Below are positions 1 through 64,000 of a stretch of 64,000 nt of DNA, in pieces. Within the stretch, counting starts at the first letter, position 1. Every line of letters begins with the position of its first letter. The translations under genes and the position numbers were made by a program. The notes under the pieces were generated by a model. It was not told the DNA's origin, ran no database searches, and worked only from the letters and a program-made list of their open reading frames with translations. The DNA is from Bryum argenteum (Eukaryota; Streptophyta; Bryopsida; Bryales; Bryaceae). The stretch covers positions 12,473,601-12,537,600 of the forward strand of contig CM073322.1 in NCBI GenBank assembly GCA_037043015.1, written 5' to 3'.

Positions 1-1836
1 TTATGTCTAACTGAGAAAGGTTTTAGTATATGGATAAAAGGGTTTTTTCAACTTATAAATTTTGAAGATCCATATCTTCATCTATACAATATGAAGTGAC
101 AATATAAAGTTGATGAAAAGAGATCTTCATAAGTTTTAAAACCGTGGAAGATGTTGGAAGATCTACCCTTGTGCTCTAAAATGGCAAGTGTAATTATTTA
201 TCAGATCTAACTTGGGGGAAAATATTATTGAAAATGTAAGGCAACCACTCAAAAACTATGAATTTTTCATTAATATATCGGAAGATGAATTGTTGCATAC
301 ATTTGATGCAACATCATTCTTTGATTGTAACAAAATGGAATATTTCTTTCAAGGAGTGTTTTCGCTTGACTAGCTCACCTTATCATCACCTTGAGCCAAA
401 GGTGGGGTCTACAATTTTACAATCTCTGAGTGATTCTTCATGCAATAATTTAGCAATGTCAAGGAAAGTCGTCATGAAGTCGCGTAGTTGGGCACATGGC
501 GGAATATAGTAGAGAAACTCAATAAGGGTGGCTACATAAGGTTGTGGACTTGAGGTGAAGCTAAATTTCATAAACCTTGCAACAAATCCTATTGCTAATC
601 AATTAGAAATATTGTTGGTGTATGTTTGTTTGAAGGTGATTTGATTAAGTGAAAATGAAGTGGTTTTATTTGCACCCCTTTGCCTTCTAGGTCTTGTAGA
701 AAACTTGTATTTCTCCACACTTTGGTTGACTTTCTACCAAATGTTTTTACTCTTAACTCAGTAATTATTGCACATTGCTTTACAATTGGGAATATTCAAG
801 TATACCTTCATGTACACATAAACTCCCTTTGGCTAAAAAAGATCAGTATTTTATTTAAAAACTTGTCTCTCAAAGATTCAAGGTCTAACGAGTAATCGAG
901 AAAATTGAAAATCCAATCCATTAAAGAAAATCCAAATAGTTTGAATTACTTATTCTTGTTTCTTGTTCTTTAACGCATCTTTATTATTTTTCTTTATTTG
1001 GTTGTCAAGATGTTCACATGAACCATATAGCAAGACCTAAGGTCCCTATGAATCAAACGACCAACCTCAAAAAATTACAATATTTTTGTATGCATCTCAA
1101 TGAGGAGATCTTGAAAAGCATATTTTTTTCTTTTTTTCTTTTGAACCTTTCTAATAGTGATGAAGAGATGACATTTACCAAATTGAAATATTCCTATGAG
1201 AACCCGGAGTCTATCCACGTGTTTAGTTTAATGGTTGACTATTCACGTGTCTACATTTCGAGGTGTACTACAATACTACACAAATTTGTACGGATGTACA
1301 AAAATAAGATTTGTACAATACAAAGTTGTCAAAAATGTCATCTTTTTCGAGCACACACGTTTTTTTTTTTTTTTTTTTTTTTTTTACAATGTTGAATAAG
1401 GCTTGGACTTTTTAATATTCCATTTCACATAAATCCATACCTACAGTTCTTTTCTTATTCATATTATACACACATTTTTATTTTATTTTTTTGCAGATTC
1501 ACTCGAAGAAAAAATTCCAAAAGAAGGCGTTGATTGACTAAAATGATGTCAAATAAACGTGCATGTGCTAAAAACATGTCACTAAGGAACTTTTAGGCTC
1601 CATTGACGTCATGTAGTGATCACTAGTTTGAATTTTTGAATGCAAGTATCTTTCTTCTTATGGTTGACGGTCACAAGCAAAGAGAGAATTTGGCATGCAG
1701 AATAAGGAATAAAGTTGTATCATTTAAGTGAGGTTTATGAGTAAAAAGATTGTATTGATAAACAAGAGTTGTACTATAAAATATTGGGGTTTTCAAGCAT
1801 GTAATACTAAAAAAAGTATAAATGTACCAACCTACT
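1..1836. other. AT-rich intergenic DNA, no gene seen
   Basis: No open frame here shows a recognisable domain, codon pattern or splice structure. A run of about 26 T lies near 1360-1385 and could be the reversed poly(A) tail of a retroposed sequence, but no flanking target duplication was found. Confidence 0.6.
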
Positions 1837-2316
1837 TTAACCCCTAAAGATCCAAGAAAGCATAAATGGCTTCTTGGGGTTCTTGCAGGAACAAATATCA
1901 ACCAACTTAGACCATTATAATTTCACAAATGAAGACGAATCAACGGTCTAAATTTCATATTTGAGTATTGCAACAAGTACGTTAACTACTCCTAGACTAG
2001 GAGTAGTTCAAAAGTAACACATGGGAAGCTCCCTCCATGGCTTTGAGAACATAATGTTGATGCAATTAAAAATTCATTTTGTGGGATTCCACATGAATAT
2101 AACATTATCCAAATCCCCTAAAGTGAAGTTTTAAATAGCAAACAAATCGCTCCACAAAAACAAAAAAAATCCATAATCTCTCTCAATCCATAATTGTGGC
2201 TAAGTCAACTTTGATCCTTTAAATAATGCTTAGATTGAGTTTTTTTGGGCCTAAAGTAGACAAATATCGTTTCTTACAGTTTAGGCAGTTTTGCAACAAG
2301 GAACTTTAAGAGATAA
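1837..2316. repeat. Dispersed TTAA-ended repeat, family C, copy 1
   Basis: The copy begins TTAACCCCTAAAG and shares a core (around 1890-1935, 'accattataat...cacaaatgaa') with copies at 17572-17839 and 26749-27027. The right edge is degenerate (AGATAA). It encodes nothing and is probably a non-autonomous DNA transposon; assignment rests on similarity between copies. Confidence 0.5.
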
Positions 2317-2354
2317 TTGAGTAAAATCAATCTCCTTTGTTCTCCCATCTAGTA

Positions 2355-2789
2355 TTAACCCTTAAGCGCCCACAGTGTCGTTTTTCGACATTCTGGATGT
2401 GAGGCTCCGTCTTTGGTGCACAACCCCGCTTTCATCCCATCGATTTTTCATCCACAGTTTTTTTTGCTCAACTCCTCGGTGGGTTTACTCTACTCCCTCC
2501 TTGGATAAATAGTAAAAACCTTGATCCTCAATTTGTGAGAGTGGACGAAAGAGATTTTTCATGAAAGTTTTGGTGGTGTGATCTTCACCCCTTTTTTGCA
2601 TGGATCTTGAAATCCATACCTCCAAATGGCATGCAACTTGGCGGTCATACTAATTGCCATGCTCCAAAGAAGATCCTACGGTTGAATTTTCCATTTTCAT
2701 CTTTTATTTGTTTTTACGCAGTTTTGAAAAAATCAGCATTATTACCAATTGTTAGGAGCTTTACCCCCCCTTGGGCGTTTAGGGGTTAA
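2355..2789. mobile_element. piggyBac-like MITE (TTAA target duplication)
   Basis: A 435-bp segment bounded by TTAA on both sides, with inverted termini: TTAACCCTTAAGCGCCCA at the left and the complement of TTAACCCCTAAACGCCCAAG at the right. No transposase frame is present. The TTAA duplication with CCC-starting termini is the signature of the piggyBac superfamily; the family assignment is an inference from the ends alone. Confidence 0.6.
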
Positions 2790-2791
2790 CA

Positions 2792-3171
2792 AAGCCAAAG
2801 CCGTCCTATCTCCTCTCTAGTTTCGATGTAGCCAAAGCCGTTCTACTCTCCATGGCGACATGGTGCTCACCACCTTAGTCCACCCACCCATGGTAGGGGG
2901 TTCTTGAACCTCATTGTATGGATACCTCAAAGCCCTTTGGGGGGATACCATGTCGAGTATCTTTAAGGCACTAGTGGCTAGGTAGGAACTAGCATAGTGT
3001 TCACCCCGAGAGGGGTTAGTAGTCCTGCCATTGGTGTAATGACCTCGGGGCATGCATCCAAGGATAGGTCGAACGAACACTCTAGTCAGGCTGGCCTCTA
3101 AATTGGTTGGAGTTTCTCTTCTTCTTCTAACCAAAGCCGTCCTATCTAGTATTGACGTAGCCAAAGCCGAT
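2792..3171 (+). repeat. tRNA-derived SINE, 5'-truncated copy 3
   Basis: From about 2845 onward this matches the SINE body at 16825-17188 ('tggtgctcacca', 'aagccctttggggggata', ending in ggagtttct plus a CTT-rich tail), but it is more diverged and lacks the head with the A box. It is bracketed by near-identical sequence of about 45 bp (2792-2838 and 3130-3171, each with two copies of 'ccaaagccg'), far longer than a normal SINE target duplication. Confidence 0.7.
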
Positions 3172-3289
3172 GCATTACCTCATCTATCAAGACCAAAAGA
3201 CAAAATAGCTCTAAAAAGAGTATGACAAAATGCATCAAATGATTCCTCACACAACATTTGCCTATTTGAATTATTACGATGTACTAGTA

Positions 3290-4272
3290 AGATGTTGACA
3301 ATTGACGTGCACGGTTACGTTAGACTGACGATAGCGTACGCTAGCCGCAGACCAACCACGGGCGTCTGCGTCCGGTTCACGGCACCGTTATCATGCATAT
3401 CCCTAACGAAGCGGCTGGCTGACGCCGCCAGCCGTAGACTGCGGGCGTCAGCGTCCGGCACATGGCACCCCCCGGTACTCCCCGCACAAGACTGGCCGAA
3501 GCCTCGTGCTTGACAACTCTGCCCAACCTCACCTCGATCGCCGCTATAACTACTGTAGCAAGCTCCCACCATCGCTGCAGGCATCGAAAGCTAGCGCCGC
3601 TACATTACTGCTGCAGGTACTCACGAACAAGTATGTGCAGCGACCACTGCTAGGGGAGAATCAGGCTGAGCCAGAGGTGGATTACATGCATTTATTGCCA
3701 GTGGGTGTGTGGCAGTTGAAAAGAGGCAACAAATTGAAAGTTGCGCTGGGAAGGAAGCCTGCTCCTTGCTCGCTTCAGTCTGTAGCTGAAGCGATCGAGC
3801 TACTAGTGAGCGATCGAAGGGAACATCGAAAAGTCGATGCAGGGTTTTTGTTTAGTTTCGCGCAGATTCTCCCCTTTTGTTGTGCATGCTTAGTTACCCA
3901 CATTGCTGCTAGGATACGAGGAGCTTCTGCAGACTTTGTAGATTCCGTGCTTCGTTCTTCTGCATTGGAGGCTGCTCCAAGCTTTCTCGTTTTCAAATGG
4001 TAGCGAGGTTCGTAGAGTCCCTAGCTCCCCGAGTTAGTCACCGGGACTCATTGTAGAATCGCTCGTCTGCACCAGCTTTTGATCGAGGTGAGGAACGCGC
4101 GGGGCCTTAGTTTTGGTTTTTGTCCTATTTCCTGTCATGATTAGTTCTCTGAATGTTTGGATCAGTCTTGGATCGAGGTGAGTAGTGCGAGGGGCCTCAG
4201 CTAGTTTCGGATTTTTTCTATGTTGTCTGGGTTTTCGTTTTCTGAGTGTTTGGGCTATGGCTGGCTGGCCAG
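3290..4272 (+). promoter_or_regulatory. GC-rich upstream/leader region of the carboxylesterase gene
   Basis: Base composition switches sharply from AT-rich to GC-rich at about 3290. The stretch contains two internal direct duplications (near 3342-3400 versus 3427-3475, and 4081-4120 versus 4171-4210, each of the latter holding a 'gatcgaggtgag' donor-like site). It probably contains the promoter and an untranslated leader. A frame open at 3506-4003 begins with GTG and has no recognisable domain, so it is not called. Confidence 0.45.
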
Positions 4273-5922
4273 ATGACTAGCATGTGGCAACTCCGACTGA
4301 TGTCGGAAGTGGTGGTGAGAGCCAACAAGATAACGAGACGGAAGGACGGCACGATCAACCGATGGCTGGCAGACAACATGGATTGGAAGGTGCCGGCCAA
4401 TCCGAAACCGGAGCACGGAGTGTCAACAATGGATGTTACCATCGACAAAGAAAACGGCGTCTGGGCACGCTTGTTTATTCCAACGCAGGTTCGTTAGCTT
4501 TCTGCACACTGGATCGATCGGCACTCTGTACGTGATTGCAAATGAGTTGATCGAGGATGTTGGTGACTGTGGCAGGAGATGGAGGTGACGCCGTTGCAAG
4601 TGGCAGACGATGGCAAGCAAACAGAATTCGACAAGAAACTGCCCATCGCTGTGTACTACCATGGCGGTGGCTTCGCTGTTTTGCGCCCCGATCTTATTAT
4701 CTACGATAAGTTCTGCCGGCGCATGGCTCGACACTGCAGCGTCGTTGTAGTCTCAGTGCATTATCGGTGTGTCCTCGACCTACCCTTCAAATTTTATCAT
4801 TGCGGCCGTGGCTCAGCTTCAATTCTAAGCCCCATTCTCTCTCTCTCTCCTCTGAATGTGCAGGCGAGCGCCAGAGTATAAGTTCCCCATCGCATACGAC
4901 GACTCGTACAAAGCGCTCGAGTGGCTTCAAACTGACGAGGCCACCGCCAGCCTGCCTCCAAACGTGGATTTCTCAAGAGTATTTCTCAGCGGTGATAGCG
5001 CCGGTAAGTGGATCACACCATTTGTCGGTAGATGCACCATGTTAAAAAGTTTATAATTACATTCTTAGCGGTGAAATTGAGGCAGTGTGTGTAATTGCAT
5101 CGATCCATTCAATCGAAGCATCTAATCGCCAGAAAGTTCCTCTTGAAGGCTTCATTCACTATCTCAGCAGTAAAATTAAGGCAGTGTCTGCTTATCACAT
5201 TGGTCCTTGACATTCATGGGGTGGAGTGGGCGGTTTTGGTGTTCCATATTCTTAGCAAGAAACTTGAGGCGGTGTTGGTAGATTTGAGCAACATTGGTGT
5301 GTGCAGGAGAAAACATAGCATCAGCACTTCATGCCATTGCCAGAAAGTTTCTCTTGGAGGCTTACTTTTCTTTCTTAGCAGTAAAATTGAGCCAGGGTCT
5401 GATTAGCAGGCGGTAATGGTGGTTTTGAGCAACATTGGTGTGTGTGTGTGTGCAGGGGGGAACATAGCGCACCATGTAGCGCTACGAGCAGCAGGAAAGG
5501 ACATGGGGCGAGTGAAGCTAAGCGGGGTGATCTTAATCCAGCCCTTCTTCGGCGGAGAGGAGCGGACACCAGCTGAGCTTCGGCTCACGAACCCGCTCAT
5601 CATATCAGTGGAGTGCTTGGACTGGCACTGGCAAGCTTACTTGCCACCAGGCTCCAACCGCGACCACCCTGCCTGCAACATCTTCGGCCCCAACGCCCAA
5701 GACCTCACTCACGTCCCCTTCCCTCCCGTGCTCAACATCATCGGCGGGCTCGACATTCTCCAAGACTGGGAGTGGCGATACTCTGAAGGCATGAAGAAAG
5801 CAGGAAAGGAGATCGAAACTATCTTCTACGAGGACGGTATTCATACATTCGGCCTTCTTAATCAGGCTAAGCTTGCACAGAAGATGTTTCTGGACATGGT
5901 CACCTTCATCAATGCCCATTAG
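4273..5922 (+). CDS. Carboxylesterase of the plant CXE (GID1-like alpha/beta hydrolase) family
   Basis: Predicted soluble esterase of the HSL/CXE family. Exons: 4273-4488, 4576-4766, 4864-5003, 5456-5922 (1014 nt, 337 aa); all introns are GT-AG and phases agree. The start is the first ATG in frame (MTSMW); the frame is open a little upstream but only from a GTG. Visible landmarks: N-terminal lid segment with 'KVPANPKPEHGVSTMDVTID', oxyanion-hole motif HGGG at residues 101-104, nucleophile in GDSAG (Ser181), 'PFFGGEERT' near 213-220, the acidic residue in GLDILQD (Asp282 or Asp286) and His312 in GIHTF. The intact triad argues for a working hydrolase rather than the gibberellin receptor GID1, which has lost the catalytic histidine. 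The best match in memory is the CXE18-like branch; the substrate is unknown. The stop lies 261 bp from the stop of the convergent neighbouring gene. Confidence 0.93.
5004..5455 (+). repeat. Degenerate tandem repeats inside carboxylesterase intron 3
   Basis: The intron carries about four diverged copies of a module around 'cttagcagtaaaattgaggcagtg' (near 5065, 5162, 5250 and 5373). Two of them end in an acceptor-like stretch 'gagcaacattggtgtgtg' followed by CAGG (5285-5308 and 5426-5456). Only the last acceptor keeps the reading frame with GDSAG|GN. Confidence 0.75.
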
Positions 5923-6182
5923 TAAGACTATGCTACTGCTGCTATCTTCGTACATATGCTACAACTGCTACTTTATCAGAATCCCATTCTCGTAGAAAGA
6001 GAATAGATACAGTTGATTGACCTTTAAATCAAGTTACAGGTCAAGGCAGCCTCGCAGTTGTGGGCAGAATGCCGCTGCACAACAAATAAACTCTTTGTAA
6101 GTGAAAGCGCAATATACGATGAATCTTAATCAGTTCGTTGTTCTTTTGAAAGAACATCTACTGCATTTCTTGTAACCGAGTC

Positions 6183-9100
6183 TCACCGTTCCTGCCGCAA
6201 CTGAGTTGATGAGAGATCTGATTGAAACATTTCTACTGGAATCTCTTGGAACATGTTCTCAACTTCGGGTGGAACTTGTACATTAGAAAGTACCTGATTG
6301 AAAGAGCACGAGTATTGTGAGTGTAAATTATTGAAAAAGCCCGGACAACAAAGAGACAAGGCTATTGTCAAAGGAAGAAACAACAGTACAGCAATCGACT
6401 AAAGCGGATACGATTCGGTACACTTGCCTTAAAGGACCCATTTACTTTTCGTCCAGCTACTAAGAAATCGCAGCCGAGTTGGTTTATCGCCAGCAGAACC
6501 TCCAGCATCCGAACTTTGCTGTCGCCGTAGTACTTCGGCTGGAAATGGAAGGAATCAATTTATCGACATGCGCTTCTTTTTCTACATCTTAAAGCAGAAA
6601 GCATGTAATACCATAATGATCAATCATATGTAATGAAAAGAAGCTCTTGCTTACATCCAAGAGTCTTATGGCTGTGTCTACTCCAACAACGAAGCTACTA
6701 TCTGGGAATAGCTCCGCCTTTTTGTAAAAATATGGTTGATTTGTCACCACCAATGTCTTCCCTGTTCAGCAAAACACCACTGTTAGTATTCTTAAACAAC
6801 TGGTGCTTCAGAATACACCATATTTAGATGCAACCACAAATACCGAACCGTTTCCTTTCAACTATCCCTCCATAGTTTGATCAAGCAGATATTGTAACAT
6901 CATAAAGACATTCATGGCAGTACCATTGCGAAATTGAGTTAGACGCTCTTTTATATCAGCGAGCCCCAATGGTGGTTTATCTGCATTGATTGCAGACATC
7001 TCATAGCACGGGAGTCCACCCTCTCGCAAGCTGCAACCAATGACGATCCAGTTATACACAATATAGACCAATAAGGACATCACAAAATATGACGTTCAGG
7101 CAGTCACCTGCACGCAGCCGCTAAGAGCTTAATGTGACCATCATGAATGGGATTGAATGATCCAGATAATACTACTCTTCTATTGCCCCAATTGGGTGTA
7201 ACGGAGCCTCCTGCCACAAACATGACCGAAGTCGAGTTATTCAGAGAGCCAACATGATTCCAAATAACAGGTACACAATTCAGTGATCAACGATGAACCT
7301 AAAAACAATCGAAAGAACTATTACAATTCAGTCTCACCGGAGAAGTTGATCATGCAGATCTGGCCGCTAAGCAAATGCTCAAGCTGCTCTTCCTCGCTGA
7401 ACACCACTTTTGAATGCCGCAATTCCTCCGTACCTTCTTTTAAACCTAGTGGCACATCGTCCAAAACTCCACATACATCCGCTAGTGTCTGCAAGTCCCA
7501 GCAAAAGGATAAGCCCCAAGCGACAATAATGAGAATGATATAAGTGGAGATGATCAACTTACTTTCACCACCACACAGCTTGTCAAATAGTCTTCTCCAT
7601 ACCGATCTCGATAGCCCTGCTCCCCCAGAAAACGCACAACAATGAGTGATGCTCGAAAGTACTAATATGGAGAGTATTCGTCAGGAAAGGATGCCAACCT
7701 TTGCAAGAGTCAAATCATACTGCCACAGCCCAGTTTGTGTTCGAGCAGACACAAAGCACCTGAACGATCCATCAAAACATACACCTACACCACATGAGAG
7801 GTCATCTTATTTTCAAAAGCAACAAAGCAAAATGGACCTAGAAGACCAAAATCAGTTGGACAACGAAGACTGAGCACGTTCTCACGGATGGCCGCTTCAG
7901 ATGATCATATCCCACAGACAAACTACGAAATGGAAGCCATAAAAAATTGCTCAAAAAGTTGATCAAGCTCAAGTAGAGCCGAAACCAACCTGTGATCTCC
8001 ACGCTTTGGCGGTATAGAGGCTAAGGCACCTGTTAAACCGATTCCAGCGACTGGCACACCTGATCGACACAGGCACACACTTTTTTGAAGCCACATTCTT
8101 TAGAGCACACTCTAGTCAAGTACTCCGATATTTGAGGGGTCGGTATTGCTAAGTTTCAGCAGAATATATATATATATCCATTTTAATAACAATCAAACTC
8201 CATAGTATACAGGTTTGATATTAGCTAACTTGAATCGATAGACAATGAACTCTACCAGGCATTGAAAGTTTTAAAGCTCGATTATACGCAGCCAACGCAA
8301 TTTCGTCTGCCGTTTCTCTGCAGACGGACTGTTTGGGAACCTGCAACGACAAGCCATTATTGTCAATCATTCCACTATAGGCTTAGTTTGCAACAAAACG
8401 GTGCATATACCTCATATTTCGAGTGGTAGGCTATGTACAACACCGATCAATGCCACGTACTCATACCTGCAAATTGCTATTCTAAGATCCTGCAAGTCAG
8501 ATAGAGGGATACCTTGCCAAGAAGTTGCACCATCGAAGCCCTAGAATATGGAATTGTGGCCTCCAACAACGTACTTGAAGCTCGTGGCACTGACAACAGC
8601 CATCCTAGCGCCTTCAACATTCAACATTCACGTAATCAGATGTCGCACCATACAACAGAGGTAGCTCCAAAACATGTACAAGTAGACAGAATTCGCATAC
8701 ACCGATGTTGATGTAGTAGCTTCCACAATGACAACAAAAGCAAGAATATCATCTTCGTATGCTTATCTTCATAATGATTCAATAATCACTGGAGCAATTG
8801 CTACTAAATCACAAGAAATTATATCCCCCTCGGAGGTATTCTCTTGATACAACAAATGTAGCTCCAAACCGTGGACAAGTAGGGTTAGTTCGCATGCACC
8901 AATGTTGATGTCGTAGCTTCCACAATGACAACAAATAATCACAAAAGCAAGAATATCTCCATTGTATAATGATCTTCATTATAAGTTCAATGTGCAATTG
9001 TCACTAAATCACCAGTGATTTATCCTCCTCGAAACTTACAAATCAATATCTTACTAAAAAATTGAAAAGATCATATCAGTGCCTTCTCCAATGAGGAGAC

Positions 9101-9256
9101 TTAAGTTATCGATGGTGAAATTCCGACTACCAATACGAATTCTTCAAACGAAGTGGAATAAGAGCTGACCTGAGCTGCGCCACCAGAAAGGCCAAGGACA
9201 GCATGAGTAGGAGAGGCATGAATCGCCTCAATCACCGCACGAACTGCAGTGTCCAT
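6183..9256 (-). CDS. CinA-like domain / nucleotidylyltransferase fusion protein (At2g01220-like)
   Basis: Exons on the minus strand: 9256-9170, 8611-8513, 8340-8256, 8059-7990, 7759-7699, 7616-7563, 7488-7338, 7210-7108, 7030-6924, 6761-6655, 6538-6428, 6293-6183 (1146 nt, 381 aa). All introns are GT-AG except intron 11, which has a GC donor. Residues 1 to about 165 resemble the CinA C-terminal domain ('HAVLGLSGGAAQ', 'ETADEIALAAYNRALKLS', 'PKRGDH'). The C-terminal half is a nucleotidylyltransferase fold: GSFNP at 219-223 and HDGH at 225-228 (the HxGH nucleotide-binding signature), 'SAINADKPPL', 'NQPYFYKKAELFP', and the C-terminal SSTQLR corresponding to the family's ISSTxxR motif. The architecture matches Arabidopsis At2g01220. 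It probably transfers a nucleotidyl group in cofactor metabolism; the exact substrate is not established. The start is the ATG opening MDTAVRAVIEAIHASPT, which aligns with the family's N terminus. Confidence 0.93.
8640..9030. repeat. Two tandem ~200-bp copies in intron 1 of the nucleotidylyltransferase gene
   Basis: Blocks near 8643-8830 and 8847-9030 share long stretches such as 'gtagcttccacaatgacaac', 'acaaaagcaagaatatc' and 'actaaatcac'. They lie between exons 1 and 2 and add no coding sequence. This looks like a local tandem duplication. Confidence 0.7.
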
Positions 9257-9489
9257 CTTGGCTTGCCGTCCGGAGCTCCTCTTTCTAGCTTTCCGAATTG
9301 CGCTCCATCAACCAAGAATCTCCACCTTCCCCGACACTGGCAATGCAAAAAGAACGAATTACTGATTCGGGATTGAACACTAAACCCTAAATTGAGCGAT
9401 CGGAGCAAGAGTCCAAGAATCGGCCATTTCGTGGCAACGGAATTTTGTGACGAAGAGCATCGTCCACCCCGCCGTTGTCGCCGCACTCG

Positions 9490-10094
9490 TACCTGGAGTG
9501 TGGAATGTACCTACCCCCAAGACATGAATTATCTAGGACCTTCATACATTCGTCTTTGTTTATATCTCTTACATTTTTGGAAATCTACGTTTTATATGAA
9601 AATCTACGTTCAAATCCTTGAGCAACTTTGTATGTTGATCAAATTTATTTTGAACTATTTTACAATATTTTTGATGATTTTCAAGTAGGTTGTTTTCATT
9701 GAATAGATGTAAGAGTAGAAATGGATGTCTTTACTATTATAAAACCAACCTTAAAAACCATTGAAAATTAAAATCTATCATATGTTAACGTCAAGATCAA
9801 TGAAAATCATTATTTTTGAGATTGCCCATTATGAGGAAAAATATAGCAATAATGTGTCAAAAATATAGAATTTGTGGATCGAGTTATATAATCCTATGCT
9901 AAGGAAATTTAATTCTAATAATAAAGAAACCACGTGTATTTTCAATAAACCAAACAAAGATCCAAACAAATATGTTTTTAAGAGAAGATACCACTATAAG
10001 TACATGAGAGAAACCACTACTCAAAGATTTAAAGTCAATGATGAAGGTTTTAAGCTACTATACATGTATTAACATTGGCATCGAAGAAATCTCC
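9490..10094. other. Promoter side of the nucleotidylyltransferase gene, then AT-rich DNA
   Basis: The GC-rich leader of the minus-strand gene ends near 9490. The remainder is AT-rich with no recognised coding or repeat unit. Confidence 0.5.
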
Positions 10095-10187
10095 TACTCC
10101 CTCTATCCGATTGTAATTGCTCAATAGGTTCTTTCGAGGTGGCTTTGAGAGAACCTACTCGACAATTATAATGGGACTAAGGGATTA
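10095..10187. mobile_element. Stowaway-like MITE (TA target duplication)
   Basis: An 89-bp element (10097-10185) flanked by TA. The left end CTCCCTCTATCCGATTGTAA pairs with the complement of the right end (ATCCCTTAGTCCCATTATAA). The CTCCCT-type terminus and TA duplication are typical of Stowaway MITEs mobilised by Tc1/mariner transposases. A second, truncated copy lies at about 44545-44607. Confidence 0.7.
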
Positions 10188-13100
10188 TATCATTATAATT
10201 TTCATGTTTTAATTATCACTCATTTGTCATTTAAGAGGCTTGATCTTGTAGACCAAAATTTTTGCCTTTTCATTGTAAAGACTTGAAAACTCTTATTTAG
10301 GAGTCAAGTGGATGACAATCTGTATTTTATAAAATACAAGGTCTCTATTACTCCTACTTTTTTGCTCTCCATGAGGTTATTTGTGTATAAGCGACAAGGA
10401 GTAGAATAGAAGAATCTACATGGCCACAATGGTAATGGATGCTTTTAGTGCATGTATTTTACATGGAACATCTCCTAATTCATTTCATTGATATTAACTT
10501 GGGCCCTCAATCAAAAATTAGAAGTTGGTGGAGGTTCTTTTATATTGCAAATGCATCCTTTTGAGAATATTATTGTTGGGGATGCTTCTAAGGTAGGAGG
10601 TTTAAAAACCAAATAACACCGAGATCCGAACACTCTATACATTCAACTAAGAGGAAATTATCAAATTGCAAATTCCTAAGTGCAAATATTTCTAGAGGGT
10701 GCCCATTGTACAAGAATGTAAATGAAAAATTGAAGTATATGTAAGCAAGTTGTGCTTTGAAAGGAGAATGTCCGATTTGAATATTAACCTGTAAAGATTC
10801 AAGAGGTCTAAATTGGGCTTATGCTATTTTGGACGGCCTAGATGAAGTGTCTAATTTTGGTATTTTGGGATACAATTTGGTGTGAGTGTAGCAATACATA
10901 GAAGTTGTATGTGGTAAAATTTGCATAGTCACAATCCATTTTTAAAGTCTTTTGAGACAATTCTTGGGTTGCAAGCCAAAACTGGGCACTTAAAATTTAA
11001 ATCTTTTAAAGAAAATTCTACATAACCAAATCACTACTTAAGTTTCGAAATGACCCAAGTTAAGAAAGTTACCAATTTTATAAGCGCATCCTCCAAAAAT
11101 TTCAAAAAAATCTTTGCAGTGCTCAAAAAAACTTGGAAGACAATCTTTTGATGTTATGATTTCTCCATTGGTAAACATTGGATGGTCAATTTTTGGAACA
11201 GAAATTAAAAATACTCTTAGGTAAAGGATCTTAGAGATGGATGTTTTAAAGTTAGGGAAATAATTCGGTTCACAACACCGGGAGTGCATAGAGATAGAAA
11301 ATTGCAGTTGTGAGGTTTCAAGCTTCTACGAACACTCAAGGATTTCTCCATGTTAATAAATGGAATTATTCAGAAAACTAATAATGTGATAATCCAACAA
11401 GATTCTTACCCTTTCATCATTAGCTAAACACATGCCATTGTCAATCACAAGTATCATGTTTTATCTTCAAGATGTCCATAAACTCCCCCAAAAGAGACGG
11501 TTGAAGAATTATATTAAAAACTCTATGTCCACATTCATGCTTGAAAGGTTATATACTTGGTTGTAAACTCCTTCATTGATATAGTTTAGAAAAAGGCACT
11601 TATGTTGGTCACAATACATCATCAACCCATCTCCTACAAGAGCCGCAATTAGGCACACACAACCAATTATCAATGGAAAAACTAAATTTGGGGAATGCTA
11701 AAACCAAGCCCTTTCATTGGTGACAATGCAAATACCAAAGTGTCGCATCATTCCTTCCACCGACCAACGACATGTTAACGGCCACATCGAGAACTTTGTC
11801 ACAAAACCAAACATGCATGCCATTGTTCATCAATTTCAGTACGCCAGTTTTGACCTTGATCCGTGCATTTGCAATAGTATTATCATATGAATCCATGCAG
11901 CATCCCAAGTGGAGAAAATTTTAAAAACTATAGACTTATGCGCAAATTACAATGTGGGTTGGTGACTTTCTTGGCACTCTAAAGAAAAAGGGCCTCTTGC
12001 CAAGAGTTCCAAAGCTAGCTTGTGTTCCAATATTTGGGAACCCTAAACCCTAAGAACAATGCCATGGTTCAAGGCAGACAGGATTCATATCTTACACACC
12101 ACATGGGACGGCTATTTCAACAGAGCTTGTTTTAACCAACAACAGCAACCGTCTTGTCGTATGACTCATTTCGTATTTATATTCCGTTTTATTTGGATGA
12201 TCAATCAATTTGAGGCCTCCATCATTTGTGTGTGCACATTGGCCCATCTCTTTCGCCCCGCCCCCCTTCCCCACTTGTTACTTACTTTTACCCGGGGATA
12301 CTTTAGAGTTGAATTTTCTTCGTCTTACGCGGACAAGTGCAACCGACCCTAAAATCTGGTAAAGACCTCTTGGCAAACATGAGATAGTGAAGTTTGTTAT
12401 TGCTTGTTGCTGACTTCCGCATTTGCAGACAAGGTTTGTATGTACCTACGAGGACCGCATTTACAAAAGCGAATGTATTCACTGCGAGCAAAGGTCTTGC
12501 ATTTCAACTTCAAGCTCGTGCTATGTAGTCAATTTTACCCAGGAGTCGCTTTAACTCCTAAACGTTCAATCTCCAAATCGCCTTGTTCGGATTGAGGTGT
12601 GGTCAAACTTCGTAATGTTTTCTTGTACTTTAATTGAATTGTAGGATCTTGAACCTAGTTACTATCACAAAGTCCTTGTGAAATTCTAAATGTTGGATTC
12701 ATATCATTTGTGAGATTGTAACATTTAAAATTGATGTAACGTTTAGACTCTTTTTTTGGAGTGCTTTGGAAGACACAACTAATGGGCGTAGCCGAAACAA
12801 TGACTCCCTTGCTTTGCTTCCTTTTAATTGACAAAGACCATTGATGCAAGCGTGGAGCCTTCCACCTCCGCTCCCCTTCGTTCGAGGACCCTTCCCCTCC
12901 CCCATCTACTTAGATCTAAAAAATTACACATTATTCACCCCATTATGCCATGGCGCAAAAGAGATACCCATTGCCATCAAGCTTTCTTCTCTTACGCTCC
13001 CAAAAATATCTTCCATTGCTTATCAAAAATATATATCCTTGTCCACACTTACTCAACATATGCCTCAACTCGACAAGTTTGCTATACGCAAAATTGTAGA

Positions 13101-14147
13101 CATGGCCTAAAACTACTCACTTTTTGCTAAGATCGAGAAAATTTTGTCATTGCTTGATCGATTGGTTCATAATCACTTACTCAACAATATAGTTGGAAGT
13201 TGGTGAAATCTACAATTTAAGGGTTTTGTCAATCTTTAGAATTTACTTTGTTCTTTAATCTCTCAATGTCCCAACCTATTTTTAAAATAACCCATTTTTG
13301 ATGAAGTGTCATAGATGAAAAGATAGGCAAGTTATTTAAAATCTCATGCGTACAATCTTGTAATATACTTATTGAGGCATTATGACTCAAAATTTAACAA
13401 CTTCTCAAAACTATCAAACTTTTCAAAATAAATAAATTATAAAAACATCATTGCAATGGTAAAACATGCCTCATGTTTCAAAACCCAAACTCTTCAAAGT
13501 TGTTGCGTGTGGATCAAAAAGTCATTTTTCTACATCCAACGCGTTCACGGGTTAAATAATTATAATAGATAATCTAATGATGAGGAAAAATAAACAAAGG
13601 TACAATACAATCCCTTGTGGAGAAAGTCATTTGTCACATAAGAAAGTTTACAAAAAACCTATACCCACTTCTCATATGCAATGACCTTGATTATTTTTGG
13701 TTCTACACTTGATATGAGAAATCAATCTCATCTTTGTGTGAGACACTTTTGATTTATTGTGTACAATTTGGTTTGTATGACACTAGAGAAAGTTTCGACA
13801 ACAACAAGACACACTTTTTTTGAAAAAAATGGAATTGCATAAAGTCACTTTTATAGAAAACAAAGATAGTCATTGAGTGAAAATCTCAAATATCATCTAT
13901 ACATCATATCCATCTCTATCTAACATAAGATTCTACTTTTGAAAAAAATAGTGACCTAGATGTGTAATGTTAGAAAAAAACTACTAGGTGGAGTGATTCA
14001 TTTTTTGGTTAGATTCTTGGAGAAGCATTTTCTAACCACTTCGGTAACAACGAAGATGATTATATCTTGTATATAAGACACCCTTGTTGGAATTTTGAAA
14101 AGGATTACTTTCTATCACCAAAACCTCCGTGTTCTTTTTCTATAACC

Positions 14148-14181
<34 letters not shown>

Positions 14182-14260
14182 TGTAGCTTCACAATTCTTT
14201 GTGAATGAGAATGGAAAGCACGCGTTCTAAATGTAAATATCACTCGATCACCTTTAATCC
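10188..14260. other. AT-rich intergenic DNA with one repeat relic
   Basis: About 10880-11320 is similar to 24780-25125 (shared 'cttttgatgttatgat', 'gggagtgcatagagataga'), so it belongs to the same dispersed family as the 24545-25147 element. An AT microsatellite, (TA)n, spans about 14146-14174. Nothing else was recognised; the frames here have no known domains. Confidence 0.5.
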
Positions 14261-15049
14261 TTAACCCCTAAACGTCCCTGGGGGTAAAACTGCGGGAAAA
14301 TTGTCAAAAAAGTCAAAAAAATTCAACTGCCAGTAAAATCAAGTGAGAGGAGTTACTCAAAAATCCAACCGTAGGATCTTCAAGAGAGGGTGCTATATTT
14401 CAAGGGTGCCAATTTTTAGGCTTGGGGGACAAAGAGGATGTGAGAAATCTAAGAAAAAGTGCCTAAAATGGAGGCTGAAATTGTATGGGCAGTTGCCCTT
14501 TTTGGAGTTTGGGGTTGAAAATCTCATCATTTGAGGCACCAAATACAAAAATGGCAATCAAGTGTCGGATAGAGAGTCAAGTTTAGAACAAAGTTCTAAA
14601 AAAAAAACACAAAAAAAAAATCTATTCCTATATCTATATCCAAATTGTTGAAAATGTGAGTTGCCCACCAACCATGCCAGCAGCTCTGACTACATAATGA
14701 ATAACTTCTTTCCAAGATTGCCCCGTTTTTTCTTTCTTGGAACCCTTCTTTCTCTACTGCCCAATATACCCTCACTGCCCCAATCACTTACCCGGAGGCA
14801 AAAATTTTATGCAAAATTTCTCAAAACTTCCAAAAACAAAAAACAATTTCACTTCAAAGAGCTCTACAAAAATTTCAGTAACACCCACGCTCATGTAGAA
14901 AAGTGCATGTAAAACTAGAGCCGATTTACTGTGATGTAGAAAAAACGCCGGATGAAAAATATGATGGATGACGTCCGTGGGAGCTGCGCAAACATCCCCA
15001 CGCCCATCCAAAATGTATCAAAACGTCCTCAGGGACGTTTAGGGGTTAA
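14261..15049. mobile_element. piggyBac-like MITE, 789 bp
   Basis: TTAA lies at both ends (14261-14264 and 15046-15049). Termini are near-perfect inverted repeats: CCCCTAAACGTCCCTG at the left and the complement of CAGGGACGTTTAGGGG at the right, with one mismatch over the next positions. There is no transposase frame, so it is non-autonomous. Confidence 0.75.
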
Positions 15050-15246
15050 ACACCCAAGAATCTGCTCTTTAGCTCTCAATGTACTCAACTTCTCACTTAT
15101 ATTTTGATGTCAAACAGGTCACCGTCTTATGATGCATTCAGAAAGTGAAATTAAACATTTCAATTCACATTTTGTATGAGTCCAAAAATTGCTATGATCC
15201 AATTTTGGGTTGCCCGTTTCAAACCTAATAGGCGTTTTAGGGTTAC
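15046..15246. mobile_element. Shortened copy of the 370-bp TTAA-ended element
   Basis: This copy starts on the TTAA shared with the preceding element. It shares 'tagctctcaatgtactcaac' and 'cacttatattttgatgtcaa' with the copies at 21962-22324 (inverted), 22468-22836 and 22922-23096. It ends in GGCGTTTTAGGGTTAC, where the terminal TTAA has mutated. About 170 bp of the family's interior is missing. Confidence 0.6.
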
Positions 15247-16809
15247 GATACTTATGAAGGGAGGCACAAAAGCATGAAGGGGAGGTTTACCTCGAAGGTA
15301 GAGCTCTATGTCTTGTTATAAAATATTTTTAGTATTATATTGGATGCAATGAATCAATTCATTTCAGATTTTCAAGGAATTGCGATGTTCTATACAAATT
15401 GCTCTGTGGCATCCATATTTTGAACTGAATCAAATTTTGGTACGGTCAAACACAAAGTCAAAATTGTGTCTAAGACCTATGAATTCTTCAACGATATGAA
15501 TTTGAAGAAGTGATTTTATTATAATTGAGAATATCATATTCCACAAGTTTCAAATCAAGCCCTGCAAATCATAGTTGAATATATAATTAATTATATGTAG
15601 AATATTATGTTCTCAAATCTCGACATCATATTCTACATATTACCCTCCAAAGGTTGTATGGAGATACTAGTAAGGTCCCTGTTGTCCCGACGAGGCAGCT
15701 CTTTATTTGGTGTTTTTCAAAAATTATCCCATCACCCTTGTTTTCGGTTCCCCATGCTCTCTAGAATATATAGCGTTCCCATCCTCCGTTCCCTTGTTCC
15801 TTATACCCTCCTCCTCTCTTCCCTTGTTAGCGGTTCTCCAATCATCCTATGTTCTCTTGTTCCAACTTCTTCGTCCCTTGACTCTTGTTCTCGGTTCCCT
15901 CTCCCCCTCCCCCAACTCCCTTTCTCGGTTCTCCGTCCTTCATTATCGGTTTTCGGTTCTCCAACTCCAACTCCCATTCACAATTCTCATCCTTCGTTGC
16001 TACTTCCCCATCATATGTTTCCTTAATCTCATGTTTACTTGTTTGTCGTTTCCATTGTCATATTTCTCAGTCCTTGTCTCCTCTTCTTCTTCTTATATTA
16101 TCTAATTAAGTCAAGGAGTTGAGTTTAAATACACCTATTCGACAAAAATTCTACAGATGAGTTAATCCAGATCTTGCAAATTGTATTCAACTTGAACATA
16201 GAAATAGGGCTATTCAATGGGATGTAAGAAGGTGAACACCACTTCAAGCACTTGAATAGCCTTATTAGAGCTTCAAAAAATGGGAGCTTAAAGTTGAGGA
16301 CTCAACACATGTGTGCATTCTTTTTTAAAAGACTAATCAACACCAAAATCTGATTTTAGTGTAGAATAGTTATTTGTAAATGTAACATAAGAAAGATGCA
16401 ACATGACCACTATTGTGAAAAGTCATGAGCATTGTTGTGTTGTGAGTGATATCAAGACACAAACTATGAAAAACATGACCATGTTGTATTTTGAGTGACT
16501 TCAAGGCATAGACTACTTTTCTATAGGTGTATCTTAAAAACTTTTGACTCAATTGAAGGTCTATAAGCAGTTACCATCCTCCTACATCCTCCTACATACC
16601 CTATTTGGTTTCTTAGAGCCTTGTCCTCATACATGAAATACTAGATCGATTTGGTCCGAGATTGTTCGTCATACTTCAATTCTTCAACTGGAATATTGGT
16701 TGTTAACAACAATCAAATATCACTTACCAAAGCTCTTCAAACTTTGTAAAACTATTCATGCCGTGTATACATGACTAAATGATAATGACCAGGACTATGA
16801 ACATGCATG
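15247..16809. other. Intergenic DNA with a 400-bp pyrimidine-rich tract
   Basis: Between about 15690 and 16100 the + strand is strongly CT-biased, with recurrent 'cggttctcc' or 'cggttccc' (near 15743, 15832, 15891, 15925, 15954). It looks like a degenerate low-complexity array. The rest shows nothing recognisable. Confidence 0.5.
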
Positions 16810-17203
16810 TATGGCCAAAAACAAGGCACCACAAGCCTTGGCTTGGTGGTTAGGGCTTAGGCCCCCAATGAGGAGGTCGTGGATTCTATTCCCCATGCCG
16901 GCGTGGTGCTCACCACTATAGTCCACCCAACTATTGTGGGGGGTCTTTGGACCTTGTTGTATGGGTACCTCAAAGCCCTTTGGGGGGATACTATGTCAAG
17001 TATCTTCAAGGCATTAGTAACTAGGCTAGAAACTAGCTTAGTTACAGTGTCCACCCTCGAGAGGGGGAAGTAGTATTGTTCCAATTTCCCCTTGTCCGGT
17101 GGCCATCGGGATATTAGCATTACGAACGGACACTTCATTCATGCCAGCCCCTTAGAAAGGGACCGGAGTTTCTATCTATCTATCTATCTATGGCCAAAAA
17201 CAA
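16810..17203 (+). mobile_element. tRNA-derived SINE, copy 1, with 15-bp target duplication
   Basis: The element (16825-17188) is flanked by identical 15-bp target duplications TATGGCCAAAAACAA (16810-16824 and 17189-17203). The head carries an A-box-like tGGCTTGGTGG and a B-box-like stretch (GTCGTGGATTC here, GTGGGTTCCATTC in copy 2) at tRNA-like spacing, so transcription was probably by RNA polymerase III. The tail is a TCTA microsatellite rather than poly(A). It encodes no protein; the 93-codon antisense frame is incidental. Confidence 0.85.
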
Positions 17204-17571
17204 ATATACACAGATTATAGCCATGAATCAACTTGCAATAAAAAATAAAATAAAAATTGAAATCCAATTCTACATGAAAGAGTCACCTTTTGATGAAATT
17301 ACTTGGATTGGGTCCTAACTAAAGAAATGCATTTTAGTAGAAACAACTTTTGTTTATGGGCATCCAAACATAGGGGTCATGTGTTACCATTGCAAGCCAA
17401 TTGTATAGAGTTTATTTTGATTAATCATCAAAATTCTTTTCTATAGATGTGAGAATTTTCATAATTAATTTTCGTAAAAAGTGGGGGCATGATATGTGAT
17501 AGAAAATTCACAAAGACTTTCACGAGAAATCTTAACTCAATGCACGAGCAATGACAACTATGGGTGGTTTC
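17204..17571. other. Intergenic DNA, nothing recognised
   Basis: AT-rich sequence between the SINE and the next TTAA-ended repeat; no gene or repeat was identified. Confidence 0.5.
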
Positions 17572-17839
17572 TTAACCCCTAACTTCCCTTAAAACCCGAA
17601 ACAGGTTTTGGAGGTTCCCGCAGGAGAAAAATTTAGCCAACTTAGACCATTATAATCTCACAAATGAGGAAGAATGAACGGTCCAAATTTAGTATGTGAG
17701 AAGAATGCCAAGTGAACTTTGAGATCTTACAGTTGAATCTTTTAAATAATGCTTAGATTGAGATTTTTTGAGCTTAATCTAAAGGAAGGTCAAATTTTGT
17801 GTCTTAGACCGTTTTGTAACAAGTAAATTCACAAGTTAA
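17572..17839. repeat. Dispersed TTAA-ended repeat, family C, copy 2
   Basis: A 268-bp segment with TTAA at both ends (17572-17575, 17836-17839). It shares the 'ttagaccattataatctcac' core and the 'aataatgcttagattgag' segment with copies near 1837 and 26749. Confidence 0.6.
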
Positions 17840-20800
17840 CCAAAAAGCTATCCAAGGGAACACAAATGGAACTACGGGACTCCATACCGATTTTATTCCA
17901 ACGCGGATCCTAATCACATACATAAACTACCGCGCATCCAATAAAAAATCGGAACGATATTTACCTAGTACCCGTTTAAACGGTAAATTGTTCAATAGAT
18001 TTTTTTTGACTCGGTGCCATCCACAATATATTTTCACGTCATGGGCGATGTGATTAATCTCGATAATGATGATGGCAATACCAACATATGCGGCACCTCA
18101 ATAGGAATGCCATGTGCAAATGATAAAAAATAGGATGTGAAAACAGTGAACACATACACATACACAATAAAGTGCATAAAATGGGAATTAAAGGGGATGT
18201 ATTCATTCCCTTTGTGAGGGGAATAAAATTTGGGAATGTCAACCCCCCAAAAAGCATTCAAACACAATCAGATCCCCCAAATCAGAATCCCTCTCATCAC
18301 TTGGATTTTTTTATAAAAGTTTTTGTAAGCTTAGTTTTGTACGCAATTGAATTGTTCTCCACTTAGATTTTTGAAGACCCTTCTAGTTAAATTTCTTCTA
18401 AGGAACATTAAATTTGGAAATGTTCGTGTTTTTTAAAGGGATATTATGCTATGTTTGGATGATTTTAAGAGTGTCTAATAAAAGGGTGCCTTGTTGTTAG
18501 AACCCCAATTTGGAAGGGATGTTGTAAGGAACTTTCTTTGTTTCCAAACATGGCATACAAGACATTATTTTTCAATTGTAAGATGTTGTACTTTTTTTTT
18601 TTTTTAATCTATAAGTAAATGTTGATATTTACCATGGCCTTTGACAACAAGCTTATGGAAGCTCAAACTCTTTCCGTTGCTCAATGAATAAATGATGATA
18701 TCTACCAAGAATCCCTCGTTTACACAAACGAAGAAAATCTCAAGAATGAATCTCGATTTCTTCGCCTAAAATCTAATAGCACGTACGGTACTTATTCGAG
18801 TCAATCCCCGTGGACCTTACGATATTTTATTTCTAACCGAAACCAAAACCCCCCATCACCCATTCGGAGTATCACAATTAATGATCAAAGCAAAGCAATT
18901 TGGGTATACCTTTTTATAGATGATCCTCTAAATTTATTTCTTCCATGGGTCCACAAACAAGGATTGTTCAAGTAAAAGCACATCAAAAGCATAAATACCA
19001 TCTCCTAAGATCAAGTACCATGACTAAAACGGCCCAAAAAACCGTGCAAATCCACCAATCACAAGTGCGCTTTTTACTAGAGAAAATTCACGGTCAAAAA
19101 AATCTTCACTTGCGTAAAAAATTAAACATATAAAAAATTAAACATATAAAAAATTGCCTTGGAAGGGGGTGTCAACGATGATCATGAACGTATATTGCAT
19201 ATGGTCAAACGTCAAAGATATGGAATCTATAACCACAATGTATTGCTTGGTTTTTCTTTTCTATTTTTCTCAATTAGATGTTTCTTTTGGGACAACCCAA
19301 ACTTTTAAAACTATTGTTTTAGGAACATTTTTGTTTTAATTCACAAATAGAACATAATGAGACAAGGTGAGGAATGAACAGTAATGAGAGTATCAATGAC
19401 GCAAACCATTTTCATTGGGTGGCTCATCCCCAGAAATAGGGGCACCCCCTCCCTTAATATTAGCCACTAAACGCCGACACCTATCACCGTGAAGGTCAAA
19501 CCTTATATTTTGAAAGATTTACCGTATTTGTATTGATTGGGTTCTTTATTGTTTCTCATTAAATGGGATTTTTCTATCTATGGTAATTCAAAATCTTTTT
19601 TGAGATTTTCGGATGTTGATCCTCAATTATTTTTTCTATGTAAAATCCTAATACCGATTTTTCCTTATTTTGTGGGTGGAAAACTTACCCATATATTTAT
19701 TTCAAGCTAATGTATTTTGGGAAAAAAAGGGAAAAAGAATTCATTGTGGAATATGATCTAGTGTAAACATAATTTGGGATGAGGACCGAGAATATGCATG
19801 TAACCTTGATACTTTGTGGATGATGAAGGAATTGTATTTTGCATTCGTGAAGAAGTTGTAGAGAAGGACTTCGGAAAGGGACTTAGAGCATGCATAGAAT
19901 GACTCGCCGGGTCGAGGAAAGCTTGTATGGTGTGTCGAAGGGGGCAACCGGGCTAGAAAGTGAGCCGACCTGTCAGTGGAGGGTGGGCGAGTAGGGCTGC
20001 GGAAGTCTTCAAAGGGTTGTTGCCACGAGGCACTCTTGCAATGGTTAATAGGAACGTCAAATGTGAGAGAAGGGATTGTAAAACTTGGAATTATGACGAG
20101 CTATTATTTCAAGGAACGTCGGCCCTCTTGGCTTGGTAGGTACATACCCTACATAGATTTCACCCTCACAGGACCTATAAACCTAGAGAAAAGCTTGATT
20201 TTTCACATAGAGGTATGCTGAAATTCAAATACAAAGGCCAGTAATTGACAATAAAAAAAGGCATGATGAATTATTGGATTACAAATCCGAACCGCGAGAT
20301 CATGCCTTCGTAACTCTTCTCCATACTCAATGAACAAAACTTGAAAAAAGAGTAAAATCTCAATTTTTGGTGAATTTTTGAAAATTCCTTGTTTTAGTTG
20401 ATTTCGGGAAGATTTGAGGATAAATGAGCATATACCATAGTTTGGACAATTTTCAAATAGTGCTTTCAAACTTCGACTGTAACTATCTCCTATTCAAGTA
20501 GGAGGAATTTTGAAGCATGAAATGACTTTTCGGGAAAGGTGTGGGAAAACTCTACAATCCTCATAAAGTTCCAACTTCATATTGTCTATATTTAGCAAGT
20601 TCAAGGTTGACCAAAGTTCAAACATCCTGTTTGGGGCTTCACTCTCATTTAGGGGTTAATCTTCATCTCCGGAGAAGAAGCATTTAGAGATGTTGTCCAA
20701 ATGCTAAATGTCTTGACTGCTTTCAAATACAGAGTGACGGTGAATTTTGGAGATAGATGATAGTGTGACATGACCGCTTACGTGACATTACTTTTTGGAA

Positions 20801-21961
20801 GGAAATCCTCCAAAGCTCTAAAGTCTCTTATCCGACCTCAAGAGGTTGGACAAGAAACTCCACCTTATGAGGGACACTTCATATGGGAAGTCAACCCATA
20901 CATGTAAGTGCAGGAGGGCAAAATTCCTCTCAACAAGATTGATTCAGTTTTTGTATGACAAGAAATGAACCAATCACAATGAAAGAATTTTTGGCCTCCT
21001 TCAACCCCATGTAAGACTTACCATCTTTGCAAAGAGTTCATAACCCAAATAATCTTCAATAAATTTTCAAATCGTATTTCATTACCTCACATCAATCAAC
21101 CATTTTCTAGGGTAAGAATTCTTGATTGAGTGGTGACCTACTCCACCACCCTTCCTTCGTTTATTGGTGACTCTACCTCAAAGCTTACACACACATATCC
21201 TTTATGATCATTAACTAATTGGAAATTATAGCACAATTATAGAAGAATATATTCTCAACAAGAGGATATATTTCCCTATTTTTGAGAATATTGGAATGGG
21301 TCGCCAAAAATCAAAATTCCTTCGTGAGGTGTCACGCAATCTCTATGCATGTCATCGTTCAATCGGTACATTCTATTAATAGTAACATAGAAAGCAAAAA
21401 GTACATGAGATTCCATTGCCTTGGTAGGACCAGGTTGAACAAAAAATAACAATGATACTAATATTTTATTTATTTTTTAATATTTTTTAAAAGTATGTCT
21501 GTTTCCTGGGGCGTTGACAAACAATGCCATGGCTAGTTTTCATATTTGGAAGCTTTGGAGACCACCCACTATTCCACAAGGCTGTTGTTTAAATATGGGA
21601 TTCATTTTTTAGAAACCCTGTTTTTTTTAATTGGCTGTTGGGGCAAATAATCTGATATGGTACAAAATAATCCCTTTTCTGGGGGACCTAAAAAGTGGTA
21701 TGGTACATGAATGGGGGTTATCGGAAATCTGGTATGGTACAATACCATGTATGCTATTTGAGCAGGCTTAGCACGGCCAGGGCTATAAACGGAGACTTGG
21801 AACCCCTATGGCTGGGCGTCTTGTTGGCATCCCTCATAGATGGGAGTCGGGGCATCGTCGAAAGAGGTTGGGTCCTCCGTTGAATGCGCTCGTCGGCTGC
21901 AGCCCCCAGTTTGTGAAAACTCAATTCGGTGGGGGCGTTGATCCATGAAGCTCCTTGAACC
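17840..21961. other. Repeat-rich intergenic DNA, no gene supported
   Basis: AT-rich sequence with a moderately GC-rich island at about 19880-20180. No frame has recognisable domains, and no flanking termini were found for the island. A TTAA-type right end ('catttaggggttaat') occurs near 20645-20660, but its partner was not located. Confidence 0.45.
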
Positions 21962-22324
21962 TTAACCCTTAAACGCCCATGGGGTCTGAAACGGGCAGCC
22001 CGAAATTGGATCACAACATCTTTTGGACTTGGGCATCATGAATAGTGCACTTTTTGAACTTGGGCATCACGAATAGACCAATCAATGATGAGCTTGCAAC
22101 CTCCTACAAGGTTATGTACAACCCCAACCTACCCACCACAATCCTTTCAAAGCACAAAATCATTCATACAAATTGTGATTTGAATTGTGAAATTTCAATT
22201 TTTTAATGCATAAGAAGAAGGTGACCAGTTAGACATCAAAATATAAGTGAAAAGTTGAGTAGAGTGAGAGCTACGGGGAAGATTCTGTTGGAATCAAGCC
22301 CCTCGGGCTTGCTTGGGCGTTTAA
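21962..22324 (-). mobile_element. 370-bp TTAA-ended element, inverted copy
   Basis: Starts TTAACCCTTAAACGCCCATG and runs as the reverse complement of the element at 22468-22836 (shared 'atcatgaatagtgcactttt', 'gaggttgcaagctcatcat' in opposite orientation). The far end stops at GGGCGTTTAA and abuts another terminus, CCCTTAAAGG, suggesting a rearranged junction. Confidence 0.65.
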
Positions 22325-22467
22325 CCCTTAAAGGTCCCTTGGAGATAGTATGTACGGTGGCGTATAATTGAGATTTGCTACCAACAAGAAACTCTATATT
22401 GTGATCTTAAAAGCTTAGTAGAACCGCATGGATTTATATGTCAACTTGTTCTTTGAACTCAAATCTA

Positions 22468-22836
22468 TTAACCCTTAAACGTTTGAGTGGCCCCGAGGAG
22501 GCCGTTTCCAAAAGAATCTCCTTTGTAGCTCTCAATGTACTCATTTTTTCACTCATATTTTAATGTCAAACTGGTCACCTTCTTGTGATGTATTCAAAAA
22601 GTGAAATTTTAGAATTCAAATCACAAATTGTATGAGTGATTTTGTGCTTTGAAAGGATTGTGGTAGGTAGGTTGGGGTTGTACAATACTTGTAGGAGGTT
22701 GCAAGCTCATCATTGATTGGATCATTCATGATGCCCAAGTTCAAAAAGTGCACTATTCATGATACCCAAGTGCAAAAGATGTTGTGATCCAATACTGGGC
22801 TGCCCAAATCCGTATAGCTAGGCGTTTAAGGGTTAA
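22468..22836 (+). mobile_element. 370-bp TTAA-ended element, best copy
   Basis: A 369-bp unit with TTAA at both ends and inverted termini CCCTTAAACG / CGTTTAAGGG. It is non-coding. A partial copy follows at 22922 to about 23096, and more copies lie at 15046 and 21962, giving four related copies in the window. Confidence 0.75.
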
Positions 22837-22921
22837 AGGTGTGCACTCATTCCAATACAACCAAAATACGTTGTATTCTAGCAACCAAAATATGGTTGTT
22901 CAGAACTTTAAGGGTTAAGGG

Positions 22922-23096
22922 TTAAATGCCCAAGCAAGCCTTAGGGGCTTTTTCGAACAAAATTTCCTATGTAGCTCTCATTGTACTCAACCTTTCACTT
23001 ATATTTTGATGTCAAACTAGTCATCTTCTTATGATGCATTCAAAAAGCATAATTTCTACAATTCAAATCACAATTTGTACGAGTGCTTTTGTGCTT
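22922..23096 (+). mobile_element. Partial 370-bp TTAA-ended element
   Basis: Starts TTAAATGCCCAAGCAAGCC and repeats the first half of the 22468 copy, then breaks off near 23096 into unrelated T-rich sequence. Three TTAA sites in a row (22908, 22915, 22922) sit at its left edge. Confidence 0.6.
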
Positions 23097-23784
23097 ATGG
23101 GCACGTCTAATTTTTTTTACGTCTAATTTTTTTTTTAATGTTTTCCATAGACTTTTGGACACAAGATATATGCATATCCAACAACATGCCTTCCGCGAGT
23201 GCATCATCAATATTAACATCAGACTTTATATTGATTGGCCCGATTTCTCGAAGTTGGGTGAAGCTCGACAAATCTTCCCAAATGCTGGCCAAGATACCTT
23301 CCATTGATTTTCATTTGGTAATATCATGAGAAAGTCATGAGAAAGTCAGCCATAGAATTCCAGGGGAACAAAATTATCTGCTTGGGAAACGGAGCCCAAC
23401 CCCCTCATTTATGGGTAACTATTTCCTTGCATAACATTCTCACCACGATTAGGGGCTTGTTTTTGTTTTCCCACAAACCCTCCTTTCTTTTTTTCAAAAA
23501 TCAAAATTTATGCTCAATAGTATATGGCATGTAGACTTTGATTAATTGGTCTATTCCAAAGGATATAGTCATCTACATGTTCATAAAACTGAATGGTACT
23601 TCAGCGCCTTGTTTTCGGCCCTATTACCGTGCTTTCAAACATTTCCACAAAGCTCGTATTTTGCAAATTGAAATTGCAAAGTACAATCCAATCTCGAACA
23701 AGTGATATATCAATGACACAACAAGTATGTGTTCAAGTATCTCAAGAACAACTTTGCAAGCTCATTCAAATTTGCAGTTGACAA
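23097..23784. other. Intergenic DNA, nothing recognised
   Basis: Small frames occur on both strands but none has a domain or a splice context. Confidence 0.45.
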
Positions 23785-24168
23785 TAGAGAAATCCGCTAA
23801 GTAGTCCCCAGTTTGGACCTTAGTTGATCCCCAGTTGGTCCCCAGTCCGTCGTTTCGTGCCCAGTTTTCGGTTATCCGCTAAGTAGAGCAAACTGGGGAC
23901 CAAATGCACGAAATTGGGGACCAGATGTTCGGCGCTCGGCGCTGCCCCTCCGAACTCTTCACTCTAGCTTCTCGCTGTGCTGCGGACTGGGCACCAAGTC
24001 AAACTAGGGACCAAACTCGGAATACCATCACCATCGGTGCATTCTTGAGTTTAGCCCCCAGTTCGATCGTAGTGTAAAAAGTTGGTGCCCAGTTCGACTT
24101 TTCGTCCCCAGTCCGACCAAAACTGGGTGTTCTCGTCCCCAGTCCGTCGTACTTAGCGGATTTCTCTA
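23785..24168. mobile_element. MITE with 19-bp perfect terminal inverted repeats and internal CCCCAGT motifs
   Basis: The first 19 bases (TAGAGAAATCCGCTAAGTA) are the exact reverse complement of the last 19. If the outer TA is read as the target duplication this is a Tc1/mariner-type MITE. The GC-rich interior is packed with 'CCCCAGTtcG' / 'GGGGACCA' motifs in both orientations, about a dozen in all, and an internal partial copy of the terminus ('tatccgctaagtag', near 23875). Confidence 0.8.
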
Positions 24169-24544
24169 ATGTACACTATATTTGAAGCAATAGGTAGGAG
24201 TAGGTAATGGTAGATGGTATATATAGAGTAATTGATTGCAACATGTTGAATGAAAAAAAAAAAAAAAGGTAAAAAAAGAAAAAAAGAAAGAAAGAAAGAA
24301 ACTAAAAACTGACTAATTATTTGTCGTGATATTGTACTACACTCCAATGTGACTCCAACACACTTTCTTGCTTTCAAATCCAATTGTCCTGTGGGCATAT
24401 TATCAAAGGTAGGTCAAACGAGCATTTTATTTTGAACTTTTAAAAAATCCCTCTAGAGTGAAATTAGTTAACCATGGGTAACTATCCAAGTGGACATAAT
24501 AACACATGGGGCTCTTCATGAAATTTGAAATCATAGAGGCCCTT

Positions 24545-25147
24545 TTAACCCCAAACTATTCTTACAAGCCGAATAGGCTTTTTGTTGTTTTGATCCGGCT
24601 AGATGAATGTAATAAAATCAATGAATTTTCCTAAGATTTTTAATAAGTGTTCCACATACCATAAGGTATGCGTGCAACAAATCGCAAAGTCTAATTTTAA
24701 TTTTAGAGTTTTAAAAACGCAAATTTCAGTTTTCACACCCTAGATGGGCAGAAATAACTTTGTAGATTTAATATTTTTATAAGTTTTTGAGTATTTTTTT
24801 TTAATATGTTCACAACCAAAGCAATACTTGAGTTCCAAATGGCCCTAAGTCAAAAGGTTTACTCATCCTACAGTACATGGGCAACCTCCAATCTTTATAA
24901 GAGCAAGCTTCAAAAGTTTTTAGAAATTCTAGAAAATGATTTTGTACAAACTTTTGATGTTACGATCTTGCAAATGATAAATATCCAACGGTCAATTTCT
25001 GCACCAAGGATTAAAAATAGGCTTATTAATAAGAAATTATGGTTGGAAGTCGAAAACGAGTTGGAAAATTTGGTCTACACTCTCGGGAGTGCATAGCGGT
25101 AAAAAATTGCACTTTCGAGGTTTCACAATCCAAAAACCAGGGGTTAA
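24545..25147. mobile_element. TTAA-ended element, 603 bp
   Basis: TTAA at 24545-24548 and 25144-25147, with CCCC / GGGG just inside. Its 3' part is shared with 10880-11320. It is weaker than the other TTAA elements because the inverted repeat is short. Confidence 0.5.
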
Positions 25148-25374
25148 GAGGGCAATGGGTCGTGGCAGCTACCAAGGAGGCACCCTAGAATCCGTGGGGA
25201 CCTCCCAAGGTCGTTTTTGATAATTTTGAATTCAAATTTGAGGTCTACGACCCCAAGTTACCCTTGGAAGCCTACTCCTTGGCATTTAATGTCTACACAT
25301 CAAAAAATTAGGGGGCTCATTACCCCTCCTCCATCCTCCTTGGTAGCTGCTACGAAAGCTTACCCGGGTTAAGA
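25141..25374 (-). mobile_element. MULE-like MITE, copy 1
   Basis: The element (25150-25365) is flanked by the 9-bp duplication GGGTTAAGA (25141-25149 and 25366-25374). Inverted termini of about 30 bp read GGGCAATGGGTCGTGGCAGC on one side and GGGTAAGCTTTCGTAGCAGC on the complement of the other. The 9-bp duplication is typical of Mutator-like elements. The target site overlaps the right TTAA of the neighbouring element, so this insertion came later. Confidence 0.8.
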
Positions 25375-25674
25375 TCCCTTTTTGGACTGATTAGAATATG
25401 AAAAGTCACCAATACAAAACCAAGGGGCGAGGGTCAAAGGCTCTTATCATGAACTTTTTTGAAGTTCAATTTTGATTCTTTAGAAAGTTAATTTGTCCGT
25501 GTCCAATGGGATAGCGGATTTCAATAAATCTAGTGCCACCTATTTTGACCAAATTTATTTATCAGATTATAAAGCATATTTTTTGGTTGGATTCCTCGGG
25601 CAGCATAGGTCTGCCCCCAGGTTCTCAACAGCCAATCAGAAGGCAATGCAATCATGAGACCCAAGCTGGCAGGG

Positions 25675-26063
25675 CTGCCAAAAATAAATGATGATGATGA
25701 TAGAAACTCCGGTCCCTTTTTAAGGGGCCCGCGTGAATGAAGTGTCCGTTCGTAATGCTAATATCCCGATGGCCACCGGACAAGGGGAAATTGGAACAAT
25801 ACTACTTCCCCCTCTCGAGGGTGGACACTATAACTACGCTAGTTTCTAGCCTAGTTAGAAGTGCCTTGAAGATACTTGACATAGTATCCCCCCAAAGGAC
25901 TTTGAGGTACCCATACAACAAGGTCCAAGGACCCCCCACAATAGTTGGGTGGACTATAGTGGTGAGCACCACGCCGGCATGGGGAATGGAACCCACGACC
26001 TCCTCATTGGGGGCCTAAGGCCTAACCACCAAGCCAAGGCTTGTGGTGCCTGCCAAAAATAAA
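25675..26063 (-). mobile_element. tRNA-derived SINE, copy 2, with 14-bp target duplication
   Basis: Full-length inverted copy of the 16825 SINE, flanked by CTGCCAAAAATAAA (25675-25688 and 26050-26063). The tail, seen on this strand as a TGA/ATG microsatellite at 25689-25701, differs from the TCTA tail of copy 1. The B-box region (GTGGGTTCCATTC) is closer to the tRNA consensus than in copy 1. Confidence 0.85.
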
Positions 26064-26672
26064 ATTCTAAACAAGACATCCTGTGCATTCGCTAAATACC
26101 AAAACAAAAATAAGCAAAAGCAAAAATAAGAAAATAAAAATCAATTTTGCAGGATATAGGAAATTTTTAATTATAGGACCTCAAATTTCACACTCTGTCA
26201 TTCTGGCAAATAAATAAAATTGGTTAAAAATTAAAATTGGATATGAAATAAAGTAAATTACCATAAATGATTGATATTATCACTAACATTTCTAGTTTCC
26301 TGTACTCCTTTTCACTATAATAAGAAAAAATGCTTTGAATTCTAGACATTGATTAAATGAGAATGAGAAAATGAAAGTTGATACTCATCTTATTAAATTG
26401 ACCAAACCTTTTCTTATATCCTAATATATTTTTGTATATTAAACACATATGGTAAAAATCTCAAATGATTGGTTATAGGTGTCGTTACCTTAGAGGCTCA
26501 CATATGCAATGTCTCATGGAATATATAGTGTACTCATTTGTCTCTAAAAGAACCATGATTTGTCAAAAAACGGTTTGAATTTCTTCAATGGTTTGGATTA
26601 CTCATTAATATCGTTTGGATGGTATAAATTACTCATTAACATCAAATCAAGGATTCTATGTGAGACGATTGT
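26064..26672. other. AT-rich intergenic DNA
   Basis: No recognisable gene or repeat. Confidence 0.5.
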
Positions 26673-26752
26673 TCAACCCTTAAACGCCCAAGCATGCCCC
26701 TCAGGCATGCTTTTTAGTGTATTTTCAGAGGGTTTGGGCGTTTAAGAGTTAA
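26673..26752. mobile_element. 80-bp mini TTAA-ended element
   Basis: Inverted ends CCCTTAAACGCCC and GGGCGTTTAAGAG enclose only about 55 bp. The left TTAA has mutated to TCAA; the right one is intact. In inverted orientation it is closely similar along its whole length to the 79-bp element at 61064-61142, so the pair defines a distinct mini-family. Confidence 0.7.
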
Positions 26753-27027
26753 CCTTTAAAGGTTGAGAATGTATCCGAACTAGGTTTAAGGGATTTCCGT
26801 AGAAAAAAATAAACTAATAATCAACCAACTTTGACCATTATAATCTCACAAATGAAGAAGAATCAACAACTTGAATTTGACATATGCATAAATAGTCAAG
26901 TAATATTCAATATCCTACAGTTCAATCTTTTCCATAATGCTTAGATTGAGTTCTTTAGGACATGGCATAGAAGAAGGCCATTTCTAATTATTAAGACGAT
27001 ATTGCATCATGGACCTTTAGGGGATAA
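26749..27027. repeat. Dispersed TTAA-ended repeat, family C, copy 3
   Basis: Shares 'accattataatctcacaaat' and 'ataatgcttagattgag' with copies near 1837 and 17572. It begins on the TTAA that also closes the preceding mini element; the right end (CCTTTAGGGGATAA) has a degenerate TTAA. Confidence 0.55.
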
Positions 27028-27134
27028 ACCAACTTTTTGTTTTATTTTTTTCCAGAGAGTGAGGAGTAACAAGTTTTGTTGAAATGAAACGAAGTTCCTA
27101 AAGTATCTTAATCTCAGAATATTGGTAAATGCAA

Positions 27135-27352
27135 TATCTTTTCAGGTAAGCTTTTGTAGCAGCTACCAAGGAAGATGGGGGAGGGGTAATGGAGCCCCCT
27201 AGTTTTTAATGTATTGGTTTAAACTGCCAAGGGGTATTCCCCATAGTAATTTGAGGCGGCAGACCCCATTTCCGAATTCAAAATTATCAAAAATGGCCTA
27301 AAGGAGTTACCACGGATTCTAGGGTGACTCCCTAACATTGCCCTATCATTTG
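27135..27352 (+). mobile_element. MULE-like MITE, copy 2
   Basis: Same family as 25141-25374 and 27458-28142 ('gtagcagctaccaaggaag' at the left, 'attctagggtgactccct' near the right). The flanking 9-mers TATCTTTTC and TATCATTTG match at 7 of 9 positions, consistent with an old target duplication. Confidence 0.7.
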
Positions 27353-27457
27353 GTGTTTGGGAACAAGGAGAGATTTGTTGGATTTAGAAATTCAAAAGAA
27401 TCACAAATGTGAGGGGTTTGGGGGAGAGGTATTATGACAAGGGCCATTCTTGAAGGC

Positions 27458-28142
27458 ATAAAATGGGGGTAAGCGTTCGTAGCAGCTACCAAGGAGGATG
27501 GAGGAGGGGTAAGGTAGGAGTGGTGAAAACCGTCTGAATTTCAGCTTTGCATACTTGGAATAGTGGTGTAAAATTTTAATTATTTTTTCATGGTCTGCAA
27601 AGCTAGTGCAAATCCATCCCAAAAAAAAAAAAAAAAAACATTTTTTGAGTAATCCTATAATTTCCTATGAATTTTTGAATCTCGAGTCTTAGGAGTCCCA
27701 CTACCCAAACATAGAGTGCAGGCTTTTTTGCAAGGTTGTATTCCGAAAACTGTGGATTGAATGTCCCAAAATGAATTAAAATAGGTTCAGGAACTGACAT
27801 AGGAGTTGTCTAAAACCGTTCAGCATGCATGGTGGGAGCTAAAATTAGTGGATGGTTCCCAAAACCTGTCAGTTTACCATGAACGGACGGTTTTACAGAC
27901 CCTACCCATGAACCTACTGTGCGGTTTTTGGGGCCGGACGGTTTTCACGACTCCTACCTTAATGAGCCCCCTGATTTTTGATGTATAGACATCAAGTGTA
28001 TAGGAGTAGGCTTCCAAGGGTAACTTGGGGTCGCAGACCTCAAATTTGAATTCAAAATTATCAAAAACGGCCTTGAGAGATCCCCACGGGATTCTAGGGG
28101 TGCCTCCTTGGTAGCTACCACGAACCATTGCCCATAAAATGG
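27458..28142 (+). mobile_element. MULE-like MITE, copy 3, interrupted by a nested element
   Basis: The outer element (27467-28133) is flanked by the perfect 9-bp duplication ATAAAATGG (27458-27466 and 28134-28142). Its two parts, 27467-27511 and 27960-28133, align continuously with copy 1; the 448 bp between them are a separate insertion. Confidence 0.85.
27510..27961. mobile_element. Nested TIR element with TA target duplication, 448 bp
   Basis: The element (27512-27959) is inserted into the MULE-like MITE and flanked by TA (27510-27511, 27960-27961). The 23-bp terminal inverted repeats, starting AGGTAGGAGTGGTGAAAACC, differ at one position. Further 'gacggtttt' motifs lie near the right end. 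No transposase frame. TA duplication suggests Tc1/mariner-type mobilisation. Confidence 0.8.
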
Positions 28143-29113
28143 GGTCCAAAATAATGGTAGAAAATACTCTCATTGTACTTGAAAGGGCAATTTGGGGTTG
28201 GAATATTTTTGAGGAAATTACTGGGCCCTTGTTTGTATGCTACAGGGTCCCATGTCTATGGCCACATCAAGATTGGGCTCTAACTCCCATGTAGATTTTT
28301 CTTATTCTTTGTCTTCTATAAAATTTAGATTCTATAAACTTTTAAAATACGGTAGCATGGAGAATTCAATAGCATGGAAATCTTGTTTGTTTTTTCCATT
28401 GTCATTTCCGCATTGAAATATGGATGGTATAGTGTCATGGAGCATGAATGCCTCATGGACCGACCGACCGCGCGACCGACGGGTTAGAATATATTCCGAG
28501 GAAGTCCTCTTATGCGGAGAATGATGAGAAAGGAAAAACATATGTGATCATGTAGAGATGGAAGTGCAAATGGTAGGATTTTGCATTTTTTTCTCAAAAA
28601 TCTTACGAAGACCAAAGTCTTGAATTAGGAATTTCATAAGTTTGAACATGTGGGTAAGGGCACCCCTCTAAAAATAGTGTGGTTCTTTAAAACTACTTTG
28701 ATAAAAAATGCAATATTGAAAATTTATTCTAACGAGATGGTATTATAGTTGACATGGCTATAGTTGTATAAGAAAGGAACTTCTGGCTCATATATATAAT
28801 GAGTGACACATAGGTCACACATAATGAGACGTGTCTCAATGGTACCCGTATCATGCCCTTGCCCATGTTGCATCATGAAAATTTGTAAAAAAACAACTTG
28901 ATTAGGATTTTTTTTTTTTCCCCTATTTTCTATATTGTAATTTTTCAAACTATATCAAGTTGAGTAATTTTTCATATATCGTCAATCAAGCATATTATTG
29001 TTATTGGTTAAAAGTAGTTTAAGAATTGAGACCTACTTGCTTCGTATAGAATTTCTATAAAACCAAGTTATCTATGTAATTGTTTGGATTGTTCTAAGAT
29101 GTTACAACTTCAA
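28143..29113. other. AT-rich intergenic DNA
   Basis: Nothing recognisable apart from a short GACC-rich patch at about 28459-28481. Confidence 0.5.
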
Positions 29114-29293
29114 AGTAGGCAAGCACTCATACAATCTCACAGATCACTAGCATGGTCCAGTCCGTCTGTGTCTAGTCCGGCTCTTGTCTTGCCCTGGCCG
29201 ATCACCGGCTGGGGATCAACTTGTTCCTTTATTTTTGCAATTGAAGCCTCTTCAATTTGTTCAAAAAAAAAAAAAAAAAAAAGTAGGCAAGCA
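29114..29293 (+). mobile_element. Short retroposed insert with poly(A) and target duplication
   Basis: A 156-bp insert (29126-29281) ends in about 20 A and is bounded by the direct repeat AGTAGGCAAGCA (29114-29125 and 29282-29293). Poly(A) plus a 12-bp duplication is the hallmark of target-primed retroposition. The source RNA was not recognised; there is no tRNA-like head, so a 5'-truncated LINE or an mRNA fragment is likely. Confidence 0.75.
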
Positions 29294-30479
29294 AGGGATC
29301 CTCTCAAACAAAAGAATCAGCATTATGCTACAGAATCCCTTCCCCACTTGATGAATTGAGAAATTAAAATAGGGAGATATAAGTCTTCCTTGGGGACAAA
29401 AACAAAATTTGCATCCTCTTTAGGGACCCACTCATTTATTAGCCTCCTAGCATGCAAGACCCACCAAGTTCCTAATGTTCTACTCTTGTTACCTATTCCT
29501 TGTTATGGGGTCGACATGCATGGAGAATTGGAAGTCAACTTTCATTTAACCACGGTCAACCTTCTAAATTCATACAACTTTTCTATGTTGAATATAATTA
29601 GGGATAGAACAATTTTAAAATGAAATTCCGGTTCATTGAAATTTATTTTTAGTGTTGTCTGCACTAAATCATTATAAAATCACTATAAGTTTGTACTTTT
29701 TATCAAAAAAATTACTAGCTATGTTCACAAGTTTGCCTTTCTTTGAGTACTATATGTAGTTATCTGTTTAGTAAAAAAATCATCAAAAGTAAAAAGTTGT
29801 AGAAAATTGTGATTGTATACTGTAGCTATACTCAACGTGATTGTTAGTGTAGTATAATTCATTATTCCAAAGGAATGTGTAGTTGGTTCCACTAAGATAG
29901 AAAAATTGTGCAAGTTTGTAATGAAAGGTTAAAATTTATCTATTGCAATCCTATCACACCATGCAATCAAACTCTAAGTTCTTCTACTCTTGTACGTGTG
30001 TTTTTTTGAAAATAACATCAAGAGATATATAGGGAACATAAAGTATGAAGTAATCGGCTTTAGAATTTCACAAAAAAAAAAAAAAAAGAGCCTAGCGAGT
30101 GCTCCCTTAAGAAGAATTCAAACAAAGTGTCATAATATTCTCTAAGTTTTGCTCATAGAATGCCTAGGCGTTTCAAACAAGTTACTAGAATTTGGCTTCT
30201 ATTGAGAGGAATAGTTCTGTGGACACCTTGGCACGAACAAAACGATGTTACCTTCGATGCCAATAGGTGGACTAAAGAGAAGGGTAGAAGCACACTAAGG
30301 GTGGTACAAAATCGGCAAAAATCACAAGTACATTAAGTCTATCATTTTGCAGATTGGTTTGGGATCTTAGAACAATTATTAGCCGTTGATTACGTTTGAT
30401 CTCGGCCGTTGAATCTGGCTGGTGGTTGGGCCTTGATGGTAGCTGGTGGTTGACTTGACACTCTAACAGTGCACGTTTA
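29294..30479. other. AT-rich intergenic DNA
   Basis: Nothing recognised. An A-run at 30071-30086 has no detectable flanking duplication. Confidence 0.5.
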
Positions 30480-31498
30480 TGGCTGCTGTCACGGGTTTGA
30501 TGAGCCCCGTTAGGCTCTGCCACCACGGCCGTCGTCTTCCTGATTTTCCTGAGTTACGCCGTCGTCTTGCTGATTTTTGCTTTGCTGTCGTGTTGCTGAT
30601 TGTGCGAGGGCTCATGGTTAGTGATCGTGGAGGGCGGTGTGAGGAATTGCGAGGTCGCGAGCGGTTGCTAGGAATCTGTAGCTAGCGCAGGTCTGGAGGT
30701 TCAAGTCGCATGATTTTCCGGTGAGCTCGTGACGTCGTCGTCTTGCTGATTTTTGCGAGGGGTCCTGTTTGGTATCGATCGTGGAGGGTTCTGTTACGAT
30801 TTGCGAGGGCGCTGAGCGGTTTTGCGAGGGCGCTGAGGGAGGGAACTTGAGCGCAAGAGGTTGAAGGAGGTTTTTTGCTGAGCACTGCAGGAGGATCGAG
30901 GTCGTTCATCCGAGTCCACGAAGCGAAATTGCTTCGCGCTAGGGTTTCGCGAGGGCGAAATGGTGGAGACGACGACCACAGCCATCCCTCAAAGGTACTA
31001 TAGATGCATCACCTCTGCTTTTCAGTTTGTTTAGCCATGCTGTTGTCTTGTTCGGCTTGAATTTGCACTGAGAGAGAATGTCAGTGCTGAGCGTGTAGGT
31101 TGACGTAGCTTTTCTGCTGAGGACGTCACGCCGCATTTCGAGCTCCTCACTCTGTCACGCCGCATTTCGAGCTCCTCACGCTGTCACGCCGCATTTTGAG
31201 CTCCTCACGCTGTCACGCTGCATTTCGAGCTCCTCACGCTGTCACGCCATCGTCGTGCTGATCATGGAGGGCGCTGTATAGGGTTTTGAGAGCGCTGTGT
31301 GGATTTGCTAGGGCGAGGGCGCGAGTGTTTCTGGCTAGGTTGCTGCGCTCGGAGAGGTGAGCTTTTGGACGCGCCTTTTGATGGCTTTCTGATTCGTTAG
31401 CTTGTTAGAATGCACTTTGCCTAGCTTCCAGCATTGAATGTTGTCAATGCACTGTGTTCATGTGACAGGAAATTCGGGAGTTCTGAGAGGAAGAGGAA
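30480..31498 (+). promoter_or_regulatory. GC-rich upstream/leader region of the SUVR fusion gene
   Basis: Composition turns GC-rich at about 30480. It contains repeated 'cgtcgtcttgctgattttt' modules (near 30560 and 30735), a 29-bp minisatellite (31126-31253) and a plausible leader-intron acceptor (tgtgacag, ending 31468). A short upstream frame starting at 30960 (MVETTTTAIPQR) runs into a donor-like site, but joining it to the acceptor gives a stop, so it is at most an upstream ORF. Confidence 0.45.
31126..31253. repeat. 29-bp minisatellite, about 4.3 copies
   Basis: The unit is tcacgccgcatttcgagctc plus ctcacgctg; copies differ by single bases. It sits in the probable leader region of the downstream gene. 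Confidence 0.85.
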
Positions 31499-34400
31499 AT
31501 GGTGAAAAAGGAGAAGAAGCCCTCGTTAGAGGGTGTGCAGCGGGGGCAGAAGGAGAAGAAGTCGGCGGCCATTGCTGACAACGAAGAAGAGCCCCAGCTT
31601 GTTACCATCGACGATGTGGAGGACAAGATTTCTGTCCTGCGCAGAGGTGCACCTCCTCCAGCGCTATCGTTTGAGGATTTCAGGGATAGCTTTGGGCTGA
31701 ATGGGACGGGCATCAATCCCCACAAAGCTTCCCACCAAGGCAACGTTCTGCAGTCTGAATTGACTGCCGTGTTCGGGCAACAGCGAGGTAAATCCGGATA
31801 CTGGATTGGGGACGTCAAAGATTCCAAAGTCAAGGCTGCAATTGCTAGATTGTACCCCATAGTTTATCAAAAACCGTGTGTTATCAAAACCAAGCTCATT
31901 GCTGTGCAGTTTGCAATTGGAATTGTGGCTGATGTAGTGAAGGGATTAGATGTAGATTGGGCGGGTTTTGCTTTTATCACGAATAAAAACCAGCGTAGTG
32001 CATGGCAGAAAAAGATGAAAACTGCCTTAGAGATGAAAGCTTCACTTAGTGGTAGGACTTTGAGTGCCGTTCTGGAGGAGGAGGATATAGATACTCTTAT
32101 GCAGAGTGACGTTGTGAATTTCAATCCAAGTCAGCTGCAAGTCAAAGGGGTCGGTTCAGGCACACCAGGACAAAGCTCGAGCTGGATCGAGAAGAAAAAG
32201 CGAGAGACTTCGGACATGCAGCGCTTGGTGGAGTTGGAGCTAGAAGCTGTAAAGATTGATCTTCAATCGCTTCTGAAGGAAAAGCACTCTCTGGATCAGA
32301 AGGTGGAGGGCGTCCGAGTGATGGTGGAGAACATGAATCAGACAGCTGAGGAGTTCAGGGTGACAATAAAGAATTGCGAAGTGGAGGCTGAGGCGACCAA
32401 GATGCAGTACGGGTTGGAGATGTTTCTTTCGGCCAATGCCAAATCCGTGATCCAGTATAACTCGCTTCTTGATGAGCAGGTGAGCCAACACATGTTTGAT
32501 CTCCCTCTTTTTTGTTTTTGCTTCATGTAATTAAGCTTGTGTTTGATCAATTTCCTTCTTGTCCATGCAGGTCAGCAAGGATGCGAAGAAAGAAAAGTTG
32601 CTACGCAGGGAGGCGTTTCTCGTGGGTCAGCAATCCCTGTTGGCCCAAAGAGGTGTCGAACTTGCGGCCGAGCCTGGATTATCCTTGCAACCCCACCCCA
32701 TGTGCCTTTCCACAGAAATAGAGCAAGTGGAGGGTGATACTATGAAGATTACCGAATGTGTTTTGTGTTTGAGTCCATTTCCTTACAATGATATTGTGAT
32801 TTGTAGCTGCAGGCACCCATACCACCCATGGTGTGCCTTGTCGTGGTTTAGTACATCTGTTAAATGTGTAGTGAACACGTGTTATGTAGTTCACCCAGAT
32901 TGGTACAAAAGCTTTGGGTTCGGGGAACATCCAATTATTCTAGAAGAGAAGTCCGAGGCGTTGGATTGTGAGGAGCAACGAAACATCGCCATCTCTCGAA
33001 AGAACATTCTTTGCAAGCGGAATGGTGCGGATATTGGTATGTCACCACTCCCTTCCTTCCCGTACTTAGTGTATTCTAGTCCGGGTCGAAAGCAATGTAG
33101 TAAATTTTTGAATGCATGGTATGTCTATTTGTGGTCTTATGTGTGTTATGAGAATGAAATTTGTTACTGTTGTAGTTGATGTACATTGCTGGTAGACAGA
33201 ATGTAGTTTGTGTAGGTCAGTTGTTCTACTTCAGGTCTATTAATATACACTACATTTTCTAAATGGTAATAGAATATACTATTGGTCTGTCTTTTGGGTA
33301 AATAGAATGTTGACTTGTAGTCTGTTTAAGTTTTAGTAATGGTATAACATAAGTTCCTAGGTCTACAATGATATAGTCGAGGTAGTACTCTTGATATATG
33401 CTGAGACACTCAACATACTGAGCAAGAGTCCATTGCGAGTGTCTTTTATGTAATCAGAGGTATGTACATGTAGACTATGGCTTCTTTACACTAAATAAAT
33501 ATATCATTAAACTATGTAAGTATATGCTGGATTGTGTTAATATATGTTATACTATATTTTCAATCACATACTGGAGTATGTTCTAGTATCGCTCGGACTA
33601 TCATGTTACACTTCATAGGCTACGAAGAATAACAGTATGCAATCCACTTACATACTTCATGGTGTAAAATGTAGGCTCCTCCCAGCTGCCAATTCTTGGT
33701 CAAGCTTCCATTTGTACTGGAACATACAGCTTGGGAGAGACAAGTCAGGCTCATGCCCCACCGACTCGCACAAGAGAAGTAGAGACACCACTCCAAGCAT
33801 TGGTTCTGCAGGATTGCCGTAGTAACAAGTCCTCTGAGAAGAAGAAGTCTTCTGAGAAGAGTACATCATTCGAGGTCCCTGCTGGATGCAGCATGTCACC
33901 AAAGGGGTTATTTATCCCAACTGTGGGGACAGAAAAGGAGGTTGTTGGTGCTCCGGGTCCTCCATGCACTGAGGTGATTGATAGAGAGGTATAGTGGCTG
34001 CATGATAAACCTCGCTGAGATTATTATTCGAAGTATGTGTATTGATTAGCAAGTGTTTATGTCTATGTAGGCTCCTGAAGACCTACTTGAAAGCACACCT
34101 GGGAACCAAATCCAAGAACACGGTTCTCAGGGTTCAAGTGAGCATGATCAGTCCCTGGTCGAGGCAGACAACGACGTTGCTGAGGACCCTGAGCCTGCAT
34201 CGGCAATGGCAGAAGAAGAACCGCAGGAGGTTGTTTCCAATGAGGATGAGGTAGCCAGATTAAAGGCTACCATTGCTGAACTCACAAAGCAACAAGGGAG
34301 CTCGAAGGGAGTAGTCCGTCGGCCACCAGCGTTTGAGGATGTCCCCGGGCAGATCTTAGCTTCAACTGTAAAGACAAGGAAGGTTTCTGATGTTGGCAAA

Positions 34401-36387
34401 GGTGGCGATTCTCCTTCACCAAACTCGAGGAAGAAGGGAAAGGCCGAGAAGGTTAGGACCCGTGCAGATGGGCCTTCCGAATCTTTGGAGGTGACTGGGA
34501 GTGGCTCAAAGAAGTCGAAGAAGAAGGTGGGGGCAGCAGCAGATGACACCAACGTCGAAGAGGATGATAACATGACGCTCGATGGTTTTGCTCAAAACCT
34601 TCCTGCCAAGGTAAAGCGAACCTTGAAGAAATAGATCAAAGTTTGCTTGACATGTGGGAATGGGGAAGTCTGTGTATGCAGACATGTTTCTTAGAAGCAG
34701 GTGGGTTAGGTGTGTTGCATATAGGTGTGTTGATGCACTGCATTAGGAAGTGCATAATGGGATGAGGTCTCATGTATTTTGATGGTTGGGTATTTGCATC
34801 CAGCATTTTATGATATTTTGAGTTGGTTCACATCCCCATGGATAGCCTCGTTACTAATGTAGCATCATGATGCACCGATCATTAGTCATTGGGTGCATTT
34901 CTCAAGTGAGGTACACAATCTAGAACTTTTCTCTTTGTGTTCCCAAATAGATTATACTTTGGGTTGCCTTGTCTTTCTTTTACCGGTTGCAAGATTTGCC
35001 ATGCAGGTTGTGGCTCAACGGATTTCATCTTATGATATTTCTTTGGGTGTCGAGAATATTCCTGTCCTTGTAACGAGCAGAGAAGGCACTGACGAATTTC
35101 CCAAACCTTTCACATACATCCGGAACAACAAATTTCACAATTCAGTATCAACTTTGAACCCAACTGTAGTGAAGGGTGTGTTTTGCAGTAAATGTGATTC
35201 AGATTGTGGTGTTGGAGAGTGCTCCTGCAGTGCCTATAGCGGTGGTGGATTAGCTCCTTACACTAACGAAGGCCTACTTCATCCTCATTACATCGATATG
35301 GTACAATCACTTAACCTTTTAAAATTCGATGAGTATTTTTTTTCGATGCATTCATTTGCTTGTATCAAATGTTTGATTGGGTTACTAATATACTTGGAAG
35401 TTATTGCTGAATTTAGGCTGCACGGGAAGTAGCAGCAGAAGACGAAGATCTGTTTGAGTATTGCGACAAATTGAATTGTAACAGATCCGAGTATGGAGAA
35501 TGTAACGGGCATGTGACGTTGACTTTTTTGAAGGAGTGTGGAAATTCTTGCTCCTGCCCAAGACGTCGTTGTACAAATCGTGTAGTGCAGCAATCAATAA
35601 CTAAAAAACTCAATGTATAATATCTCACCTCTCTGCTTTTGCATGCTCCTTTTCTTACCACCAGTTTAGGATTGCATGTACCGAGAATCCCGTATGTGTG
35701 GCCGATTGTAGGTTTATTGGACCGGCCCAGAAAAGGAATGGGGCATCAAGTCCCTCGAAAATTTGATGGCAGGCACATTCGTATTCGAATACGTTGGGGA
35801 AATCGTCACGAATCAGGAATTATCAACCCGGAAAGGAAAGGGGAAGTATGCAATGAACTTGGATTCTGATTGGAGAGCGGAAAATGAATTAAATGATGAT
35901 GAGGCTCTGTGTATAGACGCGTCAACATTCGGTAATATCGCAAGGTTCTTGAATCACAGGTGAGTATCCTAGTCAATCACGGTTTTGTTTACGAACATGC
36001 TGCTGGTGATGCTCTAAAATTCTCAAAGTTCTCATTGCATAGGCGTTTATTTGCAGGTGCTTTGATGCGAACTTGGTGGCCTTGCCTGTTTTACACGATA
36101 ACATCAGAATAGGCTATTACCACGTGAGGCTTTGTGATTGTGGAATGAGCCTAGCATATCATTGTGTACTTATTGTATTTTTTTTTTTCCAAATCTTTGG
36201 TTGAGGTTTCAGCCACGTTTAACTTAATGCGGATTGCTCACAGGTTGCATTTTTTACGAACCGCGAAGTACTTGAAGGGGAGGAGCTCACATGGGACTAT
36301 GGGATAGACTTTGAAGATGATGATCATCCCGTTGCTTCATTCCCATGTGTGTGTGGCAGTATTTTCTGCAGGTCCAAGTTACGGTAA
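31499..36387 (+). CDS. Probable fusion: coiled-coil/RING-like N terminus plus SUVR-type histone lysine methyltransferase
   Basis: Nine exons keep frame throughout: 31499-32479, 32571-33036, 33675-33988, 34071-34610, 35007-35300, 35417-35614, 35712-35959, 36057-36123, 36244-36387 (3252 nt, 1083 aa). N-terminal part: an unrecognised globular region (about 45-200), a charged helical segment (about 230-350), a RING-like cysteine/histidine cluster (Cys390, Cys393, Cys405, Cys407, His409, His412, Cys415, Cys426, Cys431) and a low-complexity acidic/basic stretch. C-terminal part (from 768): pre-SET with 'DISLGVENIPV' and CxxC clusters, SET with 'FVFEYVGEIVT', 'RFLNHRCFDANLV', 'WDYGIDF', and post-SET CVCGSIFC, closely matching SUVR4/SUVR1. 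The likely role is H3K9-type methylation in silencing. The join depends on intron 34611-35006 (AAG|GTAAAG ... ATGCAG|G, phase 0). If it is not spliced, translation stops at 34634 (774 aa), and the SET part would be a separate transcript, perhaps starting at the ATG at 35001. The WIYLD domain usual in SUVRs is absent. Confidence 0.82.
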
Positions 36388-37539
36388 ATTGTCCTTACTC
36401 AGTGGGCATTGTTCAGCTTTCGTAAATCGGAGCCCATTTGATCAGTTTACGAACACTGAACGGTGGACATTTCTTACAGTTCAATAGACACTGTATTTTT
36501 ATTATGATAGTAGGATTAGAATTTGATGTGCATAGTTTTATTTCTAGTTTTTGTACAGTTAATTAAGGTTGTGAGAATAAAACTTGTTGTGAGAAGGGGA
36601 AGGCGGATGGAGATATGGCTTAAGAGGAAGGCGAAGTGCAATGGGGCTATCTGTGGAGATGTTATGGCATTGAGATGCTCGGTGGTTTTTGACTCTGTAA
36701 AGTTCTGGGGCTGGGGACGTTGCTTCATGCATCCTCAGATTTATATGAATAAATACTTTCGTTTACACATTCTTTTCATTCATGATTGTCGAAGGCGTGT
36801 ACAATTGTTGGTGTATGTTGGTGGTTTAGAATTTTGGGCCACCCGATTGTTAATGATGGGAAAGTATGTTAAGGCCATTTGTTTTCTTATCAAGTTACTA
36901 TGGAAGGCCCTATGACTTCAAAAGCATATTGCGCAGATTAGGCATTAGGAAACTGCTGTCATATGAAAATGCTCAGAATCGGGCAAGTATTACAAAGTAT
37001 TACAAAAGTGTGCAAATTCAGAATCGTGCAAGTATTACATAGTTCCAGATTCAGGGTTTCCCTTTTATGAATTTCAATGTCAAGGGGGAATCAAATCAGT
37101 TGTACAATGGTAATATCATCTTACACTACCATATGCCTACTTTTGTACTACCTTACACAAACCCCCATATACTGCTGGATCCTACCATTTTACCTCATTG
37201 TACATTGACAGTGTAACTAGAAAGAACTAACTTTCACTGAAATCCGGATACGTCCAATTCAATAAAGGATACTAAGAAGTCCAAGATAAAACTTTTGCCT
37301 TATGTAATACTTCACCTATTCGTAACATAAAAGGAGAACAAGGACCACAAGAATCGAATGAGCCATTAATGAATGAGCCAATAATTAACACCTGCCTTAT
37401 CTCCTAAATAAATGCAAATCAAGCTATTTCATGCATATGACTCCAACAAGTCTTCCAATGACGAGTGCTCCTCACATCTGGAAAGCAAGTCAAAGGCTGC
37501 CCTTGAAAAGAAGTTGAAAAACTTCAGCATAAATTTTAA
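36388..37539. other. Intergenic/3' regions between two convergent genes
   Basis: Holds the 3' ends of the methyltransferase fusion and of the minus-strand transposase-derived gene. A small direct repeat ('agaatcgggcaagtattaca' and 'agaatcgtgcaagtattaca') lies at about 36974-37040. No gene. Confidence 0.5.
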
Positions 37540-40500
37540 TTACAAAGCCTCTAGGCTGGTCGTTATCACATCTATTGTTTCTAAGTCCAATTGGTACACA
37601 GGCTCATCCCCCTTTACCCTATGAGCAGCTGGGACCATCAGAAATTTACAAGCTAGAACCAATGTGGCATTTATGTAAGCAATTCGAGAATTCCTTAAGT
37701 AGACATAGGAATTTCTAGAATTTCCCCACTTTTGGTAATACGTCCCGGCAATTACATACTCCCCTACATCAAACTCCCCACCCCAAGCACATTTAAATTT
37801 CTCTCTTACCATCTGTTTCTTCTTTTGACACTGAAGGATGTAGAAGTCCACCTTTTCTGTATTGCCTTCAAGCGCTGGCACAGCAAAATTGTCCCCTACT
37901 TCAACCAAATCTCCAAGAGTTTCCTCGGTGGCATAGTCCCAAGGCTCCTCATCTCCATCTTGAAGCTGCCCAGAAGTCATTTGCTCTCTTACGAAATGCA
38001 CATCTGATGGCACAAGCTTCAAGATTCTCCAGGGCTGGACATGGCCAATCTTCTCACAAGCTCCCCACTCACTCTCCATGCAAGGAGAACAGAAACACGA
38101 CAAATTTCTTACCATAAGCAAGGTTGGATCAGAACTGGACACTCCCTGGATGGAGTGCAGTTTTCTTGAACCTCCAATGGTGTCACAACCATGCAAATGC
38201 CCACGATCCACCTCATCAGGCCTAACAAGGTGGAAGTATCTATAAGATACTGTTTTGTGTGCTCCATTCTCCACCATGCCCTCCATAGTCTCTTGCAAAA
38301 AATCAACCGCATCCTCAGCATCTTGTAGCTTTCGCCAGGGGTTGTGCAATTGCTCCGTTCGCAAAGCTCTCTTCACCACAAAGACCGCTCCGTCCCACTC
38401 CCCTTTCCCGTGCCCTGTTCCAAAAAAGTTCCAAGACATAACACACCCGCCCGTTAGTCCTGGATATCTGCTAACAAAGTACATGGGCCTTGCACCTTTG
38501 AATTGCCCTGCACAACCATCACTCCAAACCCAATGACGTGATGGATTAACACCTTGCACTTGCAACCACTTCCAATGTTGCAAGAAACAATGCTGAACGA
38601 ACAACGTGTCATGAGTTTTGTCATCTGACACATAGAAATGGCTTTCCTTCACAATGTTATTAGTGAGGGGGTCTACTCTGTATGTTATGTGAACAAGGAT
38701 AGTTATCTGGGAGGAATGCCAATGCATAGACTGAATCTCATTTTGGATTTCAAATGAGTAATTCTCCGCAAAATCTACGTGGGAGAGGATAACATCAGCA
38801 GGTAACTCCCTCATACTAACTCTACATTCTACATCTTGCCACCTAGCAACAAAATTGTGAGTAACAAACTCCTGCAACTTTGGCTTCAAATACAGAAGAA
38901 ATTCAGCAGAAGAAGTTTCCATGAAAACTTCCTGGATTCGTTTTCTAGGTTGACCATCATCGTTTACTCCCACGACTTGATAGCTGAAGCACCTCCACTT
39001 TAGTTTGAATGGTGGATCATCCACCTCTAATGGACACAAGGGAAGAGAAGAAACACCACAATCTGAACATGAACCCATTAAACAGTCAAGCTTATGAAAC
39101 TCCTCAGATTCCCCTTTTGGACATACAATTTGCTCCCAAAATTTCGTAACACCATCACATTTGCTCAAATGAGCACAACATGAATCCCCATCTGAATAGT
39201 TGCAAACAAGACAGGAACAAGTACAATGAATATAAGTGTGTACTCCCTTCATTGCATCCCTCAGTGTATTGACTGCCTCCCGAAGCATGTCTATCTCAAC
39301 ATGATACTTGCAGCAACAGACATTTCTGTCTTTGCACTTCTTCACAAAGAAAGGCTTCAGGCACTCAAATGCACGCAGGGAAATGTTTGTTTCTGGTTGG
39401 GATTGAACGAAACGATCAAAGAATGAAGCCTGCACAATTCATTTCAGACGATGGCACACTTAATTAGTAGTATCACATACTTCAGTTGGTATATGTGTAA
39501 AGTAAATAGGTTAATGTGGGAGTAAATCCAGTACATCAATGTAGAGTAATGACTAATGAATACTACATATTCCACTCCATTTTCACACTAAAAATACCTA
39601 AGAATATATCAAGGACTAAACTGGACTATCATAATACACCAATGGTACACCTGATCATTACCTAAAAGTAGAGTCAGGACTACACATTAAATACAAATTC
39701 GACACAATCTATACACATCTCCTCCTGAAGTATATTGAAGAGCAGCCTATTCGTACTATTAGTTAACAAATCATAATACACGGACTTCAACATACTCCAA
39801 TTGCATTATTTCAGAGACTGCAATTCAGACTTCCAACATGCAATAATCTCTGGAATATGATGTACTACGTAGTGACAACCTCTTAATTCTAGTGCAATCT
39901 AAATACAACAACTTCTCATTTGTAAACCTAGAAATGATATATCTGATGCCGTTACGCATCACCCCAAGGTAAATGCAAATAACGCAATCACAATTGCAAC
40001 AAAATTCAATAAACTTCAAATTCAATAAACTTCTATGCTAATTCAATTAACTAGTTAAAGGGGGACCTAACATAATAAATCAACATGAGGAGTCAAATCT
40101 ACAGCTGCCATGTGTTACGAGGACAGTAACCAAGACTCATCTTCTGATATAACCGTTGCCGTCAGTTCAGCATTTCCAGGATCACCATTTGCAATACGTG
40201 GTTATTATGGACTTTTTTTACACTCTTCATGTTGCATATACTCGAGGCAATGACTTTATAGACTAAGGTATATGTCAGTGCTACAAATGCATACTGTGCG
40301 GTAGAATTCGTAGTACATGGACTTTAGACAAGGGATCTTAGACACTAACAAGGTATCTAATGTATTCATTACACACCACTTGTACAGAAGTAGTACGACA
40401 ACATCTATGTGAAATATGTTGTAGTACTATGCATGCATACTATAAGTTACAAATTCAGAATACAGATACTTCAATCTAGAATGTAAGACACTACTAAAGT

Positions 40501-41629
40501 ATCTTATGCAGAGTAATAAGCCTTTAACAGTATGTTAAAAGTACTACCACTACTATGAAATGTCTTACATGGTTATTAACACCACAAAAGCTACACTGCA
40601 AAGGATATTTTGTATACTACAGGGTGTGACAACGTAGATTAGCATTACCATGTATACATGAAAGAGGCCTAGCATTATATAGGCCTCCTAAAATTCAGGT
40701 ACAACAATACTATCCAAACATCAAGCTATCAACAACGTCAATGACATGTTAAGAGTGATTAAACCCTAATGCAAGAGTTGACAACAAACAACTTTGCAGA
40801 ATGTTCATGAAGTCCAAAGCAAATTCAATAAACGTGAGGAAGGAATAGTGAAATTCCTTACCTGACTCTCCAGTAGAAGGTGCGTAGCGTGTTGCTCATA
40901 TACTTTTGGCCCCAACCTCCTTCTAGTAACATCCTTCTTGTTGGAATTCACACGCGTTTCTGAAGTCCACCAAGCAATCACAAGCTCTTTAGTTCCACTC
41001 GGAACACCTTCCCTTCTTCTCCTCTCAGGCAGCTTAAAAATGGATGATCCATTAGAATCAAGAGTCCGACGTCGATGTATCGCAGACGTGATATTTCTGG
41101 CTCTTGTGCCCAACACCCTCGACAGGGCACGAACTCCAGCCGTATCAGATCTCACAGCCGCTTCTAGCAAGGTTTTCTTTCTAACCAACTTCTCTTTCGA
41201 GGATGGATTCTTCAACAATTCCAACTCTTTCCTGTAAGACTGGACAAACGCATGAGTAGCTTTGGCTTCTAAGTAATATTCCGGCAAGTGTAAAGCAATT
41301 GCAGTACTGTTCAAAACAGAATCTAAGACAGCCTTTCGAAACTCTGGACCAAAAGACTCGTTATCCAAGCTATCAACAATCAGAGAACGAATCGTGCTTG
41401 ACACTCGCAAAACTTCCCGCCGACATGGAATTTCCGATTCAGCACACTCTCTCACTAACTGTTCTGATCTTCCTTGCAGAAGCCTCTTCTTTGCCCTGCA
41501 TTGTCGTTGGCGTTCTGCTGCTTTTTCTCTTGCAGCCACGATAGAATCCTCGGCTTCCTGTCTCTCTCTCTGAGCAGGTCCAGGTCTCTTTACACCCCGG
41601 CGACGATCTTCAGCTCTTGCGTTGCCCAT
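37540..41629 (-). CDS. DDE-transposase-derived protein, intact, two exons
   Basis: Exon 1 41629-40862 and exon 2 39429-37540, joined across a 1432-bp GT-AG intron in phase 0 (2658 nt, 885 aa). The start is the ATG of MGNARAEDRRR; the frame upstream opens only from a TTG. Exon 1 begins with a basic helical region and ends 'YEQHATHLLLESQ'. Exon 2 has a cysteine-rich block (residues 279-403, with CCCKYH at 294-299 and many CxC/CxxC pairs), then the catalytic-like core: 'HVDFAENY' (Asp475), 'WSDGCAGQFK' (Asp560) and 'GTGHGKGEWDG' (Asp602 or Glu600). These motifs characterise a widespread but poorly named DDE-type transposase family also found in animals. No frame damage is visible over 885 codons. 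No terminal inverted repeats were found around the gene, so domestication or an element with unrecognised ends are both possible. Converges on the methyltransferase gene. Confidence 0.8.
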
Positions 41630-41639
41630 CTTCAAAGAA

Positions 41640-42900
41640 ACACGTTCACGACTTCACGCATGCACAAAAAAACGCGCGCATGCACAAAATAAAGCGCGCA
41701 TGCACAAAAAACGCAACGTCCTGAGCCTCATTCAAGCATGAAACGAGAGAGACAAGCAGGCTACTCTCCAGCGACGTTGCATCAGCCGCCGAGGTTCTGT
41801 ATCCTCATAACTAATTATGCTCAGAATGACGGTATGTCAGGTTCGCAGGTTCGCTACATTCAATATCAGATCCGGGTATAGACGCCAAAAGTGCACGAAT
41901 GAATGGGCTGTCAGCCCTGACTTCCGATCTTCCAAGCCACGTGGCGCTAAAACATTGGCGCACTGACCTCAGCGAGTATCTTGAAGTACTGCAGTAGTAC
42001 AACTGGTACATGTCCCTTCCAATTCCTGAGATTAGTAAACTTTGTGAAATCTCGCACAAAACAACTTCTACAGGGAGCTGTTTTGAGAGGCCCACTCGAA
42101 ATGCTATCTTTTCTATACAACCAAATTCGAAAATCTAAAAAAAAAAACAAATTTCCCTATGTTTGAGCCACTTTGAAAAAAAAACCCTAATTTCCTCATA
42201 ACCGTTGATTAGATTGCAATATTGTACGAATTCTCTTACACAATGTGCTTCCTAAACATATATTACACTTATTACGAAGAGGAAATTAAAAACTAATAAC
42301 AAAAACCAACAAAATGAAGTCTATTTACAAAAAAATTATACTATGGCAGTCACAACCTTGGTGTATAAATATACTCACTACGGCCAAACCATGAGGAGAC
42401 TATTAATAGGCTTTATCTTACTAGTTGCACATCTATATATACAACCATATTTTTGTATAATATCCCTCAAAAACATAGAACTTTAAACTCTACAACATAT
42501 TGAATGCTTGAAACTTCAGAAACTGCACTTTGTGACAACCTTTTTGTACACCCTTAGTGTGCTTCTACCCAGAAACTAGACCTCTTTTTTTCAGTTGGGA
42601 CTTATTGACTAGGGGAAGGAAGGGTGGCGCAAGTTAGAGTCAGAAGGAATGTGATAATGAGCCTAGAAAGAGTAATTTGAGCAATTCAAGGAAAACTGGT
42701 GCATTAATGGAGTCCTAGCTACTTGGAAGGGGGGTTATCCCTTATGGCACTCTATGGTGCCGTGAGTAGGTGAGTTGTGGTTATACTTCTTTGTTAATCT
42801 TATACTTTGTTTCCTCCTTTAAAGACCGGACAAAGGAGGACATGGCGGAGGAAGCTCATTTTTTTAGTAAAGGTCTCCCTTTCTTTGTGTCAAAAAAGAA
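41640..42900. other. Upstream region of the transposase-derived gene, then AT-rich DNA
   Basis: 41640-41810 has three tandem 'gcatgcacaaaa' motifs (41659-41712) just upstream of the start, in the probable promoter. From about 42100 the sequence is AT-rich with no gene. Confidence 0.45.
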
Positions 42901-42937
42901 AATAGAATAATGCTCCGCCTAATGCTTTACACTGTCG

Positions 42938-43910
42938 ACCATGAAAATTGACCACAACCTTCTAAAACTTGTGATTGGAGAGTAAAGTGCTCTTGGTCCC
43001 ATTTGACTTTACACTACCTTGGAAAAAGGAGAATTACCACTAACTTTGAGGTCCCCAAAGTATACTAAATGCTATTTCCATAGTGGATAATGTTGCCATG
43101 GTCTCCTTGATTACAGTTGAGGGTCCTTTTATACTATGGACCAAGAGCCATGACCAAGAAAATTAAAATCATTTTCATGGTCATGGCTCTTGGTCAAGAG
43201 CGGTGATCATGATAAATCAAAATTAGATTTTTGAGTGGCATGGTCACTCTTGTAGTGTAAAGTGAATTTGGACCGGGAGAAGTTTAAGCTCAATTTTCTA
43301 AAATAAATCCTCATCATTCTCTCTCTCACCCTCACCTTTTTCCTCCTACCTTTTTTAATAATTAAACACCACCAAGCAATGATTTTGAGCCTCATGGTCT
43401 CTCCTTGATTGTATTTGAGTCGAGGTATTTGCTTGTGGACCATGAAGATTGACCACGACCTTTTAAAACTTCTGATCCGAGAGTAAAGTGCTCTTGGTCC
43501 CATTTGACTTTACACTACCTTGAAAAAAAGGAGAATTACCACTAACTTTGAGGTCCCCAAAGTATACTAAATTTTCCATAGTGAACAATATTTTCATGGT
43601 CTCCTAGATCATAGTCGAGTCAAAGCAAATGCCTACACTCAACTACAATCAAAGAGACCATGAGGCTAAAAAATTATTGATAAGCTCGAGTTCAGTTATT
43701 CAAAAAGAATTTGAAAAAGAGGAGGGTAAAAGAGAGAATAACAAGGATCCATATCAGAAATTGAGCTTAAACTTCTCCTCGTCCAAATCCACTTTACACT
43801 ACAAGAGTAACCAAACCACTCAAAAAACCATTTCTGATTTATCATAGCCACAACTCTTGGCCAAGAGCCATGACCATGAAAATGATTTTCTTGGTCATGG
43901 CTCTTGGTCG
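42938..43910. mobile_element. Large foldback element with 300-bp inverted arms and terminal hairpins
   Basis: Arms at 43141 to about 43433 and about 43622-43907 are inverted copies; the small frames they contain even encode matching peptides ('KLSLNFSRSKFTLHYKS' versus 'KLSLNFSSSKSTLHYKS') on opposite strands. Each outer end is a hairpin with a 23-bp stem (43141-43193 and 43861-43907, CCAAGAGCCATGACCA...). The loop (43434-43622) is a direct repeat of 42938-43135. Transcription across it would give a long double-stranded RNA. Confidence 0.8.
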
Positions 43911-43919
43911 GACCCAGGT

Positions 43920-46273
43920 CTCGTACCAGGAAAGAATGAATATGCTATGTTCTCACTGTAAAGTCATACTTAGCTAAAGACAGTCAAAAAAACCAAGGTA
44001 AGTAATCTGCAGCCAGGCATGAGTGATCCACGATGGCACTCCATCGACCGACAATTTCTCTTGCTAATCGGGGTGCACGGCCATAATCAGGCTCTCACTG
44101 TTGCGAGATAGAAAAAGAGGTGATGATTATCGTCTGGCCGCTAAACATAGCAAGGGCGTTACAAGAAACCTGGAGCGGAGGCAACGGCTGGCAGGCAGCT
44201 GCACAGCCCCAAAAGGAACAGTCTGAACAAGGCATATTCCATGATCACCACCCGCTTTACTGTAATTTGCTTCAGTCTATTCTCTCTCACAGAAGGGCAT
44301 TTGTGATTTTACTACTCCTAGCGGTGATAGACAGCCGTGATCAAGGATGTTAAACATACCCTGTCATGATGAGCACCGGAGAGATACTGTAATGAGGGGT
44401 GGGGTGTGCCAGGAAACAGGGAAAATCCTTCTTTTCCCTCCACAGTAGATCACGCCCCCGCACTTGCCGTGACCTTGCAATTCGCACACGCGACCAGGAA
44501 AGCAATCACCGGCAGGCAAAGGTCCTGGCTACAGTAGTCCTGGCTACCTCTCAAGGTAGATTTGAGAGAACCTACTGGACTATTATAATGGGACAAAGGG
44601 AGTAGAATACTACCGTGGGTATGGACCCAGACCCCAAACGAGCCCCTGCAACGGAATAGTTGGGAGATGGATACAGTGGAGGAGGTATCGAGAACTAGTA
44701 AGGAACCCACTCCCAGAAAGTCTCTCTTGATGTTGTTTGCGCACTCTCGAAAGCTATCCATTACCTTGATCCCATCACAAAAATCACACATCAATCATAC
44801 CTGATGATTACTCATTTCTCTATGATTTCTATCAAGCTTGATAAATTGTTATATTCTACGAGAAAATACCATTTGAAGAGCTTGGTGGAGATACCATTGG
44901 AGCTAGTGGTTTGAGTAAAGGGAAGGAGTAAACCCCAAGTGGCACAAAGGACCCAAGTACCAGTGTCCATGCAGCAGTGCAAAGAATGGCGACATACTGA
45001 TTAGGAGGGCACACTAGCTTGAGGGTAGCGGGCTTTCAAAGCTACTACGAAAGACCTGTAAAATAAAATATCAAATATCAAATATTAAAATCTCATTTGG
45101 AGGGATGTGAATCCATAGAGAGCTTCGGTGGGTCCGATTTTTTTATATTGGAATGAGGCATACGACGCGGGCCTCCGTGGAGATGCTGTGAATACAGAGT
45201 GGGCCATGAGCCTCACAGAAAGCAGGGAAGCTCTGCTTCGTTTCAACTGGCCTCTGCAAGCGATTAGCACTTACAGGCCCTAGTAAACCTGATGAACTTG
45301 CTGCTAGACGGAATTGCCAGACTCCCGGACCAGCGCCTGCGCAAACGCCCACGCCCACTCAGCGACGGTATTATGATACACTAAAGTACAGTATTCAACT
45401 CAATTAACGTGTCAATGATCACTTACTCTCGCTCGCTTGCTGTTAGACGGAATTGCCAGGCCCACATCGGATCTAGCCTGACCGCAAATCAGAAAAAGCA
45501 GAGTCTGCTTATGTATGCATGGCTCACGAAAGAGAAGAAAACGAAAACAGCTCGCAGGTCCTAGTAAACTTGTTAATGGTCAATCGAGCTTGCTGGCTTA
45601 CTGCGAGACGGAATTGCAATGCCAGGGTCCAGGGCCGGCGGCAGCGCACCAGCGTTCAACGAAACACCCACATACACCCCAGTAATATAAAAACAGTAGA
45701 CGATTCCGGGTTTCCTGCCCGAGCCTCATCGACTTTATCTACTGTAACCCGGATCTGCAACCACCAGCATCTGCAGCTGCTCCTCTTGCAGATACGGCAT
45801 CTTTCTGGCAAGGCAACCTGCCTGCCTGCACAGATGAGTGTGTATTTCGACTATATACGGAGCTTTCCCATTGTCTTGCTAACAAAAGGATCGACGGTGA
45901 TGTCACGGTCTTGCGAACGATGGTTTTATTAGTCGATTTGGCTGTGAGCAGTGATGTCACCAATTGTGACAGAATTATTGATTGGAATGTGAAAGTAGTG
46001 CAAGTGATTTTGCTTGTGGTTGTTTTTGGAGGTAATTCATTCGTTCATGCATCTGGTCCGAGTGAATGCTTAGAAGGTTCTCACATGCAGCTAAACGGTT
46101 CATGAGTGCAAATGTTTCCCAACTTGAGTTGGCAGATGTAATATTCTTATCAATGGGGAGATTTTCACTTGTAACACTTAAAGTGATTGATACTGTTACG
46201 CTATTTTGAGTAGGGTTTGTTAGTTTGAAAAAGAACATTATATAGACTGAGCAAAATATAATATATATAACTC
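43920..46273. other. Repeat-bearing intergenic DNA without a supported gene
   Basis: Contains a truncated Stowaway-like end (about 44545-44607, 'gagagaacctactggactat' to 'gacaaagggagta') and three degenerate copies of a module around 'ttagacggaattgccag' (near 45303, 45443, 45607), spaced 140-165 bp. Several frames exist but none has domain or splice support. Confidence 0.5.
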
Positions 46274-47961
46274 AGTTGTTATAGATTTAGCAAAAAATCA
46301 AGCGAACCCCACCATGTAAGAATCACGTCGTTGGAGCTACATACTCTAATATTTAAGGCATGTATCTATTATTTAGGCATATAGTTTATTTTATGCGAGT
46401 GATACTATGATCTTGGGGACGGCTGGTCGGATTGGGCCTCAGAAAGTGTCCTTGGAAGTGGGTTAATATCCTCTAGAGTTGTGGAAAACATTTGGATCTC
46501 AAAACAAGTCGACGGGTCCCGAGATATTGAATTTTGAAGCATTTATGACCCCTAAATAACCAGAAATTGCAAAAATGACCTAATCATAGAACCCCAATTC
46601 CATTAAAATGGCACTATGCCATGTGCCATTTTGTCACACTAGATCTTACATTTGTGCTCATATAAAATGATATATTCTGTAATATCACAATTTTTTGTAA
46701 TATCACTTCTTTATATACATTGTCACTCATTTTCCCTAATATCACCTTAAAATTCTGTTATATCACATGGTTTTTGAACTACAGTTCAGAAAGGTGAGGT
46801 GTGCCATTTTACCGGAATAATGCCATTTTAACGGATTTGGGGTTATAGAGAATGTATGCCGCGGCTTTATACTAGTCTATTATTTAATAAGGAAAGTAGT
46901 TTGTTTTATTTTTGTTTTGATTTGCGTGTGACACTATGATATTATGAACCACCGATTGATGTAACAAAAGGGGTGTTAGAGTGTAATTCAAAATCAAACT
47001 TATGGAATTAGAAATATGTGAGAAAATGGAACTACTCAAAACCTGGGACCCTCCGCCACACGCTAGGGTGAAAGAAAGAGATTCCAAATGAACACATAAA
47101 ATCTGTTTTTTAATTGAACAATTGCGCCGGTGATACACAAGACAAAAAGACCTTCCGAAGTTGAGAGTGGAAGCACCTTACACTTCCTTCCTTTCACCCG
47201 GGACAGATAACATGGCCAGATAACTTCTTGAGGGACTACACTAATTCGTGTAATTAGCTTGGGTAGTAGTCACCACGGCTAAATTTAGCTATAGTGTAAT
47301 GTAATTTTTACACATCTTATTGGATAATATTCTTGTGTGATAAATTAGGTGTAAACTTCTATGTTAGTAACGTTAATCTATTGCCATTTTTACCTATATG
47401 TTAGAACGCTAGTTTCTCATTATTTACTTCACATGTTTCCACTCTTTGAAGAGTTGAAGGCCATGCATATTTTTACAACCCCTCAATGCATGCGTTTCCA
47501 TCATGAGTTCACTACCGTTCCCACCTTCTCCCTTCCGCTCCCACTTGCTCCCCACTGCATGCGTTCCCAACAACTTGTCTTCTTGTCTCATTTCCGGCAG
47601 CGACTTTTGTTGTAATGTTGAAAATAACTTTTGCGATTTTGTTGTAATGTTGAAAATAACTTTTGCGATTTTGTTGTAATGTTGAAAATAACTTTTGCGA
47701 TTTTGTTGTAATGTTGAAAATAACTTTTGCGATCCAATCGTTTTCCACATTTCTACAAAAAGATTTGCTTCCAACGACACCTCATGCGTCCCGGGCGATG
47801 GTTCCAAGATCATAGTGTCACTTGCAAATCAAAACAAAACAAAACAAAACAAGCTACAGACTTGCCTTAAATAATAGATACCTCCCTTAAATATTAGAAT
47901 ATGTAGTTCCACACGATGTGATTCTTACGTGGTTGGGTTCTCTTGCTTTTGTGCTAGATTT
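46274..47961. mobile_element. 1.7-kb element with ~140-bp imperfect inverted ends
   Basis: 46274-46415 is the inverted counterpart of about 47805-47961 (ends TAGATTTAGCA and TGCTAGATTTA; shared 'caccatgtaagaatcacgt' against 'acgtgattcttacatgg'-type sequence). Parts of the same terminal motif, with 'ttaaataataga' and (CAAAA)n, recur at 46870-46950, 48040-48170 and 58640-58880. No transposase frame is seen inside, so it is probably non-autonomous. Exact edges and target duplication are unresolved. Confidence 0.55.
47609..47733. repeat. 32-bp tandem repeat, four copies
   Basis: The unit starts gttgtaatgttgaaaataac and recurs at 47609, 47641, 47673 and 47705 with essentially no divergence, implying recent expansion. 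Confidence 0.9.
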
Positions 47962-48179
47962 ATTATTAGGTCCTTTTTGTAATTTTTTGTGATTGGGGGC
48001 TAGAATTACTTGAAAAGTTAATGTCTCGACACATTTTGCTATCCAATCGTTTTCCACATTTTTATAAAGAAATCTGCTTCCAAAAACACCTCATGCACTA
48101 CCGATGGTTCCCAAGATCAGAGTGCCACTCACAAACAAAACAAAACAAACTAGCCGCCTTGATAGATAGATGAAGTTTT

Positions 48180-49290
48180 CACTACGCACGTGAAATAGCT
48201 AGTGCGCCAGGTCCACCTTTTCACGACGAACTACCGCGACATTGGAGTAAGCCAAAGTACCTTAGCTCAGATTGCTATGGCTGCTGCTCCAAGAGTAAGA
48301 ACAACTGCAAGAATGGAGTAAAAGAAAGCATGGTTGTGGGGACGGAGACCTCAATTTCAAGTCAACATGCAGACACCAATGGGAAACGGGTTGAAGCGCG
48401 CAAGAGTACAGAAGTGCAGGAAGCACTGTAGAGCTAGCGACTGTTGCAATGCCAATTTAGCGCTGAGAGAGTCGACAGATTGAGGAAATAGATATTGCAA
48501 TGATATTGTTAGGAATTGGAAAAGGAAATGCAGGGTGTGTGGTTGTTACCGTGAGGGTGATCTACAGAATGGGATTTGGGGGCCTGGGTGGAATGCAAGG
48601 CAGCAATGCAAGGCAAGAGAGGGAGAGGAGCGCCCGCAATATGTCCCGAATAACGGCAGCGGATTCCGGGGTGGACCATCGACTGGATCTGACACTGCGA
48701 CGAATCGACGACTGTCCACGCCTCCGGGCCCCCCGGATGCTCCTCAATCTGGTGGGCCAGCCGCACGATCTTCCCTTGCTGCCCTGGCTTCCTACCCTGA
48801 CATCCTCATTCTCCTCGTTCTATAAAACTCCCCAATTCTCCAAAATCATGCACACAGATCATGTTGGTCCCATGCCGCGGATACCAACTGTCAGACTACA
48901 CCCCCTTCCATCATCACTCCGACCTCCACCCCACCCCCGCAGGTTCTCAATGCCCATGTAGCCACACTCGCATCCCATTACTAGTACGTGCGCTCCTCTC
49001 CTCATTAACGAGAGAGACAGACCCAAAGAGGCCGATTGGGACACCTCGTGGTGCCCAATTGCCGAGATATCACAACGAAACAGGCAGTCAGTTGCAGGTG
49101 ATGAAAGGTAGTGTGAGGTTTACGGTGTGTTACTGTCCGCATCATCGACGAATTGATACGTGGGGAATTCAACCGCGAATGGCAGAAAAAAGAACGACAC
49201 TAAGTTACGTGTGAGAGTAGTAGTGTGTTGTTAGTGAAAACAGTGGTGGAAGGTAGCGTGACTGTGGGGGTTTGGTGAGCACTAGTATAT
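48180..49290 (+). promoter_or_regulatory. Promoter and leader of the C2H2 gene
   Basis: GC-rich from about 48500. A TATA-box candidate (ctataaaac, 48820-48828) lies about 470 bp before the start codon, implying a leader of roughly 440 nt. The long frame at 48500-48961 has no domain and lies upstream of and across the TATA site, so it is not called as a gene. Confidence 0.45.
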
Positions 49291-51299
49291 ATGGCGGTGC
49301 CTGCGAGTCCGTGCGTGGCTGCGTCGTTTTTCGCAGTCGACACGGAACCTGATCAGTCGAAGCTTTTTGGGACTGACGATAGTGGGAGCATTGGACTGTA
49401 TACCACGTTCGGGGAAGATGATTCGAACACGTCATTCGGCAGTTGGCCGGACCCGTCGGCGTATACCTCCTGTAGTGAAGTGTCTTCGTCGTTCGGACCG
49501 TCGGCAGCGGAATCCCTCACCAGCTTGCTTACTTCGGATACAGTTCCAAGTTTTCCCACTGAGGAGGATCTCAACTTCGCTGTGGGTGCGGAGTTTCTGG
49601 AGCACTTCCGCTCAGGAAGTTCTTCCAGTTTCGTGCAGACACCGGAATTATACAATCAGCAGCTTTTTGAAGCTCCAGTGGTAGACATCGACTCGCCTGG
49701 CTCCGGGAGCTTGGAGGACTCTCGGGGATCAGACGATTTGAACCACCGTGGTTTCCAAGCCTTGTCGAATGTGGATGACGACTCCGTGACTAGCTTGGAG
49801 GAGGAGCCAGTCGACGGGGTGCACATACCACCTCCTCTCAACAAGAAGGTATCGATCATCAACACTTTTGGCACATTACAACGAATATGTCCTTTCCTAG
49901 TTTGGATGAACAGCTCTTGAATTGCTTGATTCCTTTCGGCGTTCAGGAATCGTGCCAATTACAGTAAGTGGTGAGTATTTACTGATGAGGGTGGTGGTTT
50001 TGATGTGTTTTGTTGCAGAGGATCGAGATGTTCGACGACGCATACTACGAGAGTATCGAGGCGGCGGAGGTGCCGGTCGACGTGATCGAGAACAAGCGGC
50101 CGTTCCAGTGCGGGCTGGCGGGGTGTAACAAGACGTTCAAGAACCCGCAGACCATGAAGATGCACCACAAGACGCACTTCAGCGACGGGAGTGCTCCCCC
50201 CGCCGACCTGGTGCTGCCCACCTCGTCGACGCCGAACGCGAGCGCCAACAACAACAACAGCAGCAGCAACTGGATGGCCGGCCGCAGCAAGAAAATCCCG
50301 TCGCGCTGCCCCAAGTGCCGCAAGACCTTCGTCGGGCTTTACGAGCTCCGACGCCATTACGGCCGCAAGCACTCCGAAGGCGAGCGCCCATTCCAATGCC
50401 GCAAATGCGACAAACGCTTCTACATCGAGGTAGCTATCTCCATTACCGATTCCCTCCTCTTCGAACCGGCCTTTCTGCTTAAACCCATCTTAAGTAACTA
50501 GACAGTCACATTCGCTCCAATGGCGTGCTTAGAAATATGTTCACAGGTCTTGAACTTCGGACTGGTCTGGCGTTTAAGCTTCGGACCGGTCAAGCTTTCA
50601 GGCTTCGATCAGGTTTTTGAACGTCGATCGCTGAAAGCTCTCTCTTGGTTCTCGATAAGTTGAGAAGCGGTAGACTTTCTTCATCGATTGACGAGTGTGA
50701 GCTGTGATCAGGTAGACGTGCGAGACCATGAGAAACTGTGCGGGGAGCAAATAGAGTGCAAATGCGGGCTCAAGTTTGCGTTCAAGTGCAACATGGTAGC
50801 ACACAAGAAGGCGCATCCAGCATGTCAAGAGAATGCTGCGAAGACTTCCACATCAGTAAACATTACAACAAACAACAACGTGAATTCCACATCAGTGAAC
50901 ATTATGACGACCTACAACGGCGAGGATTCCAGCATAAGTCGCTGGATCACACCCAAGTCATCGTCGTCGTCGACTCAGCAGCGGACCAAGAGGTGCCATG
51001 AGCTTGTCGAGGAGACGAGGCCAGATCTCATGTCCAAGCTCAGGAAGCTCTACTCGCAGCAGCGAACCACCGAAGACTCGGGTGGCGACTCTCTCAAGTA
51101 CGATTTCGCAGGGCTGGGGTTCTCCACCGAGGGTGGCGCTCTATGGTCCAACAACCACAATCTGCACTACCCGGCGCCTTTACCGGGGCCGCTACCTTCC
51201 ACTTCAGTGTTCGGGACCCTCGATCCTTTGCAACGGCGAGGCGCGAAACTTAGCGCCCTGGACTTGCTCCATCTCGCCGGTGTCACCCCGGGCCTCTAA
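49291..51299 (+). CDS. C2H2 zinc-finger transcription factor with four fingers (IDD/STOP/WIP-like arrangement)
   Basis: Exons 49291-49848, 50019-50429 and 50712-51299, all phase 0 with GT-AG introns (1557 nt, 518 aa). Residues 1-186 are Ser/Asp/Glu-rich and probably regulatory. Fingers: ZF1 217-239 (C-x4-C-x12-H-x3-H), ZF2 283-304 (C-x2-C-x12-H-x4-H), ZF3 313-333 (C-x2-C-x12-H-x3-C, split by intron 2) and ZF4 339-358 (C-x-C-x12-H-x3-H). The C2H2-C2H2-C2HC-CxC order in the last three fingers resembles plant IDD, STOP1 and WIP factors, but ZF1 and the 43-residue Asn/Ser-rich spacer do not match any of these that I recall. The tail ends in 'LSALDLLHLAGVTPGL', a possible short functional motif. 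Probably nuclear and DNA-binding; targets unknown. The start is the first ATG of the long frame (MAVPASPCVAASFF). Confidence 0.92.
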
Positions 51300-51946
51300 G
51301 CAAATTTTAGCCAGCTATCCATTCTTCTGGGTCCATGAGACCCACTCTACAATCATCAACAATCACGTATACAATCTCTACAACGATCGAGCTGAGATAG
51401 AAGCACCTAAAAGCAGCCCCACCTGAGCCTCGTTGACGTTTACATCCGATTATAGTAGATCCGTTGCTTTTAGATGCTTCTGTCTTTAGTCCGAAGTGCA
51501 TTCATGCAGAGGTGGAACATCGCCCCGTGGTGCACTGCAAGCAAGCCATACTTAGTCCTATTATGTAGCTTACTTATATATTTTGAAGTAGCTTATCTAT
51601 GTTGCAGATCCTTCATGGAGTTGCTAGTTCTAGTAAAGCAACTTTGTGCCAGCAATTCTCAAGTAATTCCACATGAAATATGAGCACTTTTTTGTTCCTA
51701 AAATGTGAATGTTGCATTCAGATTTCTGCAAATGGATGTTCAGACTGTCCCTACACCGTGAGCAAAGCTGACATAATTTTTACTGAAAAGCAGTTAATCG
51801 TGTTTCTTCCACTCTACCAGAATGCTTTCTCAAAATGAGAGATGAGCAGGGAGGGGCATGCTTTACAAGATTACAAATGTTGTATTGAACGGATTCGAAA
51901 GGGTAACACAAAAATGGATGTGTCAATATAACAAAAGAGATGCATG
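51300..51946. other. 3' regions of the convergent C2H2 and PLAA genes
   Basis: About 650 bp separate the two stops. The sequence is AT-richer than the exons and contains no further exon or RNA gene that I can see. Confidence 0.6.
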
Positions 51947-54900
51947 CTACTTGAGCAGGTTTGCTATGTCTTTCCCGACTTCAGAAACTTTCGGAACGGT
52001 TGACTTGCTTGCGGCAGCAGCCGAAGTCCTCGCATCCAGATCCACGGCTACAGCCTTTACACTACCGGAATGGATCTGTATCAATCAGATGAAACGAGTA
52101 AGCCCAAACTCTCTTAGAAGGCACCCTACGTTAACTTTGAAAATATTCTGGAAGTGGAAAAAAACCATACCAGAGTTCCAAGGGCAACGAGGGCACGGAA
52201 TCGCACTTCAGAATCTACCTCTTGAGCATCTGCCATCTGCAGGTACGGTGATTGGGAGACGATCAGGATATAGCATCGACAAAACATGTACAAGGGGTTG
52301 TTAACATCGCTTGTCGATAGTAGTCAAACGCTCAATAAAAGTCGAATGTAGGTTAATAGACGAGCACCTCTACAGCCGCAGATAGAGCCTGAATTTGTCC
52401 TTCCTCATCGTTGGTCTCTAACAACAACACCGAATAGCTGCAGGATAAAGTTTAGGTCAGAAGATGCAACAAAATGAGTCAGAACAATAAATTCATGGCA
52501 CTTAACTATGTCGGTCGTTGTCTCCTCGAGATTGGAGCTTCTTAAGGGTACTTACTTGAGAACCAAAGTAGCATAAGATAGCCGGACGTTCTTGTTCATT
52601 GATGAGCAACATCCAGAGAAAAGGTCCAAAATCTGTGGCATTGCACACCATATTTAAGTGGACGATAAAATCACTTCAACCATATATCACATGTTCGGCA
52701 ATGCTCAAAATTTAAGGCAAAAGCCAAAGGGTGATAAGTTTCAAACCTCACTGCGGTTCCCTACAACCCAGTTCCTCAACCCAGTGTTTTTGAATGTATT
52801 AACAGCCACCCGAGCGCTTGTGAGTAGATTCGGCATTGCCACAGGCTCCCCAGTGGCTCGTCGTAAAGCTTCCATCAACACATCTGTTGGCATTTAACGT
52901 GGTGAGCTTCGATTTGTGATTCATAAATTGCATGAGGAGCTCATTTCCGAAGGTAAACGGTATCTCAAAGGTAACTAAGCGAAGGATATACCATTTCCAG
53001 TGGTCGATTCATTGGCAAAGTAAGCAGCACATTGTGGATGTAGAAGCATCATCCTCATGATATCCAAAACTGCTCAAAACACACATCAATCGACAATCAG
53101 AACCTGAACTTGATAGTTCGGCTTAGATCCTGATGCAAAATGTTTCGAATAACTCCAATGTGGCGGCCAGGCTGATTACAAAACCAGGATGAACACATGG
53201 GGACTGCATACCTGGAAAGATGTGCTCCACAGGCCATTGTAGCACCAACTTTGTGATTAACTTAAAATCGACATCAGCAAACGATGAAGCATGAAATCGT
53301 GACGTTTCTTTTAGAGTTGCAACCATGGCCTGAATCCGCAACATATCTGCCTGGCTCAGAGCCAACTCCTTCTTCTCCTGCACATTCTTTTGAATCTTAC
53401 CAGAAGCATATGATGGCATTTAACACGAACATCAATAACAGAAAAAAGGATATATATTTCTTGCCCGATCATAATAGTATAACAAAACGTGATAATACCT
53501 CCACTGCTGACAATGCGGTACTGAATTCAGTTAGCTTCTTGATTATGCCTTCGTATTGAGCGGTGTCAAAAAACAAGTATCCTTTCTGGAGAATGCAACA
53601 TTGAAAATTGTCAACCATCTTCGGACAAAAACAACAGGTCCTGATGTAACAATGCTATATTATTAGGCAGCGTTATTCGATACCCGAACCGAGTTAAGGA
53701 ATAGCATGCAACTCTCAGAGCAACAAGCGACTTGATACGAACCATTGGAATATGCTTGTAAGCCGGCGTGCTAGGTACAGGCGTCGAGACTGCAGATTCA
53801 ACGAGTATGCAAATGAAGCATTTAGTAAGGGTAAAACAGAACTTCTTGAGCTATATCACTCATGCTGCAGCAATCAGACTGGACACATTGTAACTATATC
53901 TGCCACAAAGCCTCTCTGGCGAGTGTCACCAGATTATGTAGGAATCATCGATTCCCTACTATTGAAAGTGCCCAGACCATGACTTGGCAAACACATGTAA
54001 GATTCTGCAAAACATCTGGTTGCCCTGACAATGAATAAGGCCACGCAACCACTAGAGTGCAGGTGATAATCACCTGAGACTTGAGGTTGACGCGCTTGCT
54101 GACCAGGTACATAGGCATTTGCTGCAGAGTTAAACATCATATTTAATCAGCTGTAGAAAACCACTGGCTGTAAAATGGCTGATCCCACAAAGATCGGCTG
54201 CTTGAGAAACAAGTACCATGAAATAAGTAGACTGATATGTAAATGCGTATGACGTACCACCAGTGAAAGGGTCTCCTGAGACTTGAGATTGACGCGCTTG
54301 CTGACCAGGTACGTAGGCATTTGCTGTAGATAGTTCAACACATTTATGACTAATCAGCTGTAGAACATCATTGGCTACAGAATAACTGATCCCACTACGA
54401 TTGGCTGCTCGAGAAACAAGTGCCATGAAATAAGTAGAATGATTCTTAAACGAGACTTACCACCAGTGTATGGGTCGACATAATTAGGATCGAAGCCTGT
54501 CGATGCAGCAGCACCACCTGTGTTCTGGAGAATAAACTCAACAACTTGCTGCCTGTAGCCGGGCGATAGTCCTTCATCTTCCAACCACTTATCCGCAATA
54601 TCGTAAGGATTGTCTAGATCACACAAAACATGTCTTCAGAACAAGCATCACATCCGAATGAGCCAAAAGCTAACATGAAACGATCAATAAATCCCACTAC
54701 ATACATCAAACGTGCTACGTATCATTCTGTGATTGGATCCAGATGGCGTGGACGCAGAGATTCATATTTGGCTGTGCAAACTTACCTCCGACATTGTAAG
54801 GTAGCTTTCGGGTTGGCAACCCATCTCCAATGTCTACGTCAAATACTGCAAGCACCATAAACCATCAACACAATTTTACGTGTCGTGTATACCAAAAAGT

Positions 54901-57900
54901 ACACCATAGGTAGCAAAAAATCAGCACAAAAACCTTTTTCGAACTAGCATCATACCATAATCGTATTTCACTCCATGAAGGGTCTTGGCCTCGGTGTTGT
55001 TTCCTGGCCCGTCTACCACTTCTCCAATCTATCACAATCAACGATCACATAAGCAACTGCGAGATACTTCATCCATAAGTACAGACTCAGACTCCTCGCT
55101 ATCTAAAATGCTAAACAAGCAGACATCAAATAACATGCACCTTATCCCACTTGTACTCATTCAGGTTCCAGGAGTAAGCGACCCCACTAGTACCCTCCCT
55201 CACAATCCGCGTTTGACCATTTTTAGTCCCTGTCCATTCACCCAAAAGCCAAATACTAGAGTCATGAGGAAATGCTTCTGCGGAATTAAAGTAAGTGCGC
55301 ACATCTTCAAACTACATGGAAACTTTAAATCGAGTGAGTTTGCGACTAAAAATGGGACCCGTAAAGCATGAGACATAAGCTATAAAAAGAAAATGATTCC
55401 ATTGGTCATAGTATATTCCTCATAGATGAACAAATGTGAGATGATGATCGCATACCAGGTTCCTGCAGCGCTTCGATACCCGGCAAGTCCTCCACCTTCA
55501 CACCACCGACTGTCTTTCTGAAATATCAAAAACAATGAAATGTTTCAGTTCTGTCCTATCCTGCTGATAAATTCTACAAAACTAGAAAGTCCATAAAGAT
55601 TGAAGTTAGAAGAGGGTAAAGAAACGAACGCTGCAGATTTCCGAGATGACACAAGCGAAATGAATGCTTCCATCTCTTCAGCTGAGGCATAGAGGTTCTT
55701 CTCACGAGTCCACACACGGGCCACACCATCTGAACATGCTGTAACCAAATCTCCATTTGGCAGGAATGCCACATCCCAAACACAGCCCGGGTGCTCTATG
55801 CTCTGGATGCAGACGCCCCCTACAAACGGCATCACTTGATGTAAGCTAAAATTCTAAACCCTATCCAGAAAGACGCGAAGTAGGCATTGGAAAGAAACCT
55901 ATAAGTATGTAATCCCTCCTACTACAGGAAATGCGAGATATCAACTGAGGATGAAAGAACCTCTCCAAATTTTGGCGAAGCCGTCTTCACTTCCAGATGC
56001 TATAATGCCTGAAGAGTGTGCAGCTACAGAGTAGACAATTGCAGTGTGGCCCACTAACTCCAAGAGCTGCTCTCCACTCAGTGCCCACAATCTCACTGAC
56101 CTGCAATGTCATAAACCCGTATCCATCAGTTCAGATTTTATCAAGTTCAGATTTTATCAACACCTGAGAGCGTGCCTTCACTTGAAAAAAGTTTGCTAAT
56201 TATAAGAACTTCACGATATATGATCTCACTGACCAGTAACAACTAGCTGTACACTTAGTTCGAGTAAACAGCAGGCAGCATATGACCGCAATGATTCTCC
56301 CACAATTCTTTTAAAAAAACTGACAAAGTGAACTGAGAAGAATCTCACCCGTCGTGCGAGGCAGAAATAATTCCAACATTAGACATTATTGCAAGGCCAC
56401 GAACAGTGTCTGTAGAGGACAAGATAGCAGATCATTAATGCAAAATGCTCCCCATCGATACCTACTTATGCCTGAGAGAACCCACAACTCTTATTCTACA
56501 CATCCTGACGCAGTAGCAACTGCATCCTCCAAAACATGAAGGTAATTTCGCATTTTGGAGCTGTAACAGAAGGTTCTCATGGAAGTTCCAGAACAAAACT
56601 TAAACCTCAAAGTTAAACGCTGATCCGGATTGATAAAAACACGGCATGACCTTTTCTTACTACAGGTAGACAAACTATACAGCTGCAAGCTTAAACACAG
56701 CTGATAAGTGCAAGCCTAACCTGTGTGGCCACGAAGTGTGCTAACACAAGTTGAACCTCGCCAGATTTTCATGGTTGTATCACTCGAGCCTGTCACAACA
56801 TCACCATTAGGAAGTGGAAGCACGGCCTGTACAGGCCCATCATGTCCTTGCAAAACCTCGACTGCTTGCCCATTTCGCCACCTCCGCACTGTGCTGCGAA
56901 CCATGGAAAGAACCGAGTAAATTTCTCGAAAGTAAGCTGAACCTCCAACTAAATACTCGCACAAACCTACGGCCATAATGAGACGATAATGCACCATTCA
57001 AGGTTAAAATCGAAACTGAACTCCTGAGGGATGCTAGGGAGAACTATACCTGTCAACAGATGCAGATAAGATGTCACCATTCGAGTCAACAGCTACGTCG
57101 CTGACCTGCAATTTATGTCCTTTCATATCATTCACAATGGCTGCTTTCTCAAGATCCCATACCAAGACACGAGTATCCATCCCTCCAGACACCAGGCCCC
57201 CCGCCGGTAGAGATTCATTCGGTGGAATCCAAGCCACAGTGCCCACGAAGTTCGTATGTCCAACTAATGTCTTATCTAAGTTGTACTCTCTCTCGCCTTC
57301 TTTAGTTTCCCAAATACGCACAGACTTGTCTCTCGAGCCTGTTGCAATGACCCCGTCATGGGATACACCTAAACCTCGCACCTGCAGTCAAGAGCAATAG
57401 TCAAGCACATGCATACTTTGCAAAATACACAACCTAAAATTTAATTGATCCGCCGAAAACTGCTTATAAAACACACCTGCCTCCACTTTCCGTGGGAGCT
57501 ATAAGGTCATGTCACTTTCCAAGGGAGCTATTATCACAGCAATTATGTCATGACTCCACGCACTCTAGTGAGCTTCAAAATAAAACTGCTAGAATGTAGA
57601 ATCGCGGACCTTTCTGAATTAAGAACCCTATCATTCTACTTCGAATTGAATCGATCAATTAGGGTTTAGCATACGATTGGCTTGATCGATTAAAGAAAGT
57701 GGCTTCTAAAGCCCGCTGTACATCAAGTGCGATCATAAATTACACCTCAGGCTAGAGAACGTTAAATTTCGATAATTAACTACAACATGTACTATTCAAG
57801 ACCAATTCTGCTGATCGCAGCAAGTAAACGTCCTTAGGAACCAGATAGTAATAGAAAAGCACTAGGTTAGATTGACTCTTCTGCAATTACTGAATATGAG

Positions 57901-58192
57901 TTGCAAATTGGTATACCTCGAGATTTTCAATGTAATAAACCCTAACCCTAATTGATTGCATTTCAAGGCCTCTGTTCGATTGCATCGAGACTTCGGAGTT
58001 GTAGACACACGAAGGAGGAGAAGTTGAAATTGAGAGATGATCACTGTACTCAATTCAGGATCGGTGGCGATGGTCGCTCTCGTCAGGTGCAAGAAATGCA
58101 AATTCAAAGTCTGTGAAGAGGACGATGCTTACATCTTCCTCGTGCCCGAAGAGTTGGCACCGAAGAGTATATTGAGGCGACTCCTCCCCCAT
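51947..58192 (-). CDS. PLAA: PLAA/DOA1/UFD3-like ubiquitin-binding Cdc48 cofactor (WD40-PFU-PUL)
   Basis: Twenty-two exons (minus strand): 58192-58133, 57381-57050, 56893-56721, 56409-56349, 56100-55961, 55819-55630, 55517-55456, 55229-55141, 55028-54956, 54845-54786, 54613-54461, 54323-54258, 54121-54074, 53789-53743, 53585-53499, 53377-53212, 53069-52992, 52883-52747, 52632-52556, 52437-52368, 52236-52171, 52075-51947 (2364 nt, 787 aa, near human PLAA's 795). Residues 1 to about 305 form a WD40 propeller (repeated GH...W(D/E) units, e.g. 'GSRDKSVRIWE', 'GSSDTTMKIWR', 'GSEDGFAKIWR'). PFU domain about 340-455 ('AYSWNLNEYKWDKIGEVVDG', 'NPYDIADKWL'), which binds ubiquitin; PUL domain about 510-787, which binds Cdc48/p97 C termini. 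Role: ubiquitin homeostasis and sorting. Exons 12 and 13 are duplicates of each other. Several donors are weak (GTTCGT, GTTTGA), but every phase fits. Confidence 0.95.
54074..54450 (-). repeat. Tandem duplication of a PLAA exon with its intron
   Basis: Exon 12 (54323-54258) and exon 13 (54121-54074) both encode NAYVPGQQARQ(S/P)QVSG. The intron sequence upstream of each (about 54330-54450 and 54126-54250) is also similar ('aatcagctgtagaa', 'gagaaacaag', 'gccatgaaataagtaga'). Exon 13 lacks the last 18 nt present in exon 12. Confidence 0.9.
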
Positions 58193-59770
58193 GACTCCGA
58201 CAAAGGCCGATGAAGTATCCACCGCAAAAAAACGTCCTCACGAAGGCGAATCAATTCACGTCGAGGCTGTATGAAATCGGTGTCAATTTAATGAGACAGG
58301 AAATCGTAATGCGGAGGGAGCAGTTCGAGTGGCAATTGAAGTCGGATTGGGGAGCATTGGTTGGAAAAACGACGACTACGATCAAAGCAGAGCCCTTCCT
58401 TAGGACATTTGGCAGAGCTCAATCATATTGGCGTCATTGGATGATGCAAGGTGATGGATGTACGTGATTACTATTCATCCATAGAACATCTATTTGTATC
58501 GGACTTCACATTTGCATGACTGAGGGTTCTTCAATGGTCCGCCCCGCGGAGTTGCCACGCTCATATAGATAATTTTCAATATTTCTAAGACCATACATAC
58601 TTGGAAATTCAACATCTCAAGATTCGTCGGCCGAAATAGCACTCCAATCGTTTTTCATAAGATAGATAGATAAGAACTCCAATCTTCAAATCAAAGATTG
58701 GCGTGAATACAGCGTCTGTTCGTAATGCCTTTACCTCGATGGCCACAGGTGTTTTTCATAACTTTACAATGGACTCTGCTTCCAATGACATCTCATGTGG
58801 CCTGATTCGAGTGGCAGTCCTCCAAATCATCATATCACAAACCAAAACAAACTATCAGCCTTAAATAATAGACTAGTATGTCCCCGCACCGTTGCCACAC
58901 TCTACTTTAAAAACCTAACTCAATTGAAGGTCTGTAAACCATCCTCCTACATATCCTATTTGGTTTTCCCAAAGTCTTGTCCTCAAACGTGAAATAACGA
59001 ATTTACTTGGTGGATCTCAAAGCAGCTACCACCCTCCAACATATTCTATTTGGTTTTTCCATGGCCTCGTTCTCAAACTTCAAATAACGAATTTACTTGG
59101 TCGAAAATCCGAATTTACTTGGTCGAGAATCGTTCGTCATACTTCAACTCCTTGACTACATTATTGGTTTTTAAAATCTAAGGTAAGTATTGTATTTAAA
59201 GCCTATGATCAAGTTAATGGCGTTTGGAGAAACACTTGAGTATGACTCATTGAGAAAATGGCTCTTGGAAGCGACAACTTTGACAAGAAGCGCATGCCAA
59301 AAGTTTATTTGATATGTATGCCTCCCACGATGAAATTGCTCTATTGTGCATAAATGCGATAACATCAAATTTCAATCGTATATTCCAGCAAGTTTGAATC
59401 AAAGTGACCAATCAATTTAATTACACATATTCAAAAATAATATAAAAATATCGTTCCATACTTCACGAGTTCGTAGATTTCATAATATTCTTATTGTTTG
59501 TTAGACTAGCTCGTTTCATGACAACTTTCTCCACTATGGAGGTGTCCGAGTCTTTTCAGCTTGTAAACTTTAATCCTTTTAAAAGACTTATATATAAAAT
59601 TCAAGTTAAGTCATCTTTACATCAGCTATAAATTGTATTTTAGACATATTGTAATTTATGTCAATTAAGCTCCAAATTACGAGGCTACATGAATCACAAG
59701 ATCACAAGAAATTAGTATTCTAAGGACGTTTAAGAATGTACGTGATTTTCACTTTTGAACAAAAATGCCA
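58193..59770. other. PLAA upstream region, then repeat-derived intergenic DNA
   Basis: 58193-58470 is GC-neutral and probably holds the PLAA promoter. 58640-58880 resembles the terminal motif of the 46274-47961 element. About 58698-58748 is a fragment of the SINE tail ('gtctgttcgtaatgcc', 'cgatggccac'). A near-repeat ('cgaatttacttggt') recurs between 59000 and 59125. Confidence 0.55.
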
Positions 59771-60545
59771 GTGTTAGCCGGGGTACGGGTATGGAGATGC
59801 CCGAGGTGCAAGAAGAAGGCAAAGGCGAGGAAGGGTGAGGTATCCGGACCCGCGGCCTTGGACCACGGTTACACTGGCGGGTCAAGGTAAGTCCGATCAG
59901 ACGTTGACCGGTCGCCGTAATCGTGGGATGATTATCTAAGTCGAGGAGTCAACCGGAGTTAGGCTTTGAACAGCCGGAGTCTCTGGGTTGGCAGTTCCAC
60001 GGCGTCGCTCTTCTGTCGGGGCTTCCACGGTCCAGGTCTCCACTCCGCGGAGACACTGCTCCTTGGCGCGATAGAGGCGGCGACGACAGTCTTGCAATCG
60101 CGTTACGGGCCTGAGACACAAGTGCTTCAATCCAAGGAATATTAGGGTGCCACGGACTACACAGGAGTTAGGGAATCGAGTAAGAGGAGGAGGGTTTTAG
60201 AAAAGAAGATAGACAATAGAATAGACTAGAAGCAAAGTGAGTCATGGGTTTTGCATTAAGTCACTGAATGCCGAATTGGCTACAACAGTGTATCGCAAAG
60301 TGCTCGTCGCTATCACTACATTCGTGGGATTCAGAACTGCTAATGTGTAATTCCATTTTCTACTTATAATAAAACCTAACTTCCTCGCGCTGGCTTTTGC
60401 CTTAATTGTTCTGTGTCCGTGGTCTCGATCCGTGGTTTTGTCACTGCACCCTGGGCCTCAAGCCCCGTGGTCGCTGTTACGCCTTGGTTTCCTCGTGGCT
60501 CTCCTGGTCTTCGGTAATGATACCCGCGGTGCCGTGGCGGGTAAC
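59771..60545 (+). mobile_element. Possible solo LTR (TGTTA...TAACA), 775 bp
   Basis: A GC-rich block stands out in AT-rich surroundings, starting TGTTAGCCGG and ending GCGGGTAACA, an inverted-repeat pair usual for LTRs. AATAAA occurs near 60367. The flanking 5-mers (gccag, accaa) do not match, so no target duplication supports the boundaries. Confidence 0.35.
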
Positions 60546-61063
60546 AACCAATAACTTCTTAATGCCCACTCAAATTCTCGCAACTCTCAAGAATCATACG
60601 ACTTTGATCATAAATAAATTCTTGTATGAGTTCTTTTACTTCACATAGATGTTTATTACATGTGCACTACGTTAATAGCTTTGTGTTGATAGATCATATG
60701 TACGGAGAACTTTATCAATGGTGACTCTTTTACATGATCAATGGTGACTCTTTTGCATGAGTCTATATGAATGTGTACAAAATCTTCCAAATTCATACTA
60801 AAAATATTATAAGATTCGAATGTAAAGAGAGAAATCGAGAATCACCAAACAATGAAGAGTATATTGAAACAAAACCTTCATGTCAGGATAATAACTGTTA
60901 CTTTATTGAATAATTTATTTGGAAAAGTAATTTTGTAAGCTATAAAGGGATTCATGATGAACTAGTTATAGGGTTGGCTAAATATAGCTAGGGAGGAGGA
61001 GTTGCTAAATGTAGCACCTCTTTAAATTCACACCCTTTACATTGAATTGGCTAAAATTCCCTA
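60546..61063. other. AT-rich intergenic DNA
   Basis: Nothing recognised except a local duplicated phrase 'atggtgactcttttacatga' (60718-60757). Confidence 0.5.
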
Positions 61064-61142
61064 TTAACCCTTAAACGTCAAGCCCCTCTGAAATACACTA
61101 GAAATCAAGCCCGAGGGGCATGCTTGGACGTTTAAGGGTTAA
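61064..61142. mobile_element. 79-bp mini TTAA-ended element
   Basis: Perfect TTAA at both ends with inverted termini CCCTTAAACGTC / GACGTTTAAGGG (one offset base further in). Similar over its full length, in opposite orientation, to 26673-26752 ('ctctgaaatacacta', 'gaggggcatgcttgg'). Confidence 0.8.
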
Positions 61143-61542
61143 ATTTCGCCTTCTACAATACCATATGACAAAAATTCAAAATTTCTTGAGGTTCAAAAGT
61201 TGAGAAGTTACGAGGATTTTCCAAAATGAGAGATACATTATCTTATAAGGGACCCTTTAAATGGGGAGTCAAGGCCAACAAATCTTCACGTAAATTCACT
61301 CACATTTTGAGGCCAATTGGCTCAATAAACTGCTTTGAGAACACAATAAAAAAATACTAAGATGGGGGCCAATCCCATGTGTAAAGCCCTTGGAGCCAAT
61401 TTGTAGAATTAAAAACAAGGTCATGGGGCCAATTTGTATCATTAGCTACATTATGTGTTTTTATTTTTTCACAACATAAAAAACATATTAATAAACGTTC
61501 AAAATATTTGAGTGATATAATAATTTTGAAATGAAATCAAGA

Positions 61543-62040
61543 GAAGGTGTAACAGGGCAAGAACTAGATTTTTGTGTTTGCTAGAAAAGTAGATAGATAG
61601 TTGAAACCATTTTAGGAGTTTTTAGAAAATTTTAGAATTTGAGGTAGATGGCCTATGTGGGACCCACCATAGAAGCTTCGAGAAGGTGGGGCCCACCTCT
61701 AGAGTCTTCTAGAAGGGCGGTTATCTAGGTGGGGCCCACCTCTAGGAACTTCCGGAAAGTTCCATGGTGGGGCCCGCCATTGGAACATTCTAGAAAGTTC
61801 CAAGGGCGGTTAGGCAGAGTATAAATAGAACTGGCCGGGGCCATTTGGAGGCATTCGGTCAGGTACGCTTTAGTCCCTCTCTCTCAGTAAAGTTTGGTTT
61901 GTACTTTGCTTCTTTAGTTCTGCTTTGTTCTGTTCTGTTCAAGTCTATTCGGTCTTGTTTAGTCCGGTTTTCTCAGATCTTGTTAGGTTAGCAGTGTTTG
62001 AGTTGTGACCAAAGAGAGAATTCAGTCCCGTTTCAGAAGG
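61543..62040 (+). mobile_element. Solo LTR with heat-shock-element array
   Basis: The LTR (61548-62035, 488 bp) begins TGTAAC and ends GTTTCA and is flanked by the perfect 5-bp target duplication GAAGG (61543-61547, 62036-62040). There is no primer-binding site or coding region beyond it, so it is a solo LTR. The U3-like half holds four regulatory modules (see next entry) and TATAAATA at 61820-61827; a TSS near 61850 is inferred. The downstream half is T-rich with repeated 'tctgttc'-type phrases, as in an R-U5. Confidence 0.8.
61656..61827 (+). promoter_or_regulatory. Array of heat-shock elements and GGTGGGGCCCACC boxes with TATA box
   Basis: Heat-shock elements (alternating GAA/TTC every 5 bp): 61671-61685 (three units), 61706-61715 (two), 61750-61762 (three) and 61782-61801 (four perfect units, GGAACATTCTAGAAAGTTCC). 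Each is preceded by a near-palindromic GTGGGnCCCAC-type box at 61656-61668, 61685-61697, 61728-61740 and 61766-61778. TATAAATA follows at 61820. Binding by HSF proteins at the first motif type is established for such sequences; the second resembles TCP-type sites. Confidence 0.8.
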
Positions 62041-63361
62041 CCTCTAGGTCATGAATTCGCCTTCCATTCTTCTGTCTTCTAACTTTGGAGCACATAGCGT
62101 GTCATAATTTGTCCCCCACCATTATAATACAATTACATAAAATTGGCATCGACTCCCCATTTACAGTCCTTTGGGTGAATTTCAAGAAGTAGACCTATCA
62201 CAAGAGAGGATTCTGCCATGAATTGGCCCTATAAATGACTTGGCCTCTCATGTAAAGCGGCCCTAAATCACAACTTGAATTATACAACGTGTTTGAGTGG
62301 GAGTTGGATGAATAGCAAGAATATGGTGAGTTACTACCTTAGGCGAGTCTAGAGCCTCTCTTCGGTAGACCGCTAAAGGTGGCAGGTCAAAAAATAAGTT
62401 TAATATTAGATGTAAGATAAGTCCAATTATTGTTGTTCTTTATACAAAAGGCTTCTGAGAGTACATGTCCAAAGTTGAGAAGATATAAAAAAACTATAGA
62501 TTTAGGGACGCTTTACATCGGGAGTCCAGGCCAACAAATTTCCAAGCCAATTCACTTACATTTTGAGCCCAATTGGCTCAATGGTATGCTTGGAGATTAT
62601 GTCAAACAATTAATAAAGTAGGGGTCAATTCCCCCATGTGCAAAGCCCTTGGGGCATACGTGTAGAAGGAAAAACAAGCCTATGGGGCCAATTTGTATTA
62701 TTAGCGACATTCCATGTTTTTAATTTGTTGATTGCAATCCAATTCTTGAAGGTAAGTTATTGAGATCTCCGCCACACAATGTTGTGGTAAACATATTGTA
62801 AGTTATGTGGGCTAAATTCTAAGCCATGAGGCCTCATAGATTGCACGATCATAACCTATTAGTACTCAAAAATAGTTTCAAAATTTCATCCTTTCACTTA
62901 GAGATGGAATGCTACCAATACACATATTGCAAAATTACCAACTAGAAAGATGTTCACCTTCATCTGAATAACACCTTTGCCCAAAAGTATTTATCAAAAA
63001 AAGTTTTTGGCTCAAATAATAGCCTCGCAATAGTGAAAATTGCCCTGAAATCTGCAAAGAAAAAAAAAGTTCAAAACTAGACCCCTTGGACTAAAATGCA
63101 TGCCATGTCTTCCTCACAACTTGGATTGATTTAAGGTTCCTTCAACTATAACTAGACTTGAATTAGAGTCCAACCCAACCAAAAAAAAATTTGAAAATCA
63201 ACGCTTGATGAAGGAGAAACACCTTCTAAGAAACCATATAATTTTTTAATATTTTTATATATATAGAAACATTTCAACAAATCCTTAAACTAAAATATCC
63301 AAACCAGAAATCTTCCAACTACAAAGTTGTTGGATTTCATCTTAAGATCATATCTATGCAC

Positions 63362-63403
<42 letters not shown>

Positions 63404-64000
63404 AAAAACTTTATTGGATTTTCACATAATTAATTTGCTACGATTAAACATGCCCCATGTTTGAAAGCCCAAAAACGAGAGCAACCTTCACTAAAATACT
63501 TGCCATAAACTCATACTTTCTTGTATGGGTATACAATTTTTACCACACAAACTAGACTTGATTTAAGACGTGATCTAAATGATTTCATCCGAAACAAACC
63601 TCGAATGAAGAACTTATGACTCTTCAAAATTGCTGCCTTCCATCCAAAATGTCGTTTTTCTACATGGGGGTTGACTTAGTAATGACACCAATGTGCCGAC
63701 CACGCCCACCACCAACAACAGCAGTTCCCCAATCTACTCAGCTTTTGAAACCCAATGGATTGAGACGCTTCTGAAAACCACCCCCCACTCAGCCACCACC
63801 AATCACAATCACAAGGTATGACACTCAGAATGTCACACTATTCAAATACTACAATAAAGTCATTCCTCCTTATCACTTGAAAGGAATCCCCAGTACAAAA
63901 AGGATCAGAGTCTGAGTGGGAGGATATTTTGCTTTGGAAGGGAGTGAAAAAGAGAAGGCGCCCACAAGCCCAACTTGGATAAAAAGTAAATGTAGCCGGG
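62041..64000. other. AT-rich intergenic DNA to the window end
   Basis: Two stretches (about 61256-61450 and 62510-62705) are related ('ggccaacaaat', 'caattggctcaat', 'ggggccaatttgtat'), a further dispersed repeat. An A-run of about 40 lies at 63363-63401. The last 250 bp (63750-64000) contain short readable frames ('RYDTQNVTLFKYYNKVIPPY' at about 63816-63875) interrupted by stops; this could be a relic or the edge of something outside the window. Confidence 0.45.

Follow-up and report, generated by a model that had tools for sequence, protein, structure and literature searches.

The gene at positions 31499-36387 of the Bryum argenteum window (the whole stretch of 64,000 nucleotides analysed) raises the question of whether a plant SUVR methyltransferase has acquired a new architecture, as the first-pass annotation proposed, or whether the gene has another owner. 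In a spliced model of nine exons, whose splice sites were picked by eye, the frame is open over 1083 residues. The predicted fused frame holds: intron 4 is a phase-0 intron (donor AAG/GTAAAG, acceptor ATGCAG/G), and the stop ending at 34634 is spliced out with it, after 767 residues.

Features of the RING-SET gene and of the element around it (window positions)
Feature	Position	Strand	Basis or remark
Exons 1-9	31499-32479, 32571-33036, 33675-33988, 34071-34610, 35007-35300, 35417-35614, 35712-35959, 36057-36123, 36244-36387	+	Spliced frame
Exons 1-4, N-terminal part, 767 residues, with the RING-like module	31499..34610	+	Spliced frame; paired with transposases at other genomic sites
RING-H2-like zinc site, residues about 388-428	32751..32873	+	Pfam (under cut-off), weak PDB matches, locus alignment
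Intron 4, frame-keeping link of N-terminal part to SET	34611..35006	+	Similar junction at other loci
Tail if intron 4 is retained, VKRTLKK then stop TAG	34611..34634	+	Read-through; compared at other loci
Exons 5-9, pre-SET, SET and post-SET	35007..36387	+	Spliced frame, Pfam and PDB matches
Transposase-like gene, exon 2, 629 residues and stop	37540..39429	-	Aligned sequences
Transposase-like gene, exon 1, 256 residues	40862..41629	-	Match in L026
DNA transposon, 12,289 bp	30282..42570		Aligned copies on other chromosomes share end points
Left target-site duplication AGAA	30278..30281		Copy comparison
Right target-site duplication AGAA	42571..42574		Copy comparison
Left terminal inverted repeat	30282..30311	+	30 aligned positions, 96.7%, one gap
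Right terminal inverted repeat	42542..42570	-	Aligned to left repeat

Pfam searches of the model placed Pre-SET (E 2e-9, residues 781-920) and SET (E 5.2e-17, residues 941-1056) above their cut-offs and the post-SET cysteines were recognised by eye, which bears out the annotated complete pre-SET/SET/post-SET unit. The closest matches of this SET domain were EHMT1/EHMT2 and other H3K9 enzymes, and of the SET motifs it retains NHRC, ELTWDY and the post-SET cysteines. The zinc cluster that had been noticed in the N-terminal region is RING-H2-like: zf-RING_2 matched residues 389-427 of the full model at 7e-4 and the RING exon searched alone at 2.1e-5 (25.1 bits against 27.3 needed), both under the cut-off, and PDB RING chains were weak matches, the best being RNF24 (E 0.001). 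Its Cys/His core is mostly retained in the aligned loci and lost in part in L013, L028 and L029. The absence of WIYLD from the predicted fusion was likewise borne out, Pfam searches yielding no match to it in the full model (E up to 1) or in exons 1-4 (E up to 10). A separate gene of the same genome, the host SUVR L030, carries WIYLD at 6.3e-9; the SET stretch of the window is 56% identical to that of L030.

The surroundings of the gene identify its owner. Inverted repeats of about 30 bp lie at both ends of the element, identical 4-bp target duplications flank all four complete copies (AGAT, CGTT and TATT in the other three), and dispersed copies (90-99%) were found on C8, C3 (two), C7 (two), C9 and C2, with the same ends in the aligned copies; these are the marks of a cut-and-paste DNA transposon. 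Inside the element the RING-SET gene stands tail-to-tail with an 885-residue transposase-like gene. D475, D560 and D602 are among ten D/E residues invariant in 10 aligned transposase-like sequences, and the window sequence has two odd residues within a conserved motif. Neither transposase exon gave a significant Pfam or NCBIfam match, to a Harbinger-type transposase or otherwise, and exon 2 gave no significant PDB match; a pattern scan of viral contigs for relatives returned one stretch, which tblastn did not confirm. Harbinger elements duplicate a 3-bp TWA target, and in the comparison with HarbingerS the target duplications of this element are 4 bp long and variable in sequence. A Sola-type transposon may be a candidate for its class. 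A host gene of new RING-SUVR architecture would agree with the open spliced frame, but the gene lies wholly within an element that is bounded by repeats and target duplications and holds a transposase-like gene, alongside which it recurs; the element boundaries refute a host gene at this locus, and we give that explanation practically no credence. Thus, of the fusion originally proposed, the spliced joining of a RING-like part to an H3K9-type SET unit is upheld by comparison between loci, whereas the host SUVR of new architecture is lost, since the gene belongs to a multicopy DNA transposon and the WIYLD-bearing SUVR of the genome is a separate gene. We consider it probable that the RING-SET gene is the second gene of an autonomous-type DNA transposon, with an H3K9-type SET unit spliced on and under constraint.

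The association extends well beyond this copy. A SET place was found within 8 kb of 43 of the 70 transposase places in the genome, always tail-to-tail (43/43, with about one half expected by chance), and the N-terminal protein within 12 kb of 31 of the 70, again always tail-to-tail (31/31). It reaches elements whose transposases share 48-52% identity with that of the window, and L035, L038 and L043 have an open frame through the SET core. At three of the seven loci picked by transposase (L034, L036 and L037) SET was not found, and it is therefore not needed by every lineage. In the SET trees, the placement of L035 and L038 relative to the host L030 carries support of 43-76, so that either a single or a repeated capture of SET may lie behind the family. 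The genome harbours a large family of such elements, in which a mobile element seems to own a silencing-type enzyme.

Such a unit could also be a passively captured fragment of a host SUVR, carried without function. The SET region has introns, and its FLNHR intron occupies the same position as in L030, which fits capture from genomic DNA; moreover, most copies in the group of the window are broken (seven of eight, the window frame alone being open throughout). At 32647-32667 all six other copies covering the place carry indels, and the window therefore has a short compensated frame difference. Degenerate SET copies also occur: L032 is without post-SET cysteines, L028 has altered motif residues and L033 is fragmentary. 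Against passive carriage stand the spread of SET over such diverged transposases, the open cores named above and the constraint between subfamilies, and neutral SET rates across families were not seen in the comparisons. With the window, C3b and C8a set against C3c, C7d and C2f, dN/dS was 0.26-0.36 for the N-terminal part, 0.18-0.37 for SET and 0.26-0.35 for the transposase (0.19-0.22 for the transposase against C9e), ratios that have few changes behind them. The rearranged copy C7g gave higher values (N-terminal part 0.47-0.52, SET 0.22-0.48). Third-position differences exceeded those at first or second positions in seven of seven between-family comparisons. As read from these alignments, the pattern shows apparent coding constraint on the RING region, SET and transposase, more than chance would give, and functionless carriage is very unlikely. 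Special constraint on intron 4, for which a subfamily divergence of 2.0-2.3% against 7.4-8.5% in the other introns pooled might have spoken, is not upheld: synonymous sites of the neighbouring exons 4 and 5 have diverged equally little, so that the figure reflects a tract about 1 kb long with low divergence and says nothing about the intron itself.

Whether the two parts are translated as one protein turns on the junction. Of 11 other loci with SET, 10 repeat the donor, the read-through tail with its stop and the phase-0 acceptor. The same sequences may also be read as two separate genes, a RING protein that stops at 34634 and a SET gene with its own start, the ATG at 35001, since an in-frame ATG lies right before the acceptor CAG in the window and in all seven near loci (L025-L029, L031, L032). 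At position -3 of this ATG the window, L026, L027 and L029 carry G, but L025, L028, L031 and L032 carry T, a poor start context. The stop of the N-terminal read-through is conserved, with differing stop codons, and in L034, which is without SET, the N-terminal protein closes with a tail of the same type; this locus, however, shows AAGATAAAG at the position of the GT donor of the other loci. In the diverged loci L035, L038 and L043 the SET unit starts with the conserved motif D-[IL]-x-x-G, and the stretch from the in-frame stop upstream of it to this motif contains no ATG. Phase-0 candidate donors and acceptors are present there (chosen by eye from among several), and in L043 only 163 nt separate the parts. 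A shorter SET protein could still start in L038 and L043, where an ATG lies at or just within the start of the pre-SET match. Because three diverged loci are without an ATG ahead of the conserved start, a SET unit joined by splicing is favoured, and two independent genes appear unlikely. We infer that the joining of RING and SET by splicing is real. The suggestion that intron retention would give a SET-less product also gains from the comparison, the stop just within the joining intron being kept across the compared loci, and a RING-only second product from retention of intron 4 is plausible.

H3K9 methylation is a host mark for transposon silencing. The RING-SET protein may act as an active histone methyltransferase, which the N-terminal part would bring to chromatin of the element or of its target, and H3K9 methylation there would tune silencing, insertion site or host cost; we put forward this reading of the element protein tentatively, at rather less than an even chance. 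In the Drosophila P element, retention of the third intron yields a repressor, a shortened transposase. There, as here, a stop just within the intron would, on retention, shorten the product and possibly make it a regulator; in the P element it is the transposase that is shortened, whereas here the SET unit would be missing from an accessory protein. By this analogy, the RING-only form with its basic tail could be a competitor or regulator of the SET form. A conserved splice switch by which the element tunes its own silencing, the spliced form being a RING-SET writer and the retained form a regulator made up of the RING part and a basic tail, is possible but doubtful. Alternatively, the SET protein might counter host silencing instead of writing H3K9 marks on the element, whether by acting as a decoy, by competing with the host SUVR or by modifying a non-histone substrate, for instance the transposase. 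The protein could apparently also exist in a form without SET, and anti-silencing factors are encoded by transposons elsewhere (VANDAL proteins and TET/JBP, as summarised in PMC12730594), but the catalytic-type motifs retained in the window, as in several further copies, would suggest activity rather than a dead decoy, and we regard a counter-silencing role as conceivable without favouring it. If a widespread transposon group indeed carries a selected SUVR-like writer fused to a RING-like element protein, it could be tested directly in a plant whether and why mobile elements shape heterochromatin of their own; furthermore, counts of SET and RING genes in such genomes may be inflated by transposons.

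Comparable systems have been described. The pre-SET/SET/post-SET core is common to this protein and to plant SUVR1/2/4-type methyltransferases, of which SUVR4 is one (described in PMC7218100), but the element protein has no detected WIYLD, carries a RING-like N-terminal part instead and is transposon-borne. Fungal DNA transposons that encode a TET/JBP dioxygenase (as summarised in PMC12730594) are likewise mobile elements owning an enzyme for a chromatin mark, there of DNA demethylation type and here a histone methyltransferase. The Phytophthora HarbingerS and MuDR-type elements are likewise DNA transposons with an acquired SET histone methyltransferase gene (Kojima and Jurka 2014, as cited in PMC12730594). 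As far as that citation describes them, the present case differs in its genome with a plant-type SUVR, in its 4-bp duplications without fixed sequence (four copies) and in its SET unit, apparently spliced onto a RING-like element protein. SET-bearing transposons are thus already known from oomycetes, as cited there, and the RING-SET element adds a variant.

To characterise the gene for which the first-pass annotation had predicted a RING-SUVR fusion, we aligned the flanks of seven further near-identical copies with the window, which delimits a 12,289-bp unit ending in inverted repeats of about 30 bp. In all four copies with both ends found, the 4-bp flanking duplications are identical (AGAA, AGAT, CGTT, TATT), while one or both ends of the remaining four were not found within the stretch read. 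The SET region has copies at 90-99% identity on C8, C3 (two), C7 (two, one split), C9 and C2, besides more distant relatives. The fused gene is a real, widespread transposon gene: the proposed fusion stands insofar as splicing of the two parts is favoured, with the amendment that the gene sits inside a multicopy transposon. From the sequence left of the insertion, which resembles a retrotransposon remnant, the element may have inserted into an older repeat.

Features of the element and its surroundings (window coordinates unless a chromosome is given).
Feature	Position	Remark
Transposon unit	30282-42570	
Left of the insertion	30145-30281	by eye resembles the remnant of a retrotransposon-type frame
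Short repeats	30523-31316	
29-bp tandem repeat, 4.3 copies	31125-31248	ahead of the fused gene
Fused gene	31499-36387	nine exons
Indel stretch	32647-32667	indels relative to the window in all six other covering copies, the same pair in five; window frame deviates over about 20 bases, then is restored
Intron 4	34611-35006	junction of N-terminal part and SET unit
Read-through tail	34611-34634	if intron 4 is retained; stop at 34634
Transposase start codon	41629	opposite strand
20-bp tandem repeat	41657-41711	directly upstream of the transposase start codon
240-bp stretch	46615-46850	another repeat, recurring at 96% beside or inside the C7 copy C7d
SET-less locus L034	C2:29823011-29829000	

Excision of intron 4 keeps the frame and removes the stop, as first noted, and the resulting nine-exon model is open over 1083 residues. 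Its SET and Pre-SET domains both exceed the Pfam cut-offs and no WIYLD domain was found by the Pfam search, in line with the earlier description, while the N-terminal zinc cluster matches a RING-H2 profile with a score below the cut-off and RING structures weakly in a PDB search. Seven of the eight copies have the donor, the in-frame read-through tail and the acceptor (the truncated C9e is without the donor side), and of 11 further SET-bearing loci 10 show the junction in phase 0 (L025-L029, L031, L032, L035, L038 and L043), the splice sites of L035, L038 and L043 having been chosen by eye from several candidates; in L033 a search with a single pattern did not find it. The tails of the near loci (L025-L029, L031, L032) read VKRTLKK, VKQTLKK, VKRTQKK, VERIPKK, VKRIPKK or VKVTGRR and end in TAG in the window, L025, L031 and L032 and in TAA in L026-L029; such conservation with differing stop codons suggests that the tail is translated. 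L034 offers a natural comparison: it encodes a transposase and a RING-like protein, with no SET found and no tail donor. Since its tail (KIKRTCRK) is present without the GT, the tail may simply be where the N-terminal protein formerly ended. An in-frame ATG precedes the acceptor in the window and the seven near loci (the -3 base is G in four and T in four), so SET could be a gene of its own there. In L035, L038 and L043 no ATG occurs from the upstream in-frame stop up to the conserved start motif; one does follow in L038 and L043, at the beginning of the pre-SET match or slightly within it, and in L035 only further inside. Because these three loci are without an ATG before the start motif and the junction intron of L043 measures 163 nt, sequence comparison favours a protein in which splicing fuses the N-terminal part to SET, and a shorter RING-only form is plausible as a second product.

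The opposite strand carries, tail-to-tail with the fused gene, a two-exon gene encoding 885 residues, with at least 84 genomic matches (best 70 of 558 candidates scored) and invariant acidic residues in the alignment of its relatives. Pfam and NCBIfam gave no significant match for either exon, nor did the PDB for exon 2; the gene is therefore labelled "transposase" from its context, its copy number and its conserved acidic residues. Within one conserved motif, the window protein differs at two residues from the other aligned sequences covering that site.

Fourteen other loci were read, chosen by SET match (L025-L029, L031, L043) or by transposase match (L032-L038), some being of the same family (L026 with L029, L027 with L028). 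SET was present in 11 of them (fragmentary in L033), including four of the seven picked by transposase; in L034, L036 and L037 the stretches read yielded no SET. Genome-wide, we typed 70 transposase places (excluding 14 second-piece rows; one element accounts for two of the 70), 62 N-terminal-protein places from 108 matches (after setting aside second pieces and one distant fragment) and 115 SET places, one row per place, from at least 167 matches (best 126 of 406 candidates scored). A SET place lies within 8 kb of 43 of the 70 transposase places and an N-terminal protein within 12 kb of 31, against about 0.5 and 0.4 expected under random placement, both counts being lower bounds, as the real SET of L032 is missing from the 115. 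All 43 and all 31 pairs are tail-to-tail. In L043, the one SET place sampled without a scored transposase, a transposase adjoins after all; element membership is proven for part, not all, of the 115.

Between the subfamilies (window, C3b and C8a against C3c, C7d and C2f), dN/dS was 0.26-0.36 for the N-terminal part, 0.18-0.37 for SET and 0.26-0.35 for the transposase of the copies compared, and against C9e it was 0.17-0.21 for SET and 0.19-0.22 for the transposase. The rearranged copy C7g, kept outside these ranges because an insertion interrupts its N-terminal alignment, gave 0.47-0.52 (N-terminal part) and 0.22-0.48 (SET) against the second subfamily. Values within subfamilies are mostly higher, 0.15 to about 1.1, from few changes. 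In all seven between-family comparisons third codon positions differ most often, and splice-site dinucleotides are conserved wherever the sites are present, with the exception of one acceptor in C3c. The frame is open throughout only in the window; the other seven copies have frameshifts, stops or gaps. Special conservation of intron 4 was considered and dropped, the synonymous sites of neighbouring exons being low too.

The host SUVR gene on C2 (L030, exons joined by hand) carries a WIYLD domain above the cut-off (6.3e-9), a pre-SET and, by tblastn, a SET region. Its SET stretch shares 56% identity with the window's, so the element SET is a relative and not this gene itself; the trees do not distinguish single from multiple capture. 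Searches of the open-licence literature (transposon-borne SET, transposon superfamilies, plant SUVR, SUVR4/WIYLD) yielded, in the titles and abstract openings of the matches listed, no report of a plant transposon with a RING-SUVR fusion. SUVR4 is described in PMC7218100 as converting H3K9me1 to me2/me3 in vitro and as able to bind ubiquitin via WIYLD. The predicted activity of the fused protein would most likely be to write H3K9 methylation, guided by its N-terminal part. Whereas plant SUVR4 has the ubiquitin-binding WIYLD domain, the element protein has a RING-like part in that place, and this replacement hints, as a lead only, at a link to ubiquitin.
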